A stretch of DNA of 64,000 bases from Planctomycetaceae bacterium. GTDB lineage: Bacteria > Planctomycetota > Planctomycetia > Planctomycetales > Planctomycetaceae. The DNA lies in NCBI GenBank assembly GCA_014762625.1, contig JABURQ010000177.1, positions 1 to 64,000 on the forward strand, read 5' to 3'. The position numbers and the translations under genes are program-made. Shown here in pieces: positions 1-64,000 of the stretch. The notes beneath the pieces were generated by a model. It saw only the letters and a list, made by a program, of their open reading frames with translations. It searched no databases and was not told the DNA's origin. The first letter of the stretch is position 1, and each line of letters begins with the position of its first letter.

Positions 1-149
1 GAACCTGTTCCCGGAATCAATCGCTCAAACGACCCACGAAGTTCCGTGAAGAACCAACAAGTGGAAGGAAAGGTGTGATGTTTGTATTGGACTCGGAACG
101 TGAGAGCGACTCAAGAGGCGAGTTTGGATATACTTTTATTCTGAGTTGT

Positions 150-275
150 ACTTGACGCAAAGATTTGAAGAGGCCAAGAATCGCGAAGGCGTCAATTGGA
201 AAAGAACACTGATCTTCGCTAATAAACACTAATGAAAGAAAACTAAACCAAAACCGCTTCCTGATTTCCTGCTTT
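150..275 (-). repeat. inverted copy of composite intergenic repeat (modules E-A-D)
   Basis: Read on the minus strand this stretch carries the same modules, in the same order, as the repeats at 34.5-36.7 kb: a degenerate E block (about 275-245), an A block (235-204, core ATTAGCGAAGATCAGTG) and a D block (189-151, ending TTTGCGTCAAG). No plausible gene lies in positions 1-325; the short open frames there have no coding character. The downstream gene begins at 326, so the repeat sits in its leader. Function unknown. Confidence 0.6.
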
Positions 276-325
276 CCTTATTCATAATATTCACTGCGGT
301 CCTCGCAGCGGACCCTACATTCAAA

Positions 326-2182
326 ATGACCAAGCCACCTCCACAATCATGCCAGCCTTGCAGCCGTGCATTCAACGCGGCGATGCTGCTCGCGCTGCTG
401 GGAGGAGTGGTGGTCGCACTGTTGATCGAATGGCCAAGGATTGAGGCGATCGCGGAATCGGGAGAATGGGCCAACCTGCTGCTGAATTTCAATTACGACA
501 GCACGCTGCCGTTGCTGTTGTTTCTGATGCTGCCGGTCGCGTGGCTGTGGCCGGGTCGGGAGAAGATTCTCTCCCCGGCTCCCGACTCGCGGGTCAAGAC
601 TGTATTGACCGCCCTGCTCCTCGGCGGTCTGTCTCTCCTGATGAGTCATCATGTCTCACAACTGGAAATCAAGGACCAGAAGTTCGGCGACCTCCCACCC
701 GCCTATCACGATGAATACAGTTACCTGCTGCAGGCGGAAGCGTACCTCGACGGACGCGTGTCGTATCCAATTCACGAGACGCATCCCGAACTATTCTCAC
801 AGTTTCACGTCCTAAATGAGACGACGTTCGCCAGTCGTTATTTTCCCGCCACGGGACTGGTCATCGCGCCGGGCCTCAAACTGGGGCGCCCCTATTGGGG
901 ACACTGGATCTGCGGAGCGCTGACGACGATTTTCATCTTTCTCGCCGGTAAGGAACTGGGGGGCTATAGAACCGGTCTCTTCGCGGGACTCTGCTGTGCG
1001 TTGTCGCCGGCGTTGGCGTTGTTCAGCAATCTGCTGCTGGCCCATCATCCGACGTTACTGGGGCTGTCGTCGTTTCTCTATTTCTACCTGCGGATGTGGC
1101 GGACGAAGTCTTTCGCATCCGGCATGCTGGCGGGCGTCGGTCTGGCGTTGGCGATGTTGTCGCGACCGATGGCGGCGGCGGGATTCGCGTTGCCGATGGG
1201 AGTCGTGCTTTTGGCGAATCTGATCCGTCCTGTGCAGTGGACTCATGACGAATCGGCTCCCGCGCGAAGCACCATTCTGAAGCTCAATCTGGCGGTCGGG
1301 CTGCCGATTATTGCCGGCTTGTTGATTCTGCTGCCGATCAACAAAGCGGTGACCGGCGATCTGTTCAAGCTCCCCTATTCGCAGTTTCAGACGATCTACA
1401 CGCCCAACCACGTGTACGGCTTCGACAATGTCGAGCGTGGTGAGGGACAACGGAAGAAAGAGACGTTTGCCAAATACGACAACTGGGCCGAGAACCTGAC
1501 ACCCGAGTCAGCGCGCACGAAAGTTTTCACCCGACTGGTCGCCAGCCTGCGTTGGACGTGGGGCATCGTGCCGTTGACGATGGCGGGTCTGTTCTGTCTG
1601 ATTCTGGCGGTCGAGGCGCGCAATCGCTGGGCGCTGATCGTACTTTCTTTGATCTCGATTCATGTCGCGCATGCTCCGTACTGGTTCACCGGGATTCAGG
1701 ACTGGCATTACGTGTTCGAAAGTTGCCTGATCTGGTTTTTGTTGTTGGGAGAAGTGACCGCGGCGATCTGGGGAATTTCCAAAACCAAAGGCCGACCGTT
1801 GCTGAAGTACTGGTGGCTGGGGATGCTGGCAGCTCCGATGCTGACGATGTATGTCTCGGCGGGCGACTTCTGGCCGGTGGCCCGGATGCAGAATGAGGTC
1901 GAGATCGTCGCCTTTTCGCGTCTGAAGTATCAGGAATTCGATCGCCTGCTCGAACAAGAGATCGGCGATCGCCGGGCGCTGGTGCTGATCGATCACGACG
2001 AAACCGACCTGCACATCGACTACATCGACAACGATCCGTCTTGGGACGCGCCAATTATTCGGGGTCGGGTCGATGAGGGCCGACCGGACGCCGAGCGTCT
2101 GGAAGAATTGAAGGCGGCGTTCCCGAAGCGGGAGATCTGGTATTTTAATGCTGCGCAGGGAAGTTTGGAATTGTTGGAATGA
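326..2182 (+). CDS. GT39-like multi-pass membrane glycosyltransferase
   Basis: A 618-residue polytopic protein with many hydrophobic segments from about residue 18 onward. The first external loop contains an acidic pair in YHDEYSYLLQAEAYLDGR (residues 127-144), the arrangement seen in dolichyl/undecaprenyl-phosphate mannosyl- and arabinosyltransferases of the GT39/ArnT type, where the Asp and Glu bind the lipid-linked sugar. The C-terminal 110 residues are soluble and mixed charged. The likely role is transfer of a sugar from a polyprenyl phosphate carrier on the outer face of the membrane; the substrate cannot be read. It stands alone, with a repeat-bearing leader upstream. A similar-sized protein is encoded at 12.5 kb. 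Start ATG at 326 follows no clear Shine-Dalgarno. Confidence 0.65.
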   Translation: MTKPPPQSCQPCSRAFNAAMLLALLGGVVVALLIEWPRIEAIAESGEWANLLLNFNYDSTLPLLLFLMLPVAWLWPGREKILSPAPDSRVKTVLTALLLGGLSLLMSHHVSQLEIKDQKFGDLPPAYHDEYSYLLQAEAYLDGRVSYPIHETHPELFSQFHVLNETTFASRYFPATGLVIAPGLKLGRPYWGHWICGALTTIFIFLAGKELGGYRTGLFAGLCCALSPALALFSNLLLAHHPTLLGLSSFLYFYLRMWRTKSFASGMLAGVGLALAMLSRPMAAAGFALPMGVVLLANLIRPVQWTHDESAPARSTILKLNLAVGLPIIAGLLILLPINKAVTGDLFKLPYSQFQTIYTPNHVYGFDNVERGEGQRKKETFAKYDNWAENLTPESARTKVFTRLVASLRWTWGIVPLTMAGLFCLILAVEARNRWALIVLSLISIHVAHAPYWFTGIQDWHYVFESCLIWFLLLGEVTAAIWGISKTKGRPLLKYWWLGMLAAPMLTMYVSAGDFWPVARMQNEVEIVAFSRLKYQEFDRLLEQEIGDRRALVLIDHDETDLHIDYIDNDPSWDAPIIRGRVDEGRPDAERLEELKAAFPKREIWYFNAAQGSLELLE

Positions 2183-2245
2183 AATAGGTGTGATTTTGTG
2201 TATACTTTTTTGAACTAAGTGTACACGAGCAAGGATTGATCACCT

Positions 2246-2944
2246 GTGACACATTCATTCGAGGTTTATATTGACGAATCACTCGATGAAGGATTCAAGT
2301 TCGATGGTCAAAACGAAAGCTCAACTTGGTTCGTGCTCTCAGCATTAGTAATCAAGAAAGAGAATGATCTCAAGCTTGTTGAGTTGACAAGAGAATGTCG
2401 AGAATTGCTTGGGAAACCTGACAAACACGATCTTCATTTTAGGAAATTGAAACACGAGCAAAAGGTTGCTTACTTGAAGCAAATTCCATCAGTTCCCATC
2501 AGAACAATCACTGTAGCCTGTAACAAAAGAGAGCTGAATGAACCGGAGTATTTACAACAGGGCTATAATTTATATTACTACTGTGTGAGATATCTTTTGG
2601 AAAGAGTTTCATGGCTTTGTCGCGAGCACCAAAGAAACGTTGAAGGCAATGGACAGGCAAGAATTATTTTTTCCAACCGATCGGCCATGTCTTACGATGA
2701 GATCAAAGATTATCTCAAAAGACTACGCGAGAAAGAATCCATCCAAATTGATTGGTCAGTTATCGATGAAGAGAACATTATCGCGATTCCACATAGGCTT
2801 CGAGCCGGTTTTCAATTGGTAGATGCAGTTGCCGGTGCCTATGCGGCCATGCTTGAAAAAAATCACTACGGTGATATCGAAACACGATACGTTAAAGAGA
2901 TTCTGAGAGTTGCTTACAGAAACAATGGAAGCCTTTTCGGATAA
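2246..2944 (+). CDS. DUF3800 domain protein, C-terminus cut by an in-frame TAA
   Basis: The 232-residue product has the DUF3800 hallmarks: an N-terminal YIDES (residues 8-12) and a C-terminal QLVDAVAGAYA, acidic residues reminiscent of an RNase H-like fold. DUF3800 proteins are common accessory genes, sometimes near defence or mobile genes; their activity is not established. GTG start at 2246 with AAGGA ten bases upstream. The gene is visibly more AT-rich than its neighbours. The reading frame stops at a TAA (2942-2944), but translation past it gives GLKIWPEFPAQ and stays open to a TAA at 3014-3016. Family members usually end with a GYGLK-(I/F)-(W/F)-P motif, so the TAA appears to replace the tyrosine codon. 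The protein may still fold without its last 24 residues. Confidence 0.75.
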   Translation: MTHSFEVYIDESLDEGFKFDGQNESSTWFVLSALVIKKENDLKLVELTRECRELLGKPDKHDLHFRKLKHEQKVAYLKQIPSVPIRTITVACNKRELNEPEYLQQGYNLYYYCVRYLLERVSWLCREHQRNVEGNGQARIIFSNRSAMSYDEIKDYLKRLREKESIQIDWSVIDEENIIAIPHRLRAGFQLVDAVAGAYAAMLEKNHYGDIETRYVKEILRVAYRNNGSLFG

Positions 2945-3018
2945 GGCTTAAAAATTTGGCCAGAATTCCCAGCTCAAGTCATTCGAAAATCAGACGAATT
3001 CGATTGGCTCAAATAAAA

Positions 3019-3104
3019 AAGCAGACCCCGGGCCAGAGGATCCCACGCCCATTGGCGCTGCCAGCATTAAGCTGACCACTGGTAACTCCCGCGCTTGTCT
3101 GCTT
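3019..3104. repeat. 86-bp element bounded by 8-bp inverted repeats
   Basis: The ends AAGCAGAC (3019-3026) and GTCTGCTT (3097-3104) are perfect reverse complements and enclose a GC-rich interior with smaller possible stems (for example CAGC/GCTG at about 3062-3074). It lies immediately after the original end of the DUF3800 gene in otherwise AT-rich sequence. It could be a transcript-end hairpin, a miniature mobile element end or a structured RNA. It lacks a following T-run and lacks the conserved core sites of an integron attC. Confidence 0.4.
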
Positions 3105-3330
3105 ATATGTATATTATCCTAGAGAATCTATTTCATCAAGCTCTATTTCAATAACCACTTGAGAAATTCACTGTAATCCTTTTTGTGAAAATCAGTTATG
3201 AACACTCTCTGAATTACTGAAAAGCGTGTCAAAAATGGAGGCATCGTTGAAAATTCATTTATCAACGCCTTTCGATGTGTTATCCTGAGGATCCCACCAT
3301 TTTTGAAGCTGCTCAAACGAGGTCCCGCCT
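3105..3330. other. AT-rich intergenic stretch, nothing recognised
   Basis: AT-rich spacer between the DUF3800 locus and the DUF1501 gene. No coding frame, promoter or repeat could be supported. Confidence 0.4.
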
Positions 3331-4722
3331 GTGTTGAATCTGATTGACGATGGATTGCCGCTCTGTGACGGAATTTCCCGACGGACGATGTTACGCGTCG
3401 GAAGCCTGGGACTCGGCGGACTCACACTGCCACAGTTGTTGGCACAACGCGCGTCGGCGAACGACAATCCGCCCGCCAAAGCGAAGAACGTGATTCTGTT
3501 CTGGCTGACCGGCGGCGTGCCGCAGCACGATACCTGGGATCCGAAGCCGAACGGTCCCGACGCGGCTCGGACTCCCTTCGGCGTCATTCCGACCTCAACT
3601 CCCGGTCTCCATATCGGCGGCTTAATGCCGAAGACGGCACAGCTCACGCATCACATGGCGGTGATCCGCTCAATGTCCACGGGAGACAACGCACATTCCT
3701 CGAGCGGCTATCAGATGCTGACCGGCGTGCCCCATATTCCGCTCAGTCGCGAAAACGCCCTCCCCGAAGCGCCGAACGACTGGCCGTCGCTCGATGCGAT
3801 GATCCGCACGCAGATTCAAAACAAACAGGGACTGCCGTCCGCCATCACACTTCCGAAACATATCGCCAACGTCGGCGACAAAACCTGGCCCGGTCAGGAC
3901 GCCGGCTTCCTCGGTCGTCAATACGATCCGTGGCTGCTGGATTGCGACCCTTCCGCGAAAGACTTCCAAATCCCGGCGCTGTCGCTTCCGGAGGACGTGT
4001 CGCAAGTCCGTCTCGACCGACGTCTCGGTTTGCTGCAACAGGTCGATCGGCATTTGAACAAGCTCGACCAACACGCCTCCGCCGAGAAATACGACTTGCG
4101 CACGTCGCAGGCGATCGAGTTACTCGCCGGCGAGGGAGCGCGGCAGGCGTTCGACCTGACGCAGGAATCGGACCAGATGCGTGATCGTTACGGTCGGACG
4201 AAATTCGGGCACAGCGTGCTGCTGGCGCGTCGCCTGATCGAAGCCGGTTCGACGCTCGTTCACGTCAACTGGCAGCGGATTGAAGGGAAGGAAAACAACG
4301 GCGGCTGGGACACGCACAAGAAACACAACGAGTCTCTGAAAGGCTGGTTGATGCCGATCATGGATCAATCCTTCTCGGCGCTGATCGAAGACCTCGAACA
4401 GCGGGGTATGCTGGACGAAACGCTGGTCGCGTGGGTGGGAGAATTCGGTCATACGCCCAAAATCAACGCACGTGCCGGTCGCGATCACTGGGGCCGGGCG
4501 TTCTCGATCGCTCTGGCGGGTGGTGGAATTCAGGGAGGCACGGTGATCGGCAAGACCGACAAACAGGCGGGACAGGTGGAGGAGGATCTAGTCCGACCCG
4601 CCGACTACATCGCGACGGTGCTGCACTGTCTGGGGATCTCTCCGGAGACGATCATCCACGACGCCCAGGGGCGTCCGATCCCGCTGTCGCGAGGGAAGGT
4701 AATTGATTCGATCGTTGCCTAA
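3331..4722 (+). CDS. DUF1501 protein, twin-arginine exported
   Basis: A 463-residue DUF1501 (sulfatase-like, alkaline-phosphatase-fold) protein, a family strongly expanded in Planctomycetes. Residues 17-22 (SRRTML) followed by a glycine/leucine-rich stretch form a Tat signal peptide. Motifs include FWLTGGVPQHDTWDPKP near residue 57, SSSGYQMLTG, and GEFGHTPKIN near residue 373, which supply conserved acidic and histidine residues of the fold. GTG start at 3331; no clear Shine-Dalgarno. In planctomycetes DUF1501 genes usually sit beside a DUF1549/DUF1553 (PSD1) cytochrome-type partner, but none is found here, so this copy is solitary. Its substrate is unknown. Confidence 0.9.
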   Translation: MLNLIDDGLPLCDGISRRTMLRVGSLGLGGLTLPQLLAQRASANDNPPAKAKNVILFWLTGGVPQHDTWDPKPNGPDAARTPFGVIPTSTPGLHIGGLMPKTAQLTHHMAVIRSMSTGDNAHSSSGYQMLTGVPHIPLSRENALPEAPNDWPSLDAMIRTQIQNKQGLPSAITLPKHIANVGDKTWPGQDAGFLGRQYDPWLLDCDPSAKDFQIPALSLPEDVSQVRLDRRLGLLQQVDRHLNKLDQHASAEKYDLRTSQAIELLAGEGARQAFDLTQESDQMRDRYGRTKFGHSVLLARRLIEAGSTLVHVNWQRIEGKENNGGWDTHKKHNESLKGWLMPIMDQSFSALIEDLEQRGMLDETLVAWVGEFGHTPKINARAGRDHWGRAFSIALAGGGIQGGTVIGKTDKQAGQVEEDLVRPADYIATVLHCLGISPETIIHDAQGRPIPLSRGKVIDSIVA

Positions 4723-4791
4723 AACGCCGAGAGGCCTCAGCGGCGATCAATCGTGAAGAGCCCGAGACAGATTCACAGTCTCACTCTTGGC

Positions 4792-5385
4792 CTATCGCAA
4801 GTCTTTTCTTATCGATTCAGCCATGAGTTTCACGTGCGTATCGATAGTGATATCGGAAGACTTAAATGTCTTGCCCAATGTCTCTTGCCCATGTAAACCA
4901 AATTCGAAGTGCAAATAAAACTGGCGATTATCGACTGTAATCAAATGCCCTGCATTACCGACATTACAGTCGCCTATCACGACCGTGCACCACATCGTAT
5001 CGGGCCTAATAGGTATGCCTTCAGAGACAGTCCATCCCACACTATTGGAGCCTATTGTTTTTTTGAAAACTGTTATTGGGTCTGGCTCTGCAAGAACTCC
5101 ATCGTAGGTTACTTTTAAATTTGCAGCTTCACAGTAAGAGACGACAGACTTGTGAATCCTTCCCAACGTATAAACGTCTATTTTTTGTGAAGCTCCGATT
5201 GCTGATTCTTGCAATTTTTGGAGATGTTGCTGAAATTTGCCCTCTTCCTGAGACAGCAATTGAGTTGAGGACCATAAAGTGGTCATTGCAAACACCAAGA
5301 GAACGAGCAGATGTCCTCGGTGCGCACTCTTCAGAATGAATCTCACAATCATAGATTTTATTTGCCGCTTGTGAACGTACCCCAT
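4792..5385 (-). CDS. secreted orphan protein
   Basis: A 197-residue product not recognised. An N-terminal basic stretch and a hydrophobic segment (about residues 26-46, LLVLLVFAMTTLWSS) indicate a signal peptide or anchor, with mature sequence from about residue 46. The remainder is a compact mixed domain with two Cys in WCTVVIGDC that could pair outside the cytoplasm. It is more AT-rich than flanking housekeeping genes and stands alone between two unrelated genes, which fits an accessory gene. The start may be ATG at 5352 (MIVRFILKSAHRG) rather than 5385. Confidence 0.6.
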   Translation of the reverse strand: MGYVHKRQIKSMIVRFILKSAHRGHLLVLLVFAMTTLWSSTQLLSQEEGKFQQHLQKLQESAIGASQKIDVYTLGRIHKSVVSYCEAANLKVTYDGVLAEPDPITVFKKTIGSNSVGWTVSEGIPIRPDTMWCTVVIGDCNVGNAGHLITVDNRQFYLHFEFGLHGQETLGKTFKSSDITIDTHVKLMAESIRKDLR

Positions 5386-5503
5386 GGTGTTTTGAGCTCC
5401 TCGTATTGGTTACCAAAACCCAAGAAATCTCCGTCAGATGCAATCTTCCACAGGCTTTTGGTTAAAAGCCCTTTGAAATTTTAAACCGTTTCTCAACACG
5501 CCG

Positions 5504-6373
5504 TTAATCGAACGATCCCTCTTTGGTCAGTTCGCGAAAAAGTCCCAACAGTTTCTGCGTGATGGGGCCCGGCTTGCCGTCGCCGATCGGGCGACCGTCC
5601 AGGCTGATGACGGCGATCACTTCCGCCGCGGTGCCGGTCAGGAAACACTCATCGGCGATGTAGATGTCGTGGCGGGTCATGGCGACTTCGCGGACTTCGA
5701 TGTCCGCTTCCCGGGCGAGGCGCATGACGGCGTTGCGGGTGACTCCTTCGAGGATGCCGGCGTCGTTGGGAGGCGTCATCAGGACGCCGTGTTTGATGAT
5801 GAAGATGTTATCGCCGGTGCATTCGGCGACTTCCCCTTTGTGATTGAGCATCAGGGCTTCGATGGTTCCGCCGTCGGTCGCTTCGACCTTCGCCATGATG
5901 TTGTTGAGGTAGTTGAGGGATTTGATTCGCGGACTGAGCGCCGAGGGATGGTTGCGGATCGTGCTGGCGGTGATCAGCGGCAGGCCGTTGTCGTAAATCT
6001 CCTGCGGGTAGAGGGTGATCGTGTCGGCGATGATGATGACCTGCGGGTTGCTGGTTTTGCGGATGTCGAGCCCCAGGGCTCCCGCGCCGCGCGTAATCAC
6101 CAGGCGAACGTAACCGCTTTCAAGGTCGTTGGCTTTGACGGTCTCTTCGACGGCGGTCGTCATCTCCTCGGGAGAAATCGGAATCTCCAGACGAATCGAT
6201 CGCGCCGATTCGTACAGGCGGTCGATATGATCTTTCAGCAGAAAGACTTTCCCGTAATAAACGCGAATCCCTTCGAACACGCCGTCGCCGTAGAGCAGAC
6301 CGTGATCGAAAACGGAGACAACGGCTTCTTCCTGCGGCACGAGTTGGCCGTTGAGATACACCTGCCGGGACAT
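5504..6373 (-). CDS. ilvE: branched-chain-amino-acid aminotransferase
   Basis: A 289-residue class IV PLP aminotransferase that performs the last step of leucine, isoleucine and valine synthesis with glutamate as amino donor. Lys151 in RIKSLNYLNN is the Schiff-base lysine; FDHGLLYGDGVFEGIR (22-37) is the fold-type IV signature, and LTGTAAEV near the C-terminus binds the cofactor phosphate. Length fits the family. It is monocistronic: a terminator separates it from the upstream ABC genes. The partner genes ilvN and ilvC are 40 kb away in this window. Confidence 0.93.
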   Translation of the reverse strand: MSRQVYLNGQLVPQEEAVVSVFDHGLLYGDGVFEGIRVYYGKVFLLKDHIDRLYESARSIRLEIPISPEEMTTAVEETVKANDLESGYVRLVITRGAGALGLDIRKTSNPQVIIIADTITLYPQEIYDNGLPLITASTIRNHPSALSPRIKSLNYLNNIMAKVEATDGGTIEALMLNHKGEVAECTGDNIFIIKHGVLMTPPNDAGILEGVTRNAVMRLAREADIEVREVAMTRHDIYIADECFLTGTAAEVIAVISLDGRPIGDGKPGPITQKLLGLFRELTKEGSFD

Positions 6374-6444
6374 GATGAAACTTCCGCCTGAAAGAGAGTG
6401 GAAACACCCGCTCGATTAGCAGACTGCCAGGTTCGGTCGGGCTG

Positions 6445-6484
6445 AAAAAAACAGAAGCCGCCGCAAGTTGCGATCCGGCTTCTG
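6445..6484 (-). terminator. intrinsic terminator after the LolD-type gene
   Basis: On the minus strand, CAGAAGCCG (6484-6476) pairs perfectly with CGGCTTCTG (6460-6452) and is followed by seven T (6451-6445). It ends the two-gene ABC transcript just upstream of ilvE. Confidence 0.85.
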
Positions 6485-6526
6485 TGAGAAGTCTTAAGAC
6501 TGCCGACACACGGCGGAACGAGAGGT

Positions 6527-7255
<729 letters not shown>

Positions 7256-7323
7256 TGATGAAACGCCGGTTTGCTGGGGTCGTCAGGAATGGATCTTTGG
7301 TTCGGTCGTCGGTTGCGGTTTCG

Positions 7324-8922
7324 TTATTCGTAGCGCAACGATTTGACCGGATGGAGTCTTGCCGCGCGTCGCGCCGGCAAGATACTGGCCAGGATGGCGA
7401 TCGTGATCGCTCCCAGGGCGACCCAGAAAACCATCCACGGACTGACCATCGTCGGGATCTCGCTGAAGTAATAAATTTCTTCGTTAAAGACCGGCCGCCC
7501 GGTCAGCCAGGAGAGCCCGGTTTCGATTTCGTTGATGTAATTCACGAACAGGAGCCCCAGCGCAACGCCCACTCCACTTCCCACCATCCCCAACGCCAGG
7601 CCGTAAGAGAGGAAAATGCTCATGATGCCCGAGGCGCTGGCTCCGAGTGCTTTCATGATGCCGATATCGCGTGTTTTTTCGACGACAATCATGTAGAAGA
7701 TCGCCAGGATCCCGAATCCCGCCACCGCGATAATCAGGAACAACAGCACGTTCAGAATCGCGGATTCCATCTCAACCGCCGCCAGCAGAGGGCCCTGTTT
7801 ATCTTCCCAGGTCTGGACGACGAACGTCTCGGGAGGAAAGGCGGCTTTCAGTTTTTTCACCAATTCGGGGGCGTTCGAATAATCCTTCAGCTTGATTTGA
7901 ATGGTGGTGAAGTCGCGAACGTTCGTGCCAGGATGAACCATCCCGCGCACTTCCTGGAGGTAATCGAGGTTGCAGTAGATGAGGTTGGAATCGTATTCGC
8001 TCATGCCGGTTTTCAGAATATCGACAACCGTCACTCCCAGACTGACGGGAGCGGGAGGCATGGCGGCGTTCACAGTGGAGAGCTGAATATCATCGCCGGG
8101 TCGAACCATGAGGCGATCGATCACTTTTCCGTCTTTGGGATCGGTCATCTGGTAACTGATCAAACCGTGTCCGACGTAGGCTCGTCCGCGAAGGGGAGCG
8201 GTGGGATCGACTTCCTCCTGCGGTGAATCCTGATTCAGGAACGGATTCACGAGCTCATCGGGAGGCGTCACTGCCGGAGAAGGGCTCTCGGCAAAGTTGG
8301 GGGTGTCCGGGAGATCCCCGGCGGGTTCCGAGTCAGTGAAATCAGGTTGTTCCGAGTCAACGGTTTCCGGGCCGGAGGAGGTCTGGTTATATTCAGACCA
8401 ATCCGGGTCGGCGGTGTCTTCCCAGGAGCTGCGGAAGACCCAGTTTTTACGATATTCTTTTGCCTCGGCGGACAGTTCCCAATTCGGATCGCTCTTGGGG
8501 TCGCGCGTCCCTTTCTCTTTGTCATAACCGAGGAGGTATTCCTTCAGCGGTCCGACGCTCGACTTCCCGCGCGGCTCGATTCCGACGAGAGTCACGGGAC
8601 GCGTGATCGGTTCGTTCGCGAACTTGAACGTCATCATGCCGTACACTTCGACCGAAGTCGTCATTCCTTCGATGTCGTCGCCGCCAATCTTTTCGATCAT
8701 CTCCATCCAGCGATCGGCATCAGCCACGCCGTTCATGCTGGCGGTGCTGATGATGACATCCGCGAGGATGCCGTGCAGACGATCCTTCATTTCGACGCTG
8801 AAGCCCGCCATGACGGAATTCACGACAATCATCGTGGCGACGCCGAGCATCACGCTGATGATACTGGCGAGGGCGATGAATCGGGTGCGCAGATAACGAG
8901 TGGAAAGCAGAAATTTATACAT
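7324..8922 (-). CDS. FtsX-family permease, LolC/LolE type, with long periplasmic insert
   Basis: A 532-residue MacB/LolC-type permease: one transmembrane helix near residues 15-38 with the typical RYLRTRFIALASIISVMLGVATM start, a large periplasmic domain, and three C-terminal helices ending in LPARRAARLHPVKSLRYE. LolC/E proteins are usually near 400 residues; here the periplasmic domain carries an acidic, proline/serine-rich insertion at about residues 170-255, probably disordered. It is followed by its ATPase 68 bases downstream, forming a two-gene operon ended by the terminator at 6445. No second permease is present, so the complex may be a homodimer. Confidence 0.85.
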   Translation of the reverse strand: MYKFLLSTRYLRTRFIALASIISVMLGVATMIVVNSVMAGFSVEMKDRLHGILADVIISTASMNGVADADRWMEMIEKIGGDDIEGMTTSVEVYGMMTFKFANEPITRPVTLVGIEPRGKSSVGPLKEYLLGYDKEKGTRDPKSDPNWELSAEAKEYRKNWVFRSSWEDTADPDWSEYNQTSSGPETVDSEQPDFTDSEPAGDLPDTPNFAESPSPAVTPPDELVNPFLNQDSPQEEVDPTAPLRGRAYVGHGLISYQMTDPKDGKVIDRLMVRPGDDIQLSTVNAAMPPAPVSLGVTVVDILKTGMSEYDSNLIYCNLDYLQEVRGMVHPGTNVRDFTTIQIKLKDYSNAPELVKKLKAAFPPETFVVQTWEDKQGPLLAAVEMESAILNVLLFLIIAVAGFGILAIFYMIVVEKTRDIGIMKALGASASGIMSIFLSYGLALGMVGSGVGVALGLLFVNYINEIETGLSWLTGRPVFNEEIYYFSEIPTMVSPWMVFWVALGAITIAILASILPARRAARLHPVKSLRYE

Positions 8923-9192
8923 CGAAGGCCAATCCTTTGGCTGAGATGTGCGTCCGTGATGATGGCTGCCGGTTGCGGAAACTCTCCGCGACGAATCCGG
9001 GAGCGGGCGCGTCTTCGCGCTCTCGCGGGAATCGTAACAAAGGGGCTCGAAACGGCATAGGGCAAATCAGCTCCGGAAAACCGGTCTGACAAATGCTTGG
9101 ATTCGAGACGGCGAGACGCTACCCTTGGTGCAAGATGGAGAGGTGAAATCCACTCGCCCAGAGGCTCCACTACACGACAGTAACTTCCCACT

Positions 9193-9771
9193 ATGAATAA
9201 GGATACGGCTATGGAACCTGATGAAGTCATGTTGGATACCGAAGAACGCATGGAAAAAGCCGTCGAGACTTTTCACAACGGATTGACGGGACTTCGAACC
9301 GGACGCGCGACTCCCGGTTTGGTCGATTCGATCCGGGTCGATTACTACGGCTCGCCGACTCCTCTCAAACAGGTCGCGACGATCAGTGTTCCGGAACCGC
9401 AACAGATTGTCATCAAGCCGTACGATCAGGGGGTCGCGGGAGAGATTGCGAAAGCGATCGTCGCCAGCAATATCGGACTCTCCCCCAATAACGACGGCCG
9501 CCTGATTCGCCTTAACATCCCGCCGCTCTCCACCGAGCGACGAACGCAGCTCGTTTCCCGCGTGAAGGAACTGGCGGAAGAGGCTCGCGTAGCGATTCGG
9601 AATATCCGTCGCGACGCCAATAAACACATCGACGGCTCCGAAAAAGACAAAGTAATTTCCGAAGATGACGCCAAGCGCTACAAGGACGACATTCAGGAAC
9701 TGACCAAGAAGTATGAAAACAAGGTCAACGACATGGCGGAGTCCAAAGAAAAAGAAGTGATGGAAGAATAG
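9193..9771 (+). CDS. frr: ribosome recycling factor
   Basis: A 192-residue RRF that with EF-G splits post-termination ribosomes. The family core is clear: GLRTGRATPGLVDSIRVDYYG, the IS-VPEPQQIVIKPYD strand, and the C-terminal coiled-coil arm ending in a Lys/Glu-rich helix. Length is usual (about 185) with a short extra N-terminus, so translation may begin at a later ATG (9211 or 9229). It is divergent from the FtsX-like gene and ends in a strong terminator. Confidence 0.95.
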   Translation: MNKDTAMEPDEVMLDTEERMEKAVETFHNGLTGLRTGRATPGLVDSIRVDYYGSPTPLKQVATISVPEPQQIVIKPYDQGVAGEIAKAIVASNIGLSPNNDGRLIRLNIPPLSTERRTQLVSRVKELAEEARVAIRNIRRDANKHIDGSEKDKVISEDDAKRYKDDIQELTKKYENKVNDMAESKEKEVMEE

Positions 9772-9790
9772 TTGACGAGTCGAGAATCAC

Positions 9791-9831
9791 GACCGCTCGT
9801 ACTGACTCGTTCGGTTCGAGCGGTCTTTTTT
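9791..9831 (+). terminator. intrinsic terminator after frr
   Basis: GACCGCTCG (9791-9799) pairs perfectly with CGAGCGGTC (9817-9825), followed by six T (9826-9831). It sits 20 bases after the frr stop codon. Confidence 0.88.
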
Positions 9832-9853
9832 CTGCGCGAATGAGGACGCAACC

Positions 9854-10630
9854 ATGGACTTGAATCTGAAGGATTCCGTCGTCGTGATCACCGGTGGAGC
9901 GAGCGGAATCGGTCGCGCGACGGCGGATCAGTTTCACGCGGAGGGCGCTCGAGTCTCGGTCTGGGATCTTCAATCCCCCGAAGAAGAATCGTTCGACTTC
10001 CAGCAGGTTGACATCACGTCAGCCGACGATGTGGCGCGGGCGACAGAGATCACTCTCTCACGATTCGGTCGCATCGATCATCTCGTTCACGCGGCGGCGA
10101 TCGGGTCCGGGAAATTCGGTTTTCCGTTCGACAATCTCTCCCCCGACGACTGGCCACGGGTGCTGGAGGTGAACATCATGGGGATGACCCGCGTCGCTCA
10201 TGCGGTCGGCCCGGTACTGCGAACGCAACAGGCGGGGACGATGGTTTTTATTTCATCGGTCGCGGGACAAATCGGATCGCAAACGGATCCCCCCTACTCC
10301 GCCGCCAAAGCGGCGAATATCAACTTCGCTCAGTGCTTGGCGAAGGATCTGGCTCCTCACGGCGTGCGGGTGAACACGGTTTGCCCCGGCATGATTCAAA
10401 CGCCGCTCAACAAGTCGGTCTGGCAGGCGTGGAACGATCGACAATCCGACGATCGGAAACGTTCCTATGAAGACTGGGCGGGAGAAAAAATACGCACGGT
10501 GATTCCTCTCGGCCGCTGGCAAACGCCCGAAGACATCGCTCATACGATTCTGTTTCTCTCGTCCGACAAAGCGGCTCAGATCACCGGCCAGACGATCAAC
10601 GTCGACGGCGGTTTCGTGATGCACTGGTAG
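9854..10630 (+). CDS. short-chain dehydrogenase/reductase
   Basis: A 258-residue classical SDR. The dinucleotide-binding TGGASGIG is at 13-20, the catalytic triad is Ser134/135, Tyr148 and Lys152 (PYSAAK), and the C-terminus has the usual GQTINVDGG. The NNAG-like motif reads HAAAIG. An Asp after strand 2 (WDLQ) suggests NAD(H) rather than NADP(H). The substrate cannot be read; no pathway neighbours are present. Confidence 0.85.
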   Translation: MDLNLKDSVVVITGGASGIGRATADQFHAEGARVSVWDLQSPEEESFDFQQVDITSADDVARATEITLSRFGRIDHLVHAAAIGSGKFGFPFDNLSPDDWPRVLEVNIMGMTRVAHAVGPVLRTQQAGTMVFISSVAGQIGSQTDPPYSAAKAANINFAQCLAKDLAPHGVRVNTVCPGMIQTPLNKSVWQAWNDRQSDDRKRSYEDWAGEKIRTVIPLGRWQTPEDIAHTILFLSSDKAAQITGQTINVDGGFVMHW

Positions 10631-10646
10631 AGAACACCCTCCCAGC

Positions 10647-10652
10647 TATAAT
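10647..10652 (+). promoter_or_regulatory. perfect -10 hexamer before the HipA-like gene
   Basis: TATAAT lies 42 bases upstream of the TTG start of the HipA-like gene, in the 64-base gap after the SDR. The corresponding -35 position (CTGGTA at 10624-10629, 17-base spacer) is poor. This suggests the kinase/HIRAN pair has its own, possibly activator- or repressor-controlled, promoter. Confidence 0.45.
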
Positions 10653-10694
10653 GCACAAAACATAAGTTTCCTAAGAATAACCGGAGTCTGTCAC

Positions 10695-11663
10695 TTGTTT
10701 CCAGTCATCGACGTTTCAAATTGGGAACGACTGAGCATGGAACAGATGGGAACCAAACCCAAATTTTGGTGTCAGAGTGAGGATGGCGGAGAATATCTCT
10801 TTAAGGAAAGCCGATCGCACGCAGGAGAACACTGGTCCGAAAAAATCGCCGCTGAAATTGCCCAGTGGATTGGCTTATCCCACGCTTCAATAGAACTAGC
10901 TGTATGCAACGATAAAAAAGGAACCATTTCAAAAAACTTTCTTCCGTTGGACAAATCATGCAGTCTCGTTCATGGAAACGAGTTGTTGTCTAAAATTGAC
11001 GAGTCATACCCCAAAGAAGCTCCCAATTTTAGCGTGGTTCAACATACATTGCCTCGAATCATTGAGGCTTTGGATGAACATCATGCGCAGCCCCCTATGA
11101 CTGCAATTATTCCTGAAGGAGTTACTACGGGAAGTGATTATTTCCTCGGCTATTTAATGCTTGATGCGTTAATCACAAACACGGACCGGCATCACCAGAA
11201 TTGGGGGATCACAATTTCCTCATCTGAAACTGTTGGACATGACACCGAAATCGCCCCAACCTTCGATCATGCTTCTAGTTTGGGTAGAGAATTGACAGAT
11301 CGGAGAAGGGATGACAAATACCAAGCCGAATTGAGACGCAATGAGACAGTCAGCCCTTCAAGAAGAGATCAGACGATTGTTGGATATCTGGAAAGCCGTA
11401 AAGGACGATCGCGCATCTATGAGGCAGAAGCAGAAGCAAACCCACTACATCCAATCGATGTTTTCAGGATTGCTTTTGCGAGATACAATACTCCCTCAGA
11501 TGCGTGGATCAATCGACTCCAATCTCTTGATTATTCTCAAGTGAGACAAATCGTACAGAAGATACCCAACAACATCATGAGTGAACCCGCTCGTAGTTTT
11601 TGTCTCAAACTGATTGAACTCAATTACCACGCAATCATTTCTCGGGGTTTCCAATATGAGTAA
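10695..11663 (+). CDS. HipA-like Ser/Thr kinase (single-domain)
   Basis: A 322-residue HipA-C-type kinase. Visible catalytic elements are Lys37 in YLFKES (ATP-contacting), Glu54 in the following helix, the catalytic loop ITNTDRHHQNWG (Asp164, Asn169) and the metal-binding Asp191 in PTFDHASSLG. It lacks the N-terminal subdomain of classical E. coli HipA and is the size of compact HipA relatives such as CtkA. The family phosphorylates serine/threonine in translation factors or host proteins, often as a toxin held by a HipB repressor; no HTH partner is encoded here. Instead its stop overlaps by eight bases the start of a HIRAN-like gene. TTG start with CCGGAG eight bases upstream. The pair is AT-rich compared with both flanks, suggesting acquisition. 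Confidence 0.8.
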   Translation: MFPVIDVSNWERLSMEQMGTKPKFWCQSEDGGEYLFKESRSHAGEHWSEKIAAEIAQWIGLSHASIELAVCNDKKGTISKNFLPLDKSCSLVHGNELLSKIDESYPKEAPNFSVVQHTLPRIIEALDEHHAQPPMTAIIPEGVTTGSDYFLGYLMLDALITNTDRHHQNWGITISSSETVGHDTEIAPTFDHASSLGRELTDRRRDDKYQAELRRNETVSPSRRDQTIVGYLESRKGRSRIYEAEAEANPLHPIDVFRIAFARYNTPSDAWINRLQSLDYSQVRQIVQKIPNNIMSEPARSFCLKLIELNYHAIISRGFQYE

Positions 11664-12450
11664 TGTTGAACATGCACTTTTTGTCGCATGGCAAAATCCG
11701 ATTTCTCGAAGTTTTTACCCCGTTGCTCGACTCGCTCAGGTCGTGCAATCAGTATGTTCTGAATGTTTCGAGTTTGTTTATATCCAAAACGCAAGGGATG
11801 CCGAAGGGTTCCAACCTTTTTCTTCTTTCCCAGATTTCAAGCAAATCTATCGCAGCAAAGAATTGTTCCCATTATTCGCGAATCGGGTTCCCTCCAGCAA
11901 TCGTTCAGACTATCAAGAATACTTAAGGTACTTGGGGCTTCCAGACGCAAACAATAGTCCAATCACATTACTAAGTCGTAGTTCCGGACAGCGTCGAACC
12001 GACACCCTTGAATTGTTCCCTCTGCCTACATTCGAACCAGATTTCGGTTACCGTACTTGGTTCTGGTCTCATGGCATTCGTCACCTTGAGTCATCCAACC
12101 AAGAACGTGTACTCAAATTGGCGAAAGAAGAAGAGATCTTTCCTTCCATCGATCAGTCAAATACATTCGACTCTCAAGCGATCAAATTATTGAGCAATGA
12201 TCAAATTCATATTGGATTTATGCCTTCGTACTTACTAGACGACGCTCATACTCTCCAAGAAATGTGTCAGACTTGTGAAATCTTCGTAGAAAGAGTCAAT
12301 CCCTCTCCTGCCCCTGTTCAACAAAGATTGCTTTGTCGCCTGGAGTCTTGTTGGCCTGATGGTTTTATCCCATATTCCTCAACAAAATATCAGCCAATCC
12401 CACAAGACGCGGCATCTATTTTACCGCCCGTTTTCGATAGAGAAGTGTAG
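11656..12450 (+). CDS. HIRAN-like domain protein, partner of HipA-like kinase
   Basis: Start chosen at ATG 11656 (MSNVEHALF), which overlaps the kinase stop; 264 residues. The C-terminal half resembles a HIRAN domain, a DNA-end/ssDNA-binding OB-like fold known from Rad5/HLTF: HGIRHL (139-144), N-x-F-D-x-x-A-I (169-176, NTFDSQAI) and IGFMPSYLLDD (186-196), then a strand with VNPSP. The N-terminal 135 residues are a separate domain with FYPVARL, FEFVYI and a LFPLFANRV motif; I do not recognise it. Translation coupling to the kinase implies a joint role: either the kinase's substrate/antitoxin or a DNA-damage or invader sensor. This is inferred from layout and motif only. Confidence 0.65.
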   Translation: MSNVEHALFVAWQNPISRSFYPVARLAQVVQSVCSECFEFVYIQNARDAEGFQPFSSFPDFKQIYRSKELFPLFANRVPSSNRSDYQEYLRYLGLPDANNSPITLLSRSSGQRRTDTLELFPLPTFEPDFGYRTWFWSHGIRHLESSNQERVLKLAKEEEIFPSIDQSNTFDSQAIKLLSNDQIHIGFMPSYLLDDAHTLQEMCQTCEIFVERVNPSPAPVQQRLLCRLESCWPDGFIPYSSTKYQPIPQDAASILPPVFDREV

Positions 12451-12504
12451 TCAGCAATCCTTTCTTTGAGCGTGCCTTCGCTTTCGCTGTAGTGAAGCTG
12501 AAGA

Positions 12505-14307
12505 TCAAAGCGGGGCGTTTTTGGGAAAGAAAACCGAGAGACGCAGGTCGGTGCCGCCCAATTTTTGAGGACGTCCCAGGTAACGTCGAATCCAGGTATC
12601 GGCGAGCTGATTCCGCTCGCGCGAATTTCGATCGCGCCATTCGAGGACGAGCGTCGTCGGTTTGTGGGGCGCTCCCGAGAGACGAGCCATCAGCTCATCC
12701 CAGTCCTTCAAAATGACAACGTTACGCGACGGATAGTTGAGGACCAGTTGCAGCCGCAAGCGGGCGGTCTCCTCGCGCTCGCTGATCACAACCACTTCCT
12801 GAATCCCGCCCGGAATTTCGTCCAGCAGTTTCTGAAGCCGCGCAAGTTCGTCGCTATGGAGTTCCCTCGATTCCAGATTCTGCAGCAGAGGAGACGGGGA
12901 CGCCACAGCGGTCCCGAAGTGCGCCAGGGTGAAGAACGAGAGAAACAATGCGGCAAACAGTCGCGGCCAGCGACGCGGCGAGAAGTCACGACGATCCAGC
13001 AAGCAGAAAATCAGCAAGACGATCAGTGACAGAATCACAAAACCTTCCGAAGAAAACAACAACGGGAGAAACTCATCCGTATGTTGAATCGAGCGGGAAT
13101 AGAACGCGATCATCGGAACCAACGTCCAGAGCGTGGCCCAGGTGACTCTCAGTTTCCCGGTCGTCACCTCGTTAAATGCGATCGCCGCCGCAATGACGAG
13201 CGACAAGGCAACGAGCACGACCGAACATTGTGTGAAGAGTGATTCTGGTCCCCAGAGCACCCGCCCCAACATCCAACCGGCGAATCCGAGAATGAACCAC
13301 AGCGCGATGGAACGATCACCGGTCGCTTCCCGCGACACACAACGGCCGAAGATGCCCAACAGGCCGTAAAACGAAAGTCCAACCATCGGCCCCAGGGCAT
13401 CGAAGAAACTCCAGGTCAGGTCGAGTTCGCTCAGTGGTGATAGTTGTGTCGGTAAGCCGATAAACCAGTTTTTCCAGAAATCGAGTCCGTAGGCGGAGGA
13501 CATCATCAGCGGCCACCAACCCGCGGAGGCGAAACAGGTCACCCACAACAGACAGAGCGCCATCAGTCGTCTCGAAGGCTCCACAATGGAGATGCTCGAT
13601 TCGTCTGCGGGGCGGTCGTATTTGATCGCAGCCAGACATTGAACCAGTTGGAGACCGGCGAACAGTAACACAGCCGGTCCTCCCAAGAGTAAACACATAC
13701 CGAGCGCCAGACCTCCCCCCAGAATCGGCCAGGTGATGACCGAACGTTCTTTGGCCAGATGATTGGCGAACCAACGGACCGAGAGCAACCCGAAGAGAAT
13801 TGTGAAGGAGATCGGAAGCACGGTCTGGGCCTGACCCAGAACGACCGTTTGACCGGACGCGATTAAAACTGCCCACATCGCGACTCGTCCGCCATACAGG
13901 TCGGAGACGATCCAGTAACAACCCGCCACCAGTAAGACGGTCCCGAGCCAGGAAACGATCATCGCTTCGAAGGCTCCTTTACCGGGTAGTAGATTTTGAA
14001 CCGCGGCCATCAGCCAGGTACTCATCGGCGGTTGGGACTGAATCGCGCTGATCGAATCGCGTCCGCCGGGAGAAACCATTCCCTCCACCGATTCCGACTT
14101 CAATAAATCCAGACTCCGTAACACCCACTCGCTATCGGTTTCACTGAGTGCTGCATGCTGAAATGCGAAGAGTGTCGGCATGATCGCCAATACAAAAATC
14201 CACGGCTGAAAACTTGCCGTTCGATCGAAGACGGGGAACAGATCGTTCGGCCGCCCCGCGTCGCGGTACAAATGCGTCAGCCTGGAAGAGGTGATGGCGT
14301 TTGACAT
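12505..14307 (-). CDS. GT39-like multi-pass membrane protein
   Basis: About 600 residues from ATG 14307 (MSNAITSSRL); the frame stays open to a TTG at 14367 with no better support. It begins with a cytoplasmic tail, then a first helix (FQPWIFVLAIMPTLFAFQ), a luminal loop with SETDSEWVLRSLD carrying acidic residues, and PPMSTWLMAAVQ as in ArnT-like glycosyltransferases, followed by roughly ten hydrophobic segments and a soluble C-terminal domain of about 130 residues. Probably a lipid-carrier-dependent glycosyltransferase. The adjacent epimerase on the same strand suggests shared cell-surface glycan work. Confidence 0.6.
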   Translation of the reverse strand: MSNAITSSRLTHLYRDAGRPNDLFPVFDRTASFQPWIFVLAIMPTLFAFQHAALSETDSEWVLRSLDLLKSESVEGMVSPGGRDSISAIQSQPPMSTWLMAAVQNLLPGKGAFEAMIVSWLGTVLLVAGCYWIVSDLYGGRVAMWAVLIASGQTVVLGQAQTVLPISFTILFGLLSVRWFANHLAKERSVITWPILGGGLALGMCLLLGGPAVLLFAGLQLVQCLAAIKYDRPADESSISIVEPSRRLMALCLLWVTCFASAGWWPLMMSSAYGLDFWKNWFIGLPTQLSPLSELDLTWSFFDALGPMVGLSFYGLLGIFGRCVSREATGDRSIALWFILGFAGWMLGRVLWGPESLFTQCSVVLVALSLVIAAAIAFNEVTTGKLRVTWATLWTLVPMIAFYSRSIQHTDEFLPLLFSSEGFVILSLIVLLIFCLLDRRDFSPRRWPRLFAALFLSFFTLAHFGTAVASPSPLLQNLESRELHSDELARLQKLLDEIPGGIQEVVVISEREETARLRLQLVLNYPSRNVVILKDWDELMARLSGAPHKPTTLVLEWRDRNSRERNQLADTWIRRYLGRPQKLGGTDLRLSVFFPKNAPL

Positions 14308-14388
14308 ATCGGTTGAAGAAGATCTCGTAGAAACAGAATCAGAGGTAGCGAAGAAAATCCCTCTCAATGATTATAGCATCCTCTCGGC

Positions 14389-15369
14389 TCAACATTGACC
14401 TCGTTTTTCGGCAATCACGTCGCGCAGAATCTGCTCCAGGGTCCGGGTCGGTTTTTCTCCCAACTGGGCCTGCAATTTGGTCAGGTCGGGGACGCGGCGG
14501 CGGACATCCTCAAAATCGGATCCGTATTCGGTGTGATACGGCTCCAACTGGATTTCCGAGGAGGACTCGGTCAACGCCACTACCTGTTCGGCGAGACTTT
14601 TGATCGTCACCGGAAAATCGCTTCCGATGTTGAAAACCTGCCCGGCGGCGGAATCATCATTGGTCAGTTTGACGACCGCGTTCACGACATCGTCCACGTG
14701 AGCGAAACAGCGTACCTGTTGTCCGTCGTCAAAGACCGTGAGCGGTTCGTTGGCCAGCGCCCGATCGACAAACCGGGGAATCACCATACCGTAATGCCCC
14801 ACCTGGCGAGGACCGACCACATTGAAAAAGCGTCCGATGACGACGGGAATTTCATACTTGCGGTGATAGGCCAGCGCGAGAAATTCGTCGATCGCTTTGG
14901 AACAACCATACGCCCAACGCGGTTTGGAGGTCGGACCGAGGACCAGGTCCTCCTCTTCGGTCCATTGTTCTTTCGGGTTCTTGCCGTATACCTCGCTGGT
15001 CGACGCCAGAAACACGCGGATATTTTGTTGAGCCGCGTGTCTCAATAATGTTTCGGTGGGATAGATATTGGTTTCGATCGTACGGACCGGATCGTCGGCA
15101 ACCAGTTTCACACCGACCGCCGCCGCCAGATGATAGACGGTATCGACTCCCCGCATCACTTCGGTAAGCAGCACCGGGTCGGTGATGGAACCTTTACGGA
15201 ATGTCAGTTTCTCGTGATCGCGAACGGCGGAGAGATTTTCTTCGCGTCCTGTGGAAAGGTCATCGATGACCGTAACCGCGTGGCCGGCGTCCAGAAGCTG
15301 TTCGGTCAAGTGACTGCCGATAAACCCGGCCCCCCCCGTAACGAGACAATGTTGCGATCCAGTTGTCAT
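14389..15369 (-). CDS. NAD-dependent nucleotide-sugar epimerase/dehydratase
   Basis: Start placed at ATG 15369 (MTTGSQHC), directly before the Rossmann motif TGGAGFIG (11-18); the longer frame to 15615 has no coding character and would overlap the divergent tal gene. The product is 326 residues. Active-site features are the STSEVYG segment (123-129) and Tyr154-x3-Lys158 (YGCSK). The set resembles UDP-glucuronate decarboxylase or UDP-glucose 4-epimerase-type extended SDRs; the exact substrate is not determinable. It lies 81 bases upstream of the GT39-like gene on the same strand. Confidence 0.85.
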
Positions 15370-15524
15370 TCCACTCTCCAGATTATCCGAAACTTCTAGA
15401 GTAGCGTATCGCGCCTTTTCACTTCGGAACAGGGAGCGGGGGTGGGATTTCCGGCGTAAATGCTTATCATGGAATAAAGAGAACAGTTTGTAACGCCCAC
15501 ACGACCACAGACGAAGGATTCCCA

Positions 15525-16583
15525 ATGACTTCTCCGCTCGAATCGCTAATCGCCACCGGAACCAAACTCTGGCTCGATTCCGTCGATCCGGATCTGGTCC
15601 GCTCCAATCACGCACTCGGAGCGACGGGAGCCACGTCGAATCCCATCATCATTTCCGATCTGATCAAATCGGGACGGTTCGACGAAACGATCAGCAAACT
15701 GATTAGTCAGGGTCTCGACGACGAACAAATCGCCTGGCAAATGACCGATCGGCTGGTTCACGACGCCCAACTCGTCTTCTCGGATACTTATTCGCAAACC
15801 GAAGGAGACGACGGTTATGTGAGCTTCGAGTTGGATCCGCTGCTTGAAGACACCGAATGTCCGTTGTCGGTGGAAGAGAAAATCGCCAAATACATCGAAC
15901 TCGGCAAAGAGTGGTCCGAAGGACATTCCAATCGTATGATCAAAGTCCCCGCGACACCGGCGGGACTCGGAGCTCTTGAGGAATTGGTCGCCGCAGGCGT
16001 GACCGTGAACGTGACGTTGATGTTTACGGAACGACAATACAAGGAAGCGCGCGATGCCGTGTGGCGCGGAGCGCAACGCCGCGGATCGCTCGATTCATTC
16101 AAATCGGTCTACTCCATTTTCATCAGCCGCATCGACGTCTACACCGACAAGCACGTCAGCGAATTATCAGACGCGGCTCAAGGCGAGGTCGGCATCGTCA
16201 ACGCGAAACGAATCTGGAAGCTGAATCAAGAATTCTGGGCCGATAAGAACTGCCCCCTCAAACAGGAACTGATCTTCGCCTCGACGGGCACCAAAAAGCC
16301 GGACGACCCGAAAGACAAATACGTCGCCGCACTGGCCGGAGCCGACATCCAGACCAATCCTCCCGCTACCAACGAAGCGATCCAGGAAATGGAAGACGTG
16401 ACGTACACGCGTCAGGTCGATCAACTTCCATCCGACGATGTCCTTAACGAGATTGATGAAAAGGTGGACTTCGCGAAAATGGAGGAAGTTCTGATGGAAG
16501 AGGGGCTCAAGAAATTCGCCGATCCGCAAAAAGGATTGCTTGAGCTCATCGGTGAGAAACGAAAAGAACTCGCCGAAACATGA
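15525..16583 (+). CDS. tal: transaldolase
   Basis: A 352-residue transaldolase of the long form, exchanging a dihydroxyacetone unit between sedoheptulose-7-phosphate and glyceraldehyde-3-phosphate in the non-oxidative pentose phosphate pathway. Lys140 in NRMIKVPAT forms the Schiff base; GATSNPIII (35-43) and [15 protein letters not shown] are family motifs. The stop overlaps the rlmN start (ATGA), so the two are translationally coupled. Confidence 0.92.
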
Positions 16584-17650
16584 ACGACACTCCAAAACGA
16601 CATCTCCTCGACCTCACTACGTCCGAACTGCAGGTGTGGTGTGAAGCACGTGGCGAGGGAAAATACCGCGCGACTCAAATCCGGAAATGGATTTTCGGCA
16701 AACGCGTCGAGGCTTTCGACGAATGTCACGACGTCCCGGCGAAACTGCGCGAGGCACTCAAGGCGGAGTTCGACCTGTTTCGCGCGGAGGTGATCGCCCA
16801 CAAAGTCGCGACCGACAACACCGAGAAGCTGCTGCTCTCACTTCCCGACAAGCAACTTGTCGAATGCGTCCTGATGCGGGAGACGAAACGACGTACGATT
16901 TGCATCAGTACGCAGGTTGGCTGTGCGATGGGTTGCGTCTTTTGCGCGAGCGGCTTGGAAGGCTTGAAGCGGAACCTGACCCAGGGAGAAATTCTGGAGC
17001 AGGTGCTCCGTCTCGACCGACTGATCACCGATCCACAGGAACGAATCACCAATGTGGTCGTGATGGGAATCGGCGAACCGCTGGCGAATCTCGGCAATCT
17101 GATCCCGGTGCTCGAAACGCTGAACGAAAAAGGTGGGATGGGGCTCGGCGCCCGTCGCATCACGGTTTCCACCGTCGGACTTCCCGAGAAAATTCGCGAC
17201 TTCGCCAAACTTGATAAAGCGTTCAATCTCGCCGTTTCGCTACACGCTCCCAACGACGAACTCCGTAACAAACTGGTTCCCGTCAACGATAACATCGGCA
17301 TCGACCAGATTCTCGCCGCCGCCGACGAATACTTCGAACAATCGGGACGCCGCGTGACTTACGAATACGTGCTGCTCTCGGGCGTGAACGATGCTCCCGA
17401 GCACGCACAGGAATTGGGTCGCTTGCTCAAAGGTCGGATCTCGCACGTCAATCTGATCCCCATGAACGAAGTGGAAGGACTCGATTTCGTCGAGCCGACG
17501 TCGCCGCGCACAAAGGAATTCGTACAGATCCTCGAACAGTACGGCGTGCCGGCGACCGTGCGGAAGCGCAAAGGCGCCGACATCGATGCCGCCTGCGGTC
17601 AATTGCGTCTGAAACACGAACAACAAGTGACGCTCGACCTGCCGGGGTAG
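16580..17650 (+). CDS. rlmN: 23S rRNA A2503 / tRNA A37 C2-methyltransferase
   Basis: A 356-residue radical SAM enzyme. The 4Fe-4S cysteines are Cys115, Cys119 and Cys122 (CAMGCVFC), preceded by ICISTQVG, and the C-terminal ACGQL holds the second methyl-carrying cysteine region. Motifs GEPLANLGN and RRITVSTVG fit RlmN. It methylates A2503 in the peptidyl-transferase exit tunnel and some tRNAs. ATG overlaps the tal stop by four bases. Confidence 0.95.
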
Positions 17651-17659
17651 GTCAACTGA

Positions 17660-17778
17660 TTACTGCCGATCTTTCGGAAACGGTAAGGCATTGGCCTGTT
17701 GGGCCCAGTTCGTCCACGTTTGCTTTAGATCCAGAACGAGGCCGGGATGCTCACAGACCAGAAGAAAACGACCTCTGA
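17660..17778 (-). pseudogene. relic C-terminal tail of an arylsulfatase
   Basis: On the minus strand, upstream of a TAA at 17662-17660, the frame reads as about 39 residues that include EHPGLVLDLKQTW and NWAQQANALPFPKDRQ. This is the typical carboxy-terminal end of planctomycete sulfatases (a 'HPELV..L...W..WA....V.P.P' pattern). No sulfatase body lies upstream; instead the stop of the sulfotransferase fusion gene (17784-17782) abuts it in another frame. It is best read as the remnant of a sulfatase gene replaced or deleted by recombination. Identification rests on a short match. Confidence 0.5.
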
Positions 17779-17781
17779 GAG

Positions 17782-19794
17782 CTATGCCGCGCGAGGTAGC
17801 GATGTTTCCCCCCGATCAGTATCCGTGGTCAATCCATAACCATGGAGATGTTTTTCGAATTGATCTTGTCGAATATTTCCGGGATCTTGAATCCAGTAGC
17901 TCTCCAATAAACGTGCGTATTGCGTGACCAGGTGAGAGATCCGTTCCGACTTGGATTGTGAGTTGAGTCCCGGATCCAGGGGCTCGTGAATTTGGATATT
18001 CACTATTCCACGGTCGTCGACCGTGGCAAAGATCGGGATGGCGGGAGCCCCCGTTTTGATGGCTAATTGTGCAAATCCTGTCCGGAAGATTCTTTTCCTG
18101 CCTAAAAAATCGATTTCAATTCCCGCATCCCCCTGGGCTCCATCTGCTGAAATATAGAGATACCGTCCTGATTCCAGGTCACGAATCGATTGACGTACGA
18201 TTTGTGTCGGCGATGAGTTTTTGGTTAACAGCAAATTGGCCTCAACATTAGCAAGCTTGGAGGCCCGACCTCCTACGGAAATGGTGGTTAGGGGAAAGTT
18301 TTTCTCAGCAATAATTTTTCCCACGACTCTTGCCGCCCCAAAGTGGCTATTCACAATCAACGCACCAGGTTGCTGGCCTCGATACTGCTCAAGAATCTCC
18401 TCTCCCTCGATCGTGACTGATTTTTCAATTCGATCCAGGCTCATCTCTCCGAAGGCCAGCATTCGCCAATCTTTACATTCATTCGCGAAGAGATGTCGAG
18501 AAACGGCTTTGTTGACATCAACTGGCTGGTTCAGCCAGGTGGCAATTGTTTGAATTCTTTGCCGACTTTCTGGAAAGAACTTTGATTGCAGCAGCCTGGA
18601 AGAAAAGACGTGCCGTAGAAAGACAATTGCCCATTCATACGACATGCGCGAGGCCAGATTGAGACAACATTCCTCCCAGGTTCCCGTGCGGCGCGTTCTT
18701 TTCCACATTTTCTCTCGGTCGAACGCTTGTGGCGATTGTTTTTTCCGGGTCCCCGATTTCGAGGAGCCGGTTTTGGGCGCCGAATGATTGTCGGGCGTTT
18801 TCTGAATCGCGACCGAGTTCCATTCTGGCCCCAGTCTGTTTCGTTGCGATTCGAAGAAACGATGAATTTTCGATTGCCACTCGTCCGAGATCTCGGCCGT
18901 TGCTTTGTCGGAAGCATGAAGCGATTCAGAGCCCTTCAGTCCCAGCATCTCTTTGCGCTGTTTGGGATGACTCAATTGTTGATACTCTCGACTCAGCATT
19001 GGTGATGCATGAATCGATTTCAATTGTTCGATCTGGTATTGAGTCCAGCGATCGTTGACACGCTTGTCAGAGATCAAGTTGATGGTGATCTTCTCATCGA
19101 TTTCGAATGCCCGTGACAACTCGATCAGGAACGATTCGGAATCTGACTTCAGTTGAGAAAAATGAAGGACATGCAGTTTATCAAGCCCAAAAATGGAAGC
19201 ATACATCTCGAGGAGGTCGGCATATCGCAGGTGTTCTCGAATGGGTTCCTCAGGATGTTGCCATCTTTCATCAAGCCATTCGTTGATGCTGAAGTATCGA
19301 GGTGGTTCGCCAAACGAGTCCTTGAGTTCATGATAGCTACGGTGCTTGAGGTTGAATCCCTTCAAGCGTTGAAAATAAAGAGATTCCAGATACTCCAACG
19401 GTTCTCGCAGAACCACGACGATTCGGCAATCAGGAAAATATTGTTTGAAGAGATCAGCCGCTTGATGTTGCTGAGACAAACTTCCAACCGACAACAACTC
19501 CTCTGAAAGAATGAGTGACTTTCCCTGAAGTTTTGCCGCTTGAGAATGCTCTAAGAGTTGTTCAAAGTCCGCTTCGGAGCAAACAGCCTCCCCTCCAAGG
19601 GCTCGTTTCATCAAAGAATCGATCGATTTGAGAGGAAATTTCTCATTGGTACCGTGAATGAATTTTCCGAGGTACTCGACCTGAGGATGTTCGGTGAACA
19701 GAAACTTCTGCAACAAAGAGGTGGCTGTTTTCGGCATCCCCACATGCAGATAGAGGTCCGCTTTGGAGTTCTGTGTTTCTGAAAAATCGTTCAT
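17782..19794 (-). CDS. sulfotransferase-like / LpxL-type acyltransferase-like fusion
   Basis: A 670-residue two-domain protein. Residues 15-330 look like a sulfotransferase: the PAPS phosphosulfate loop HVGMPKTATSLLQKF (17-31) and VVLREPLEYLESLYFQRLKG (127-146), the 3'-phosphate-binding segment. A charged linker (335-365) leads to residues 370-650, which resemble the lauroyl/LPLAT acyltransferase fold: VNSHFGAARVV (481-491), DLESGRYLYISADG, a FLGRKRIFRTG strand and LAIKTGAPAIPIF. In LpxL-type enzymes the His is followed by four residues and a Glu; here the matching position is Arg489, so the acyltransferase half may be inactive or altered. It could decorate a lipid or glycan at the cell envelope. 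Flanked by two coding relics. Confidence 0.65.
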   Translation of the reverse strand: MNDFSETQNSKADLYLHVGMPKTATSLLQKFLFTEHPQVEYLGKFIHGTNEKFPLKSIDSLMKRALGGEAVCSEADFEQLLEHSQAAKLQGKSLILSEELLSVGSLSQQHQAADLFKQYFPDCRIVVVLREPLEYLESLYFQRLKGFNLKHRSYHELKDSFGEPPRYFSINEWLDERWQHPEEPIREHLRYADLLEMYASIFGLDKLHVLHFSQLKSDSESFLIELSRAFEIDEKITINLISDKRVNDRWTQYQIEQLKSIHASPMLSREYQQLSHPKQRKEMLGLKGSESLHASDKATAEISDEWQSKIHRFFESQRNRLGPEWNSVAIQKTPDNHSAPKTGSSKSGTRKKQSPQAFDREKMWKRTRRTGTWEECCLNLASRMSYEWAIVFLRHVFSSRLLQSKFFPESRQRIQTIATWLNQPVDVNKAVSRHLFANECKDWRMLAFGEMSLDRIEKSVTIEGEEILEQYRGQQPGALIVNSHFGAARVVGKIIAEKNFPLTTISVGGRASKLANVEANLLLTKNSSPTQIVRQSIRDLESGRYLYISADGAQGDAGIEIDFLGRKRIFRTGFAQLAIKTGAPAIPIFATVDDRGIVNIQIHEPLDPGLNSQSKSERISHLVTQYARLLESYWIQDPGNIRQDQFEKHLHGYGLTTDTDRGETSLPRAA

Positions 19795-19860
19795 GACAAA
19801 CCCTGAAGCTGAGAATGAAGATGGGCTCGATTTGGGTTTTCCGTTGTCCCATTGGGAGAT

Positions 19861-20040
19861 TCAGCTCGATTTGTAATGTTCATTGAGAATGTTGACAATA
19901 CCATCAGGGTCCATCCGCCTCTCAAGAACGAGTTGAGGACGTCTCTGGTATTTGAGAGAAGCTCTGGAAGCGGGTCGTATTAACCGGTAAGAGACGACTC
20001 GTGACAGTTGACGCGATGTTATCTGGCAAACTTCACCCTT
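19861..20040 (-). pseudogene. coding-like fragment between phnX and the sulfotransferase fusion
   Basis: On the minus strand an open frame ends at TGA (19863-19861) and contains QLVLERRMDPDGIVNILNEH before the stop, with a basic stretch upstream (SYRLIRPASRASLKYQRR). It looks like the carboxy-terminal end of a larger protein rather than a whole gene: there is no credible start, and phnX begins to overlap from 20041. Family not identified. Confidence 0.35.
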
Positions 20041-20865
20041 TTACACAGTCACCGGTGATTCGCCGTTCGCCAGACGCTGTTCGATCTCAGGAATCAAAGC
20101 AGGCAGATCGGCGACCGATTCCAGAATGTAATGCGCACCGGCGGCCCGCAGTTTCCCGGCGGCGGCTTCACATCGCGATTGCAGTTCTTCCGCCGGCAGT
20201 TCTTCGGTTTCTTCGAGAGAGAGGCCAACGCCGTTTCCGGTCCGTGTGATTCCGACCGTCCAGCATCCGGCGTTGCGTCCCGCTTCAATCCCGACGGGCG
20301 TATCGTCGACTTTCACGATCGACCACATCGGCCAGACTCCCAACTGTTCGGCGGCGGAATGTAGCATATAGGGAGCGGGACGTCCCTGAGCGGTATCCCC
20401 CGAACACAGGACACAGTCAGGTTCGTACCCCTGCCGCTGGGCTTCCGGAATGACAACTTCCATCAGTTCCGGCGTGTAGCCGGTCGAGGAACCGATCTTC
20501 AATCCCCTCTCGCGACATTGATTGACGGCCTCCGCGACCCCCGGGATGAGATCGGAGTAGTCTTTGAGGATCTGCTTCTGAAGCGGGAGGAACTCGGCAT
20601 ACAACTCGTCGATTTCCGCGTCGCCGCACGGACTCCCGAACTTTGCTTTCCAGGCCGCGGCAACATCAGGCATCGCGGCAATTGCGGCGATATGGTCGCG
20701 TTTGGCTTTCCCCATCGGTTCGCGCGCCTGTGCGGCGGTCACCTCGATGCCTCGTGCGGCAAAGATTTTCTGAAACACGAGCGCGGGTGCGCAACAGCCG
20801 TGATCGACTGTGGTCCCGGCCCAGTCGAAGACGACGGCTGTGAGTTGTTTGCAGGGTGAGATCAT
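20041..20865 (-). CDS. phnX: phosphonoacetaldehyde hydrolase (phosphonatase)
   Basis: A 274-residue HAD-superfamily enzyme that cleaves the C-P bond of phosphonoacetaldehyde to acetaldehyde and phosphate. Asp14 in VVFDWAGTTVD is the HAD nucleophile and Lys53 in EPMGKAKRDH is the Schiff-base lysine special to phosphonatase. KIGSSTGY and KVDDTPVGIEAG supply the remaining HAD motifs. It is the last gene of a four-gene minus-strand operon and overlaps the FAD oxidase stop by one base. Confidence 0.95.
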   Translation of the reverse strand: MISPCKQLTAVVFDWAGTTVDHGCCAPALVFQKIFAARGIEVTAAQAREPMGKAKRDHIAAIAAMPDVAAAWKAKFGSPCGDAEIDELYAEFLPLQKQILKDYSDLIPGVAEAVNQCRERGLKIGSSTGYTPELMEVVIPEAQRQGYEPDCVLCSGDTAQGRPAPYMLHSAAEQLGVWPMWSIVKVDDTPVGIEAGRNAGCWTVGITRTGNGVGLSLEETEELPAEELQSRCEAAAGKLRAAGAHYILESVADLPALIPEIEQRLANGESPVTV

Positions 20866-21998
20866 CAGGTCGCTCCTATCGTTTGGTTCCAGGCTCGCTC
20901 CGCCAGTCCGAAAGACATCGTCATTCCCGCTCCACCCGGTCCCACCAGAATGTGGACGTTCGGTTCGGGAGTCGCTGAAAAAATGGGGACTTCGGGATGT
21001 TTACTGTAAATTCCGTGCCAACGTTCGGCGATCTCCCAGTCATTCAGGCAAATCACTTTCCGGAGTTCCCGCAACATCAGGTCGTCGATTTCGGTCGAAT
21101 CAAACGGCGTGATCGCCTCGTCGTATTCGTGGGAGTCTCCCAGAATAATCTGCCCTTGCGGAAACGTTGACGCCATCACATGGATGCCGTAGCGATCGAG
21201 TTCGGGAGTCTGTTCGGCGATACGTGTTTTCAATTGTTGCAGTGACGGACAAACTTCAAATGAAGCGTAGTGTCGCAAGGTGAGTCCGCTGGCGATGTGC
21301 GGCAGGTTGGAAGGGAGTCCCGGTTGAGAGACCGATTTCAGCATCTGCAGTTTGCAGAGTTTCAGACCGGACGTGGCGAAGACGTCCGGATACAACGTTT
21401 GCAAGTCACTGCCGCTGCACACAAGAATTTTTTCGGCGGACCAGCGAGTTCCATCCGCCGCAATGACCTCGCCATCATCGATACCGACCACGGGAGTCTT
21501 GAAGCGGCAATCGACATTCTGAGTTTCCGTCAACCAGTGAGCGATCTTGGCACTGGCCGTTCGCGGATGGACGCGGATTTCGGAGTCGCTCCAGAGCGCC
21601 CCGCACAAGCCGACGGGATTCACGAGCGGCGACCGTTCACAGGTTTCTGCGGGAGTGAGTAGTTGGACGCCGAAAGTTCCCAGCGACGCAAACTCTTCGA
21701 GAACGGCCCATTCGTCGTCGTTGTGAGCCAGATGCAGGGAGCCGCAGGTTTCGAGATCGATCGCCCCCGCCTCACTCAGCTCCAGCCAATAATTGCGGGA
21801 ACGGAGGGCGATGTCGTGAAGTTCTCCCGCGGGTTGTCCGACGGGCCAGATCATACCGAAATTGCGGACCGAGGCCCCTTGCGCGACAGACGTTCGTTCG
21901 AGCAGCAACACTTTCAGGTTTCGTTTGGCAGCCATCCAGGCGTTGGCGAGCCCCACGATGCCTCCGCCGATCACCGCCACATCGTAATGTGTCGTCAT
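20865..21998 (-). CDS. FAD-dependent aminoalkylphosphonate oxidase-like protein (PbfD/TIGR03364 type)
   Basis: A 377-residue DadA/glycine-oxidase-like flavoprotein: the dinucleotide motif VIGGGIVGLANAWMA is at residues 9-23 and a C-terminal VGPGGAGMTMSFGLAE binds FAD. Members of this family recur beside phnX; the characterised ones oxidise 2-aminoethylphosphonate and its N-methyl form to phosphonoacetaldehyde, the PhnX substrate. No phnW transaminase is in the window, so this enzyme is the likely entry step. ATG overlaps the alcohol dehydrogenase stop (four bases, 21995-21998). Confidence 0.85.
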   Translation of the reverse strand: MTTHYDVAVIGGGIVGLANAWMAAKRNLKVLLLERTSVAQGASVRNFGMIWPVGQPAGELHDIALRSRNYWLELSEAGAIDLETCGSLHLAHNDDEWAVLEEFASLGTFGVQLLTPAETCERSPLVNPVGLCGALWSDSEIRVHPRTASAKIAHWLTETQNVDCRFKTPVVGIDDGEVIAADGTRWSAEKILVCSGSDLQTLYPDVFATSGLKLCKLQMLKSVSQPGLPSNLPHIASGLTLRHYASFEVCPSLQQLKTRIAEQTPELDRYGIHVMASTFPQGQIILGDSHEYDEAITPFDSTEIDDLMLRELRKVICLNDWEIAERWHGIYSKHPEVPIFSATPEPNVHILVGPGGAGMTMSFGLAERAWNQTIGAT

Positions 21999-23113
21999 GC
22001 GTAAGCCCCTGGTTGAGGTTTGACGGCCATCCGAATGGGACGTCGTTCGATGGCATCACGAACGGCGTCATTAATTTCGTCCAGCGAAAACTCCGTTTCC
22101 ACAATATCCAACCAGGGATAATCCGCTTGATGAGCTTCGAGAAATCGAACGGCTGTCGCGAGATCGGAGGGCGTGTAATTGTGAACGCCGTGAATTGAAA
22201 GCCAGCGACGAACGATCTGTTCCGGATCGAATCCAACATCCCCCACCGGCATGACCGAACCGACCAGCACGATTCGGGAACCGATCGTTGTCAGTTGAGC
22301 CGCGGCTGAAATAGCTGCCGGTGCGCCAGAGAGTTCCAGAATCAGATCGAACCCTTCAACATCGGTTTCCTGCAACAGTTGAGTCTGGAAGGCTTCCCGA
22401 TCATCCTGCCAGAGGATGGTCCGATTGGCTCCGAATCGCTTAGCCTGTTCGAGGCGAGTGGAGTTCTGATCGCAGACGGTGACGGAACGGGCTTTCGCCG
22501 AGTTTGCCCAAGCCGCCGCCGTCAGCCCCAGCATCCCGGCGCCGAAAATCAATACGTTCTGACCAGTAGTCTCTCCCCCGACACGGTAAGCGGCAGCGAT
22601 GGTGGCGGTCGCACAGTTGACGGGGCAGATCACTTCCGCGGGGAGAGACTCGTCGACTTTGATCGCCGCCGTCCCCGCTCGCAGCAGAATTTTTTCCGCA
22701 AAACCACCGCTGAGTGCATGGGGACCGATAGCGAGGGAGTGTCCATATTTCACGAGCGACCGGCATTTCTGAGGAAAACCGGACTGGCAACGGTCACACT
22801 CTCCACAAGACACCGCCACCGACCAGGTAATGCGAGCGCCGGGGGAAAGCGGCTCGCCTGTGAGATCGTTGAGAGGAGGTTCGCCGACGCTTTCCACGCG
22901 CCCCAGAATTTCGTGTCCGAGAATCGTCGGCGTCGGTTCCTCACGTTTTCCGGTGATGGTATGCAGATCGCTGCCGCAGACCGTACAGCACTCCACGCGA
23001 ACCACGGCTTCACCGGCCTGCGGATCAGGGACGTCGAACTCGCGAAGCTCGAGCGGTCGATCGGTAGCCGTGAAGACCGCAGCACGACAGAGATGAGAGG
23101 ACACAGATGACAT
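21995..23113 (-). CDS. zinc alcohol dehydrogenase associated with phosphonate catabolism
   Basis: A 372-residue medium-chain dehydrogenase. Catalytic-zinc ligands lie in CTVCGSDLHTITG and GHEILG; the structural zinc cysteines are in SCGECDRCQSGFPQKC; the NAD(P)-binding motif is FGAGMLGLTAA. It matches the pattern of the TIGR03366-type dehydrogenases found in phosphonate operons. Its natural substrate is unknown; acetaldehyde released by PhnX or a hydroxyphosphonate are candidates. It lies 12 bases downstream of the DUF5690 gene and overlaps the FAD oxidase. Confidence 0.82.
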   Translation of the reverse strand: MSSVSSHLCRAAVFTATDRPLELREFDVPDPQAGEAVVRVECCTVCGSDLHTITGKREEPTPTILGHEILGRVESVGEPPLNDLTGEPLSPGARITWSVAVSCGECDRCQSGFPQKCRSLVKYGHSLAIGPHALSGGFAEKILLRAGTAAIKVDESLPAEVICPVNCATATIAAAYRVGGETTGQNVLIFGAGMLGLTAAAWANSAKARSVTVCDQNSTRLEQAKRFGANRTILWQDDREAFQTQLLQETDVEGFDLILELSGAPAAISAAAQLTTIGSRIVLVGSVMPVGDVGFDPEQIVRRWLSIHGVHNYTPSDLATAVRFLEAHQADYPWLDIVETEFSLDEINDAVRDAIERRPIRMAVKPQPGAYA

Positions 23114-23125
23114 GAGAGGGTGGCG

Positions 23126-24463
23126 TTATTCGACGGGAGCGAGTTCTTCGAGTGACTGAGGATCCTCTTCGTAGAGCCGTTGGGCGTCTTCGCGAGAGAG
23201 AACTCTATGAAAGTAAATCATCGAGCCGATTAACGCCACGATGGAAAGCGTGGAAACGAGGTACAGCGAGATGCAAAAGAAGGGAAGAAAGTGAGTCGGT
23301 TCTTTCATCGAGGAACGCAGAACCATCACAAACGCGTAACCGAGATAACCGATGGCGTCCGCGAGATACATCAGAAAGCCAAGATTCCCGGGATGTTGCG
23401 ACGCCGCCACCAATCGCTCGAACAAAGTGGTGTGAAAAGCGACATAGGGGACGTAAAGTCCGATTCCGCAGACCACCATGAACACAAAGGGAGAGAGCGT
23501 GCCGTTCGCTTGCAGGAATCCAGAAGTCGCCACCAGCCCGAAAGAGACACAGAGAGCGCCGATCGTCACGCGGATCGCGGTCAGATTATGAGTCATCAAA
23601 ATCGCGAGAGCATTGAAGGCCGTGACACAGACGGCAACGGCAGTTTCCGATCTTGCGAAGATACTCGGTTCTCCTTCGACTCCCATGTCTCGCCAGATTT
23701 CCACACCGAAATCGTCGCGGATCGTGCGAATGATCGTCAGCGCGACATACACAAAAATGAATAACGACAAACCGGGCCAGTAGGCGACCAGAAATCGCCC
23801 TCGGGACACCCCATCCATCGGGGAGCGTGCATTGCGAAGTTTGACGTCTTGCTGATTGGGAGGAGGAGTTTTCTGCAAGAACCAAACCGAAACAATCAGC
23901 GGCAATAGAAACATCGCCCCCGCGATCATCGGCATCGAATATTCGCTGATCCCCTGATCCACGATCAACCAGCGCCCCACCGATTTCACCACTCCCGAGG
24001 AGATAATGAAACTGGCACACAGCGCCGCCGAGAGCGCTTCGGTATGTTTGCGTCCTTCCAGATAAGCCAGCACCAGACCGAAGACCATTCCCAGCGGGAG
24101 CCCGTTCAGAAACAGCATCACGAATTTCACGTTGAGAGGAACCAGCGCAAACCCGACCAACGCCGCTTCCGCGAACAGGATCAATCCCACAATTCCCCAG
24201 GCCCGCGCTTTGGCGGGCATCTCGGAAACGACTTTGATTCCGATGAACTTCGACAGCATGTAGCCAAGTAATTGCGAGACAACCAGTACGGTTTTCAAGC
24301 CCGCTCCGAAAAGGGTTTCCCCTTCAAAGGTCGCCGCCGTAAACGGCTTGCGAAACGCGTACATACAGAAGTAGGTACAGAATGCGGCCGCGGCAGCGAT
24401 CAATAATTGAGAACCGGAACTGGATTCTTCGGAGGAAGGCTGTTGCGAGGAGGAGTCATTCAT
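23126..24463 (-). CDS. DUF5690 MFS-like membrane transporter
   Basis: A 445-residue protein with about twelve hydrophobic segments, starting with a Ser-rich cytoplasmic tail and then AAAAAFCTYFCMYAFRKPFT, a signature of the glycerol-3-phosphate/organophosphate transporter-like branch and of DUF5690. GLPLGMVFGLVLAYLEGR is an MFS-type loop. As first gene of the phosphonate operon it is the obvious candidate for uptake of aminoethylphosphonates, which in other bacteria usually uses an ABC system. That function is inferred from position. Confidence 0.75.
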   Translation of the reverse strand: MNDSSSQQPSSEESSSGSQLLIAAAAAFCTYFCMYAFRKPFTAATFEGETLFGAGLKTVLVVSQLLGYMLSKFIGIKVVSEMPAKARAWGIVGLILFAEAALVGFALVPLNVKFVMLFLNGLPLGMVFGLVLAYLEGRKHTEALSAALCASFIISSGVVKSVGRWLIVDQGISEYSMPMIAGAMFLLPLIVSVWFLQKTPPPNQQDVKLRNARSPMDGVSRGRFLVAYWPGLSLFIFVYVALTIIRTIRDDFGVEIWRDMGVEGEPSIFARSETAVAVCVTAFNALAILMTHNLTAIRVTIGALCVSFGLVATSGFLQANGTLSPFVFMVVCGIGLYVPYVAFHTTLFERLVAASQHPGNLGFLMYLADAIGYLGYAFVMVLRSSMKEPTHFLPFFCISLYLVSTLSIVALIGSMIYFHRVLSREDAQRLYEEDPQSLEELAPVE

Positions 24464-24549
24464 GTCTCTGGCTCGTAGAAATTCACAAGACCGAATCCTA
24501 ACTCCGAAGTGTTAAATTCGTAGGAAGGAACCGACCGGTTCTCAGCTTA

Positions 24550-26259
24550 TCAATACCCGACGACGGCACCATCTTTCCGCGATTCGGTGGCCCCGTGCAG
24601 GATATTGGTTTCCGGATCGATCCGAATCCCCTGATAGCCGCCGAATGCCCCGACGGCCCGTCTCACTCGATGGCCGCGCTGTTCGAGTTGTCGGATGGTT
24701 TCGTCGTCAATTCCCGGTTCCACCAGCAGCTCACCGCCCCCCTCTTCTTCCGGGAGTCCAGTGGGTGTGGGTGAGCCCGTGTGGCTGACACGAGCCAGAT
24801 CCCCCGCCATCTGCACGTTCATGCCGAAATCAAGCATATTCACGAGGACCTGCACGTGCCCTTGCGGTTGCATGTCTCCTCCCATCACGCCGAAACAGAA
24901 CCAGGGCTTGCCGTCTTTAGTGACCATGGCGGGAATGATCGTATGGAAGGGGCGTTTGCCCGGTTCGTAGACATTGGGATGATCGACTTCGAGTGTGAAT
25001 AAGGCGCCTCGATTCTGCATCACAAATCCCACTCCCGGCGGAGCGATTTTGGATCCGAAGCCGTGGAAATTGGATTGGATCAGCGAGCAGCAGTTACGGT
25101 CTTTATCGACGACAGTCAGATAGATGGTATCGCCCATCGAGAGTCGCGGATCACCGGGAGCGACATTCGTCGCCGCTTTCTGCATATCGATGCGTTGATT
25201 CTGACGCCGGGCGTATTCCTTCGAGATCAATTCCTCCACGGGAACATCGGCCATGCTCATGTCGGCGTAGAACCGAGCCCGGTCGGCGAAGGCGAGCTTC
25301 TTGGCTTCCGTGAAGAGATGAATCCAATCGACTGACTTGGGTCCCATCGCTGCAATGTTGTGTTGTTCGAGAATGTTGAGGATCTCCAGAGCAGCGATCC
25401 CCTGTCCGTTGGGAGGGAGTTCCCAGACATCGTAGCCCCGGTAGTTCGTCGAGACCGGGTCGATCCATTCTGAGGTATGCTCGGTAAAGTCCGCGTGTGA
25501 AAGAAATCCTCCCACGTCGTCGCTGCACGCGAGGATTTTCTCGGTAATCGGTCCCTCGTAGAATGCCTGGATGCCCTGTTCGGCGATGAGACGGTAACTC
25601 TCAGCCAGTTCGGGATTCTTGAAGAGAGCCCCCTCCGCGGGAGGCGCTCCCCCCGGTAGATAAGTGTGAGCGGAGCCCGGCCATTTGGAGAGTGCATTGG
25701 CGGCGGAGGACCAATAACCGGCGATGACCTCCGGGACGGGAAAGCCTTCCTGGGCTGTTTGAATCGACGGGGCGAGCAACTCTTTGAGGGAGCGGCTGCC
25801 GTGTCGATTCAATAATTCCTGCCAGCCATCGACACAGCCGGGAACCGACCATGAGAGAGGGCTGTTGAGTGGAATCTGCGAGATTTCCCGCTCCAGGAAC
25901 AGGTCGCGTGTCAGATGTTGGGGAGAGCGGCCGCTGGCATTGAGCCCGGTGAGACTCTGCTTCGCATGATCCCAGTAGATGACAAACAGATCGCCGCCGA
26001 TCCCGCAGCTCATCGGTTCGACCAGTCCCATCATCGCGGAAGTGGCGACGCCGGCATCAGCGGCGTTGCCCCCTGATTGCAGGATGTCCAGTCCCACCTG
26101 AGCCGCCAGTGGATGACTGGTTGCGACCATGCCGTGGGACGCCATCTGGACGGAACGACTCTGATGAGGATAGCGGGCGGGACGCGCATATTCGGATCGG
26201 TGTCCACCTTCTCCGGAATGAACGGGAGTGACGTGACCGGACATAAGTGGGCTCCTCAT
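24550..26259 (-). CDS. ggt: gamma-glutamyltransferase family protein
   Basis: A 569-residue Ntn-hydrolase of the gamma-glutamyltranspeptidase family. N-terminal GGNAADAGVA and CGIGGDLFVI are family motifs; autoprocessing would occur before the Thr of GDTIYLTVVDKD, aligning with the E. coli nucleophile Thr391. There is no signal peptide, so it may be cytoplasmic, unlike the periplasmic enzyme. The probable start is ATG 26244 (MSGHVTPVHS). Single gene, 86 bases downstream of the phosphonate operon's promoter end. Confidence 0.85.
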   Translation of the reverse strand: MRSPLMSGHVTPVHSGEGGHRSEYARPARYPHQSRSVQMASHGMVATSHPLAAQVGLDILQSGGNAADAGVATSAMMGLVEPMSCGIGGDLFVIYWDHAKQSLTGLNASGRSPQHLTRDLFLEREISQIPLNSPLSWSVPGCVDGWQELLNRHGSRSLKELLAPSIQTAQEGFPVPEVIAGYWSSAANALSKWPGSAHTYLPGGAPPAEGALFKNPELAESYRLIAEQGIQAFYEGPITEKILACSDDVGGFLSHADFTEHTSEWIDPVSTNYRGYDVWELPPNGQGIAALEILNILEQHNIAAMGPKSVDWIHLFTEAKKLAFADRARFYADMSMADVPVEELISKEYARRQNQRIDMQKAATNVAPGDPRLSMGDTIYLTVVDKDRNCCSLIQSNFHGFGSKIAPPGVGFVMQNRGALFTLEVDHPNVYEPGKRPFHTIIPAMVTKDGKPWFCFGVMGGDMQPQGHVQVLVNMLDFGMNVQMAGDLARVSHTGSPTPTGLPEEEGGGELLVEPGIDDETIRQLEQRGHRVRRAVGAFGGYQGIRIDPETNILHGATESRKDGAVVGY

Positions 26260-26586
26260 GAAGGAAATACGTATTTGATCTTACCAGATTGAGTTTGAAT
26301 TCCGTTGCGTCGAAAGCAGAAAGGCACTTAACAGTCCGTGGAAACACTCGATTTTGCTGCGAATGGCAGACAAATCCGTTGCTTAACACGCTGTCAAAAC
26401 CGTCAAAATCGGAAAATCTTACCAAATCGGGTGATGTTACCGGACCCGAACAACCGATAAGACGAATGAACCCGCCTCGCGCGGCGACGAACAGACACCC
26501 AAACAGTGCCTACACACTATCAACAACAGACAATGGATACACGGAATCAACCACAAGTTGGTTCAACCTCTCGGGAAGGAGCGATC

Positions 26587-28482
26587 ATGATGATCTGCTG
26601 GCAAAAAATTCTGGTGACGGGAACAGCACTGTGTGTTTCCACTTCAATGTTGATGGCTCAACCTGCCAGTACCACGTACGAACGGTTGAGAAAAGCGGCT
26701 CTGGAGTCCCAACAAGGCTCGGAAAAAATCTCCGCCGATCATCCACTGGCTCCGGGAAATCGTCTCGCCACCAAGCCGGTTGAAACCGAATCGGAAGAGA
26801 AAGCTCCCGAGAAAGAGACGCGACCGTTCCCCGCGACGACGGTCTCGGAAAAAACAAAATCAGAACCTGAAACATCCGTCGAGAAACCGCAGAAGAGCCT
26901 GATCATTCAGGCGTCTCACAAATTGGATGCCAAGCCGGCGGTTCATGAAGTAGAACAGAAAGACGAGCCCGCGAACCCTGCCGGTGGCCGCGTGATTCAT
27001 GCCGCTTACTCGAACAAAAAAGGGGCCGCGAAAGAGGACCAGATCATCCAGGTCAAAGCGAGCCAAACGATCGAAGAGCTGGATCTCGCTTCGCAAAAAC
27101 CTCTCACGACTCCTCAGGTCGCCGCGAAAAACCCGAACGTTTCCGTCGAATGGAAACCGCAGGGAGAGATCATGGTCGGTGAAGAGTGTGCTTTCGATCT
27201 GGTGGTGAAAAATAACGGCGACGTCTCCGTCGAAGACATCGAAATCGATGCGTTCTTTCCGCAAACCGTGCGTCTGACCGCGGCTCGTCCGAAACCGAGT
27301 TCCGCCTACGACCGCGTCACCTGGAAGCTGAGTTCGCTCGATCCCGGAGCCCAACAAAAACTCTCCGTGAAGCTGATTCCCAGCCGTCGCGGAGAAATCC
27401 AATTGTCTTCGAAAGTTCGCTTCACCGGGGAAACCGCCGGGAAGTTTGTCGTCGCCGAGCCGGTGATCGGGGTGAGCGTCGAAGGTCCGGAACAAGTTCT
27501 GATCGGTGAACCGGTCGCCCATGTGATCAAGATCGCCAACACCGGAACCGGAACGGCTCGCGATGTTTCTCTGGAAGCATTGATTCCGGAAGGCTTGAAA
27601 CACCCTCGTGGTGAACGACTTCTTTTAGAAGTGGGTTCGCTTGAAGCGGGAGAAGTTCGCGAAGTTCGATTGGCTCTGGCGGCTGTTGAAGGTGGCGATC
27701 AAACAATCAAGCTGGCGACTGAATCTTCGAACGCACTGCGAAACACGCAGTCTGTCAATTTGATGGTCGCCGCACCGAGCCTCGCTTTGAAATTCGATGG
27801 ACCGGGATTGCGATACAAAGGACGCGAAGGGGTGTACACGCTGGTCGTCGAAAACGACGGAACGGCGGTCTCTGAAAACGTTCGCGTTCGTCATCGTTTG
27901 CCGAACGGCTTCGAGTTCGTCAAAGCGGACAACAAAGGAAAATATGACGCGGAGACTCGCGTGATTGACTGGTTCTTCGGAGCCATGAAGCCGGGCGGCA
28001 AGCACGAGATCAACGTGCATCTTGCCGCCGTCAACTTCGGTGAATTCACTCACGAGGTGGCTGCCATTTCCGATCAGGGAGCCCAGGCGATCGCCGAACT
28101 CGATACACGAGTCGAGGGAACGGCGGCTTTGTCTCTCGAAATCGTCGATCTGGACGATCCGGTGGAAGTGGGAGCTGACAACGCCTATGAAATCCGCGTC
28201 AAGAACGGTGGATCGATCGCCGCCGGAAATGTCGGCGTTGCTTTCGAGTTGCCGGAAGGTGTGGACTTCGTCTCAGCGAAAGGTCCTTCCGATCACGTCT
28301 TCGAGAAAGGAATCGTCTTCTTCCGATCGGTACAAAGCTTGAAACCGAATCAGGAAGTGGCTTATCAGATTCAGGTCAAAGGCTCGACCGCCGGGAATCA
28401 CCGGTTCCGAGCCCGCCTCGCCAGCGATTCGATTCAGGAGCCGCTGATCTTCGAGGAATTGACCAAATACTACGGCGAGTGA
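26587..28482 (+). CDS. secreted DUF11-repeat protein
   Basis: Start set at ATG 26587 because GGAAGGAG lies six bases before it; the product is 631 residues. A signal peptide (MMICWQKILVTGTALCVSTS to about residue 25) is followed by a charged, Glu/Lys/Pro-rich region of about 160 residues and four tandem Ig-like DUF11/CARDB repeats, each with a conserved N-(N/D)-G-x-(V/A) turn (for example VVKNNGDVSVED, KIANTGTGTARD, VVENDGTAVSEN, RVKNGGSIAAGN). Such proteins are abundant on planctomycete cell surfaces and may be structural or adhesive. A terminator follows. Confidence 0.88.
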   Translation: MMICWQKILVTGTALCVSTSMLMAQPASTTYERLRKAALESQQGSEKISADHPLAPGNRLATKPVETESEEKAPEKETRPFPATTVSEKTKSEPETSVEKPQKSLIIQASHKLDAKPAVHEVEQKDEPANPAGGRVIHAAYSNKKGAAKEDQIIQVKASQTIEELDLASQKPLTTPQVAAKNPNVSVEWKPQGEIMVGEECAFDLVVKNNGDVSVEDIEIDAFFPQTVRLTAARPKPSSAYDRVTWKLSSLDPGAQQKLSVKLIPSRRGEIQLSSKVRFTGETAGKFVVAEPVIGVSVEGPEQVLIGEPVAHVIKIANTGTGTARDVSLEALIPEGLKHPRGERLLLEVGSLEAGEVREVRLALAAVEGGDQTIKLATESSNALRNTQSVNLMVAAPSLALKFDGPGLRYKGREGVYTLVVENDGTAVSENVRVRHRLPNGFEFVKADNKGKYDAETRVIDWFFGAMKPGGKHEINVHLAAVNFGEFTHEVAAISDQGAQAIAELDTRVEGTAALSLEIVDLDDPVEVGADNAYEIRVKNGGSIAAGNVGVAFELPEGVDFVSAKGPSDHVFEKGIVFFRSVQSLKPNQEVAYQIQVKGSTAGNHRFRARLASDSIQEPLIFEELTKYYGE

Positions 28483-28520
28483 TCTTCCCGATCACTCGAC
28501 AGAACAGACCCGAGAGAACG

Positions 28521-28552
28521 GGGGCCGGAGAAATTCCGGTCCCTGTTTTTTT
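28521..28552 (+). terminator. intrinsic terminator after the DUF11 gene
   Basis: GGGGCCGG (28521-28528) pairs with CCGGTCCC (28536-28543, one G-T pair), followed by GTTTTTTT. It lies 39 bases after the stop codon. Confidence 0.85.
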
Positions 28553-28702
28553 GCGCGCTGCCCGAAACGGAGAAAAACACCGGGTTGGGGGAGAGGGCCT
28601 CGCAGAATTTGCTCAGATCGTTACGCTGACGCTCGAAAATCGGCGTCTTCTTTTTTCGAAGCGCTTGTTGCCCCTGTAAACAAGGGGTGTATGAAACGCA
28701 TA

Positions 28703-28731
28703 TTGACGATTTGTGAAGATCCGGCTAGCAT
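28703..28731 (+). promoter_or_regulatory. sigma-70-like promoter before ispE
   Basis: TTGACG (28703-28708), a 17-base spacer and TAGCAT (28726-28731) form a reasonable housekeeping promoter about 200 bases upstream of ispE. The leader between holds nothing else recognised; the preceding 28553-28700 is empty spacer. Confidence 0.45.
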
Positions 28732-28930
28732 CAGAGATGGCCTTTCGGTCATTCCATTATCTCTGGAATGATCAAGATCTATTCAAAAGCGTTCATCAAC
28801 ATTCGACCTAATTTCGACAGCCGTCCGTGGTGTCGGCTGAATATCATATCCCGATAGATTTGGATTGCTTGAGTTTCCTGTTTTCCGTGCAAGGTCTCTC
28901 TGAATCGCGTGATCGCGAACTCATGAGGAG

Positions 28931-29878
28931 ATGGCCTTGTCCGGCATTATGAATGCCTGTGACCGAACCATGCAGATGACACGCGAGGAGTTCGGTTGGC
29001 GGGTGGAAGCTCCGGCGAAACTGAATCTGTTTCTGGAAATAACAGGCAAACGTCCCGACGGTTTTCATGACATCGAAACAGTCATGACGACTGTCGGTTT
29101 GTTCGATACTTTGGACTTCAAGGAGGTAACCACTGAGAGCATCAGCCTGCAATGCTTCGCAGCCGAAATCCCAAACGGTCACTCCATCGATGTGGATGCG
29201 ATCCCCACGGATGACTCCAATCTGGTGATCCGGGCGGCGAAACTGCTGCGAAACCATGCAGGCAACCGACAGGGAGTCGAGATTTCTCTCCATAAACGAA
29301 TTCCTGCCGAGGCGGGACTGGCCGGAGGGTCGAGCGATGCGGCCGCTACATTGGCGGCTCTCAATCGACTCTGGGCACTCAATCTGTCTCGGACTGAATT
29401 ACAAAGTCTCGCCGCCGAACTCGGCAGCGATATCCCGTTTTTTCTGGCTGACAGCCCATGGGCAGTTTGCCGGGGACGGGGAGAAATCATCGAACCGCTC
29501 CCTTCGTGTCAACCTTTCTGGACCGTCATTGTGCGGCCTCCGGTGGGGCTCTCAACCGCCGATGTGTACCGGGCCTGTCGCCCGTCTGCGAATCCTCGAT
29601 CGGCTCAACCGCTGATCGAGACGATTTGTTCGGGACGGCTCGACGAACTGGAACAACATCTGCACAACTCCCTGCAAGCTCCAGCCGAGCAATTGTGTCC
29701 CCTGTTGGAACAGGTGAAGCAGGCGTTCGAGGCGGAATCGTTTCTCGCTCATCAAATGAGTGGTAGCGGAACCGCCTGGTTTGGAATTTGCCGAACAGAA
29801 ACGGAGGCGCGTGACATCGCGGCGAATCTGGCTTCTCAAAGCCTGGGACACCTCTTCGTCGCGTCCACCATCCCCTGA
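28931..29878 (+). CDS. ispE: 4-diphosphocytidyl-2-C-methyl-D-erythritol kinase
   Basis: A 315-residue GHMP kinase of the non-mevalonate isoprenoid pathway, phosphorylating CDP-methylerythritol. [19 protein letters not shown] is the substrate/ATP N-terminal motif, [14 protein letters not shown] the ATP-binding glycine loop, and SGSGTAWFG the third GHMP motif. Several ATGs lie in the first 16 residues (28931, 28949, 28970, 28976), and the family core starts after them, so the true start is uncertain. It is followed 41 bases later by spoVG, the same order known from Bacillus-type genomes. Confidence 0.92.
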
Positions 29879-29919
29879 AAGTCTGGGGAGGCCGCAAATC
29901 CCGTGAGGAGGAATGGGAC

Positions 29920-30540
29920 GTGAACATCACTGAAATTCGCATCAAGTTAATGTCCGACCCGAACGATCGCCTGCAGGCGTTCTGCTCGATTACGTTCGAT
30001 TACTGCTTTGTGATCCGAGATCTCAAAATCATCCAGGGCACCAAAGGTCCGTTTGTTGCGATGCCGAGTCGCAAGCTGACCGACCGCTGCCCGAAATGCG
30101 AAATGAAGAATCATCTTCGCGCCGCTTACTGTAACGGTTGCGGAACGTCGCTCGATTCCGACCGTGCACTCGATGAAGACGACGGTCGTGCAAAACTTTA
30201 CGCCGATATCGCTCATCCGATCAACAGCGATTGTCGCGAAATGATCCAGGATCAGGTAGTTGCCGCGTTCGAAGAGGAAATGGTCCGGGCCAAAGAACCG
30301 GGATACACCTGCCGCTACGATGATTACGGCGAAGAGAATTATGCCCGACTGAAGGAGACGGAATCGAATCCCGATATTTTGCCGATGTCGGCACATCAGC
30401 CCGACGAGGATTCGGCACAACGTCGCGTCGACGGAGCTCATGAGGAGAAACAGGATCCGCACGCGGGAGAACAGCGTCGTCCCCAACAGGAAATCTTCTA
30501 CGACAACGAAGGGGATTCGTTCGGCGCAGGCGTGCTCTGA
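29920..30540 (+). CDS. spoVG: SpoVG-family protein with inserted zinc ribbon
   Basis: A 206-residue protein. Residues 1-52 match SpoVG ([38 protein letters not shown]) and the family resumes at [17 protein letters not shown] (95-111). Between them is a roughly 40-residue insertion with Cys57, Cys60, Cys71 and Cys74 (CPKC and CNGCG), a zinc ribbon, and after residue 130 an acidic, Gln/Glu-rich tail. Standard SpoVG is about 95 residues and binds nucleic acid. GTG start at 29920 preceded by GAGGA. Downstream of ispE. The insertion suggests altered nucleic-acid recognition. Confidence 0.85.
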
Positions 30541-31536
30541 TCAGACAAGCGGAACTTTATGCAATTCCCCTGAGATCTCGCGGACCAGTTGAGGCACTGC
30601 GTAACCGGGAAGTAGCCGGCGTAACTCGGCCATCAGTTCCAACGCTCGTTCGTCGCTCACTTCAAAATGTGCCGCTCCGCGAACGCGATCGAGTTGATGC
30701 AGATAGTAGGGGATGACGCCGAGATCGACGAGCCGCTCGGAAAGGCCTGCGAGCGCATCGACCGAATCGTTCACTCCTTTTAACAGGACCGCTTGATTGA
30801 GAGTCGTTATTCCCGATTCGACCAGCTCCCTTAACGATTCGGCACAATCATCGACGATTTCGTGCGGATGATTGGCGTGGACCACCATGATCGGCGTCAA
30901 CCGCGACGCCCGTAAGCGGTCGATCAATTCCTGATTCACCCGATCGGGAAGCACAATCGGCAAACGCGAATGAATCCGCACCCGCGAGAGATGAGGAACG
31001 GCTTCACAGCGAGTCAGCAGATCGTCCAGCCGAACCTCCGTCAGCATGAGCGGGTCTCCTCCACTGAGAATAATTTCCCGAATCGAAGTATCTTCATGCA
31101 GAACATCGAACGCCGGCGCCCAGTCGTCGAGCGTACGCGGCTCTTCGTGGTAAGGGTACGAACGGCGGAAGCAATACCGACAATGCACCGCACACGAACC
31201 GGTCGTCACCAGCAGCGCCCGGCCATGATACTTGTGCAGCAATCCGGGAGCACGTTTGGAGGCCGAATCCCCGACCGCATCGACGACAAAGCCGGGGCTT
31301 TCAGCATGTTCCTCGACGATGGGTAACACCTGCCGCAGCAGTGGATCGTTTGGATTTCCCGATTCCATCCGGTCCCGAAAACTGGTCGGCACCATCAGCG
31401 GAAAGAGTTCTCCCGCATCGCGGGCGGCAGGCAACAGATCGGCGGAGAGCCCGAGACTTTTCAGCAGGACGTGGGGATCGCGGATCGCTGCGGCGAGCGA
31501 CCGATGCCAATCGGAAGGAGGGGAAGTGACCGACAC
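30541..31536 (-). CDS. epmB: EF-P lysine 2,3-aminomutase-like radical SAM protein
   Basis: Start placed at GTG 31536 (MSVTSPPSDW), with AGGGGG eight bases before it; the frame extends upstream but into the efp leader. The product is 331 residues. Radical SAM cysteines 115, 119 and 122 lie in CAVHCRYCFRR; IILSGGDPLM follows. EpmB converts lysine to (R)-beta-lysine for attachment to elongation factor P. Divergent from efp, 194 bases apart, which fits the function. An epmA ligase gene is not in the window. Stop abuts the spoVG stop on the other strand. Confidence 0.9.
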   Translation of the reverse strand: MSVTSPPSDWHRSLAAAIRDPHVLLKSLGLSADLLPAARDAGELFPLMVPTSFRDRMESGNPNDPLLRQVLPIVEEHAESPGFVVDAVGDSASKRAPGLLHKYHGRALLVTTGSCAVHCRYCFRRSYPYHEEPRTLDDWAPAFDVLHEDTSIREIILSGGDPLMLTEVRLDDLLTRCEAVPHLSRVRIHSRLPIVLPDRVNQELIDRLRASRLTPIMVVHANHPHEIVDDCAESLRELVESGITTLNQAVLLKGVNDSVDALAGLSERLVDLGVIPYYLHQLDRVRGAAHFEVSDERALELMAELRRLLPGYAVPQLVREISGELHKVPLV

Positions 31537-31730
31537 GACAAAAACCCCCTGAAAATCAGAACCAGAATGCCGAATTGCGGAGTGAGACAACCACCTCCCG
31601 GCATTTTCAGCCACCCCGCCATTTGCTAAAGTGTCGAGAGTTCATCGACGTTCCGCAAGTCCTCACCGGACCCAGGAGGACGTCCGACCCACAATTTCAC
31701 AATTTTGGACTTAACAGGTCACACACACTC

Positions 31731-32300
31731 ATGCCCTCCATCAACACCAGCGACTTTCGTAAAGGTTGCAAAGTGATCATCGACGGCGATCCGTACGATA
31801 TGATCGAATGCAATTTCGTCAAACCGGGTAAAGGGCAGGCGCTCTATAAAACGCGTCTGAGAAGCCTTACCAAAGGGACGATCCTCGATCGAACTTTCAA
31901 ATCGGGGGACTCCGTCGAAGGGGCCGACATCCGCTACGGGAAGGGGCAATATCTCTACCGGGATGCCAACGGCTTCACCTTCATGGACAACGAGTCCTTC
32001 GAACAATACACCTTGCCGACCGAAGCGTGCGAAGAGAAAACCACGTTCCTCCAGGAAAACGCGCCGGTCGAATTGTTGTTCTGGAACGAACAACTGATCG
32101 ACATGACGCCTCCCGCACACGTCGTGATGGAAATCACCTACACCGAGCCCGCCGCCCGGGGTAACACAGCCACCAACGTCACCAAGCCGGCAACGGTCGA
32201 AACGGGGGCGGAAGTGCAAGTCCCCGCATTCATCAACCAAGGGGACAAAATCAAAATCGACGCCGAAACCGGCAAATACGTCGAACGCGTCAATACCTAG
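31731..32300 (+). CDS. efp: elongation factor P
   Basis: Start at ATG 31731 (MPSINTSDFRKG), the conserved family beginning; 189 residues. Three OB-like domains; the loop VKPGKGQAL places Lys34 exactly at the residue beta-lysylated in E. coli EF-P. It relieves ribosome stalling at polyproline. The divergent neighbour epmB makes the modifying group, so this EF-P is probably beta-lysylated. The 155-base leader has no strong Shine-Dalgarno near the ATG. Confidence 0.95.
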   Translation: MPSINTSDFRKGCKVIIDGDPYDMIECNFVKPGKGQALYKTRLRSLTKGTILDRTFKSGDSVEGADIRYGKGQYLYRDANGFTFMDNESFEQYTLPTEACEEKTTFLQENAPVELLFWNEQLIDMTPPAHVVMEITYTEPAARGNTATNVTKPATVETGAEVQVPAFINQGDKIKIDAETGKYVERVNT

Positions 32301-32324
32301 AAAATCTGAGGAACCTCCTCATCC

Positions 32325-32362
32325 GCCCTTCGGGGCACCTTCTCCTCCTGAGGAGGAGAAGG
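32325..32362. repeat. double-hairpin REP-like element after efp
   Basis: GCCC-TTCG-GGGC (32325-32336, a stable TTCG tetraloop) is followed at once by an 11-bp perfect stem, CCTTCTCCTCC (32338-32348) and GGAGGAGAAGG (32352-32362), with loop TGA. It lies 25 bases after the efp stop and may both end the transcript and be a copy of a dispersed repeat. No T-run follows. Confidence 0.6.
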
Positions 32363-32535
32363 ACTGTTATCGACAAACAACAAAAGTCAAAGTCATCGTG
32401 CCAACCTGCATGCCACCCTGTCCTCCTATGGAGTGTAACCGAGACTGCCGAGTGAATAGCGAGGAAGAAAGTCGAGGGCGCAAGAAATCGTAGTTCCCTA
32501 TTGGGCCGGGGTGAGGAGGCGAAAATATCAAAACC

Positions 32536-34023
32536 GTGACTGAATCAGCCACACAACCAGACACACAAACGCATAACGGCAAACTGTTCATCGAGACCGT
32601 CGGCTGTCAGATGAATATGCTCGATAGCGAACTGGTGGTCGCTGCGCTGCGGAAGTCGGGTTACGAACTCACCGACAATCCGAAAGAAGCCGACACGGTC
32701 CTGTTCAACACCTGTAGCGTTCGCGAGCACGCCGAACACAAAATCTACAGCTCGCTCGGACGCCTCAAATACGCCAAGAATAATAACCCCAGCAAGGTGA
32801 TCGGCGTGATGGGCTGCATGGCCCAGAAGGATCAGGAACTGATCTTCGAGCGGGCACCGCATGTCGATCTGATCGTCGGCACCGGACAACTCGCCGAGAT
32901 CCCCCGCCTCGTCAGCGAGATTCGCGACAACCGCGAACCACAGATGGCGGTCTCATTGGGACGAAAAGAAGGCTCGCGCGACGAAGTGAGCGGCAGCTTT
33001 CAAAGTTACGACCCGCTCCGCGATCCCGAAATGCGAACGTCGCCATTCCAGGCGTTCGTGCGGATCATGATCGGCTGCGATAAATTCTGCACCTACTGCG
33101 TGGTCCCTTCGACCCGCGGTCCCGAACAATCACGCAAGCCGAGTGAGATTCTGCAGGAAGTCCGCGTGCTCGCCGATCAGGGTGTCCGGGAAATCACATT
33201 CCTGGGCCAAACGGTCAACAGTTACAAACATACCGAAGACGGGCGACTGCACCGGCTCTCCGACCTGATTGCAATGTGCCACGAGGTCGAAGGGATCGAC
33301 CGGATCAAATTCGTCACCAGTTATCCCAAAGATATGACCGACGACCTGTTGCAGGCGATTCGCGATTTCCCCAAAGCGTGTCGCTACCTACACGTCCCCG
33401 CCCAACACGGCGACGACGATGTTCTCGCCAAGATGAAACGTGGTTATACGATTGCCGAGTACCGCGAAATGATGCACCGCATCAACGAAACGATTCCCGG
33501 CTGTGCGGTTTCCAGCGACTTCATCGTCGGATTCTGTGGCGAGACGGAAGAAGCGCATCAGAAATCGCTCGACATCATTCGCGAATTCCGCTTCAAGAAC
33601 AGCTTCATCTTCAAATATTCGGAACGTCCCGGCACCAAGGCTCACTCGCTCTACCCGGACGACATCCCCGAAGAGATCAAAAAACGTCGTAACAACGAAA
33701 TGCTCGACTTGCAGAACGCCATCAGCGCAGAAGACAACGCCGAGTTCATCGGCACGACCGTCGAAGTGTTGACCGAGGGAATCAGCAAATGGGGCCGCAA
33801 GGCGGCAGAAGAAGTCGATCCCGAACCGGGACAGCCGCTGGCGACTCAACTGACGGGCCGCACCGATTGCGACCGGATCGTCGTCTTCGACGGCAACCCA
33901 CGTCTGGCCGGATCGCTCACCAAGGTCCGTGTCCACGATTGCACGCCGACGACGCTGATCGGCGATATCGTGACGGGCGAAATCCAACACGGCTCTTCTT
34001 CAATGCTGCCAATATTGGGGTGA
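32536..34023 (+). CDS. miaB: tRNA-2-methylthio-N6-dimethylallyladenosine synthase
   Basis: A 495-residue methylthiotransferase acting on i6A37 of tRNA. The N-terminal UPF0004 domain has Cys24, Cys60 and Cys94 for the auxiliary cluster; the radical SAM cluster is Cys181, Cys185, Cys188 (CDKFCTYC); a TRAM domain ends the protein. GTG start at 32536; the GAGGAGG upstream is about 17 bases away, longer than usual, so the start is not fully certain. Confidence 0.94.
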   Translation: MTESATQPDTQTHNGKLFIETVGCQMNMLDSELVVAALRKSGYELTDNPKEADTVLFNTCSVREHAEHKIYSSLGRLKYAKNNNPSKVIGVMGCMAQKDQELIFERAPHVDLIVGTGQLAEIPRLVSEIRDNREPQMAVSLGRKEGSRDEVSGSFQSYDPLRDPEMRTSPFQAFVRIMIGCDKFCTYCVVPSTRGPEQSRKPSEILQEVRVLADQGVREITFLGQTVNSYKHTEDGRLHRLSDLIAMCHEVEGIDRIKFVTSYPKDMTDDLLQAIRDFPKACRYLHVPAQHGDDDVLAKMKRGYTIAEYREMMHRINETIPGCAVSSDFIVGFCGETEEAHQKSLDIIREFRFKNSFIFKYSERPGTKAHSLYPDDIPEEIKKRRNNEMLDLQNAISAEDNAEFIGTTVEVLTEGISKWGRKAAEEVDPEPGQPLATQLTGRTDCDRIVVFDGNPRLAGSLTKVRVHDCTPTTLIGDIVTGEIQHGSSSMLPILG

Positions 34024-34043
34024 GCTGGTTCTTTGTGATTTGC

Positions 34044-34088
34044 TTTTGACGCAAAGCCGCGGTGAGGCAAAGGAACGCAGAGAGCCGA
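34044..34088 (-). repeat. composite repeat, D module
   Basis: On the minus strand this reads as the D block (CTCTCTGCG, TTTGCCTC, GCGGCTTTGCGTCAAAA), closely matching 35198-35239 and 36685-36723. It lies 20 bases after the miaB stop. Confidence 0.6.
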
Positions 34089-34093
34089 GCCCC

Positions 34094-34465
34094 ATGCAAG
34101 ACTACAAGAAAAGAATTCGCGTTTTCAGCGAGAAACTGGGTGGCATTCTCTCGTATGGAGATGATGAATCTCTCACCTACAACATTGGCCAGTATTCAGT
34201 CACGATTGAGTCCATCTCTCGGGAGCAGATGAATTGCACGATCAAAATTGAGAAGCAGTGTATTGCTCATGAGATTCCCAAGAATTATGTTTTCGATGTG
34301 ATGCAAAAACTGAGTTCTTCACACCTGACTTCAACGCTGACCAATTACGAACTCAGGCCGCTTCTGCAACTCGAAGACTACATTAACGAAGAGCAGGGTC
34401 AGGCATTCCTGGATGAGTTAAGACAACAGATCGCCGACAATCCCGAACTTGAAAAGTGTAATTAG
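34094..34465 (+). CDS. small hypothetical protein
   Basis: A 123-residue product from ATG 34094 (MQDYKKRIRVF); the frame opens earlier but that part is repeat sequence. Predicted soluble, alternating strands and a C-terminal acidic helix (QLEDYINEEQGQAFLDELRQQ). No family recognised. Somewhat AT-rich, isolated between miaB and a repeat-rich non-coding stretch. Confidence 0.55.
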   Translation: MQDYKKRIRVFSEKLGGILSYGDDESLTYNIGQYSVTIESISREQMNCTIKIEKQCIAHEIPKNYVFDVMQKLSSSHLTSTLTNYELRPLLQLEDYINEEQGQAFLDELRQQIADNPELEKCN

Positions 34466-34545
34466 GGGGAAATCGAATGGTTGTAGAATATTTCCGAGGA
34501 GTGCTGATCATTTCTGATGATCTTTTGGGGGCCGCGACCAATGTT

Positions 34546-34709
34546 ATTGAATTCTGAATCACACTCTGTCTTATTCAAAATCAGGAACACTTATAAACGC
34601 TAATCTTCACTAATCAGCAGAACATCAAGTCATTAGTGTCAATTAGCGAAGATCAGTGTTCCCATGACTTTCTTACTCTGCGCCGCCGCGCCTCTGCGCG
34701 AGATTTAAT
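34546..34709 (+). repeat. composite intergenic repeat, copy with modules E-A-B
   Basis: E (34546-34592, ending ATTCAAAATCAGGAAC), an inverted partial A (34594-34615), a full A (34630-34669, ATTAGCGAAGATCAGTGTTC) and B (34676-34709, CGCCTCTGCGCGAGATTTAA). Each module recurs in the same order at 34845-34998 and 35084-35239. E has complementary ends (TCCTGA / TCAGGA in other copies). No open frame spans them. Confidence 0.7.
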
Positions 34710-34725
34710 CTTTATTCCCGGCCGA

Positions 34726-34744
34726 CTTCCGTCGGCGGCTCCAA
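34726..34744. repeat. small GC hairpin in repeat region
   Basis: GCCGAC and GTCGGC form a six-base stem with loop TTCC within the non-coding stretch between two composite repeat copies. Otherwise 34710-34844 contains nothing recognisable. Confidence 0.4.
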
Positions 34745-34844
34745 TCTTCGAAACTCTGTTGAAGTAGAACGTGGCTTTCTGTAAGAGAGAGTCACCTCCG
34801 CAATCATTTGCGTTCTTACGAACGCGGCTAAAATCATTCGTATT

Positions 34845-34998
34845 ACCCGCGAAATCTGTGACTGCCACACACTTCTTCAATTCCTGCTCTCCTCATTCAA
34901 AACCAGGAACATGGCCACTCATTAGTGTCGATTAGCGAAGATTAGTGTTCCCATGACTTTCTTTCTCTGCGGTGCCGCGCCTCTGCGCGAGATTTAAT
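34845..34998 (+). repeat. composite intergenic repeat, copy with modules C-E-A-B
   Basis: C (about 34845-34868, CCCGCGAAATCTGTG), E (34878-34910), A (34919-34956, ATTAGCGAAGATTAGTGTTC) and B (34963-34998). A and B are nearly identical to those at 34.6 kb, so the copies are either recent or under constraint. Confidence 0.7.
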
Positions 34999-35045
34999 GT
35001 TCTTCCCCTGACTCTCTCAACCCTCCCCGAAGATTCGTTCCTCAT

Positions 35046-35076
35046 CTTAACCCTCCCTTGGTAAGGGAGGGTTAAG
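35046..35076. repeat. perfect 14-bp hairpin
   Basis: CTTAACCCTCCCTT (35046-35059) and AAGGGAGGGTTAAG (35063-35076) are perfect reverse complements around loop GGT. No T-run follows and no gene ends nearby, so it is unlikely to be an ordinary terminator. Confidence 0.7.
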
Positions 35077-35083
35077 AATCCTA

Positions 35084-35239
35084 TCCGCGAAATCCGCGGT
35101 TAAACTCATTCTTTCCTGAATTCTGCTCTACTCATTCAAAATCAGGAACTTGGCAAATCATTAGCGTTAATTAGCGGAGATGAGCGTTCCCTTCGACTCT
35201 TTGCGTTTCTCTGCCTCTCGGCGACTTTGCGTCAAAACT
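35084..35239 (+). repeat. composite intergenic repeat, copy with modules C-E-A-D
   Basis: C (35084-35103, ATCCGCGAAATCCGCGGTTA, itself nearly palindromic), E (35111-35150), a more diverged A (35158-35190) and D in place of B (35198-35239, CTCTCGGCGACTTTGCGTCA). D also occurs at 36685, at 34044 (inverted) and at 151 (inverted). Confidence 0.7.
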
Positions 35240-35268
35240 CATCTGATTTGCCGGACCCTCGTATCACG

Positions 35269-36336
35269 CTACGACTGTCCCAGGTCTTCAATCGATTTCA
35301 TCACCAGTTCGCGCGAGCGATTCAATACGGTCTTGCGCCAACTTGGAGATGCCGGGCAGAATAATTCCTTGAGATGTTTCTTCACCAGATGAGTCGATTC
35401 GGATTTTGGCTCGCCCCAATGATGGGCCTGATTCTCGGCACGCAGACCACGGAGGACCTTCACTGGTCCGTAGGTCCCGAACTCCGCACACGCAAACAAA
35501 TAATCTCGGACGCCGCTCTCTCGAAAACTCCAACCGCCAAATCCTCCCTTGGCATCGTAGGCAACGCCATCGGCGGCCAATTCCTGATACGATCCTTCAC
35601 CGAATTGGGACTTCAAGAACTCTTCCTGCGAGCGAGTCAGAGCATTCTCCAACAACAAATTACACTCGCCCCACTTCCCGAGGCCGGTGTGAAAGTCGAG
35701 ATGCACGACGCGATCGACTCTTGCAAACCAATCACGAAAACGAGATTCCAATAACCGGTAACTCTGCGATGGTTCCTTCCCGCCGAAAAACAGGCCTTGG
35801 GGAAATTCATACTGTCCCGAGGCGATGGCCTGTTTGAGTGTCGGCATGCCGTGACGCCAGATTTTCCACAACGACTTCAGAAAGTAGGGTTCGAGCGGGT
35901 TGGGAGGCCGCTTTGGGTTGAGAAACGGATCGAGTTTCGCGAAGCCATCCGGTGCTCCCGAGAACGTCTGATCGCCCTAGAGAAAGTTCCGATTGGGATC
36001 GACGTTCTCTTCGTTGAACCTTCGCCGATGCGCGTAGCCGTAAGGATTGATGGCGTGAATGAATTGACAGCCCACATTGTCGGGAAGCTCGTCGATCCAT
36101 TCTTCGAGTGTCGCAAATTGGACGGCTGCTCCAAAAAAACCCTCCACGCCGTGAACGCCCGAAGAGATCACCAACCTGCGATCCGCCTGTTCGTTGGGCG
36201 AGAAGGCAACATCGATGGCCAGTTCTTCTCCGTCCGGACCAGTTTGCTCCAGGGGAAGCGTTTCGATGCGCCAGTTTTTCTGTCGAGCCAGGTCGAGAAA
36301 ACGCTGACGTGAATCGGAATAACAACTTGGAAATAT
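35269..36336 (-). pseudogene. DUF2817 (M14-like carboxypeptidase fold) gene with nonsense codon and lost start
   Basis: One continuous minus-strand frame from about 36336 to 35269 encodes a whole DUF2817 protein of about 355 residues: LVISSGVHGVEGFFG, INPYGYAHRRRFNEENVDPN, the metal-site VVHLDFHTGLGKWG and a normal C-terminus. It is interrupted by a TAG at 35979-35977, right after the conserved NRNFL. The only place matching the family's N-terminus (FPSCYSDSRQRFLDLA) is preceded by ATA (36336-36334), with AGGAG nine bases upstream of it, and there is no ATG, GTG or TTG between the last upstream stop and it. So the start codon also appears mutated. Intact members are zinc carboxypeptidase-like enzymes of unknown substrate. 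Either a recent pseudogene or two sequence errors. Confidence 0.75.
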
Positions 36337-36444
36337 GGGATGATTCTCCTGTGTCTGACAAGAAGCAGTTCTCTCTCAGTGAGGCGAGACCCACCAGAAA
36401 GCTTCACGCGAGTTTTTACAATTTTTTATTTCCCGCAGGGGTGC

Positions 36445-36723
36445 CCCATCCGATCCACAGGATCGGTTGGGTGAGAAGTCACAAGAGGAATCATCATGAT
36501 CGTACAACAAGTGAGAAACTTGTGCCTTACCAGATTCCAGACGGTGTTCTCACGAACCTCGAGGATTTGATCCGTGTCATCCGCGAAATCCGTGGTTTAA
36601 TCCACTCACTGGCGGACAAGCCGCCAGTGCCACCCTTCCTGAATTCCTGCTCAAAATCAACACGCCCGAAAACACGCCACATTACCTTCGCGTGTCTTTG
36701 CCTCTCGGCGACTTTGCGTCAAA
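36445..36723 (+). repeat. composite repeat copy with two additional hairpins
   Basis: Contains a 12-bp stem with one mismatch (36445-36456 with 36460-36471, loop ACA), module C (36577-36600, ATCCGCGAAATCCGTGGTTT), a perfect 9-bp stem CACTGGCGG / CCGCCAGTG (36607-36615, 36621-36629, loop ACAAG), a short E (36637-36660) and D (36685-36723). It fills the spacer between the broken DUF2817 gene and the 3' end of the next gene. Confidence 0.65.
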
Positions 36724-36730
36724 CGAATCG

Positions 36731-37582
36731 TCATTCTATCTTTGTCGCTTTCACGCACCGAAATCCGAGGGCGGGTGATTTCGTCTCCGGGGGGATGCCC
36801 ATCCTCGCCGCACTACGGAGGTTGGGCCATTCATCGATCCAGCTCCCGCCTCGAATGACCAGTTTTGGGGAACCTTTCACTTTCCGGGCGGCTCCATCCT
36901 GGGTGGCGTTTTCGTAGTTGTCAGCCCAGTCATCGGCGCAGAATTCCCACAAGTAACCGTGCATGTCGTAGAGCCCCCACGGATTCGGTTTGAGTGCGCC
37001 GACGGGAGGATCGTTGCCCGCCGCGTTGCCGGTGTGCCAGGCGTAAGCGTCCAGGATCGAGGCTTGCTTCCCTTCGTCGTCCGGCTTGCGAGCCTGATCG
37101 CCGAAGCTATATTTTGTCTTGGTTCCCGCGCGGCAACAGTATTCCCACTCGGCTTCGGAAGGGAGGCGAATCAGCTCGTCGTCTTTCAGTAACTCGGCCT
37201 GTTGCAAAAGGGCGGTCAGTTTCCGGCAGAACTTGACGGCCTCGGCGTGGGTCATCATCTCGGCGGAGTTGCGGGGACCTTTCCAGCGACTCGGATTTTC
37301 ATCCATCACCGCTTCATAGAGATTCTGGGGGACTTCGTATTTGGCCATTGAAAACGAATACTCAAAGGTGACTTCGTGGACGGGACGTTCTGATTCGGGA
37401 CCGTCCACGCTCCCCATCTGGAACGACTTCGGGAACTTGCCTTCGCCCGGCGTGATCTCGACCAGTTCGTCCATAAATGTTTTGAGGAGTTTCACGGTCG
37501 TCTCCGGAATCGGGTCGGCAGCATGGGCGGAAAGGGAGAGGATCGTTATGATGCAAGTCGAGACACCGAACGATAATCGCAT
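36731..37582 (-). CDS. secreted SUMF1/formylglycine-generating-enzyme-type protein
   Basis: A 283-residue FGE-sulfatase-domain protein with an N-terminal signal peptide (MRLSFGVSTCIITILSLSAHA). The fold motifs are all present: FQMGSVDGPESERPVHEV, YEVPQNLYEAVM, RLPSEAEWEYCCRAGT, NPWGLYDMHGYLWEFCADDW and VIRGGSWIDEWPNLRSA, ending GFRCVK. True FGE converts sulfatase Cys/Ser to formylglycine, but most secreted bacterial paralogues have other or unknown roles. Divergent from truD with overlapping 5' regions. Confidence 0.88.
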   Translation of the reverse strand: MRLSFGVSTCIITILSLSAHAADPIPETTVKLLKTFMDELVEITPGEGKFPKSFQMGSVDGPESERPVHEVTFEYSFSMAKYEVPQNLYEAVMDENPSRWKGPRNSAEMMTHAEAVKFCRKLTALLQQAELLKDDELIRLPSEAEWEYCCRAGTKTKYSFGDQARKPDDEGKQASILDAYAWHTGNAAGNDPPVGALKPNPWGLYDMHGYLWEFCADDWADNYENATQDGAARKVKGSPKLVIRGGSWIDEWPNLRSAARMGIPPETKSPALGFRCVKATKIE

Positions 37583-37605
37583 GTTTGCTCTTTCTACTAA
37601 CGTTT

Positions 37606-38670
37606 ATGAATCATCCCAGACGGACTCTACCATACCTGACTCATCCTTTGCGGGGAATCGGCGGTTTTTTGAAATCGTCCCCCGAAGATTTCCACGTCGA
37701 GGAAATCCCGGCCTACGAACCGTGCGGCGAGGGGGAGTTTCTTTTCGTGCGAATCGAAAAACGGAATCTGAACACTCAGGATGTCCTCAATAAGCTTGCC
37801 AGACATTGCGAAGTGAGCGCCAAACAAGCCTCCGCCGCGGGACAGAAAGATCGCCACGCCGTCACCATTCAAACGATTTGCCTGCCGGCAATGGCTCAAG
37901 AGAAACTGGACTCATTCGACGATCCCGACGTAACAATTCTGTCGTCCGCCCTGCATCGGAATAAATTGAAAACCGGGCATCTCGCCGGGAACCGGTTTGA
38001 AGTCACGCTACGGGGGATCGATAAATCGCTCGACGAACGCGCTTTCGAATTGCGTGATCTGATTCTGGAAAAAGGATTCCCGAACTATTACGGCGAGCAA
38101 CGTTTCGGTCACGAAGGGAACACTCTGTCACAGGGGATCGAACTGTTACAGGGGAAGAATCCGTTTGGCAAGATGAGTTATTCGCAGCGGAGCCATTTGC
38201 AACGGTTGTGCTTGAATGCGGTACAATCGGAGTTGTTCAACCGCTGTCTCGTCAGACGCTTAAAAAGCAGCAGCTTGTGGACCGTGCAGCGGGGCGATGT
38301 GATGCAAGTCGTGAAATCGGGCGGGCAGTTTGTCGTCGAAGAGGAGATTCAGGAAGAACAGGAACGTTTCGACCGGGGAGCGACGGCGATTACCGGGCCG
38401 ATGTTTGGCCCGAAGATGAAGATGCCGCTGGATCAACCGTTCTGGGAGGAGGAAACGGTACTGGCGGAATCGGGTCTGGTCATGAACGATTTCCGCCGCT
38501 TCAAAAAAATGACGCCCGGAACTCGTCGCCCTTATTTGATTCGCCTTGCAGAGCTCGACATCGTGCGTGAGGGAGACGGCTTACGATTCCTGTTCGAGCT
38601 TCCCAAAGGAAGTTATGCCACCTCGCTGTTGAGAGAATTTCAGCGCGAGGCGGCGGACGAGACCGAGTAA
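37606..38670 (+). CDS. truD: tRNA pseudouridine-13 synthase
   Basis: A 354-residue product from ATG 37606 (MNHPRRTLPYLT); the frame opens seven codons earlier. Asp82 in GQKDRHAVT is the catalytic aspartate, and NYYGEQRFG, GPMFGPKM and LPKGSYATSLLREF are TruD family motifs. It isomerises U13 in tRNA-Glu. Its start lies only 23 bases from the divergent FGE-type start, so the two promoters must overlap the opposing genes. Confidence 0.93.
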   Translation: MNHPRRTLPYLTHPLRGIGGFLKSSPEDFHVEEIPAYEPCGEGEFLFVRIEKRNLNTQDVLNKLARHCEVSAKQASAAGQKDRHAVTIQTICLPAMAQEKLDSFDDPDVTILSSALHRNKLKTGHLAGNRFEVTLRGIDKSLDERAFELRDLILEKGFPNYYGEQRFGHEGNTLSQGIELLQGKNPFGKMSYSQRSHLQRLCLNAVQSELFNRCLVRRLKSSSLWTVQRGDVMQVVKSGGQFVVEEEIQEEQERFDRGATAITGPMFGPKMKMPLDQPFWEEETVLAESGLVMNDFRRFKKMTPGTRRPYLIRLAELDIVREGDGLRFLFELPKGSYATSLLREFQREAADETE

Positions 38671-38683
38671 AACACGATCACGA

Positions 38684-39595
38684 TTAGTTTTGCAGCAGAT
38701 TTTCCATGATCATGATTGCAGCAGGGCCCACGAGCACCACGAAAATTCCGGGGAAGATAAAGAGCACCAGCGGGAAAATCAATTTTACCGCGGTTTGCTG
38801 TGCTTTCTCCTCGGCCATCTGACGACGCTTCACCCGCATTGAATCGGATTGCACACGTAGGGCTTGAGCGATGGAAGAACCAAACTTGTCGGCTTGAATC
38901 AGAATACCGGCGAGAGCACGCATATCGTCCACTCCGGTTCTGACTCCCAGATCGTGTAAGACTTCACGACGTCCGCGGCCCATCTGTAGCTGCATATTGG
39001 CCGTATGAAATTCACCGCACAGTTCGGGGTGGGTATCTTCCAGTTCTTCCGCCACCCGTCGCATTGCGGCATCCAAACCGAGTCCGGCTTCAACACAAAC
39101 GACCAGAAGGTCGAGCGTATCCGGCAAGGAACGAAAAATCGCCGTCTGACGCGAATTTTTCGCCATCGACAAAATCATTTCCGGGAGGAATAACCCGGCG
39201 GCTCCCGCGAATCCCAAAGTGACCCAGAAATCCTGCCCCACCCCCCAACGAACGTAAGCGAATGTTGCAGTGAGTGCTAGAACACCGATGAGGGAAGCAA
39301 ACTTAATTGCGAGATAGATCTGTGACGCATTGGGAGAGGTATAACCGGCATTCGCCAATTTAATTTTTAACTTGTCTTGTTCGAGCTCTGTTTTGGGTTG
39401 CAGCGCTTTGGAGAGAGCGGGGGCTGCTTTTTCGAGCACGCTGGCGCCACCGTCTTTCTGGTTTTTTGAACGGTTGGGATCGCGCAGTTGATCGAGACGT
39501 TCGTCAGCCCGACTCGGTTTGTTGGTAAAGATCGAAATCCCCGCCCATAAAAACAGGGTGATCGAACCGAACATGATGATTTGCCAGATTTCCAT
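38684..39595 (-). CDS. tadC: Tad pilus assembly inner-membrane protein TadC
   Basis: About 303 residues from ATG 39595 (MEIWQIIMFG). It has an N-terminal helix, a central pair (YLAIKFASLIGVLALTATFAY) and the T2SSF domain with DTLDLLVVCVEAGLGLDAAMRRV, then a C-terminal hydrophobic hairpin. Lies 56 bases after tadB; together they form the platform of a Flp/Tad-type pilus or secretion system. Last gene of the tadA-B-C unit. Confidence 0.88.
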   Translation of the reverse strand: MEIWQIIMFGSITLFLWAGISIFTNKPSRADERLDQLRDPNRSKNQKDGGASVLEKAAPALSKALQPKTELEQDKLKIKLANAGYTSPNASQIYLAIKFASLIGVLALTATFAYVRWGVGQDFWVTLGFAGAAGLFLPEMILSMAKNSRQTAIFRSLPDTLDLLVVCVEAGLGLDAAMRRVAEELEDTHPELCGEFHTANMQLQMGRGRREVLHDLGVRTGVDDMRALAGILIQADKFGSSIAQALRVQSDSMRVKRRQMAEEKAQQTAVKLIFPLVLFIFPGIFVVLVGPAAIMIMENLLQN

Positions 39596-39651
39596 CTTAT
39601 GTCTCTCCTTGAATTTGCCGGTCTCCAAGTCGAAACCGACGGCGTCAGAGA

Positions 39652-40626
39652 TTAGATTTTAATATCGATAATTTTCTTGATGCTGTAGGCCCCGATGAGC
39701 TGCAGGACGATCGCCATCCCCGACATCTTTCGTCCGAGAGGATGTGTAAACAACAACCCCACGTAATCGGGACTGAGATAATAAACGGTCAGAAAGAGAC
39801 CGACCGGCAACGCCATCAGTACGATACCGCTAATACGACCTTCCCCGGTCAGCGCCTGGACCTGTCCGATGATTTTGAAACGCTCGCGGACAACATAACC
39901 AATCTTGTCGAGTACCTCGGCGAGGTCCCCCCCCGACTGTCTCTGGATGGCAACCGCCGTCACAAAGAATTTGAGGTCGAGGTTGGGCATTCGATTGAGC
40001 ATTGTCTTGAGCGCTTTTTCCAACGGCACACCGAGGTTTTGTTGCTCGTAGGCTTGAGAGAATTCGCTGGAGATGGGATCGGGCATTTCTTCCACGACCA
40101 CATGCAAACCGGAAGCGAGCGAGTGTCCGGAACGCAAAGCCCGACCGATCAATTCCATCGCATCGGGCATTTGTTTGGCGAACTTCGCGAATCGTCGTTT
40201 ACGCTGCCACGCCAGCCAGAAATATGGGCCCCCCGCCAACGCCAGCGAAATGATCGGCCACAACGCGAAGGGAGCGCTGATCGCCATCGCCAGCGCGAAA
40301 CCGAGCGCTCCCGCTCCGACGGTTAGCAGGAGAAAGACATCGAGGCCGAACGGTGAATTCGCCTGTTCGGAAAAGAGATTAACGTTCCCCAAACGCTCGG
40401 CGTATTGTCCCAGCGCGTTGCCGACACCGGAGACGCCTTCCTGAAGAACTTCCTTCTTGACGACTCCGCCGACATTCCCATCTCCGGGGGCGTTTTTTTT
40501 CCCCGTGAGAACCGCCAAACGATCTTCCGCAGCCGAGGGCGCCATTTCTCGCAGAAACATTCCTACGGCAAGAATCACACCAAATACGCCGCCGAAGATG
40601 GCGATCATCATCATTGGATTTTCCAT
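39652..40626 (-). CDS. tadB: Tad pilus assembly inner-membrane protein TadB
   Basis: A 324-residue T2SSF-domain protein: N-terminal helix, a GALGFALAMAISAPFALWP helix pair, QMPDAMELIGRALRSGHSL (the F-domain signature), and C-terminal helices. Positioned 37 bases after tadA and before tadC, the standard Tad order. Confidence 0.88.
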   Translation of the reverse strand: MENPMMMIAIFGGVFGVILAVGMFLREMAPSAAEDRLAVLTGKKNAPGDGNVGGVVKKEVLQEGVSGVGNALGQYAERLGNVNLFSEQANSPFGLDVFLLLTVGAGALGFALAMAISAPFALWPIISLALAGGPYFWLAWQRKRRFAKFAKQMPDAMELIGRALRSGHSLASGLHVVVEEMPDPISSEFSQAYEQQNLGVPLEKALKTMLNRMPNLDLKFFVTAVAIQRQSGGDLAEVLDKIGYVVRERFKIIGQVQALTGEGRISGIVLMALPVGLFLTVYYLSPDYVGLLFTHPLGRKMSGMAIVLQLIGAYSIKKIIDIKI

Positions 40627-40663
40627 GTTTATACCCTCCGGGAAGATTCTTCCCTGCGATCAC

Positions 40664-41983
40664 TCATTGTAAGACACGTTCGGCGAACAGGTTTTGGGGA
40701 AGCCGGATACCGGCTTCTTCGAGGCGACCAATGAAACTGGGACGCACGCCGGTACTGTAAAAGTGACCGTATGCTTTTCCTTCTTCGTTCACGCCATCCT
40801 GCTTGAAGAGGAAAATGTCCTGCATGATGATGGTTTGCTGTTCCATATTCATCACTTCGGTGACGTGGGTCACTTTCCGAGGTCCGCCCTGTAAACGGTT
40901 CACCTGGATAATCAAATCGACGGCTGCCGAGAACTGTTGTCTGACGGCAACCATGGGAATATCGAGTCCCCCCATCTGAATGAGGGTTTCCACACGAGCA
41001 ATCGCGTCGCGCGGGCTGTTGGAGTGGATGGTGGTGAGCGATCCTTCGTGACCGGTGTTCATGGCCTGCAACATATCGAGCGTTTCGGGACCACGACACT
41101 CACCAATGATGATTCGGTCGGGCCGCATACGTAGGGCGTTGCGGACCAGATCGCGAGCGGAGACCTCCCCTTTCCCTTCAATATTCGCCGGTCGGGTTTC
41201 CAGACGCAGCACGTGTTCCTGTTGTAATTGAAGTTCCGCCGAGTCTTCGATCGTCACGATCCGCTGATCGTTACCGATAAAGCTCGACAGCATATTCAGC
41301 AATGTCGTTTTACCGGAACCGGTACCGCCGCTGATCAAAACGTTCAAGCGAGCACGCATCGCTCCTTCGAGCAACATCGCCATCTCGGGTGTGAACGCAC
41401 CGAACCGGATCAAATCTTCCAGTCCCAGCGGATTCGAACCAAATTTACGAATCGTCAACGATGTGCCGTCCAATGCGAGCGGCGGAATGATGGCGTTCAA
41501 ACGCGAGCCGTCAGGCAGACGAGCATCGACCATCGGCGTGGTTTCGTCCACGCGACGTCCCACCCGCGAGACGATGCGGTCGAGGACCGCGCGCAAATGC
41601 TCTTCGTCATTGAAATTAATTTTTGATTTCTCGATGCGACCGTTACGTTCCACGAAGATGTTCTTGGGCCCGTTGATCATGATATCCGCGATATCATCTT
41701 CTTTGAGCAACAGTTCCAACGGCCCGAAACCGAACACTTCATCGAGCACCTCGTTCACGAGTCGTTCGCGCTCGGAACGATTCAACAACGGATTTTCAGA
41801 ATCGCACAAATGTTCGACGACGGTTCGCACTTCACGTTGCAGAACAGTGGGTTCCATATCGCCGAGACGTGACAAATCAAGCTTGTCCACCAGTTTGTTA
41901 TGAATCAGCTTTTTAAGCTGCTCAAACGACATCTGGCCGCTATCGTTGCGCATTCGGGAGTTTACAGAAGACATTGATAACAC
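40664..41983 (-). CDS. tadA: Tad/CpaF secretion ATPase
   Basis: A 439-residue type II/IV secretion ATPase. Walker [10 protein letters not shown] is at 219-227, the Asp box [11 protein letters not shown] follows, then Walker B-like [12 protein letters not shown] and the His box [13 protein letters not shown]. Powers Flp pilus assembly with TadB and TadC. The start may be ATG 41974 ([10 protein letters not shown]). No Flp pilin, TadZ, RcpA or prepilin peptidase gene is in the window; they must be elsewhere. Confidence 0.92.
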
Positions 41984-42414
41984 CTGGTTGAGTCGAAGTA
42001 TGGGGTCTGGTTTCGATCACGGATCCCCGTCTCCTCGAGAAATTGTTCTCGACTGAGAAAAACCTAGGTCACAAATGGGAGCGATGCGTCTTTTTGTGGA
42101 AAAAAGACAACATTCGCGAGAAAATCGCTCACCGTCCCACCGAATAACCATCCGACGACGTAATCCTCTGCCAAGCCTGAAGATAGAACAACGCAGAGCT
42201 TTTTTATTCTCGGTATGTCCCCCTTCGTGCTTCTAGAGTCCACACGAAAATGGAGCTCTCCCCTAAGAGCTTCCCTCGATTCGCTTTTCGAGAAGAGGAC
42301 GAGGGGACCATTGCCCTACTGAGGCAGGAACCGGCTCGAGACGCGCGTTGGAGACAGTCACCATTCGCGGAACGGGCCAAGAAATCCGAAATCGGCCACC
42401 AAAAACATGAGACG
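41984..42414. other. intergenic region upstream of tadA
   Basis: A 431-base spacer that should hold the tad promoter on the minus strand and the 3' end of the kinase transcript. I see no convincing gene, terminator or repeat; the open frames here have no coding character. Confidence 0.4.
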
Positions 42415-43326
42415 TCAGACACGCAACTTTGATGGAGCGTCTAGAAAGAGCTGAAACTCAGCCGCAAGCGTATCCATACTTTCGAAGCGATCCTGGGGAT
42501 CGTGCGACATCAATCGCAGACAGAGCCGTTCAATTTCGATCGAAAGTCCAGGACGAAGATCGCGTGGAGAAGCATAATCACCGGCAAGGATTTCATCCAT
42601 CACCTTCAGGGGAGTCCCCTCGAACGGTTCCCGGTCGCAAAGCAACAACCAGAAGACTGCTCCCAGGCTGAATTGATCGGAAAGCGGCGTGACGTTCTCG
42701 CCGAGAATCTGTTCGGGAGCCATGTAGGCCGGAGTTCCAATCCGTTGGCTGGTTTCCGTCAGGTCGTCCCAGGCACCTTCCCCTTCGAAGAATTTCGCGA
42801 GACCGAAATCGAGGACCACGGGTGTACCGTCAGCTTTGATCATAATATTTTCGGGCTTGAGGTCTCGGTGCAGAATTCCTTGGCGGTGGAGTTTCGCCAC
42901 TCCCGAAGCGACCTGCATAATGATCTTTGCAGCATCCTTTTCGGATAACGGCCCCGACGTTTCGAGCAAGTCGTAGACCATTGCCCCTTCGATGTAGTCC
43001 ATCACCAGAAAGAATGTGCCCGAATCGACCCCCACATGAAACAGACGGCACAGGTTGGGATGTTTCACCGCCAGCGCGGCTTTCGCTTCGCGCAAAAACC
43101 TTTTTTCGAACATTTCCATTTGATCGACGGGTTGGGCGTGGGGAATCTTCAGGGCGACACGACGTTCCCGTTTCCGGTCGTAAGCCAGCATCACCGTTGA
43201 CATTGCGCCATTCCCCAGGGTTCGCTCGATCTGATACCGATCGATCGAGTAATGGGGTATGCCATCAAGGTCATGTGCAGAGAGGAAATCGCTGACTTCC
43301 ATGTGACACACCAAGTCTTGAGTCAA
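42415..43326 (-). CDS. serine/threonine protein kinase, soluble
   Basis: A 303-residue Hanks-type kinase. The glycine loop is GNGAMSTV (38-45), Lys60 in VALKIP and Glu80 form the salt bridge, HRDLKPEN (153-160) holds catalytic Asp155, DFG is at 173-175 and the activation segment ends TPAYMAPEQ. There is no transmembrane segment or sensor domain, unlike many planctomycete kinases, so it probably acts in the cytoplasm and needs an external cue. It lies upstream of tadA on the same strand, but 431 bases away. Start could be ATG 43302. Confidence 0.93.
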   Translation of the reverse strand: MTQDLVCHMEVSDFLSAHDLDGIPHYSIDRYQIERTLGNGAMSTVMLAYDRKRERRVALKIPHAQPVDQMEMFEKRFLREAKAALAVKHPNLCRLFHVGVDSGTFFLVMDYIEGAMVYDLLETSGPLSEKDAAKIIMQVASGVAKLHRQGILHRDLKPENIMIKADGTPVVLDFGLAKFFEGEGAWDDLTETSQRIGTPAYMAPEQILGENVTPLSDQFSLGAVFWLLLCDREPFEGTPLKVMDEILAGDYASPRDLRPGLSIEIERLCLRLMSHDPQDRFESMDTLAAEFQLFLDAPSKLRV

Positions 43327-43431
43327 GTCTGTTCATAGTCAACGAGATGCGGAATCCCGACCTTCACCAACCAGAAGATAGCTTACAAATTGGTCAGTAC
43401 ACGGATTTTTTTCATCTTCGTGATAAATTGG

Positions 43432-45666
43432 TCAGCGAGAGACCTTACTCTTTTTGAGTACTTCTCGCAGTTGCCGGACTTGCTCCCGATCGACTTCCAG
43501 ATTCGGACGCTCCAACAGCATTTCAATGTCCTTGAGCGCATCGGTTTCCCGCTGAGTCTGATAGTTCAATACCGCACGGAACCAGAGATAATGATCGGCC
43601 TCGGGGGCGATGATCACCAACGCTTCGGTATATCGCCGCATAGCGTCCGGGTCTTCGCTGTTACGAGCAATTCCGAAGAGATTGTTCAACATCCGCTCGA
43701 TGATCTCCCGATTCCCGGAGGTCGCCAGATCCTGTTCGTCGAAGGGGCGACCGGTATTCTGCAGGACCAGTTGCTCCGCCTCTTTTTGAGACATCCGTTT
43801 CCCCTTGTGGAAGGGATCGATTAACTGCGACTCGCCCTCATCCGGTTCGTATCTGACGATAAAGTGCGTCGGCAGTCCAACTCCCACCACCGGAAGTTCC
43901 AGACGTTTGGCAAGCTCCATATAGAGGACCGATAAAGTAATCGGCAAGCCTTCCCGGTCGTCGATCACCTCATTCAGATAGCTGTTCGAGCTGTTGTAAT
44001 AATCGTGACGGCTACCGTGATACCCGAGTTCCTCAAACAGGTACTTATCGAGCGATTCCAATTTTTGTTTGTCGGTCGGATTCTCGGGAAACGACGCTTT
44101 GATCTGATTCGCCATCTGGTTGACTTCGTGCAGGTAGGGCTCAACCCGAAGTTCGGGATTGTCGATGCGGGCGATCAACAACCCCGCCCGTATCAAATCG
44201 ACCTCTTCGTCGGGAACCTCCAGCAGCGTTTTCAGTCGCTCGATCACTTTCTGGACGTGGACGTCTTGTGCCAGTTGTCGCAGTCGTTCCGCCTCCGCTT
44301 CGAGTTCGTCGGCTCGTTGCGCCATCACAGCGCCGGCATGCTGTTCCTCCAAAAACCGTTTGGCCACTGCACGCGGTGGAGTTCGGGTCAGGTCAATACC
44401 ATCCAGATCGGTTTTCAGACGAGCCACCACTTCCGGCGAGGGACGCAAACTGGGCAACTCCTTGCCGAGACGAAAATTTTTGAACTCGGCAACTGTGTCG
44501 CGGAATTTCACCAGCCCGACGCGCCCCGTCCGTAGCGTCTCGCCCGTCTGTTCGATGACCTGTCGATCGTTGACGTAACAAAGGATCTTGTCCTGTTCGA
44601 CACGAACTTTGAACGTATTGAATTCACCCGGCTTATAAGCAGCGGTTTGGAGTTCCTGGAGAACGGTCCATGAGAAGACATCCCGTCCGTCGAAACGTGT
44701 CAGCCGCATCGATTCGTTCGAGGGATAGAAGCCGAAGTGGCGAGTGTCGCCGTCCGATTCGAAGACCAGTCCCGCCGCCCCTCCTTCGTCGTCCATCCGG
44801 ACTGCGACTTCCACTTCGTAAGGAGGTTGAGGTACCTCCTGTTTGGAGAGCGCGATCGAGCGTCCGCCAAATCCCTCTCCACGACCTTTCACCAGAATTC
44901 GTCCCGCGCGTTGATTCCAGGTGGAACCGAACAGCGTGTTCCATTCTGATTCGTCGAGTACACCGATCGTCAACCAGCGCTTCATCGGTATTGGATTCGG
45001 ATTTTCCAGCAGCGGTTTCAGCTCGTTAATCGGGACCGCAAAGGCGACGTTCTTCTCCGCCAGCGACTTCAGGGCGACGATCCCCTGAACCTTTCCGTCG
45101 TAATCGATGACCGGTCCGCCGCTGTTCCCCTGTTCGATCAGCATCCCCAATTGCATCAACGGTTTTTCGTCAATCTCGCGAATCCCCGAGATCACTCCTC
45201 CGACCACACTGAAACGAAACCCGCGCGGATTCCCGAGCGCGATCGCCGGAGTCCCCTGCTTCACCGCATCAGAATCCCCTAATTGTAACGCCGGTAAATC
45301 AGACGCATCGATTTTCAGGACAGCCAGATCGAGATGTCGGTCGGAAGCGAGAATCGTCTGCACGTCGAACTTGCGCCCATCCTGTAAACGGACCTGAATC
45401 GGTCGCGCCTCACCGATGACGTGCATGTTGGTGGCGATGAGACCGTCCGCATCGATGATGAAACCACTCCCGAGCCCTTCCTGTTTCCCGTCCCGCCCCG
45501 AGAAGGTGACCACGACGAGCGATTCCTTAACACGCTCGGTCAGTTCGGAAACATCCTGTTGGGCGGGGATGGCGGGAGACTCATTTTCATCGGCTTGAAG
45601 CGGTCCCCAGGCCGGAGCAGCAAGAATCGTCAGGAAGAACAGAAGCGGGGACAATTTTGTGGTCAT
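43432..45666 (-). CDS. trypsin-like protease - LamG-like - SirB1 transglutaminase-like fusion
   Basis: A 744-residue exported protein. Signal peptide 1-25. Residues 35-230 are an S1C (HtrA/DegP-type) protease with triad His82 (NMHVIG), Asp113 (HLDLAVLKID) and Ser182 (QGNSGGPV). Residues 240-400 resemble a LamG/DUF1080-type beta-sandwich (VRMDDEGGAAGLVFESD, RTGRVGLVKFRD). A helical linker precedes a SirB1-type transglutaminase-like domain at about 520-690 (VIDDREGLPITLSVLYMELA, GLPTHFIVRYE), which lacks the catalytic Cys, then a TPR-like tail. No PDZ domain is visible. Role unknown; probably envelope proteolysis with substrate binding. Confidence 0.85.
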   Translation of the reverse strand: MTTKLSPLLFFLTILAAPAWGPLQADENESPAIPAQQDVSELTERVKESLVVVTFSGRDGKQEGLGSGFIIDADGLIATNMHVIGEARPIQVRLQDGRKFDVQTILASDRHLDLAVLKIDASDLPALQLGDSDAVKQGTPAIALGNPRGFRFSVVGGVISGIREIDEKPLMQLGMLIEQGNSGGPVIDYDGKVQGIVALKSLAEKNVAFAVPINELKPLLENPNPIPMKRWLTIGVLDESEWNTLFGSTWNQRAGRILVKGRGEGFGGRSIALSKQEVPQPPYEVEVAVRMDDEGGAAGLVFESDGDTRHFGFYPSNESMRLTRFDGRDVFSWTVLQELQTAAYKPGEFNTFKVRVEQDKILCYVNDRQVIEQTGETLRTGRVGLVKFRDTVAEFKNFRLGKELPSLRPSPEVVARLKTDLDGIDLTRTPPRAVAKRFLEEQHAGAVMAQRADELEAEAERLRQLAQDVHVQKVIERLKTLLEVPDEEVDLIRAGLLIARIDNPELRVEPYLHEVNQMANQIKASFPENPTDKQKLESLDKYLFEELGYHGSRHDYYNSSNSYLNEVIDDREGLPITLSVLYMELAKRLELPVVGVGLPTHFIVRYEPDEGESQLIDPFHKGKRMSQKEAEQLVLQNTGRPFDEQDLATSGNREIIERMLNNLFGIARNSEDPDAMRRYTEALVIIAPEADHYLWFRAVLNYQTQRETDALKDIEMLLERPNLEVDREQVRQLREVLKKSKVSR

Positions 45667-46034
45667 AGAAAGGCCATGTCAGTCTGAAGGCGGATCGTCG
45701 AGCACTTTCCAGATTAGCGGAAAAACAGGGGGACTGGAAAGACGATAATCGGGGAGGACTCAGATTGTCGTCGGTCATTCAACGATCAAACTCCGGCGGT
45801 CAGCGTTTAACGTGCGGACCGAACCTGGGGATCGTAAGTGGGGTCGGGCTCACATCTTGAGCCTCGCGTGCTCACCAAAAGCCTCCCAATCGTTACAGAA
45901 GGACCGGGAATCTTCGTCGAAACACGCGTTTGGTTGTGGACCGATTCTCCGTCGGATACACTGGTTCCCCCTTCTGGTGGGAGTTGGAACTGGTCTGCCC
46001 CGCCGAAAAGGAACATTCGCAGAAAGAGTTTGTC
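45667..46034. other. intergenic region between protease fusion and ilvN
   Basis: A divergent spacer of 368 bases. It must hold promoters for both genes; I could not identify a leader peptide/attenuator for ilvN or a clear promoter. The frame of ilvN remains open from 45930 but the family start is at 46035. Confidence 0.4.
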
Positions 46035-46574
46035 ATGCGACACGTATTGTCAGCGTTAGTAGTGAACCAGCCGGGTGTGCTGGCTCATATTTCGGGTATG
46101 TTGGCGTCCCGCGCCTTCAATATTGATTCTCTGGCCGTCGGCGCCACTGAGAATCCGGAACTCTCACGTCTGACATTTGTCGTCAACGGCGACGAAAAGG
46201 TCCTGAATCAGGTCCGGAAGCAACTGGAAAAAATCATCACCGTCGTGAAAGTGCTCGACTTCTCCAAAGAGGAATTTGTCGAGCGGGACCTGATGCTGAT
46301 GAAAGTCAGCACGCAGGGTGGAACCCGCCGGGAAATCATTGAACTGGTCAACATTTTCCGCGGCCAGATCGTGGATGTCTCTCCGGAACACGTGATGATT
46401 GAGATTTCCGGGAAAGAAAGCAAAATTGAAGCGTTCATCGAAGCGATGCGTGAGTTTGGGATTATCGAAATGGTACGAACCGGACGCATCGCCATGCTGC
46501 GTGGAGATGCTTTCATCTTCGATGCCAATTCGGAAACCCAATCGACTGAGGAAGAGGAAACCGTCAACGCCTGA
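46035..46574 (+). CDS. ilvN: acetolactate synthase small (regulatory) subunit
   Basis: Start at ATG 46035 (MRHVLSALVVNQPGV), matching the family N-terminus; 179 residues. The ACT domain covers residues 3-75 (GMLASRAFNIDSLAVG) and the ALS_ss C-terminal domain follows (MLMKVSTQG, GQIVDVSPEHVMIEISG, GIIEMVRTGRIAMLRG). It gives valine feedback control to the catalytic subunit ilvB, which is not adjacent. ilvC follows 183 bases later. Confidence 0.93.
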   Translation: MRHVLSALVVNQPGVLAHISGMLASRAFNIDSLAVGATENPELSRLTFVVNGDEKVLNQVRKQLEKIITVVKVLDFSKEEFVERDLMLMKVSTQGGTRREIIELVNIFRGQIVDVSPEHVMIEISGKESKIEAFIEAMREFGIIEMVRTGRIAMLRGDAFIFDANSETQSTEEEETVNA

Positions 46575-46757
46575 GGGGACGATCGGGCGATTTCATTCAG
46601 CAGACCCGCGAACGCCGGTTCGTGACCCGTCTGAAAACAGAGGGAACGCAGGAGAGTTCGTTCCCGCCGGATGTCTGGCTGACATTTCGGTCATCAAACC
46701 ACATTTTTCATCGGCCTTCCGGATCCGCATCCGGGCAACTTACAAGAGAGAACAACC

Positions 46758-47762
46758 ATGGGTGCCAAAGTTTATTACGACGACGATGCTGATCTGTCGC
46801 TCCTCAAGGACAAAACCATCGCCATCATCGGTTATGGATCGCAGGGTCACGCACAGGCTCAAAACCTCCGCGACAGCGGCTGCAACGTCATCGTCGGCCA
46901 ACGTCCCGGTTCCGCCAACTACGACCTCGCCGTCAGTCACGGCTTCGAACCGGTCTCCGCCGCCGAAGCCGCCAAGCAAGGCGATCTCGTCAACATGCTC
47001 CTGCCGGATGAAGTTCAGGGGGACGTTTACAAATCGGACGTCAAACCAAACCTCGAACAAGGCAACGTCCTGCTCTGCTCCCACGGCTTCAACATTCACT
47101 TCGCTCAAGTCGTTCCGCCGGAAGGTGTCGATGCGGCTCTCGTCGCTCCCAAGGGTCCCGGTCACCTCGTCCGCAGCGAATACGTCGCCGGCGGTGGTGT
47201 GCCTTCACTGATCGCCATGGTCGATGGTGCGTCCGAAGAGTCCCGCAAACTGGCACTCGCTTATGCCAAAGGGATCGGTGGAACACGCGGCGGTGTGATC
47301 GAAACCACCTTCGCGGAAGAGACCGAAACCGACCTGTTCGGCGAACAGGTCGTGCTGTGCGGCGGTGTGTCGGCTCTGGTGAAAGCCGGGTTCGAAACAC
47401 TCGTCGAAGCCGGATACCAACCGGAAATGGCCTACTTCGAGTGCATGCACGAACTGAAGTTGATCGTCGACCTGTTCTACCAGGGCGGACTCAACTACAT
47501 GCGATACAGCGTCTCGAACACGGCCGAGTACGGCGACTACACTCGCGGTCCTCGCATCGTGACCGAAGAGACCAAAGCCGAGATGAAGAAAATCCTCGAA
47601 GAGATTCGTGCCGGCGAATTCGCCCGCGACTGGATCCTCGAGAACAAAGCGAATCAGGCGAGCTTCAAAGCGACCCGTCGCCGCGAACGCGAACACGAAG
47701 TCGAACGGGTCGGTAAAGAACTCCGCCGCATGATGACTTGGATCGACTCGAAAGAAGTTTGA
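46758..47762 (+). CDS. ilvC: ketol-acid reductoisomerase
   Basis: A 334-residue class I KARI that isomerises and reduces acetolactate to dihydroxyisovalerate with Mg2+ and [15 protein letters not shown] is the nucleotide-binding loop; GQRPGSANY (the specificity loop, with Arg and Ser) points to [21 protein letters not shown] and [17 protein letters not shown] hold the metal-binding Asp/Glu. GAGAGAACA-rich Shine-Dalgarno region before ATG. Ended by a strong terminator. Confidence 0.95.
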
Positions 47763-47791
47763 TCTCGGCGATCACAATTTGAAAACCTTAC

Positions 47792-47823
47792 CACCCGGCT
47801 GTGAGATCAGCCGGGTGTTTTTT
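47792..47823 (+). terminator. intrinsic terminator after ilvC
   Basis: CACCCGGCT (47792-47800) and AGCCGGGTG (47809-47817) form a perfect nine-base stem followed by six T. Confidence 0.9.
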
Positions 47824-47960
47824 GATGCGCTGGTGCGATTGTGAAAGAGAGAAGAAAACTTCGTGACAGACCAGAAGGCGACAGGTACGATTGATTACAC
47901 GATGTTTTGCCGCCAAGAGATGAAAGGCAGAAACTTTCCAGAGCAAGTAAGCGGAATTTT

Positions 47961-48428
47961 ATGGCCTTCATTCGAATTGTCACCCGCATCGCGGCTTCAA
48001 CTGAAGAATGTTTTGACTTGGCACGCGACATCGATTTTCATGCACAGTCGCTTGAACACACGGGCGAACGGGCCGTCGCAGGTTGTACCACCGGACTGAT
48101 TGAATTCGGAGAGTCGGTGACCTGGGAGGCGCGACATCTCGGAGTACGACAACAACTCACCAGTCAACTTACAGAAGTTGACCGTCCTCACCATTTTCGA
48201 GACGAGATGACGTCAGGAGCGTTTCGATCGTTTATGCACGATCATTGGTTCGAAAGTCATGACGGTGAAACAACGATGGTGGACGAAATCGTATTTCACT
48301 CACCTTTGGGCCCCCTCGGCTGGCTTGTCGACAAGCTGTTTATGACTGGTTACTTGAAACGGCTGATCGAGGAACGTTGCCAGGCGATCAAAGCAGAAGC
48401 TGAGTCTCGCTCTCAATCGTTGGAATAA
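47961..48428 (+). CDS. SRPBCC-fold (START/Bet v1-like) protein
   Basis: A 155-residue product from ATG 47961 (MAFIRIVTRIAAS). Helix-grip-fold markers: an N-terminal strand, SIEHTGE-like segment, GESVTWEARHLGVRQQLTSQ, and a long C-terminal helix (LKRLIEERCQAIKAEAES) as in cyclase/ligand-transport SRPBCC proteins. Ligand unknown. Single gene in a run of small accessory genes. Confidence 0.7.
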   Translation: MAFIRIVTRIAASTEECFDLARDIDFHAQSLEHTGERAVAGCTTGLIEFGESVTWEARHLGVRQQLTSQLTEVDRPHHFRDEMTSGAFRSFMHDHWFESHDGETTMVDEIVFHSPLGPLGWLVDKLFMTGYLKRLIEERCQAIKAEAESRSQSLE

Positions 48429-48566
48429 TATTTTCTCATCGGACTCACTGTTAAGACCGTCATCAGAAATCAACACCGCTGACCGCCGGTTGGTCGGTGG
48501 CGGAAAAGATCATCAATAAATCGCCGACGCCCGATTCGCATCGTATTGATTTTGAAAGAGGAACCC

Positions 48567-49061
48567 ATGCTGCATCGCAAAATCCTATTGGCACTCCCAC
48601 TCGTAGCATTTCTCACGACCACCGTGTTCGCCCATGAAAGCGAACAGCAAAAGAAATCACCCAGGGAATTCATTGCCGACTGGGTGACTACGTTCAACAA
48701 GAACAACCCCGCACTCCAGACAGCATTTTACGAGCAGTCCGAAGAAATCGAGGTTCTTGTCTCTTCCGGGTTCCGTCACCAGGGTTACAAAGCCGTTCAA
48801 AAAGCCTACACAGAAGACCAAAAAAACCTTCATTACTACGATTCGGAAGCTAGGAACATCTCAACGCGGGTGCTTGACGACACAGCGCTGGTTACCTTCG
48901 AGCATCTCTTCAAGATTCAATTTTTGGAAGATGATTCACGCTGGCAAATTCATATCCGCACCACCTCGGTCCTCAGGAATATTAAAGGCGAGTGGAAGAT
49001 CGTCCTGGAACATTCCTCATCCATTCGTGGAGTCGAGCGGATGATTCCAATTGAAGAGTGA
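48567..49061 (+). CDS. exported NTF2/SnoaL-like (DUF4440-type) protein
   Basis: A 164-residue product from ATG 48567 (MLHRKILLALPLVAFLTTTV), a signal peptide with cleavage after the FAHE region. The remaining 140 residues have the cone-like NTF2 pattern: ADWVTTFNKNNP, SGFRHQGYKAVQKAY, TRVLDDTALVTFEHLF and WKIVLEHSS. Such proteins bind small ligands or act as hydrolase accessory domains; no function can be assigned. Confidence 0.65.
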   Translation: MLHRKILLALPLVAFLTTTVFAHESEQQKKSPREFIADWVTTFNKNNPALQTAFYEQSEEIEVLVSSGFRHQGYKAVQKAYTEDQKNLHYYDSEARNISTRVLDDTALVTFEHLFKIQFLEDDSRWQIHIRTTSVLRNIKGEWKIVLEHSSSIRGVERMIPIEE

Positions 49062-49170
49062 AGGTTTTCAGGCCGACGAGACCGGTCCTACTCTCTAGAA
49101 CGAACACGCCAGCCTTATAAACTCCACTCCTCCGGAGAAAACCGAGAAAGTCAATCCCGCCGGAGCGACG

Positions 49171-49503
49171 TTGAAAGCCGGACTCTATTTTCTGGGCGGA
49201 CTCTTCTGTGCCTGGAATTTGCTGGTGTTGTATGTCTTTTCCACGATAGTCGATCCCGAATTATCAGCCGTGGAGCAAAAATGGGAGATTGCCCGAAATT
49301 TTTTCCTGGGAAGTGGGATACTTCAAACTGTCTATGTCATCATTTTGTTTGCGGGTGCGATTCTCTGTTTCGCGCGATGCGGAATCAATATCTGGTCTCG
49401 AATCACGAGTGTTCAACAAGAAACAGAGCGATCAAAGAATTCTAGCGGAATTATCGTGCTGGCTTTGATTGCCTTGGGGCTCATGTGGTTCGCCTTCGGG
49501 TAA
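49171..49503 (+). CDS. small membrane protein, unrecognised
   Basis: About 110 residues with three hydrophobic segments (GLYFLGGLFCAWNLLVLYVF; GILQTVYVIILFAGAIL; SGIIVLALIALGLMWF). The start is unclear: a TTG at 49171 is the only candidate, while the frame stays open for 23 more codons upstream after a TAG. A weakly conserved 44-base sequence at 49056-49099 recurs at 49554-49598. It may be a decaying gene. Confidence 0.4.
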   Translation: MKAGLYFLGGLFCAWNLLVLYVFSTIVDPELSAVEQKWEIARNFFLGSGILQTVYVIILFAGAILCFARCGINIWSRITSVQQETERSKNSSGIIVLALIALGLMWFAFG

Positions 49504-49706
49504 GTGGAAGATTGGTTGCCGTTGCGCCGGTTCCACCGGCCAGTACATCTGAGAGAGTGAATGTTTCTCAGGCCGGTAAAACCGATTCTGATCTCTCTTC
49601 GCATCACGCCTGAAAGAATATTTCTTGACGGAAATCACGTTGTTGAACGAGTATCATGAGGTTTCCTGTCGTTTCGCGACTCAGTCATTTCCGATGTGAG
49701 GTTCTG

Positions 49707-50141
49707 ATGCGAATACCTGACCGTTCTGATTGGGGGCACATCGATCCAATGGATCTGGATGGGAACCACGCCCTCAAAATCTTCTTTCGCAAGACATTTG
49801 AGGAAGCGAGATCGTTCTTTGAACAAAACTCGCTTTGCTATTACGAAGATCTTATCTCGATGCCGAAGGTGCCGTTTGAGTTCTATGCTCCCGCCTATGT
49901 GGAATACCTGAAATCTTCAAAGGGTCAAAGCGATTCGGATGCGGCGTCCTGTTTTCTGTCGATGCTGTTGCAGGTTCTTAAAGTTGACCGCGAACGCATT
50001 ACGGGGGACACTGAAAAATTGCTTCTGGAGACTGCCGCCTACATTGCCCGGAATCAGAAACAGTTCGGTGCAGAGACATACATTTATGGTGACTTTTCGG
50101 AAAAACTCGATGAGATCCAACGACTTGCAGGGCAGATCTAA
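49707..50141 (+). CDS. small hypothetical protein
   Basis: A 144-residue soluble product from ATG 49707 (MRIPDRSDWGHIDP), with the frame open 17 codons earlier. Helix-rich; contains FFRKTFEEARSFFEQN and a C-terminal LDEIQRLAGQ. No family recognised. Followed by a small membrane gene and probably co-transcribed with it (41-base gap). Confidence 0.5.
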   Translation: MRIPDRSDWGHIDPMDLDGNHALKIFFRKTFEEARSFFEQNSLCYYEDLISMPKVPFEFYAPAYVEYLKSSKGQSDSDAASCFLSMLLQVLKVDRERITGDTEKLLLETAAYIARNQKQFGAETYIYGDFSEKLDEIQRLAGQI

Positions 50142-50182
50142 TATCATTGTCATTAGAGAGTTCGACAAGCAGGCCTGCCGAA

Positions 50183-50518
50183 ATGGTCAACAAGAAACGA
50201 CAATTCTTATCGATGTCCAAGACTGACCTGGGTTGTATTCCAGTTCTGGTGGGTTGTCCGCTCGTGGCTTACTTTTTCCCCCACGCGATCATGATTGTGA
50301 TCCTGTTGTACTTAGTTGTGGGAATGATCACACGCTACTACTGGCCGTGTGTCACAACACCATTGGGGGCCATCATCACCGGTTCGTTTTTTGGGCCTCA
50401 GGTCAACGGCGGAGCCGAGCAGGAAATTATAAAATTAAGCCTCGGAGCGGTACTGGGATTAGCCTTTGGAATGTTGCTTCACGAACTCCGGCAAGATAAG
50501 TCAGAGAAACCAGACTGA
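50183..50518 (+). CDS. small two- to three-helix membrane protein, unrecognised
   Basis: A 111-residue product from ATG 50183 (MVNKKRQFLSMSK). Hydrophobic segments IPVLVGCPLVAYFFPHAIM and IVILLYLVVGM, then GAVLGLAFGMLLHEL. The preceding gene ends 41 bases upstream. Function unknown; the spacer to hom is 40 bases. Confidence 0.5.
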   Translation: MVNKKRQFLSMSKTDLGCIPVLVGCPLVAYFFPHAIMIVILLYLVVGMITRYYWPCVTTPLGAIITGSFFGPQVNGGAEQEIIKLSLGAVLGLAFGMLLHELRQDKSEKPD

Positions 50519-50558
50519 AGAATCGCCCGCATCCATCGCCATCGATGCAGAACCTCGC

Positions 50559-51872
50559 TCAATCCGCGACCAGTAAACGAATCCGCGGCTCGCGGAGGGC
50601 GTCGAGTTCGGAGAGGGCTTTATCCGCCGCCAGCAATTTGCCGAGTTGGGTCCGGTGTGTCATCACCACCAGCGGAACGATGGAGCACTCTCCCTCTTTC
50701 GCTTCATCCAACTCGGGGGACTCGTGTTGAATGATCGAAGCGAGGCTGATGTCGTGCTGTCCCAAAATGTCGGCGATATCGGCGAAGACATGCGGACGGT
50801 CTTCGACCTGAAAACGGAGATAGAAACGGCTCGTGATCTCTTCACGCGGAACGACCTCGTGCTCGCTCCCTGCGCGCCAGATTTCCAGATGGGGAAACGT
50901 CAGCGCAGTACGTCCCAACGCCATATCGACGATATCGGACACGACGGCGGACGCGGTCGGCATCTGCCCCGCTCCGGGACCGCAATACCAGGTGCGACCG
51001 ACGGCATCTCCCATGAGCGAAACCGCGTTAAACGCGCCATCGATATTGGCCAGCGGTCGATCCGTTTTGATCAACGTCGGCTGGACGTGCATTTCCAGAC
51101 GATCGTCGGTCAAACGCGACGTTGCCAGCAGTTTCACTTTGTAACCGAGTTCGCCCGCGTATTTCAGATCGGCCAGTTCGAGGGTGTCGATCCCTCGGCG
51201 CGGGAAATCTTCGAGCGAGACCCGCGTTCCCCAGGCGAGATGTGTGAGTAACACCAGTTTCTGAGCCGCGTCGGTGCCGTCGATATCGAAGGTCGGATCG
51301 GCTTCGGCGTAGCCGAGTTGTTGAGCTTCGTGGAGGATTTCGTCGTAGGAGGCATCCCGATTGAACATTTCCGTCAGGATGAAGTTACTGGTTCCGTTCA
51401 GGATCGCTTCGATGGAAAGGAGTTGATTCGAGGCGAGCGATTCTCCCACGACATCGATAATCGGAATTCCGCCCGCAACCGCGGCTTCATACGCCACGCA
51501 ACAGTTGTTCTCTCTGGCGGCGGCAAAAATTTCGTCACTATGCTCGCAGAGGAGTGCTTTATTAGCGGTGACGACATTCTTGCCCGCATTGAGACAGTGC
51601 AGCATGATTTCGCGAGCCGGTTCGATGCCGCCGATCAACTGCACGACGACCGAGATCTCCGGATCGTCGATCACTTCATTCACATCCATTGTGAGAACGC
51701 CGTCGGGGAGCGTGACTCCGCGATCCCGGCTGAGATCCCGGACGGTCGCTTTACGTAGATGGATGGGACGCCCCGCTCGGCGCGTCAGCATGTCCGCCTG
51801 ATTCGTGAGGATCTTGGCAACCCCCGAACCGACGTTTCCCATGCCGATGATGCCGATCTCAAGCGGAGACAT
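50559..51872 (-). CDS. hom: homoserine dehydrogenase
   Basis: A 437-residue enzyme reducing aspartate semialdehyde to homoserine. Rossmann motif GIIGMGNVGSGVA (8-20), NKALLCEH, AAVAGGIPII and ILNGTSNFILTEM are family motifs; the C-terminal third (from about 345) is an ACT domain (FQVEDRPHVFADIADIL), giving likely threonine control. Single gene, divergent from mqnA. Confidence 0.94.
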   Translation of the reverse strand: MSPLEIGIIGMGNVGSGVAKILTNQADMLTRRAGRPIHLRKATVRDLSRDRGVTLPDGVLTMDVNEVIDDPEISVVVQLIGGIEPAREIMLHCLNAGKNVVTANKALLCEHSDEIFAAARENNCCVAYEAAVAGGIPIIDVVGESLASNQLLSIEAILNGTSNFILTEMFNRDASYDEILHEAQQLGYAEADPTFDIDGTDAAQKLVLLTHLAWGTRVSLEDFPRRGIDTLELADLKYAGELGYKVKLLATSRLTDDRLEMHVQPTLIKTDRPLANIDGAFNAVSLMGDAVGRTWYCGPGAGQMPTASAVVSDIVDMALGRTALTFPHLEIWRAGSEHEVVPREEITSRFYLRFQVEDRPHVFADIADILGQHDISLASIIQHESPELDEAKEGECSIVPLVVMTHRTQLGKLLAADKALSELDALREPRIRLLVAD

Positions 51873-52003
51873 AGTGGAACCCTGTAGGGACGGTGAAAAG
51901 TCCGGATTTCGTGCGGTTATCGTAAAAGAAGAGGCATCCTAGCCGCCAGAGACACATCCTCGCAACTCTACCGATTGCGTCACGTTCGAGAGAGCCTATA
52001 ATC

Positions 52004-52864
52004 ATGAACGATACAACCATGGCAATCGCACCCCGACAACAACATCAAAGGACTTCTCCTCCGCAACTTTTGCGGGTCGGAGCCGTCAGCTATTTGAACT
52101 CCAAACCGTTAATCGCCGGCCTCGAAGATTCGCCGCTCTGCGAACTTTCGCTCGATTACCCGAGCCGTCTCGCGGATCACCTCGCGGATGGAACTCTCGA
52201 TATTGGATTGATCCCGTCGGTGGAGTGTTTGCGTCATCCCGAATACGAAGTAATCTCCGACGCGTGCGTGGCGACTCGCGGTGACGTGATGAGCGTAAAA
52301 CTCTATTCGCGTGTCGCGCCCGGATCGATCGAGACTCTCGCTCTCGACGAAGGCTCACGAACCAGCGCCGCGCTCGTGCGGACCTATCTTGCTCACAAAT
52401 TCGGCGTCGAACCGGAGGTGCGTGCGCTGCCGTTGGATTCCGAACAGCTTGACGCCGAGGCGGATGCCATTCTGATGATCGGCGATCGGGCGATGCACTC
52501 CCCCGACGAGCAGTTTCACACCGTCTGGGATATGGGGCACCAGTGGCGCGAATGGACCGGCCTGCCGTTTGTATTTGCCGTCTGGGCTGCTCGTCCCGGC
52601 GTGGACCTCGATCGGCTTGAAGCGGAACTCTCGAACGCCCGGGATCGCGGTCTGGGCCTGATCGATGAAATCGCCGAGCAGGAAGCCAAAGCGTTAGGAC
52701 TTTCGGTTCAAACCGCCGCCAATTATCTCCAACACAATCTATACTTTCACCTGGGTCCGGCAGAGCGACACGGGTTCCGCCTGTTTCAGGAACTCGCCGC
52801 GGAAACCGGACTGATACCGGGAGGGACGGAAATTGTCTTCCACTCTGCAGAAAATTCTCGATAA
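52004..52864 (+). CDS. mqnA: chorismate dehydratase (menaquinone, futalosine pathway)
   Basis: A 286-residue MqnA of the periplasmic-binding-protein fold that converts chorismate to 3-enolpyruvylbenzoate. Motifs are VGAVSYLNSKPLI (26-38), IGLIPSVECLRHPEYEV, LDEGSRTSAALVR and LIGDRAM-like LMIGDRAM. It overlaps mqnC by 32 bases, so they are co-translated. Confidence 0.9.
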   Translation: MNDTTMAIAPRQQHQRTSPPQLLRVGAVSYLNSKPLIAGLEDSPLCELSLDYPSRLADHLADGTLDIGLIPSVECLRHPEYEVISDACVATRGDVMSVKLYSRVAPGSIETLALDEGSRTSAALVRTYLAHKFGVEPEVRALPLDSEQLDAEADAILMIGDRAMHSPDEQFHTVWDMGHQWREWTGLPFVFAVWAARPGVDLDRLEAELSNARDRGLGLIDEIAEQEAKALGLSVQTAANYLQHNLYFHLGPAERHGFRLFQELAAETGLIPGGTEIVFHSAENSR

Positions 52865-53975
52865 AGCGATCGCCGGGGAACGGATCACGCCTGCGGAAGG
52901 CTTGACGATTCTCGAATCGCACGATCTCCCCGCGATTGGAGCCGCCGCCAACGAAGTGACCAAGCGGCTCCATCCTGAGCCCTATCGCACTTATAACATC
53001 GACCGCAACATCAATTACACGAACGCCTGCACGGCAGTGTGTGATTTCTGCGCGTTCTACAGACCGCCCAACCATCCGGACGTCTACGTTCTACCGGAAG
53101 AAGTCCTGCATCAGAAGATTCAGGAAACGGTCGAATTAGGAGGCGAGCAGATCCTGCTGCAAGGCGGTCTGCATCCCAAACTTCCTCTCGAGTGGTACGA
53201 GGAGATGCTTTCGGGGATCAAAGAGAAATTCCCTAACATCAACGTTCACGGCTTCAGCCCCCCCGAAATCTATCACTTCACCAAAATCAGCAAACAACCA
53301 CTCAAGACCGTCCTCGAACGCCTCAAAGCGGCGGGACTCGGTTCGTTACCGGGAGGAGGCGGAGAGATTCTCGTCGATCGCGTACGCCAGGCGATCACGC
53401 GAGGAAAAGTGTTGACGGACGACTGGCTGGAAGTGAATCGCGTCTGGCACGAACTGGGGGGCAAGTCGACCGCCACCATGATGTATGGCCACGTCGAAAC
53501 GCTCGCCGAGCGGGTCGAGCATCTCGAACGCCTGCGGCAGGTACAGGATGAGACGGGGGGATTCACGGCGCATATCTGCTGGTCGTTCCAGCCCGACAAT
53601 ACCGAGATGGATCACATTCCTCCGGCGGGATCGTTTGAATATCTCAAAACCCAGGCGCTTACCCGGTTGTATCTGGATAACTTTCCCAATATTCAATCGT
53701 CGTGGGTGACACAGGGAGAGAAGATCGGCCAGTTGGCCCTTCTGTACGGAGCCAACGACATGGGGAGTCTGATGATTGAGGAGAACGTCGTCGCGGAAGC
53801 GGGGACCGTTCACCACCTGTCGCTGGAGACAATCCGCGGTTGTATCGAGGGAGTGGGATATATTCCGCGACAGCGAAACGTCTTTTACGAATACATCGAC
53901 GAATTCAATGAAGAAGAATATCTGAAACGTCGTCAACAACAGACCTCGTTACCGGTTTTGAACATGCCCGTCTGA
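52833..53975 (+). CDS. mqnC: cyclic dehypoxanthinylfutalosine synthase
   Basis: A 380-residue radical SAM enzyme of the futalosine pathway. Cys66, Cys70 and Cys73 (CTAVCDFC) ligate the cluster; YRTYNIDRNINYTNACT is the MqnC/MqnE/CofH signature and GLGSLPGGGGEIL contributes substrate contacts. TTG start at 52833 with GGGAGGG seven bases upstream. mqnB/mqnE/mqnD are not in the window. Confidence 0.92.
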   Translation: MSSTLQKILDKAIAGERITPAEGLTILESHDLPAIGAAANEVTKRLHPEPYRTYNIDRNINYTNACTAVCDFCAFYRPPNHPDVYVLPEEVLHQKIQETVELGGEQILLQGGLHPKLPLEWYEEMLSGIKEKFPNINVHGFSPPEIYHFTKISKQPLKTVLERLKAAGLGSLPGGGGEILVDRVRQAITRGKVLTDDWLEVNRVWHELGGKSTATMMYGHVETLAERVEHLERLRQVQDETGGFTAHICWSFQPDNTEMDHIPPAGSFEYLKTQALTRLYLDNFPNIQSSWVTQGEKIGQLALLYGANDMGSLMIEENVVAEAGTVHHLSLETIRGCIEGVGYIPRQRNVFYEYIDEFNEEEYLKRRQQQTSLPVLNMPV

Positions 53976-54110
53976 GACGGTCCTGAGGTCTCACGGTGAA
54001 GAATGCGAGAACTGTTTGAAAAGTGGAGACGTCGCGCTCGCGAGTTGGGCCTCGAATGCGTAGGATAAAGACCGCAACCTTGACGCTTCCGAGCCCCGGA
54101 ACTCTTCTCC

Positions 54111-54887
54111 ATGATTGAAGTTACAGGATTAACGAAAACGTTCAGCGATATCCGCCGGGGGGATGTCAAAGCTCTCAAGAACGTTTCATTCTCGGCGAAA
54201 GCGGGGCAAATCTTCGGATTATTGGGGCCGAATGGAGCAGGGAAAACGACCTGCCTGCGTCTCCTCTCGACCGTTTTACGTCCCACGGCAGGGCACGCTG
54301 AAGTGGCCGGATTTGATGTCGTCAAACATCCGGAACAGGTCCGTGCACATATTGGATTCATGTCCGGGAATACCGGAGTGTACGATCGGATGTCGGCGTG
54401 GGAAATGGTCGAATATTTCGGACGCTTGTACGGGATCCCTGAGAAGGAACGCATCGCACGGCAAGAAGAGATCTTCGAGACACTGCAAATGAACGATTTT
54501 CGCGACATTCTGGGTGCGAAGATGTCGACCGGGATGAAGCAGAAAGTTTCCATCGCACGGACTTTGATTCACGATCCGCCGGTTCTCATCTTTGACGAAC
54601 CGACGTCAGGCCTCGATGTTCTGGTGGCACGCAGTGTGATCGACGCAATCGACCGACTCCGCGAACAGGGCAAATGCATCATCTTCTCGACCCATATCAT
54701 GCGTGAAGTCGAACGGCTCTGCGATCAGGTGGCCGTCATCGATAAGGGAGAAATCCTTGCCGCCGGCACACTGGATGAACTCCGGCAGCAATTCCAGCAA
54801 CCGGATGTGGAAGAACTGTTCTATCAATTAATTGCCAACAACCGCATCACCGAGGGGGCCGATCTCCACAAGGAGACCTCCTCATGA
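54111..54887 (+). CDS. ABC transporter ATPase, NatA type
   Basis: A 258-residue ATPase: Walker [10 protein letters not shown], signature [14 protein letters not shown], Walker [12 protein letters not shown] and switch His in [12 protein letters not shown]. The pattern matches sodium-extruding NatA-type exporters. ATGA overlap joins it to a NatB-like permease fusion. The start directly follows the mqnC gene by 135 bases. Confidence 0.9.
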
Positions 54888-57283
54888 TGCAGTCTCGGAA
54901 CGTCAGGTTAATCTTTGCTCGCGAAATCCGTGACCAGTTTCGCGACCGGCGGACGCTGTTCATGATGCTGATTTTGCCGTTATTGCTGTATCCCGGCATG
55001 GGGGTCGGGATGCTGCAGATGACAGTTCTGTTCAGCCACCAGGAGCGGGAGATTGTGGTACTGGGGAACGATCATCTTCCCGAAACGCCCCGTCTGATCG
55101 ACGGGAATCGATTTGAAAAACGCTTTTTCTCTTCTTCTCCCGACGCGGGAGAAAGTTTGCATCTGGTTCTGGAAACGGCGCCGGATGAGGAAGAAGCGGA
55201 CGCAGATACCGAGAAAAAAGATCTCCTCGCGCAGGCACATCATCTAGTCGAGTTGGTGCGTGCCAAACACAGAATCGATCGATGGGAAGCTTCCGAAAAC
55301 GAGACGGAAGCTCCCCCCAAACTGGCGCAAGTGGAACAAAATCTGGCCACCGCGTTTGCCTCTTTTCCGGCGGATGTGGTGATCTACTTCCCCCCGGGAT
55401 TTGATGAGTTTGTCCGGGAATACCTGACGCAGGATCGCCCCGATGAAGGGCAGGTGATCGACCAGTCAATCCGCCCCATCGTCGTATACAATGGTGCCGA
55501 TGAGGGATCCCAGCTCGCCTACCGTCAGACGATCTCGGTTCTGGAACAGTACGACCGGGAACTGACGCGACTACGGGCGAAAAACCTCAATCTTCCCGAG
55601 GCGTTTATCGATCCGCTGTTCGAGCGGCGTTTGCAGGATGGTGACCGACATCATGTGGAAGATACCGCTCAGGAAGAACAGCACTCCGCCAATATCTGGA
55701 GCCGGTTTTTTCCAACCCTGCTGATTCTAATGACACTGACCGGTGCCTTTTACCCCTCCATTGATTTGGGAGCGGGGGAAAAAGAACGCGGGACAATGGA
55801 GACGTTACTGATCAGCCCCGCCGCCCGCAGTGAGATTGTTCTGGGCAAATTTTTGACAATCCTGCTATTCAGCATTTTGACGGCGATCTTCAACATCCTC
55901 AGCATGGGCATCACAGCGTTTTACATGATCTCGATGGCGGGAGAATCACCGGCGTTGAAGATGATGAACCTAACACTCCCACCGTTTACTTCATTTATCG
56001 CGATGGGAGTGATGGTGATTCCGCTGGCCGCGATGTTCAGCGCCATGTCGTTGGCCCTGGCGACGTTCGCCAAAAGTACCAAGGAAGGACAGTATTATCT
56101 GACGCCGCTCATGATTGTGGTGATGGGGTTGACGGTTTTCTGTATGTCGCCGGGGGTGGAACTGACTCCGTTCAACAGCGTGATTCCGGTCGTCGGATTG
56201 GGATTGCTGCTGAAAAACCTGATTCTCAGCCCGATTTCGGATATTGATGTTTTCGTCTACATTCTGCCGGTGCTCCTGACCAGCATCGGTTACAGCCTGA
56301 TCGCTCTGTGGTGGGCCATCGAGCAGTTTCATCGCGAAGAAGTTCTCTTCCGCGAGTCGGAACGCCTCGATCTGAAACTTTGGTTCCAGCACCTGCTCCG
56401 CGAGAAGGAACCGCTGCCCACGTCCGGGGAAGCCATTATCGCATTCGCGACCATTATGATTATGCAGTTTCTTTCCTTCGGCTTGTTTCAGGGTTTGTTC
56501 AGCGATCCGAACGTCTCGAAAGCGGATGCCATCTTGCAATCGCTCGCCGTTCAACAACTCGCCATCATCGCATCCCCGGCATTGTTCATGGGGCTAATGC
56601 TCACCTCCAGTTTCCGTCGGACGTTTCGTTTACACGCTCCCCGACTGAAATGGGTGGCGATGGGCATCCTCTTGCCGATTTTTCTGCTCCCCCTCTCGAT
56701 GACATTGCAATCCTACCTCCATTGGTTCTTTCCGGAGTTACCGCCGCGCATCAAAGAAATTCTCGCTCCGATGAGCGATCCGAATCTGAGTCTGATCAAA
56801 TTGGTCGGGGTGTTCGCGTTATTACCGGCTCTGTGTGAGGAGTTGGCGTTTCGCGGTTTTATTTTGAGCGGCTTCAGCCGTAACGGACGCACGGGAGTCG
56901 CCGTCGTCTTTTCCGCGTTACTCTTCGGGGTGATGCATATGATTCCCCAACAGGTCTTCAATGCGTTTCTTTTGGGACTGGTTCTGGGATTGTTGGCACT
57001 ACGCAGCGGGAGCCTGCTCCCCGGCGTGCTGTTCCATTTCGTCAATAACGCGCTGGGAGTGGTCAGTGAACGAATTCCACAAGAATTCTTTGCTGCAGAA
57101 ACGACAAGCTGGTTCGTGAAGGTGAATGAGAACGGCTTGTCGTTCTCTTTCATCCTGCTGCTGATTTGTTCTGTGGGAGGCGGGCTCTGCATTCGACACC
57201 TGATCGTCTCCGGAAACGACGTCTCACCCGCATTGACTGAGCAGGTCTTCCCCGAGTCAGTTTCAGAGACCGCGGAGGAATGA
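54884..57283 (+). CDS. NatB-like ABC permease fused to CPBP-type protease
   Basis: A 799-residue fusion. Residues 1-500 form an ABC-2 permease: an N-terminal helix ([26 protein letters not shown]), a large extracytoplasmic domain, and five or six helices including [17 protein letters not shown], as in NatB. Residues from about 540 onward form a CPBP/CAAX-protease-like membrane domain with the EExxxR motif at about 651 ([11 protein letters not shown]), GVMHM and FHFVNN, supplying the Glu/Glu, His and His/Asn of the Abi family. Tandem with the ATPase by a four-base overlap. The fusion suggests proteolysis coupled to export or membrane stress control. Confidence 0.85.
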
Positions 57284-57286
57284 GTC

Positions 57287-58447
57287 GTGCCGACCGAAAC
57301 CGCGTATCGGGCTCGCTGGGTTTTTCCGACTGCGAGCGAACCGCTCGCCGATGCGACAATCATCGTCACAGACGGACTGCTCACAGACGTTACAACACAT
57401 GACATTCCTGAGGCCGAAGACCTCGGCTCCGTGGCTATTCTTCCCGGACTCGTCAACGCACACGTCCACTTGGAGTTCAGCGGCCTGGATCGTCCGATCG
57501 AACCGTCGCTCCCTTTCACCGACTGGATCCGAGCCGTCATTCGCAGCCGTCAGTCAGAAGAGTCCCGCGAAGCGTCTCTTGCAAAAGGAATTGAAGAAGT
57601 CATACAAACTCATACGACGGCTGTCGGAGAGATCGCCACCTCGCCTCTTTCCGCTCATTTGCTTGATAAATCAAACATCTCTGGTGTCGTGTTTCAGGAA
57701 ATGATCGGCATCTCAAAAGAGATCGCTCGTGAGAAAATTGGCCTAGTGAGCGATATGCTCACCACGTATCAACCAAACCGGGCAGATTTGAAAATCGGAT
57801 TGAGTCCTCATGCACCGTATTCGGTTCATCCCGATCTTCTGAGGGAAATCATCCGTCAGAGTCGAGCCCATCAATCTCCTCTCGCCATGCATCTTGCAGA
57901 GAACCGTGCTGAGAGAGAATTGATCGGAACTTGTGCGGGTGAGTTCCGGAGCTTTCTGGAAGTGATGAATCTCTGGCCCGGCGACGTCTGGGCGGAGATG
58001 CGCACGATTAACGATTATTTGCGAATGCTGGCTGAAGCGGACTCGGCGTTAATCATCCACGGCAACGATCTGCGTTCTGATGAAATCGATTACCTCGCCA
58101 CACAACCAAAGCTGTCGGTCGTGTATTGTCCGCGGACACACGCCTATTTCCAACATCCACCCCACCCGCTTCCGCAGTTGCTGGAGGCTGGAATCAACGT
58201 CGCTCTGGGCACGGACGGTCGCAGTTCGAACCCCGATCTGAATCTGTGGCGAGAAGTATTACACATTCGGAAAACGTTTCCACAGATCCCCCCTCCCGAG
58301 ATTCTCAAACTGGCCACAACCAATGGAACCCGCGCCTTGGAACTTCCGTCGGACGGTCTCACGATCGATCAACCGGCGCGATGGAGCAGCGTGCCGCTCG
58401 CTTCTCAATCGTCGGAAACTGATCCGTGGCGGCTACTCTTCGGGTGA
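57287..58447 (+). CDS. amidohydrolase, possible aminodeoxyfutalosine deaminase
   Basis: A 386-residue MtaD/SsnA-type deaminase. Metal ligands: His59 and His61 (NAHVHLEF), a third His in SPHAPYS, another in HGNDL and Asp in GTDGRSSNPDLN. In organisms using MqnE, aminodeoxyfutalosine must be deaminated by an amidohydrolase (MqnX) of this type; the proximity to mqnA-mqnC suggests that role, though the two are separated by the transporter genes and substrate cannot be read. GTG start three bases after the preceding stop. Confidence 0.8.
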   Translation: MPTETAYRARWVFPTASEPLADATIIVTDGLLTDVTTHDIPEAEDLGSVAILPGLVNAHVHLEFSGLDRPIEPSLPFTDWIRAVIRSRQSEESREASLAKGIEEVIQTHTTAVGEIATSPLSAHLLDKSNISGVVFQEMIGISKEIAREKIGLVSDMLTTYQPNRADLKIGLSPHAPYSVHPDLLREIIRQSRAHQSPLAMHLAENRAERELIGTCAGEFRSFLEVMNLWPGDVWAEMRTINDYLRMLAEADSALIIHGNDLRSDEIDYLATQPKLSVVYCPRTHAYFQHPPHPLPQLLEAGINVALGTDGRSSNPDLNLWREVLHIRKTFPQIPPPEILKLATTNGTRALELPSDGLTIDQPARWSSVPLASQSSETDPWRLLFG

Positions 58448-58459
58448 ACAGCGAACCCG

Positions 58460-59374
58460 TCACGCGACTTGTTGATGTCGATCGACAGAGACTTCGGAAA
58501 AATGCGCGGCAACTCCCGATTCCAGATCGGCAGCGATATCGTCTAACAGATCCTCGATACCCGGTAATCCCTCCTTCAGGAGCGGCTTCGCTCGACTCGA
58601 CCTCAAAGAGGTTTCGCGACAAGGTACAATCTTCTCTTCTCCCAATGTCGGAGAATTGACGCACCGTCCAAATCGATCCTCCAATTGTGAGAGGAACGCC
58701 GTGCGGCTGATCCGCTCTCCGCCACCGAGATGCAGAAGCCCGACCGGTTCGGCATCAAGAAGATCTTCAAGCATACGTGCGAAGCGACCGGCATACAGCG
58801 GCGTGGCGTGTTGGGTGACTGAGAACTCCGATGAAAAGGGAATTGTGGCCGACGGAAACAAATGTGTGGTCAGCAAGCTCTCTGGAGCGAATCCCAGAAG
58901 ATGCGAACGCACGATCAAGGCACGTTCGTTGTAAGAGACGATTTCTTCTTGCGCGCGAACAGTGTGTGCCCAGGGGGTCTCAGTAAACGATTGGCTCTCT
59001 TCCGCATGAAACATCCAAGGACCGTCGAAGATGCTGTCCGCCGTGAGAAATACAAACGATGTCGAACACGTTTCACATACACGCGACCACATGACCAGCA
59101 CTTGGGTATCGGAACAGAATCGCGACTCTTTGAGTTCGGGAGTCCAACTCGATTGGGACGCTTCGCCACAATAGATCACCCGCTCGATTTCCTCGTGTTT
59201 CAGGAACTCAATCGCCGCGGCTTCGGAGATCGGATAGAGAGGACCTGCGTCGCCATGCCGGGGTAACTGCCCCCCCGACAAACTGACGCCGAGAACGCTT
59301 TGCGACCGGGAGAATGCTTGGGAGAGATATCGTCCCGAGAGAGTCTCCATACCGACAATCAGAGTCTTGCGCAC
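58460..59374 (-). CDS. RmlD-like SDR with missing catalytic motif
   Basis: Start at GTG 59374, with AAGGAGG six bases upstream, chosen over the longer frame to 59506; 304 residues. The order of a dTDP-4-dehydrorhamnose reductase can be followed: a Rossmann start VRKTLIVGMETLSGRYL, RVIYCGEAS, FVFLTADSIFDG and a C-terminal LHLGGGERISRTAFL. However the nucleotide loop lacks GxxGxxG and the YxxxK motif reads as TPWAHTVRAQ with Tyr and Lys absent. It has probably lost reductase activity or is a structural or regulatory paralogue. Confidence 0.6.
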   Translation of the reverse strand: MRKTLIVGMETLSGRYLSQAFSRSQSVLGVSLSGGQLPRHGDAGPLYPISEAAAIEFLKHEEIERVIYCGEASQSSWTPELKESRFCSDTQVLVMWSRVCETCSTSFVFLTADSIFDGPWMFHAEESQSFTETPWAHTVRAQEEIVSYNERALIVRSHLLGFAPESLLTTHLFPSATIPFSSEFSVTQHATPLYAGRFARMLEDLLDAEPVGLLHLGGGERISRTAFLSQLEDRFGRCVNSPTLGEEKIVPCRETSLRSSRAKPLLKEGLPGIEDLLDDIAADLESGVAAHFSEVSVDRHQQVA

Positions 59375-59742
59375 CTCGGGCCTCCTTGCCTGTGAGGATC
59401 GTCCAACGGAAAATTCATCGTCGTCGGTCAGAAGTATAAAAACCTCGACTTGAGCCGCAATCCCGAAATTACTTCCCATTCTTACAATTCTCAGAGAATT
59501 CGGCACTTATTGCCGTTGACCCTCCCTCAGGGACAATCTAGAACTCGATGACTGTTGATTCCTAACGGTTTATCGAACCTCCTCCCCCCTCCTCCCGACT
59601 GGCACCTTCGCCTGATTTCGATAACACCACGAATGCCCGTTCAAGCCGGGTTTTCGAAGATTCTCCCATAAAACAACACCCTATCAAGAGATTTAACTGA
59701 TCTGACCTGACGGCGGTGATCGCCGTTTCGGGGACTGAACCC

Positions 59743-60675
59743 ATGACGTTCAAGCATTCCACATCCGAGTTACCACTCTTAACCGCCGGGCTTCCCCGGA
59801 CGATGTTAAGCTGGTTGCGCGCGGCTGGGATTCCGTCGGCCCACTATCGATCGGGACGCTCATTTTATGAGTTCCTGAGTGAGAATTCGGGGCGATTCGT
59901 CCTCTACGATGGTCGCAATCCGATGAGTCGAGCAGAAGCCGAAACCGCGTTGCAGTTTGACCGGGAAATGATTGACGTTTCTCCCAACGGTCTGCTCGAT
60001 TCTCAGGGCTATTCGTCGCAACACCCGTTCCGTTTTCAGGAACTGGCTGTTCGGGACTGGCTGTGGCTGGTCCATCAGGAAATCAAACATCACCAGGGCG
60101 TCTGGTTACGAATTCACGACCTGCCGACGCCCTACGAAGCGATCATATTTACGGATGGGTATCCTCATCAACCAGAGCTGAATCTGGTAGCAGACTCGGT
60201 CAACGTACTGCGGGGCCGCCTCTGCGAACCAGTTCCACAAAACACTTTTGAGGTCGAACATATCTTCTACTCAGAAGATTCCCACGACTCTCATCAATTC
60301 GGCTGCTGGTGGACCGGCGATCCCCGACGAGGTTCGAACCCCGGCCTCTCCGAGGATGATCCCACCGTCTGGAAAGTAACTTCCCAGGAATTTTCGGAGT
60401 GGTGGGGCTTTCGTCAAAACATTTCGGTCAATGTCCTGCAAACTACCCATGAGTTGCGGATTGTGGCTCCTCAGGCGGAAAATTCCGTCTGGCCGCTGAT
60501 GGTCGAACTGTGGCGCCGGGGACATGTGGCCCGATTTCCCCTCACCCACTCCCTACTGACTTTACAACGGTCGACCATGGTGTATGGACTCGACCATTAT
60601 CGACACTCTGCGGGATTGTTTCTCTCGCAAGGACATCCGATGCCTGCCGCTCCACCGGTTTCGGTCTCGGCTTGA
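59743..60675 (+). CDS. hypothetical protein
   Basis: A 310-residue soluble product from ATG 59743 (MTFKHSTSELP); the frame extends nine codons upstream. No family recognised. It has a strongly tryptophan-rich core (VRDWLWLVHQEIKHH, FGCWWTGDPRRG, EFSEWWGFR), suggesting a folded ligand-binding or enzymatic domain. Followed 70 bases later by a lipoprotein gene. Coding bias is normal for the window. Confidence 0.6.
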   Translation: MTFKHSTSELPLLTAGLPRTMLSWLRAAGIPSAHYRSGRSFYEFLSENSGRFVLYDGRNPMSRAEAETALQFDREMIDVSPNGLLDSQGYSSQHPFRFQELAVRDWLWLVHQEIKHHQGVWLRIHDLPTPYEAIIFTDGYPHQPELNLVADSVNVLRGRLCEPVPQNTFEVEHIFYSEDSHDSHQFGCWWTGDPRRGSNPGLSEDDPTVWKVTSQEFSEWWGFRQNISVNVLQTTHELRIVAPQAENSVWPLMVELWRRGHVARFPLTHSLLTLQRSTMVYGLDHYRHSAGLFLSQGHPMPAAPPVSVSA

Positions 60676-60745
60676 TTTTTCCTCCTCCCACAACTCGACT
60701 GACTCTTCGGAGAGTCAATTCATCTTCAGGAAAGGATTCCCAGAA

Positions 60746-61036
60746 ATGAAACGGATTGCATTAGTTTGCTTGTCTATGGCTGTATTGAGTACCGGCATCG
60801 GCTGTTGCGGCTGGCCCGGATATTACGGCGGTGGTCCCTATCAAGGTGGTTACCAACCTTACAGCCCGGCCTGTCCCGGCGGTAATTGCAACCTCGGATA
60901 TCAAGGCGCGGCTCCGACCGCATACGCTCCCGCGGCCGTCTCGGCGACCGCACCGATTGGAGCCCCGGTCGCTGCCACACCTACCTATTACGCACCGTAC
61001 AGCACAGCGGCCGTCAATCACCTGCCGACCTATTGA
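60746..61036 (+). CDS. small Gly/Tyr/Pro-rich lipoprotein
   Basis: A 96-residue product from ATG 60746 (AGGAAAGG region upstream). Signal peptide MKRIALVCLSMAVLSTGIGC ends in a lipobox, then CGWPGYYGGGPYQGGYQ and a Pro/Ala/Tyr-rich tail. Low complexity; probably an envelope or extracellular structural lipoprotein. Ends before a long hairpin. Confidence 0.75.
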   Translation: MKRIALVCLSMAVLSTGIGCCGWPGYYGGGPYQGGYQPYSPACPGGNCNLGYQGAAPTAYAPAAVSATAPIGAPVAATPTYYAPYSTAAVNHLPTY

Positions 61037-61074
61037 TTCACGACCCGTCCTGCCGATAGACAGGTTCCGACTCT

Positions 61075-61120
61075 CCGAAACCGGATGGGCTCTCAGAGAG
61101 AGCCTCATCCGGAGTTTCGG
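61075..61120. terminator. long near-perfect hairpin after the lipoprotein gene
   Basis: Stem in three blocks: CCGAAAC/GTTTCGG, CGGATG/CATCCG and GGCTCTC/GAGAGCC, around loop AGA, with only single-base or two-base bulges. About 20 pairs. No T-run follows, so it may be a Rho-assisted or bidirectional terminator, or a processing site. The rest of 61121-61279 has no other feature. Confidence 0.6.
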
Positions 61121-61279
61121 CGCAAAATCGGACCGGATTTCAGCGTGCGCACTTCGATCGTCGAGAAAGAATGCCGAAAAAGCATGAGTTTTTCGAGCAT
61201 GATTGCTGCGCGGTCTCATCTTGTCCTGACGGGAACATTGATCTAGGATTCCCGCCCCAAACTCCAGAGATCGTAGACG

Positions 61280-61765
61280 ATGGATTATCAGGTCAAACCG
61301 GTCGGAAAAACCTGCGCTGCAACCGGGGAACCGCTTGCACCTGGCGAACGCTGCCATAGCGTTCTGATCGAAGAACAGGGAGAAGTCGTCCGCTTCGATT
61401 ATTCGAGTGAGGGGTGGCCGGGGACGCCGCCGGAAGGGTTTCTGGCTCATTGGCAAACCACCATTCCGGAGGAAGAGCAGAGCGATCAACCGCAACAACT
61501 CGACGGGGAAACGCTCTTCGAATTTTTTGAACAGATCATCGAAGACGCCAACCCGGCTCAAGAAAAAATCAAATACGTTCTGGCTCTGCTCCTGATGCAG
61601 AAGAAACGACTGAAACTGGAGCGATCCGACGTGGACGGCGAACAAACGTTTTTGCGGTTGAGCGGCTCGCAGGGAGAAGGTCCCTTCCTGATCCGCGACC
61701 AACAGCTATCCAATGACGAAATCCAGCAGTTGCAACTCGAATTGACGGCGACGATTTATCGTTAA
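61280..61765 (+). CDS. small hypothetical protein
   Basis: A 161-residue soluble acidic protein with a Cys pair (KTCAATGEPLAPGERC, residues 11-26) and a helical C-terminal half (LLMQKKRLKLERSD). No family recognised. Twenty bases before a lipoprotein gene on the same strand, so likely co-transcribed. Confidence 0.65.
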   Translation: MDYQVKPVGKTCAATGEPLAPGERCHSVLIEEQGEVVRFDYSSEGWPGTPPEGFLAHWQTTIPEEEQSDQPQQLDGETLFEFFEQIIEDANPAQEKIKYVLALLLMQKKRLKLERSDVDGEQTFLRLSGSQGEGPFLIRDQQLSNDEIQQLQLELTATIYR

Positions 61766-61784
61766 TGAGGCAGGAGACCCACCG

Positions 61785-62642
61785 ATGCACAACCAGACTC
61801 GTCGCGGAAGACGTCTTCGCGGTCTCATGGTGTTGGCGGGATCGATGATCCTAACCGGTTGCCAATGGGCTCAACTCGTCAAACCCCACAATCCATTCGC
61901 GTCTCCTCCTCCCTGCGTGTTTGCTCCGGATGTCTCCAAAGAAGAAATCATCGCCCACCTCAACGCGAATGCTTCCCGGCTTACGTCCTGGCGATCGACC
62001 AAAGTGGGGATTCATCTGAAACAAAAAGGATCCATCCCCGTCGACCTGACGGCACAGATGGCGGTGGAAAGTCCGCGGAATTTTCGCTTACGGGCTTCTT
62101 CGCTGTTGGGTGAAGAAGCCGACTTCGGCTCCAATCAGGAACGATTCTGGTTCTGGATCCGTCGCTCACCTCAACCGTACGTGATCACCGCCGCGCATGA
62201 AGATATGGAGACCGCACAGCGTCAACTTCCCATCCCGTTCAATCCCGAGTGGGTGATGGAAGCGTTCGGCGTCGTAATGATCGACCCCAGCCAGTACACG
62301 CTCGAGCGTCTCAGTGACAACCGCGTCAGTTTGATGTCCAACGAAGTTTCTCCCTCCGGACAAACGATGATCAAGTCGATCGGCGTCGATCTCTGCACAG
62401 GGAAGATCGTGGAACACGCTCTGTATGATGCTCGGGGAACTCTGGTAGCCCGGGCGCAAATTGGAAATCACACCACCACCTCAGACGGCATCTCCATTCC
62501 CCACCGCGTGGTTCTCGAATGGCCGCAAGCGGGAACAACGATGAAGATGGGCATGCTGGATGTGGAGGTAAATCCCTCTTATACGCCGGAATCAATGTGG
62601 CAAGTCCCCGAAATTGCACCGGTTATCCACCTGGGACAGTAG
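61785..62642 (+). CDS. lipoprotein with LolA/DUF4292-like domain
   Basis: A 285-residue lipoprotein: signal peptide ending LAGSMILTGC (lipobox), then a beta-rich body (LTAQMAVESPRNFRLRAS, FWFWIRRSP, QYTLERLSDNRVSLM) like outer-membrane-lipoprotein sorting proteins. Function likely in envelope lipid or lipoprotein handling; family assignment tentative. Confidence 0.65.
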   Translation: MHNQTRRGRRLRGLMVLAGSMILTGCQWAQLVKPHNPFASPPPCVFAPDVSKEEIIAHLNANASRLTSWRSTKVGIHLKQKGSIPVDLTAQMAVESPRNFRLRASSLLGEEADFGSNQERFWFWIRRSPQPYVITAAHEDMETAQRQLPIPFNPEWVMEAFGVVMIDPSQYTLERLSDNRVSLMSNEVSPSGQTMIKSIGVDLCTGKIVEHALYDARGTLVARAQIGNHTTTSDGISIPHRVVLEWPQAGTTMKMGMLDVEVNPSYTPESMWQVPEIAPVIHLGQ

Positions 62643-63109
62643 GTTAAAGCAGCGTCAACGCTCGACTCTCCACCATTCTGGAAACCGCAGTTTCCAGATC
62701 CTTGCCCGCTTCCCACTGGTGGATAGAAGATTCATCATTTTTTCGGATGGAAATCCTATTGGAATTGTGAAATCGGCGCCTACATTAAGTTAGAAATATA
62801 CGATACCTAACGACAGAGCATAGCTTTTAGGCTCTCCAATTTCTTTCTTAGTGCCCTCGAAATTCAAATCGAGACGCTCTGAACAACTACATTCAAATAC
62901 TGGTTCATTGAAATTTCGACAGCGCGACAAGAAAAGCGATCAGCTTTGAGGGGATCTTGTTTCGCTGTCTTTCTCTTTGCGCGGGATTATTTCTGCGACA
63001 AATCTGGTAATTTTTAACGGTTATGCCGATTCTACTGACGTTGAACCCTGCCTGATTCCGATGATTTTATTATACGGACATCGAATCTCTCCCGCAGGAA
63101 ATCCGTCTG
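62643..63109. other. 467-base intergenic region
   Basis: AT-rich spacer, probably containing the promoter of the next gene. No gene, repeat or RNA could be supported. Confidence 0.4.
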
Positions 63110-63541
63110 ATGGCCAGACGAAAGCAAAAATTCTCTGTTCTTCACCTGCTGATCATGGCGGCAATCCTGATTTGGTTGCCGGCGATGATCGAACGGATGG
63201 CGGGGATTCCTTCCGCAACAATGGATCCCGAAGTTTCCAACCACCAATCGACGGAAAAAGAGTCGGTCACCACCGTCAATCCCGCCTCGTCGTCACAGGT
63301 CCAAACGACGGATGAACGACCAGCTCCAACTCTCAAGCCCGCCCCCAGTTCGCTCCGCTTACAGGAAACCTTGCTGAGTGCTTCCGGGAAAACAGCCATC
63401 ATCAATGGACGAGCATTTGGAGAACAGGAGATGATTACCCCCCTCGGTTATCCGTATCGCATTCAGACGATCCTAGCGGGTCGTGTGATTCTCGAAGGGG
63501 ATGGCAGCTTATACGAACTCAAGCGTCAAGCTTTTCCCTGA
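63110..63541 (+). CDS. single-helix membrane protein with PilP/GspC-like tail
   Basis: A 143-residue protein with a basic N-terminus and one anchor (LLIMAAILIWLPAMIERM), a Ser/Pro/Thr-rich linker (about 45-85), and a C-terminal SASGKTAIINGRAFGEQEMI followed by YRIQTILAGRVILEGDG, the beta pattern of GspC/PilP homology regions. This suggests a secretion or pilus inner-membrane component; the next gene also carries an anchor and Pro-rich linker. Assignment is tentative. Confidence 0.5.
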   Translation: MARRKQKFSVLHLLIMAAILIWLPAMIERMAGIPSATMDPEVSNHQSTEKESVTTVNPASSSQVQTTDERPAPTLKPAPSSLRLQETLLSASGKTAIINGRAFGEQEMITPLGYPYRIQTILAGRVILEGDGSLYELKRQAFP

Positions 63542-63591
63542 AAGCCTGACGTCCCATTACACGCTCTTTCATCGATTGACAGGAAGTCATC

Positions 63592-64000
63592 ATGAATTCA
63601 CGCCCACTCCAAATCGCCTTTACCACTTTGACGCTCGCGCTCGTCGTGAGTATGTCGCTGTGGGTGATTCATGCCTCGCACGAACAGCTAGGGTTCTCAA
63701 ACGGAGCGGGAGTCACGCTCCAAGTTCCTTCCGTTTCTCCAGACCAGTCGGACGAGAAGCGTCCTCCGGATCCGTTTGCGGAACCGAGCATTGCCGTGGG
63801 ATCAGAATCGGTCGGTGGCCAACTCTCTTCGAGAAGCCTGGAAACCGCCACCGTCTCCAGGCAAACGGTCAACCCCAGACTGAATCCCGTAGAGCCCTCA
63901 CAAAAATCGGACGATCCCCAGGAAACTCAGGAACAACCGTTCGAACTTCCCGCGATCGATCTCACACCATCAGGGACCGGCGCTCCCACGATTTCCCAAC
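63592..64000 (+). CDS. membrane-anchored protein, cut by window end
   Basis: From ATG 63592 with AGGAAG before it, the frame stays open to the end of the window. N-terminal anchor (LQIAFTTLTLALVVSMSLWV), then a Ser/Pro/Glu/Gln-rich region with no recognised domain in the 136 visible residues. Spacing (50 bases) suggests an operon with the preceding gene. Product cannot be named from this part. Confidence 0.6.
   Translation, partial: MNSRPLQIAFTTLTLALVVSMSLWVIHASHEQLGFSNGAGVTLQVPSVSPDQSDEKRPPDPFAEPSIAVGSESVGGQLSSRSLETATVSRQTVNPRLNPVEPSQKSDDPQETQEQPFELPAIDLTPSGTGAPTISQ

Follow-up and report, generated by a model that had tools for sequence, protein, structure and literature searches.

Which product would require a bacterial protein that begins as a sulfotransferase and ends as a lauroyl-transferase-like acyltransferase, and is the second half still an enzyme when an arginine stands in place of the acid of its motif? 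Both questions are raised by one gene in the window, the stretch of 64,000 nucleotides from Planctomycetaceae contig JABURQ010000177.1 analyzed here.

Results and Discussion

The gene and its sulfotransferase half

The first-pass annotation had placed this gene at 17782-19794 and implied the plus strand. An open reading frame of 670 aa does exist there, but it runs on the minus strand; the plus-strand reading was ruled out, as it is closed by many stops. The features of the gene are as follows.

17782..19794, minus strand: whole fusion gene, 670 aa; ATG start at 19794, stop at 17782-17784
18796..19794, minus strand: sulfotransferase domain, residues 1-333 (core 11-333), with a heparan sulfate 3-OST/NDST-like fold
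19711..19749, minus strand: 5'-phosphosulfate-binding loop HVGMPKTATSLLQ, residues 16-28 (Lys22), from sequence and alignment
19372..19407, minus strand: 3'-phosphate-binding stretch REPLEYLESLYF, residues 130-141, with Arg130 and Ser138
18700..18810, minus strand: Ser/Lys/Gly-rich linker of ~35 residues, about residues 329-365, modelled with low confidence
17785..18708, minus strand: LPLAT (lauroyl-transferase-like) domain, residues 363-670, from Pfam and fold match
18328..18345, minus strand: HFGAAR, residues 484-489, with the catalytic His484 and with Arg489 where the acid is expected, from the alignment
18142..18144, minus strand: Asp551 (SADG), proposed partner of His484, corresponding to LpxM Asp192, VexE Asp532 and PatA Glu200

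On one side the gene is flanked by genes for an NAD epimerase, a transaldolase and rlmN, on the other side by genes for a phosphonoacetaldehyde-hydrolase-like HAD protein, a DAO-type oxidoreductase, a zinc alcohol dehydrogenase and a DUF5690 protein, the rlmN and phosphonate (HAD) names being our own assumption from the sequences. No operon with glycan or lipid genes was seen around the fusion gene in the window.

The N-terminal half scores above chance, though just below the Pfam cut-offs of Sulfotransfer_3 (PF13469, residues 18-195, 26.7 bits with a cut-off of 27, E=8e-6) and PF00685 (21.1 with a cut-off of 22). As the mixed full-length alignment had put N-only rows partly into the C-terminal half, we modelled the N-terminal half alone with AlphaFold, which gave a pLDDT of 81. 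Residues 11-333 of this model match heparan sulfate 3-O-sulfotransferase and NDST structures with Z 15-16 over 226-244 residues, whereas cytosolic SULTs match clearly less well (Z about 10). The annotation as an N-terminal sulfotransferase therefore holds, with Z 16 to HS 3-OST, and so does the PAPS-binding loop HVGMPKTATSLLQ reported with it, which lies at residues 16-28. The PAPS-contact residues Gly19, Lys22, Arg130 and Ser138 are present, and among the aligned rows that have the position Gly19 is kept in 18 of 18 and Arg130 and Ser138 in 19 of 19. Heparan sulfate 3-O-sulfotransferases and NDST are thus the closest match in fold (Z about 16) and share the PAPS loops, but identity is only 11-17%, and here the domain is bacterial and fused to an acyltransferase.

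An APS kinase, for PAPS, is encoded in the same genome. The genus also holds sulfotransferase-only paralogs, one of which, in the genome of the window (L023:303-1258), is broken by a frame change close to the start of its contig. The closest relatives of the N-terminal domain in congener G001 form a tandem pair that adjoins an ABC exporter and a further fusion:

L024:12928-15078, minus strand: sulfotransferase fused to a GT4 glycosyltransferase (G001), beside the ABC exporter and the two tandem N-domain-related sulfotransferases

The acyltransferase half and its active site

Lip_A_acyltrans (PF03279) is found at residues 451-607 with 48.3 bits against a cut-off of 22.3 (E=1e-12), while the NCBIfam matches, to lauroyl acyltransferases, phosphatidylinositol mannoside acyltransferase and VexE, all stay below threshold; for VexE (NF011721) the protein scores 28.4 bits against a cut-off of 1200 and covers profile positions 467-642 only. 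In the full-length AlphaFold model the C-terminal half is confident (pLDDT mostly 78-98). Among solved structures, residues 409-656 of the fusion protein match best the mycobacterial phosphatidylinositol mannoside acyltransferase PatA (Z 22.3, 235 residues, 3.1 A), which is 14-16% identical and has no sulfotransferase half, followed by LpxM (Z 21.3 over 258 residues). Fold prediction, which had been named as a test that could refute the LPLAT assignment, thus returned an LPLAT fold with Z 21-22. The genome also has LpxC and a separate canonical LPLAT with the motif HFGNWE, and lipid A acylation therefore need not depend on the fusion gene, which would not be the housekeeping enzyme for lipid A.

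The motif HFGAAR stands at residues 484-489, as had been stated. Arg489 at the place of the acid is no alignment artefact, since in the alignment with 47 other domains it shares a column with the sixth residue of H(X)4D/E, and it is retained in the one congener that still has this stretch. An altered catalytic site, which had been deduced from Arg489, does not follow, as the protein has in His484 and Asp551, 67 residues apart, the His-Asp dyad on which LpxM and VexE rely. The match of Asp551 to PatA Glu200 (phmmer) is weak alone and is backed by the fold.

In order to see how these positions vary we aligned 48 related planctomycete domains in which the motif His is present. As dyad acid 46 of them have Asp and one has Glu, and one row ends before the position. 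The acid at the sixth position occurs together with an Arg in one downstream column in all 34 acidic domains, and neither residue is found in any of the 14 non-acidic ones. Having neither the H(X)4D/E acid nor an Arg in the partner column, the fusion protein falls outside canonical LpxL/LpxM. The sound reading of the alignment is that its domain has lost the whole Glu-Arg ion pair and kept the His-Asp dyad. LpxM His122 has a bond to Asp192, and its distance to Glu127, the ion-pair partner of Arg159, is 7.6 A (PMC6286764). VexE has a Tyr at the sixth position and tolerates Phe there; it is active, with His466 and Asp532 both required (PMC9597891). Dyad and ion pair behave as separate units. A missing acid in H(X)4D/E is hence no ground to call an LPLAT dead, and dyad plus ion pair are the useful test. 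Because the known catalytic pair of His484 and Asp551 is intact, Arg489 is no evidence of a dead enzyme. It could nevertheless be damaging, since the exchange of the acid for Ala costs E. coli LpxL 3000-fold activity (PMC6286764) and the precedent in VexE is Tyr, not Arg.

Relatives of the acyltransferase domain

In the maximum-likelihood tree one supported group (99/95) unites 12 of the 13 non-acidic rows. The domain of the window groups with two domains from G232 (97/86) and, on an end branch of 1.13, is diverged. Read from this tree, the co-loss of Glu and Arg is the result of one or two evolutionary events; the association is clean, but with so few events its rows are not independent of each other. 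Of the two nearest relatives, one forms the C-terminus of an adenylation-carrier-LPLAT protein, and a polysaccharide deacetylase is the fusion partner in another genome:

L075:3499-7365, plus strand: NRPS-like ORF with adenylation domain, carrier protein and terminal non-acidic LPLAT (G232)
L079:2743-4707, minus strand: fusion of a polysaccharide deacetylase and an LPLAT domain whose sixth motif residue is Ser (G164)

Standalone non-acidic LPLATs with HFGAHM-like motifs adjoin ketoacyl synthase genes in three genomes from another family of the class (L097, L099 and L101), at L101 also near an aminotransferase and LptF/LptG. These loci are a possible uncharacterised lipid cluster. Altogether the gene contexts of the relatives fit ACP-dependent acylation and glycan sulfation, without proving either for the protein of the window.

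With these data the second function proposed in the first-pass annotation can be weighed, namely that the C-terminal domain serves only to bind or position a lipid acceptor and is not catalytic, next to an active sulfotransferase. For this would speak the Arg at a position where the acid is worth 3000-fold in LpxL (PMC6286764), the divergence of the domain (end branch 1.13) and its decay in two congeners. It is weakened by the intact His484-Asp551 dyad, by the loss of acid and Arg partner together and not by one knock-out change, by VexE being active without the acid (PMC9597891), by a supported group of 12 relatives that also lack it and by the position of acid-less relatives beside ketoacyl synthase genes. 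We regard a binding-only domain as unlikely, and the other proposal, that a lipid or capsular glycan is both sulfated and acylated, is still the best reading.

Proposed function

By these tests the protein joins a domain of the sulfotransferase superfamily to a member of the LPLAT superfamily that is neither a canonical LpxL/LpxM nor VexE. With LpxM/LpxL (PF03279) it shares the fold (Z 21 to LpxM) and the dyad of His and Asp, but it lacks the Glu-Arg ion pair and has an additional N-terminal domain, and a separate canonical member is present in the genome. VexE, the ACP-dependent UDP-GlcNAc C-6 beta-hydroxyacyltransferase of the Vi capsule, is likewise a larger protein with a C-terminal LPLAT, a non-acidic sixth residue and a His-Asp dyad 66 residues apart in the published numbering compared to 67 here. 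The two differ in this sixth residue (Tyr in VexE, Arg in the fusion protein) and in the N-terminal half, which is a TPR half in VexE and a sulfotransferase fold here.

From the models and by analogy to these enzymes we somewhat favour a bifunctional PAPS-dependent glycan sulfotransferase and acyl-ACP acyltransferase that would decorate a surface glycolipid or capsule anchor. Such a protein would be cytoplasmic. Its N-terminal domain, with the predicted fold and PAPS residues, would bind PAPS and sulfate a hydroxyl or amine of a glycan sugar. In its C-terminal domain His484, oriented by Asp551, would activate the acceptor hydroxyl for the attack on the acyl-ACP thioester, a chemistry modelled on LpxM, PatA and VexE, and without the Glu-Arg pair the pocket for the acyl chain or the acceptor probably has another shape. 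Through the physical joining of both domains one surface glycolipid or polysaccharide anchor might receive a fatty acid as well as a sulfate. Points that weigh against this reading are the possible damage by Arg489, the absence of glycan or lipid genes in an operon with the fusion gene, the loss of the C-terminal domain in both congeners with remnants, and the small number of events behind the Glu-Arg co-loss.

Nod factor (NodH with NodA) and sulfolipid-1 (Stf0 with Pap proteins) are glycolipids that are given both PAPS sulfate and acyl chains, but by separate proteins and with other acyltransferase families, whereas here both domains lie in one polypeptide. Should the protein have both activities, a surface glycan would be sulfated and lipidated by a single polypeptide, and to our knowledge this pairing has so far been seen only with separate enzymes. 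More tentatively, the product may be a sulfated, acylated glycolipid anchor made by an HS-type sulfotransferase and a VexE-like acyltransferase without the Glu-Arg pair, with the non-acidic LPLATs as a branch that has repeatedly been fused to carbohydrate or carrier modules.

Distribution and history of the fusion

The domain order had been called unusual, and the search for the same layout agrees, as the intact fusion was found in this genome only. No second locus with both domains was detected when we looked for the C-terminal domain in 392 genomes of the phylum and for the N-terminal domain in 397 of the class. A contig search with the full protein gave no intact fused relative, the conserved C-terminal stretch as query matched only two congener remnants in the genome contigs, and relatives of the fusion were absent from the viral contigs, plasmids and phages searched; these contig, viral, plasmid and phage scans reach close relatives only. 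None of ten long ORFs with LPLAT domains had a sulfotransferase half in a Pfam check, a search for the VexE family in the phylum returned mostly matches to the TPR half, and a literature search found no report of a sulfotransferase-LPLAT fusion.

Of the two remnants of the C-terminal domain, one is truncated and one carries a frame change. Both lie at one common site, elsewhere than the site of the fusion gene, beside a large dehydrogenase-like gene:

L021:9464-14497 and L022:10336-15387, minus strand in both: large dehydrogenase-like gene beside the LPLAT remnants

The family of this dehydrogenase-like gene has dozens of matches in the genome of the window. As both congeners with remnants have lost the intact domain, the LPLAT domain is dispensable in the genus. 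Upstream of the remnant in G002, and in the right orientation, a stretch of 13 sulfotransferase-like residues was a weak positive, with a score of 47.1 where the best of 100 shuffles reached 41.6; the same kind of search in G001 found no decayed sulfotransferase upstream of the remnant. Since the stretch in G002 outscores all 100 shuffles, it is a hint that the pairing of both domains may be older than this species.

This hint also bears on the idea that two active but functionally unrelated enzymes were fused by chance in one lineage and serve no common product. The occurrence of the intact fusion in a single genome and the sulfotransferase-only paralogs of the genus would agree with such an accident; the G002 remnant and the composition common to both halves argue against it, and we hold it to be quite unlikely. 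Still less probable is that the gene has no function and is decaying or misassembled. Broken remnants in the congeners, the frameshifted sulfotransferase paralog of the same genome (G000:C69:303-1258) and the low GC would be in line with decay, but 670 codons are open, the catalytic residues of both domains are kept and the models are well folded, and the in-frame linker together with a uniform GC3 speaks against a chimeric contig. The bifunctional sulfotransferase-acyltransferase thus remains the reading that we prefer.

The present place of the gene can be compared with G001, which keeps the block epimerase-transaldolase-rlmN-HAD-DAO-ADH-DUF5690 without the fusion gene; rlmN and the HAD gene are 713 bp apart there. 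GC3 of the fusion gene is 0.52 and 0.49 in its two halves compared to 0.60-0.74 in most neighbours. As the matching site of the congener is empty and GC3 is low in both halves, the fused gene appears to have been inserted or relocated as a unit in this species; no repeats of the kind that flank mobile elements were found at the insertion site. Elsewhere in the window, at 10695-12450 on the plus strand, an ORF for a HipA-like kinase and an adjacent ORF of unknown function have a GC of 0.44 and a GC3 of about 0.40, and with a GC clearly below the rest of the window they are likely to be an acquired pair.
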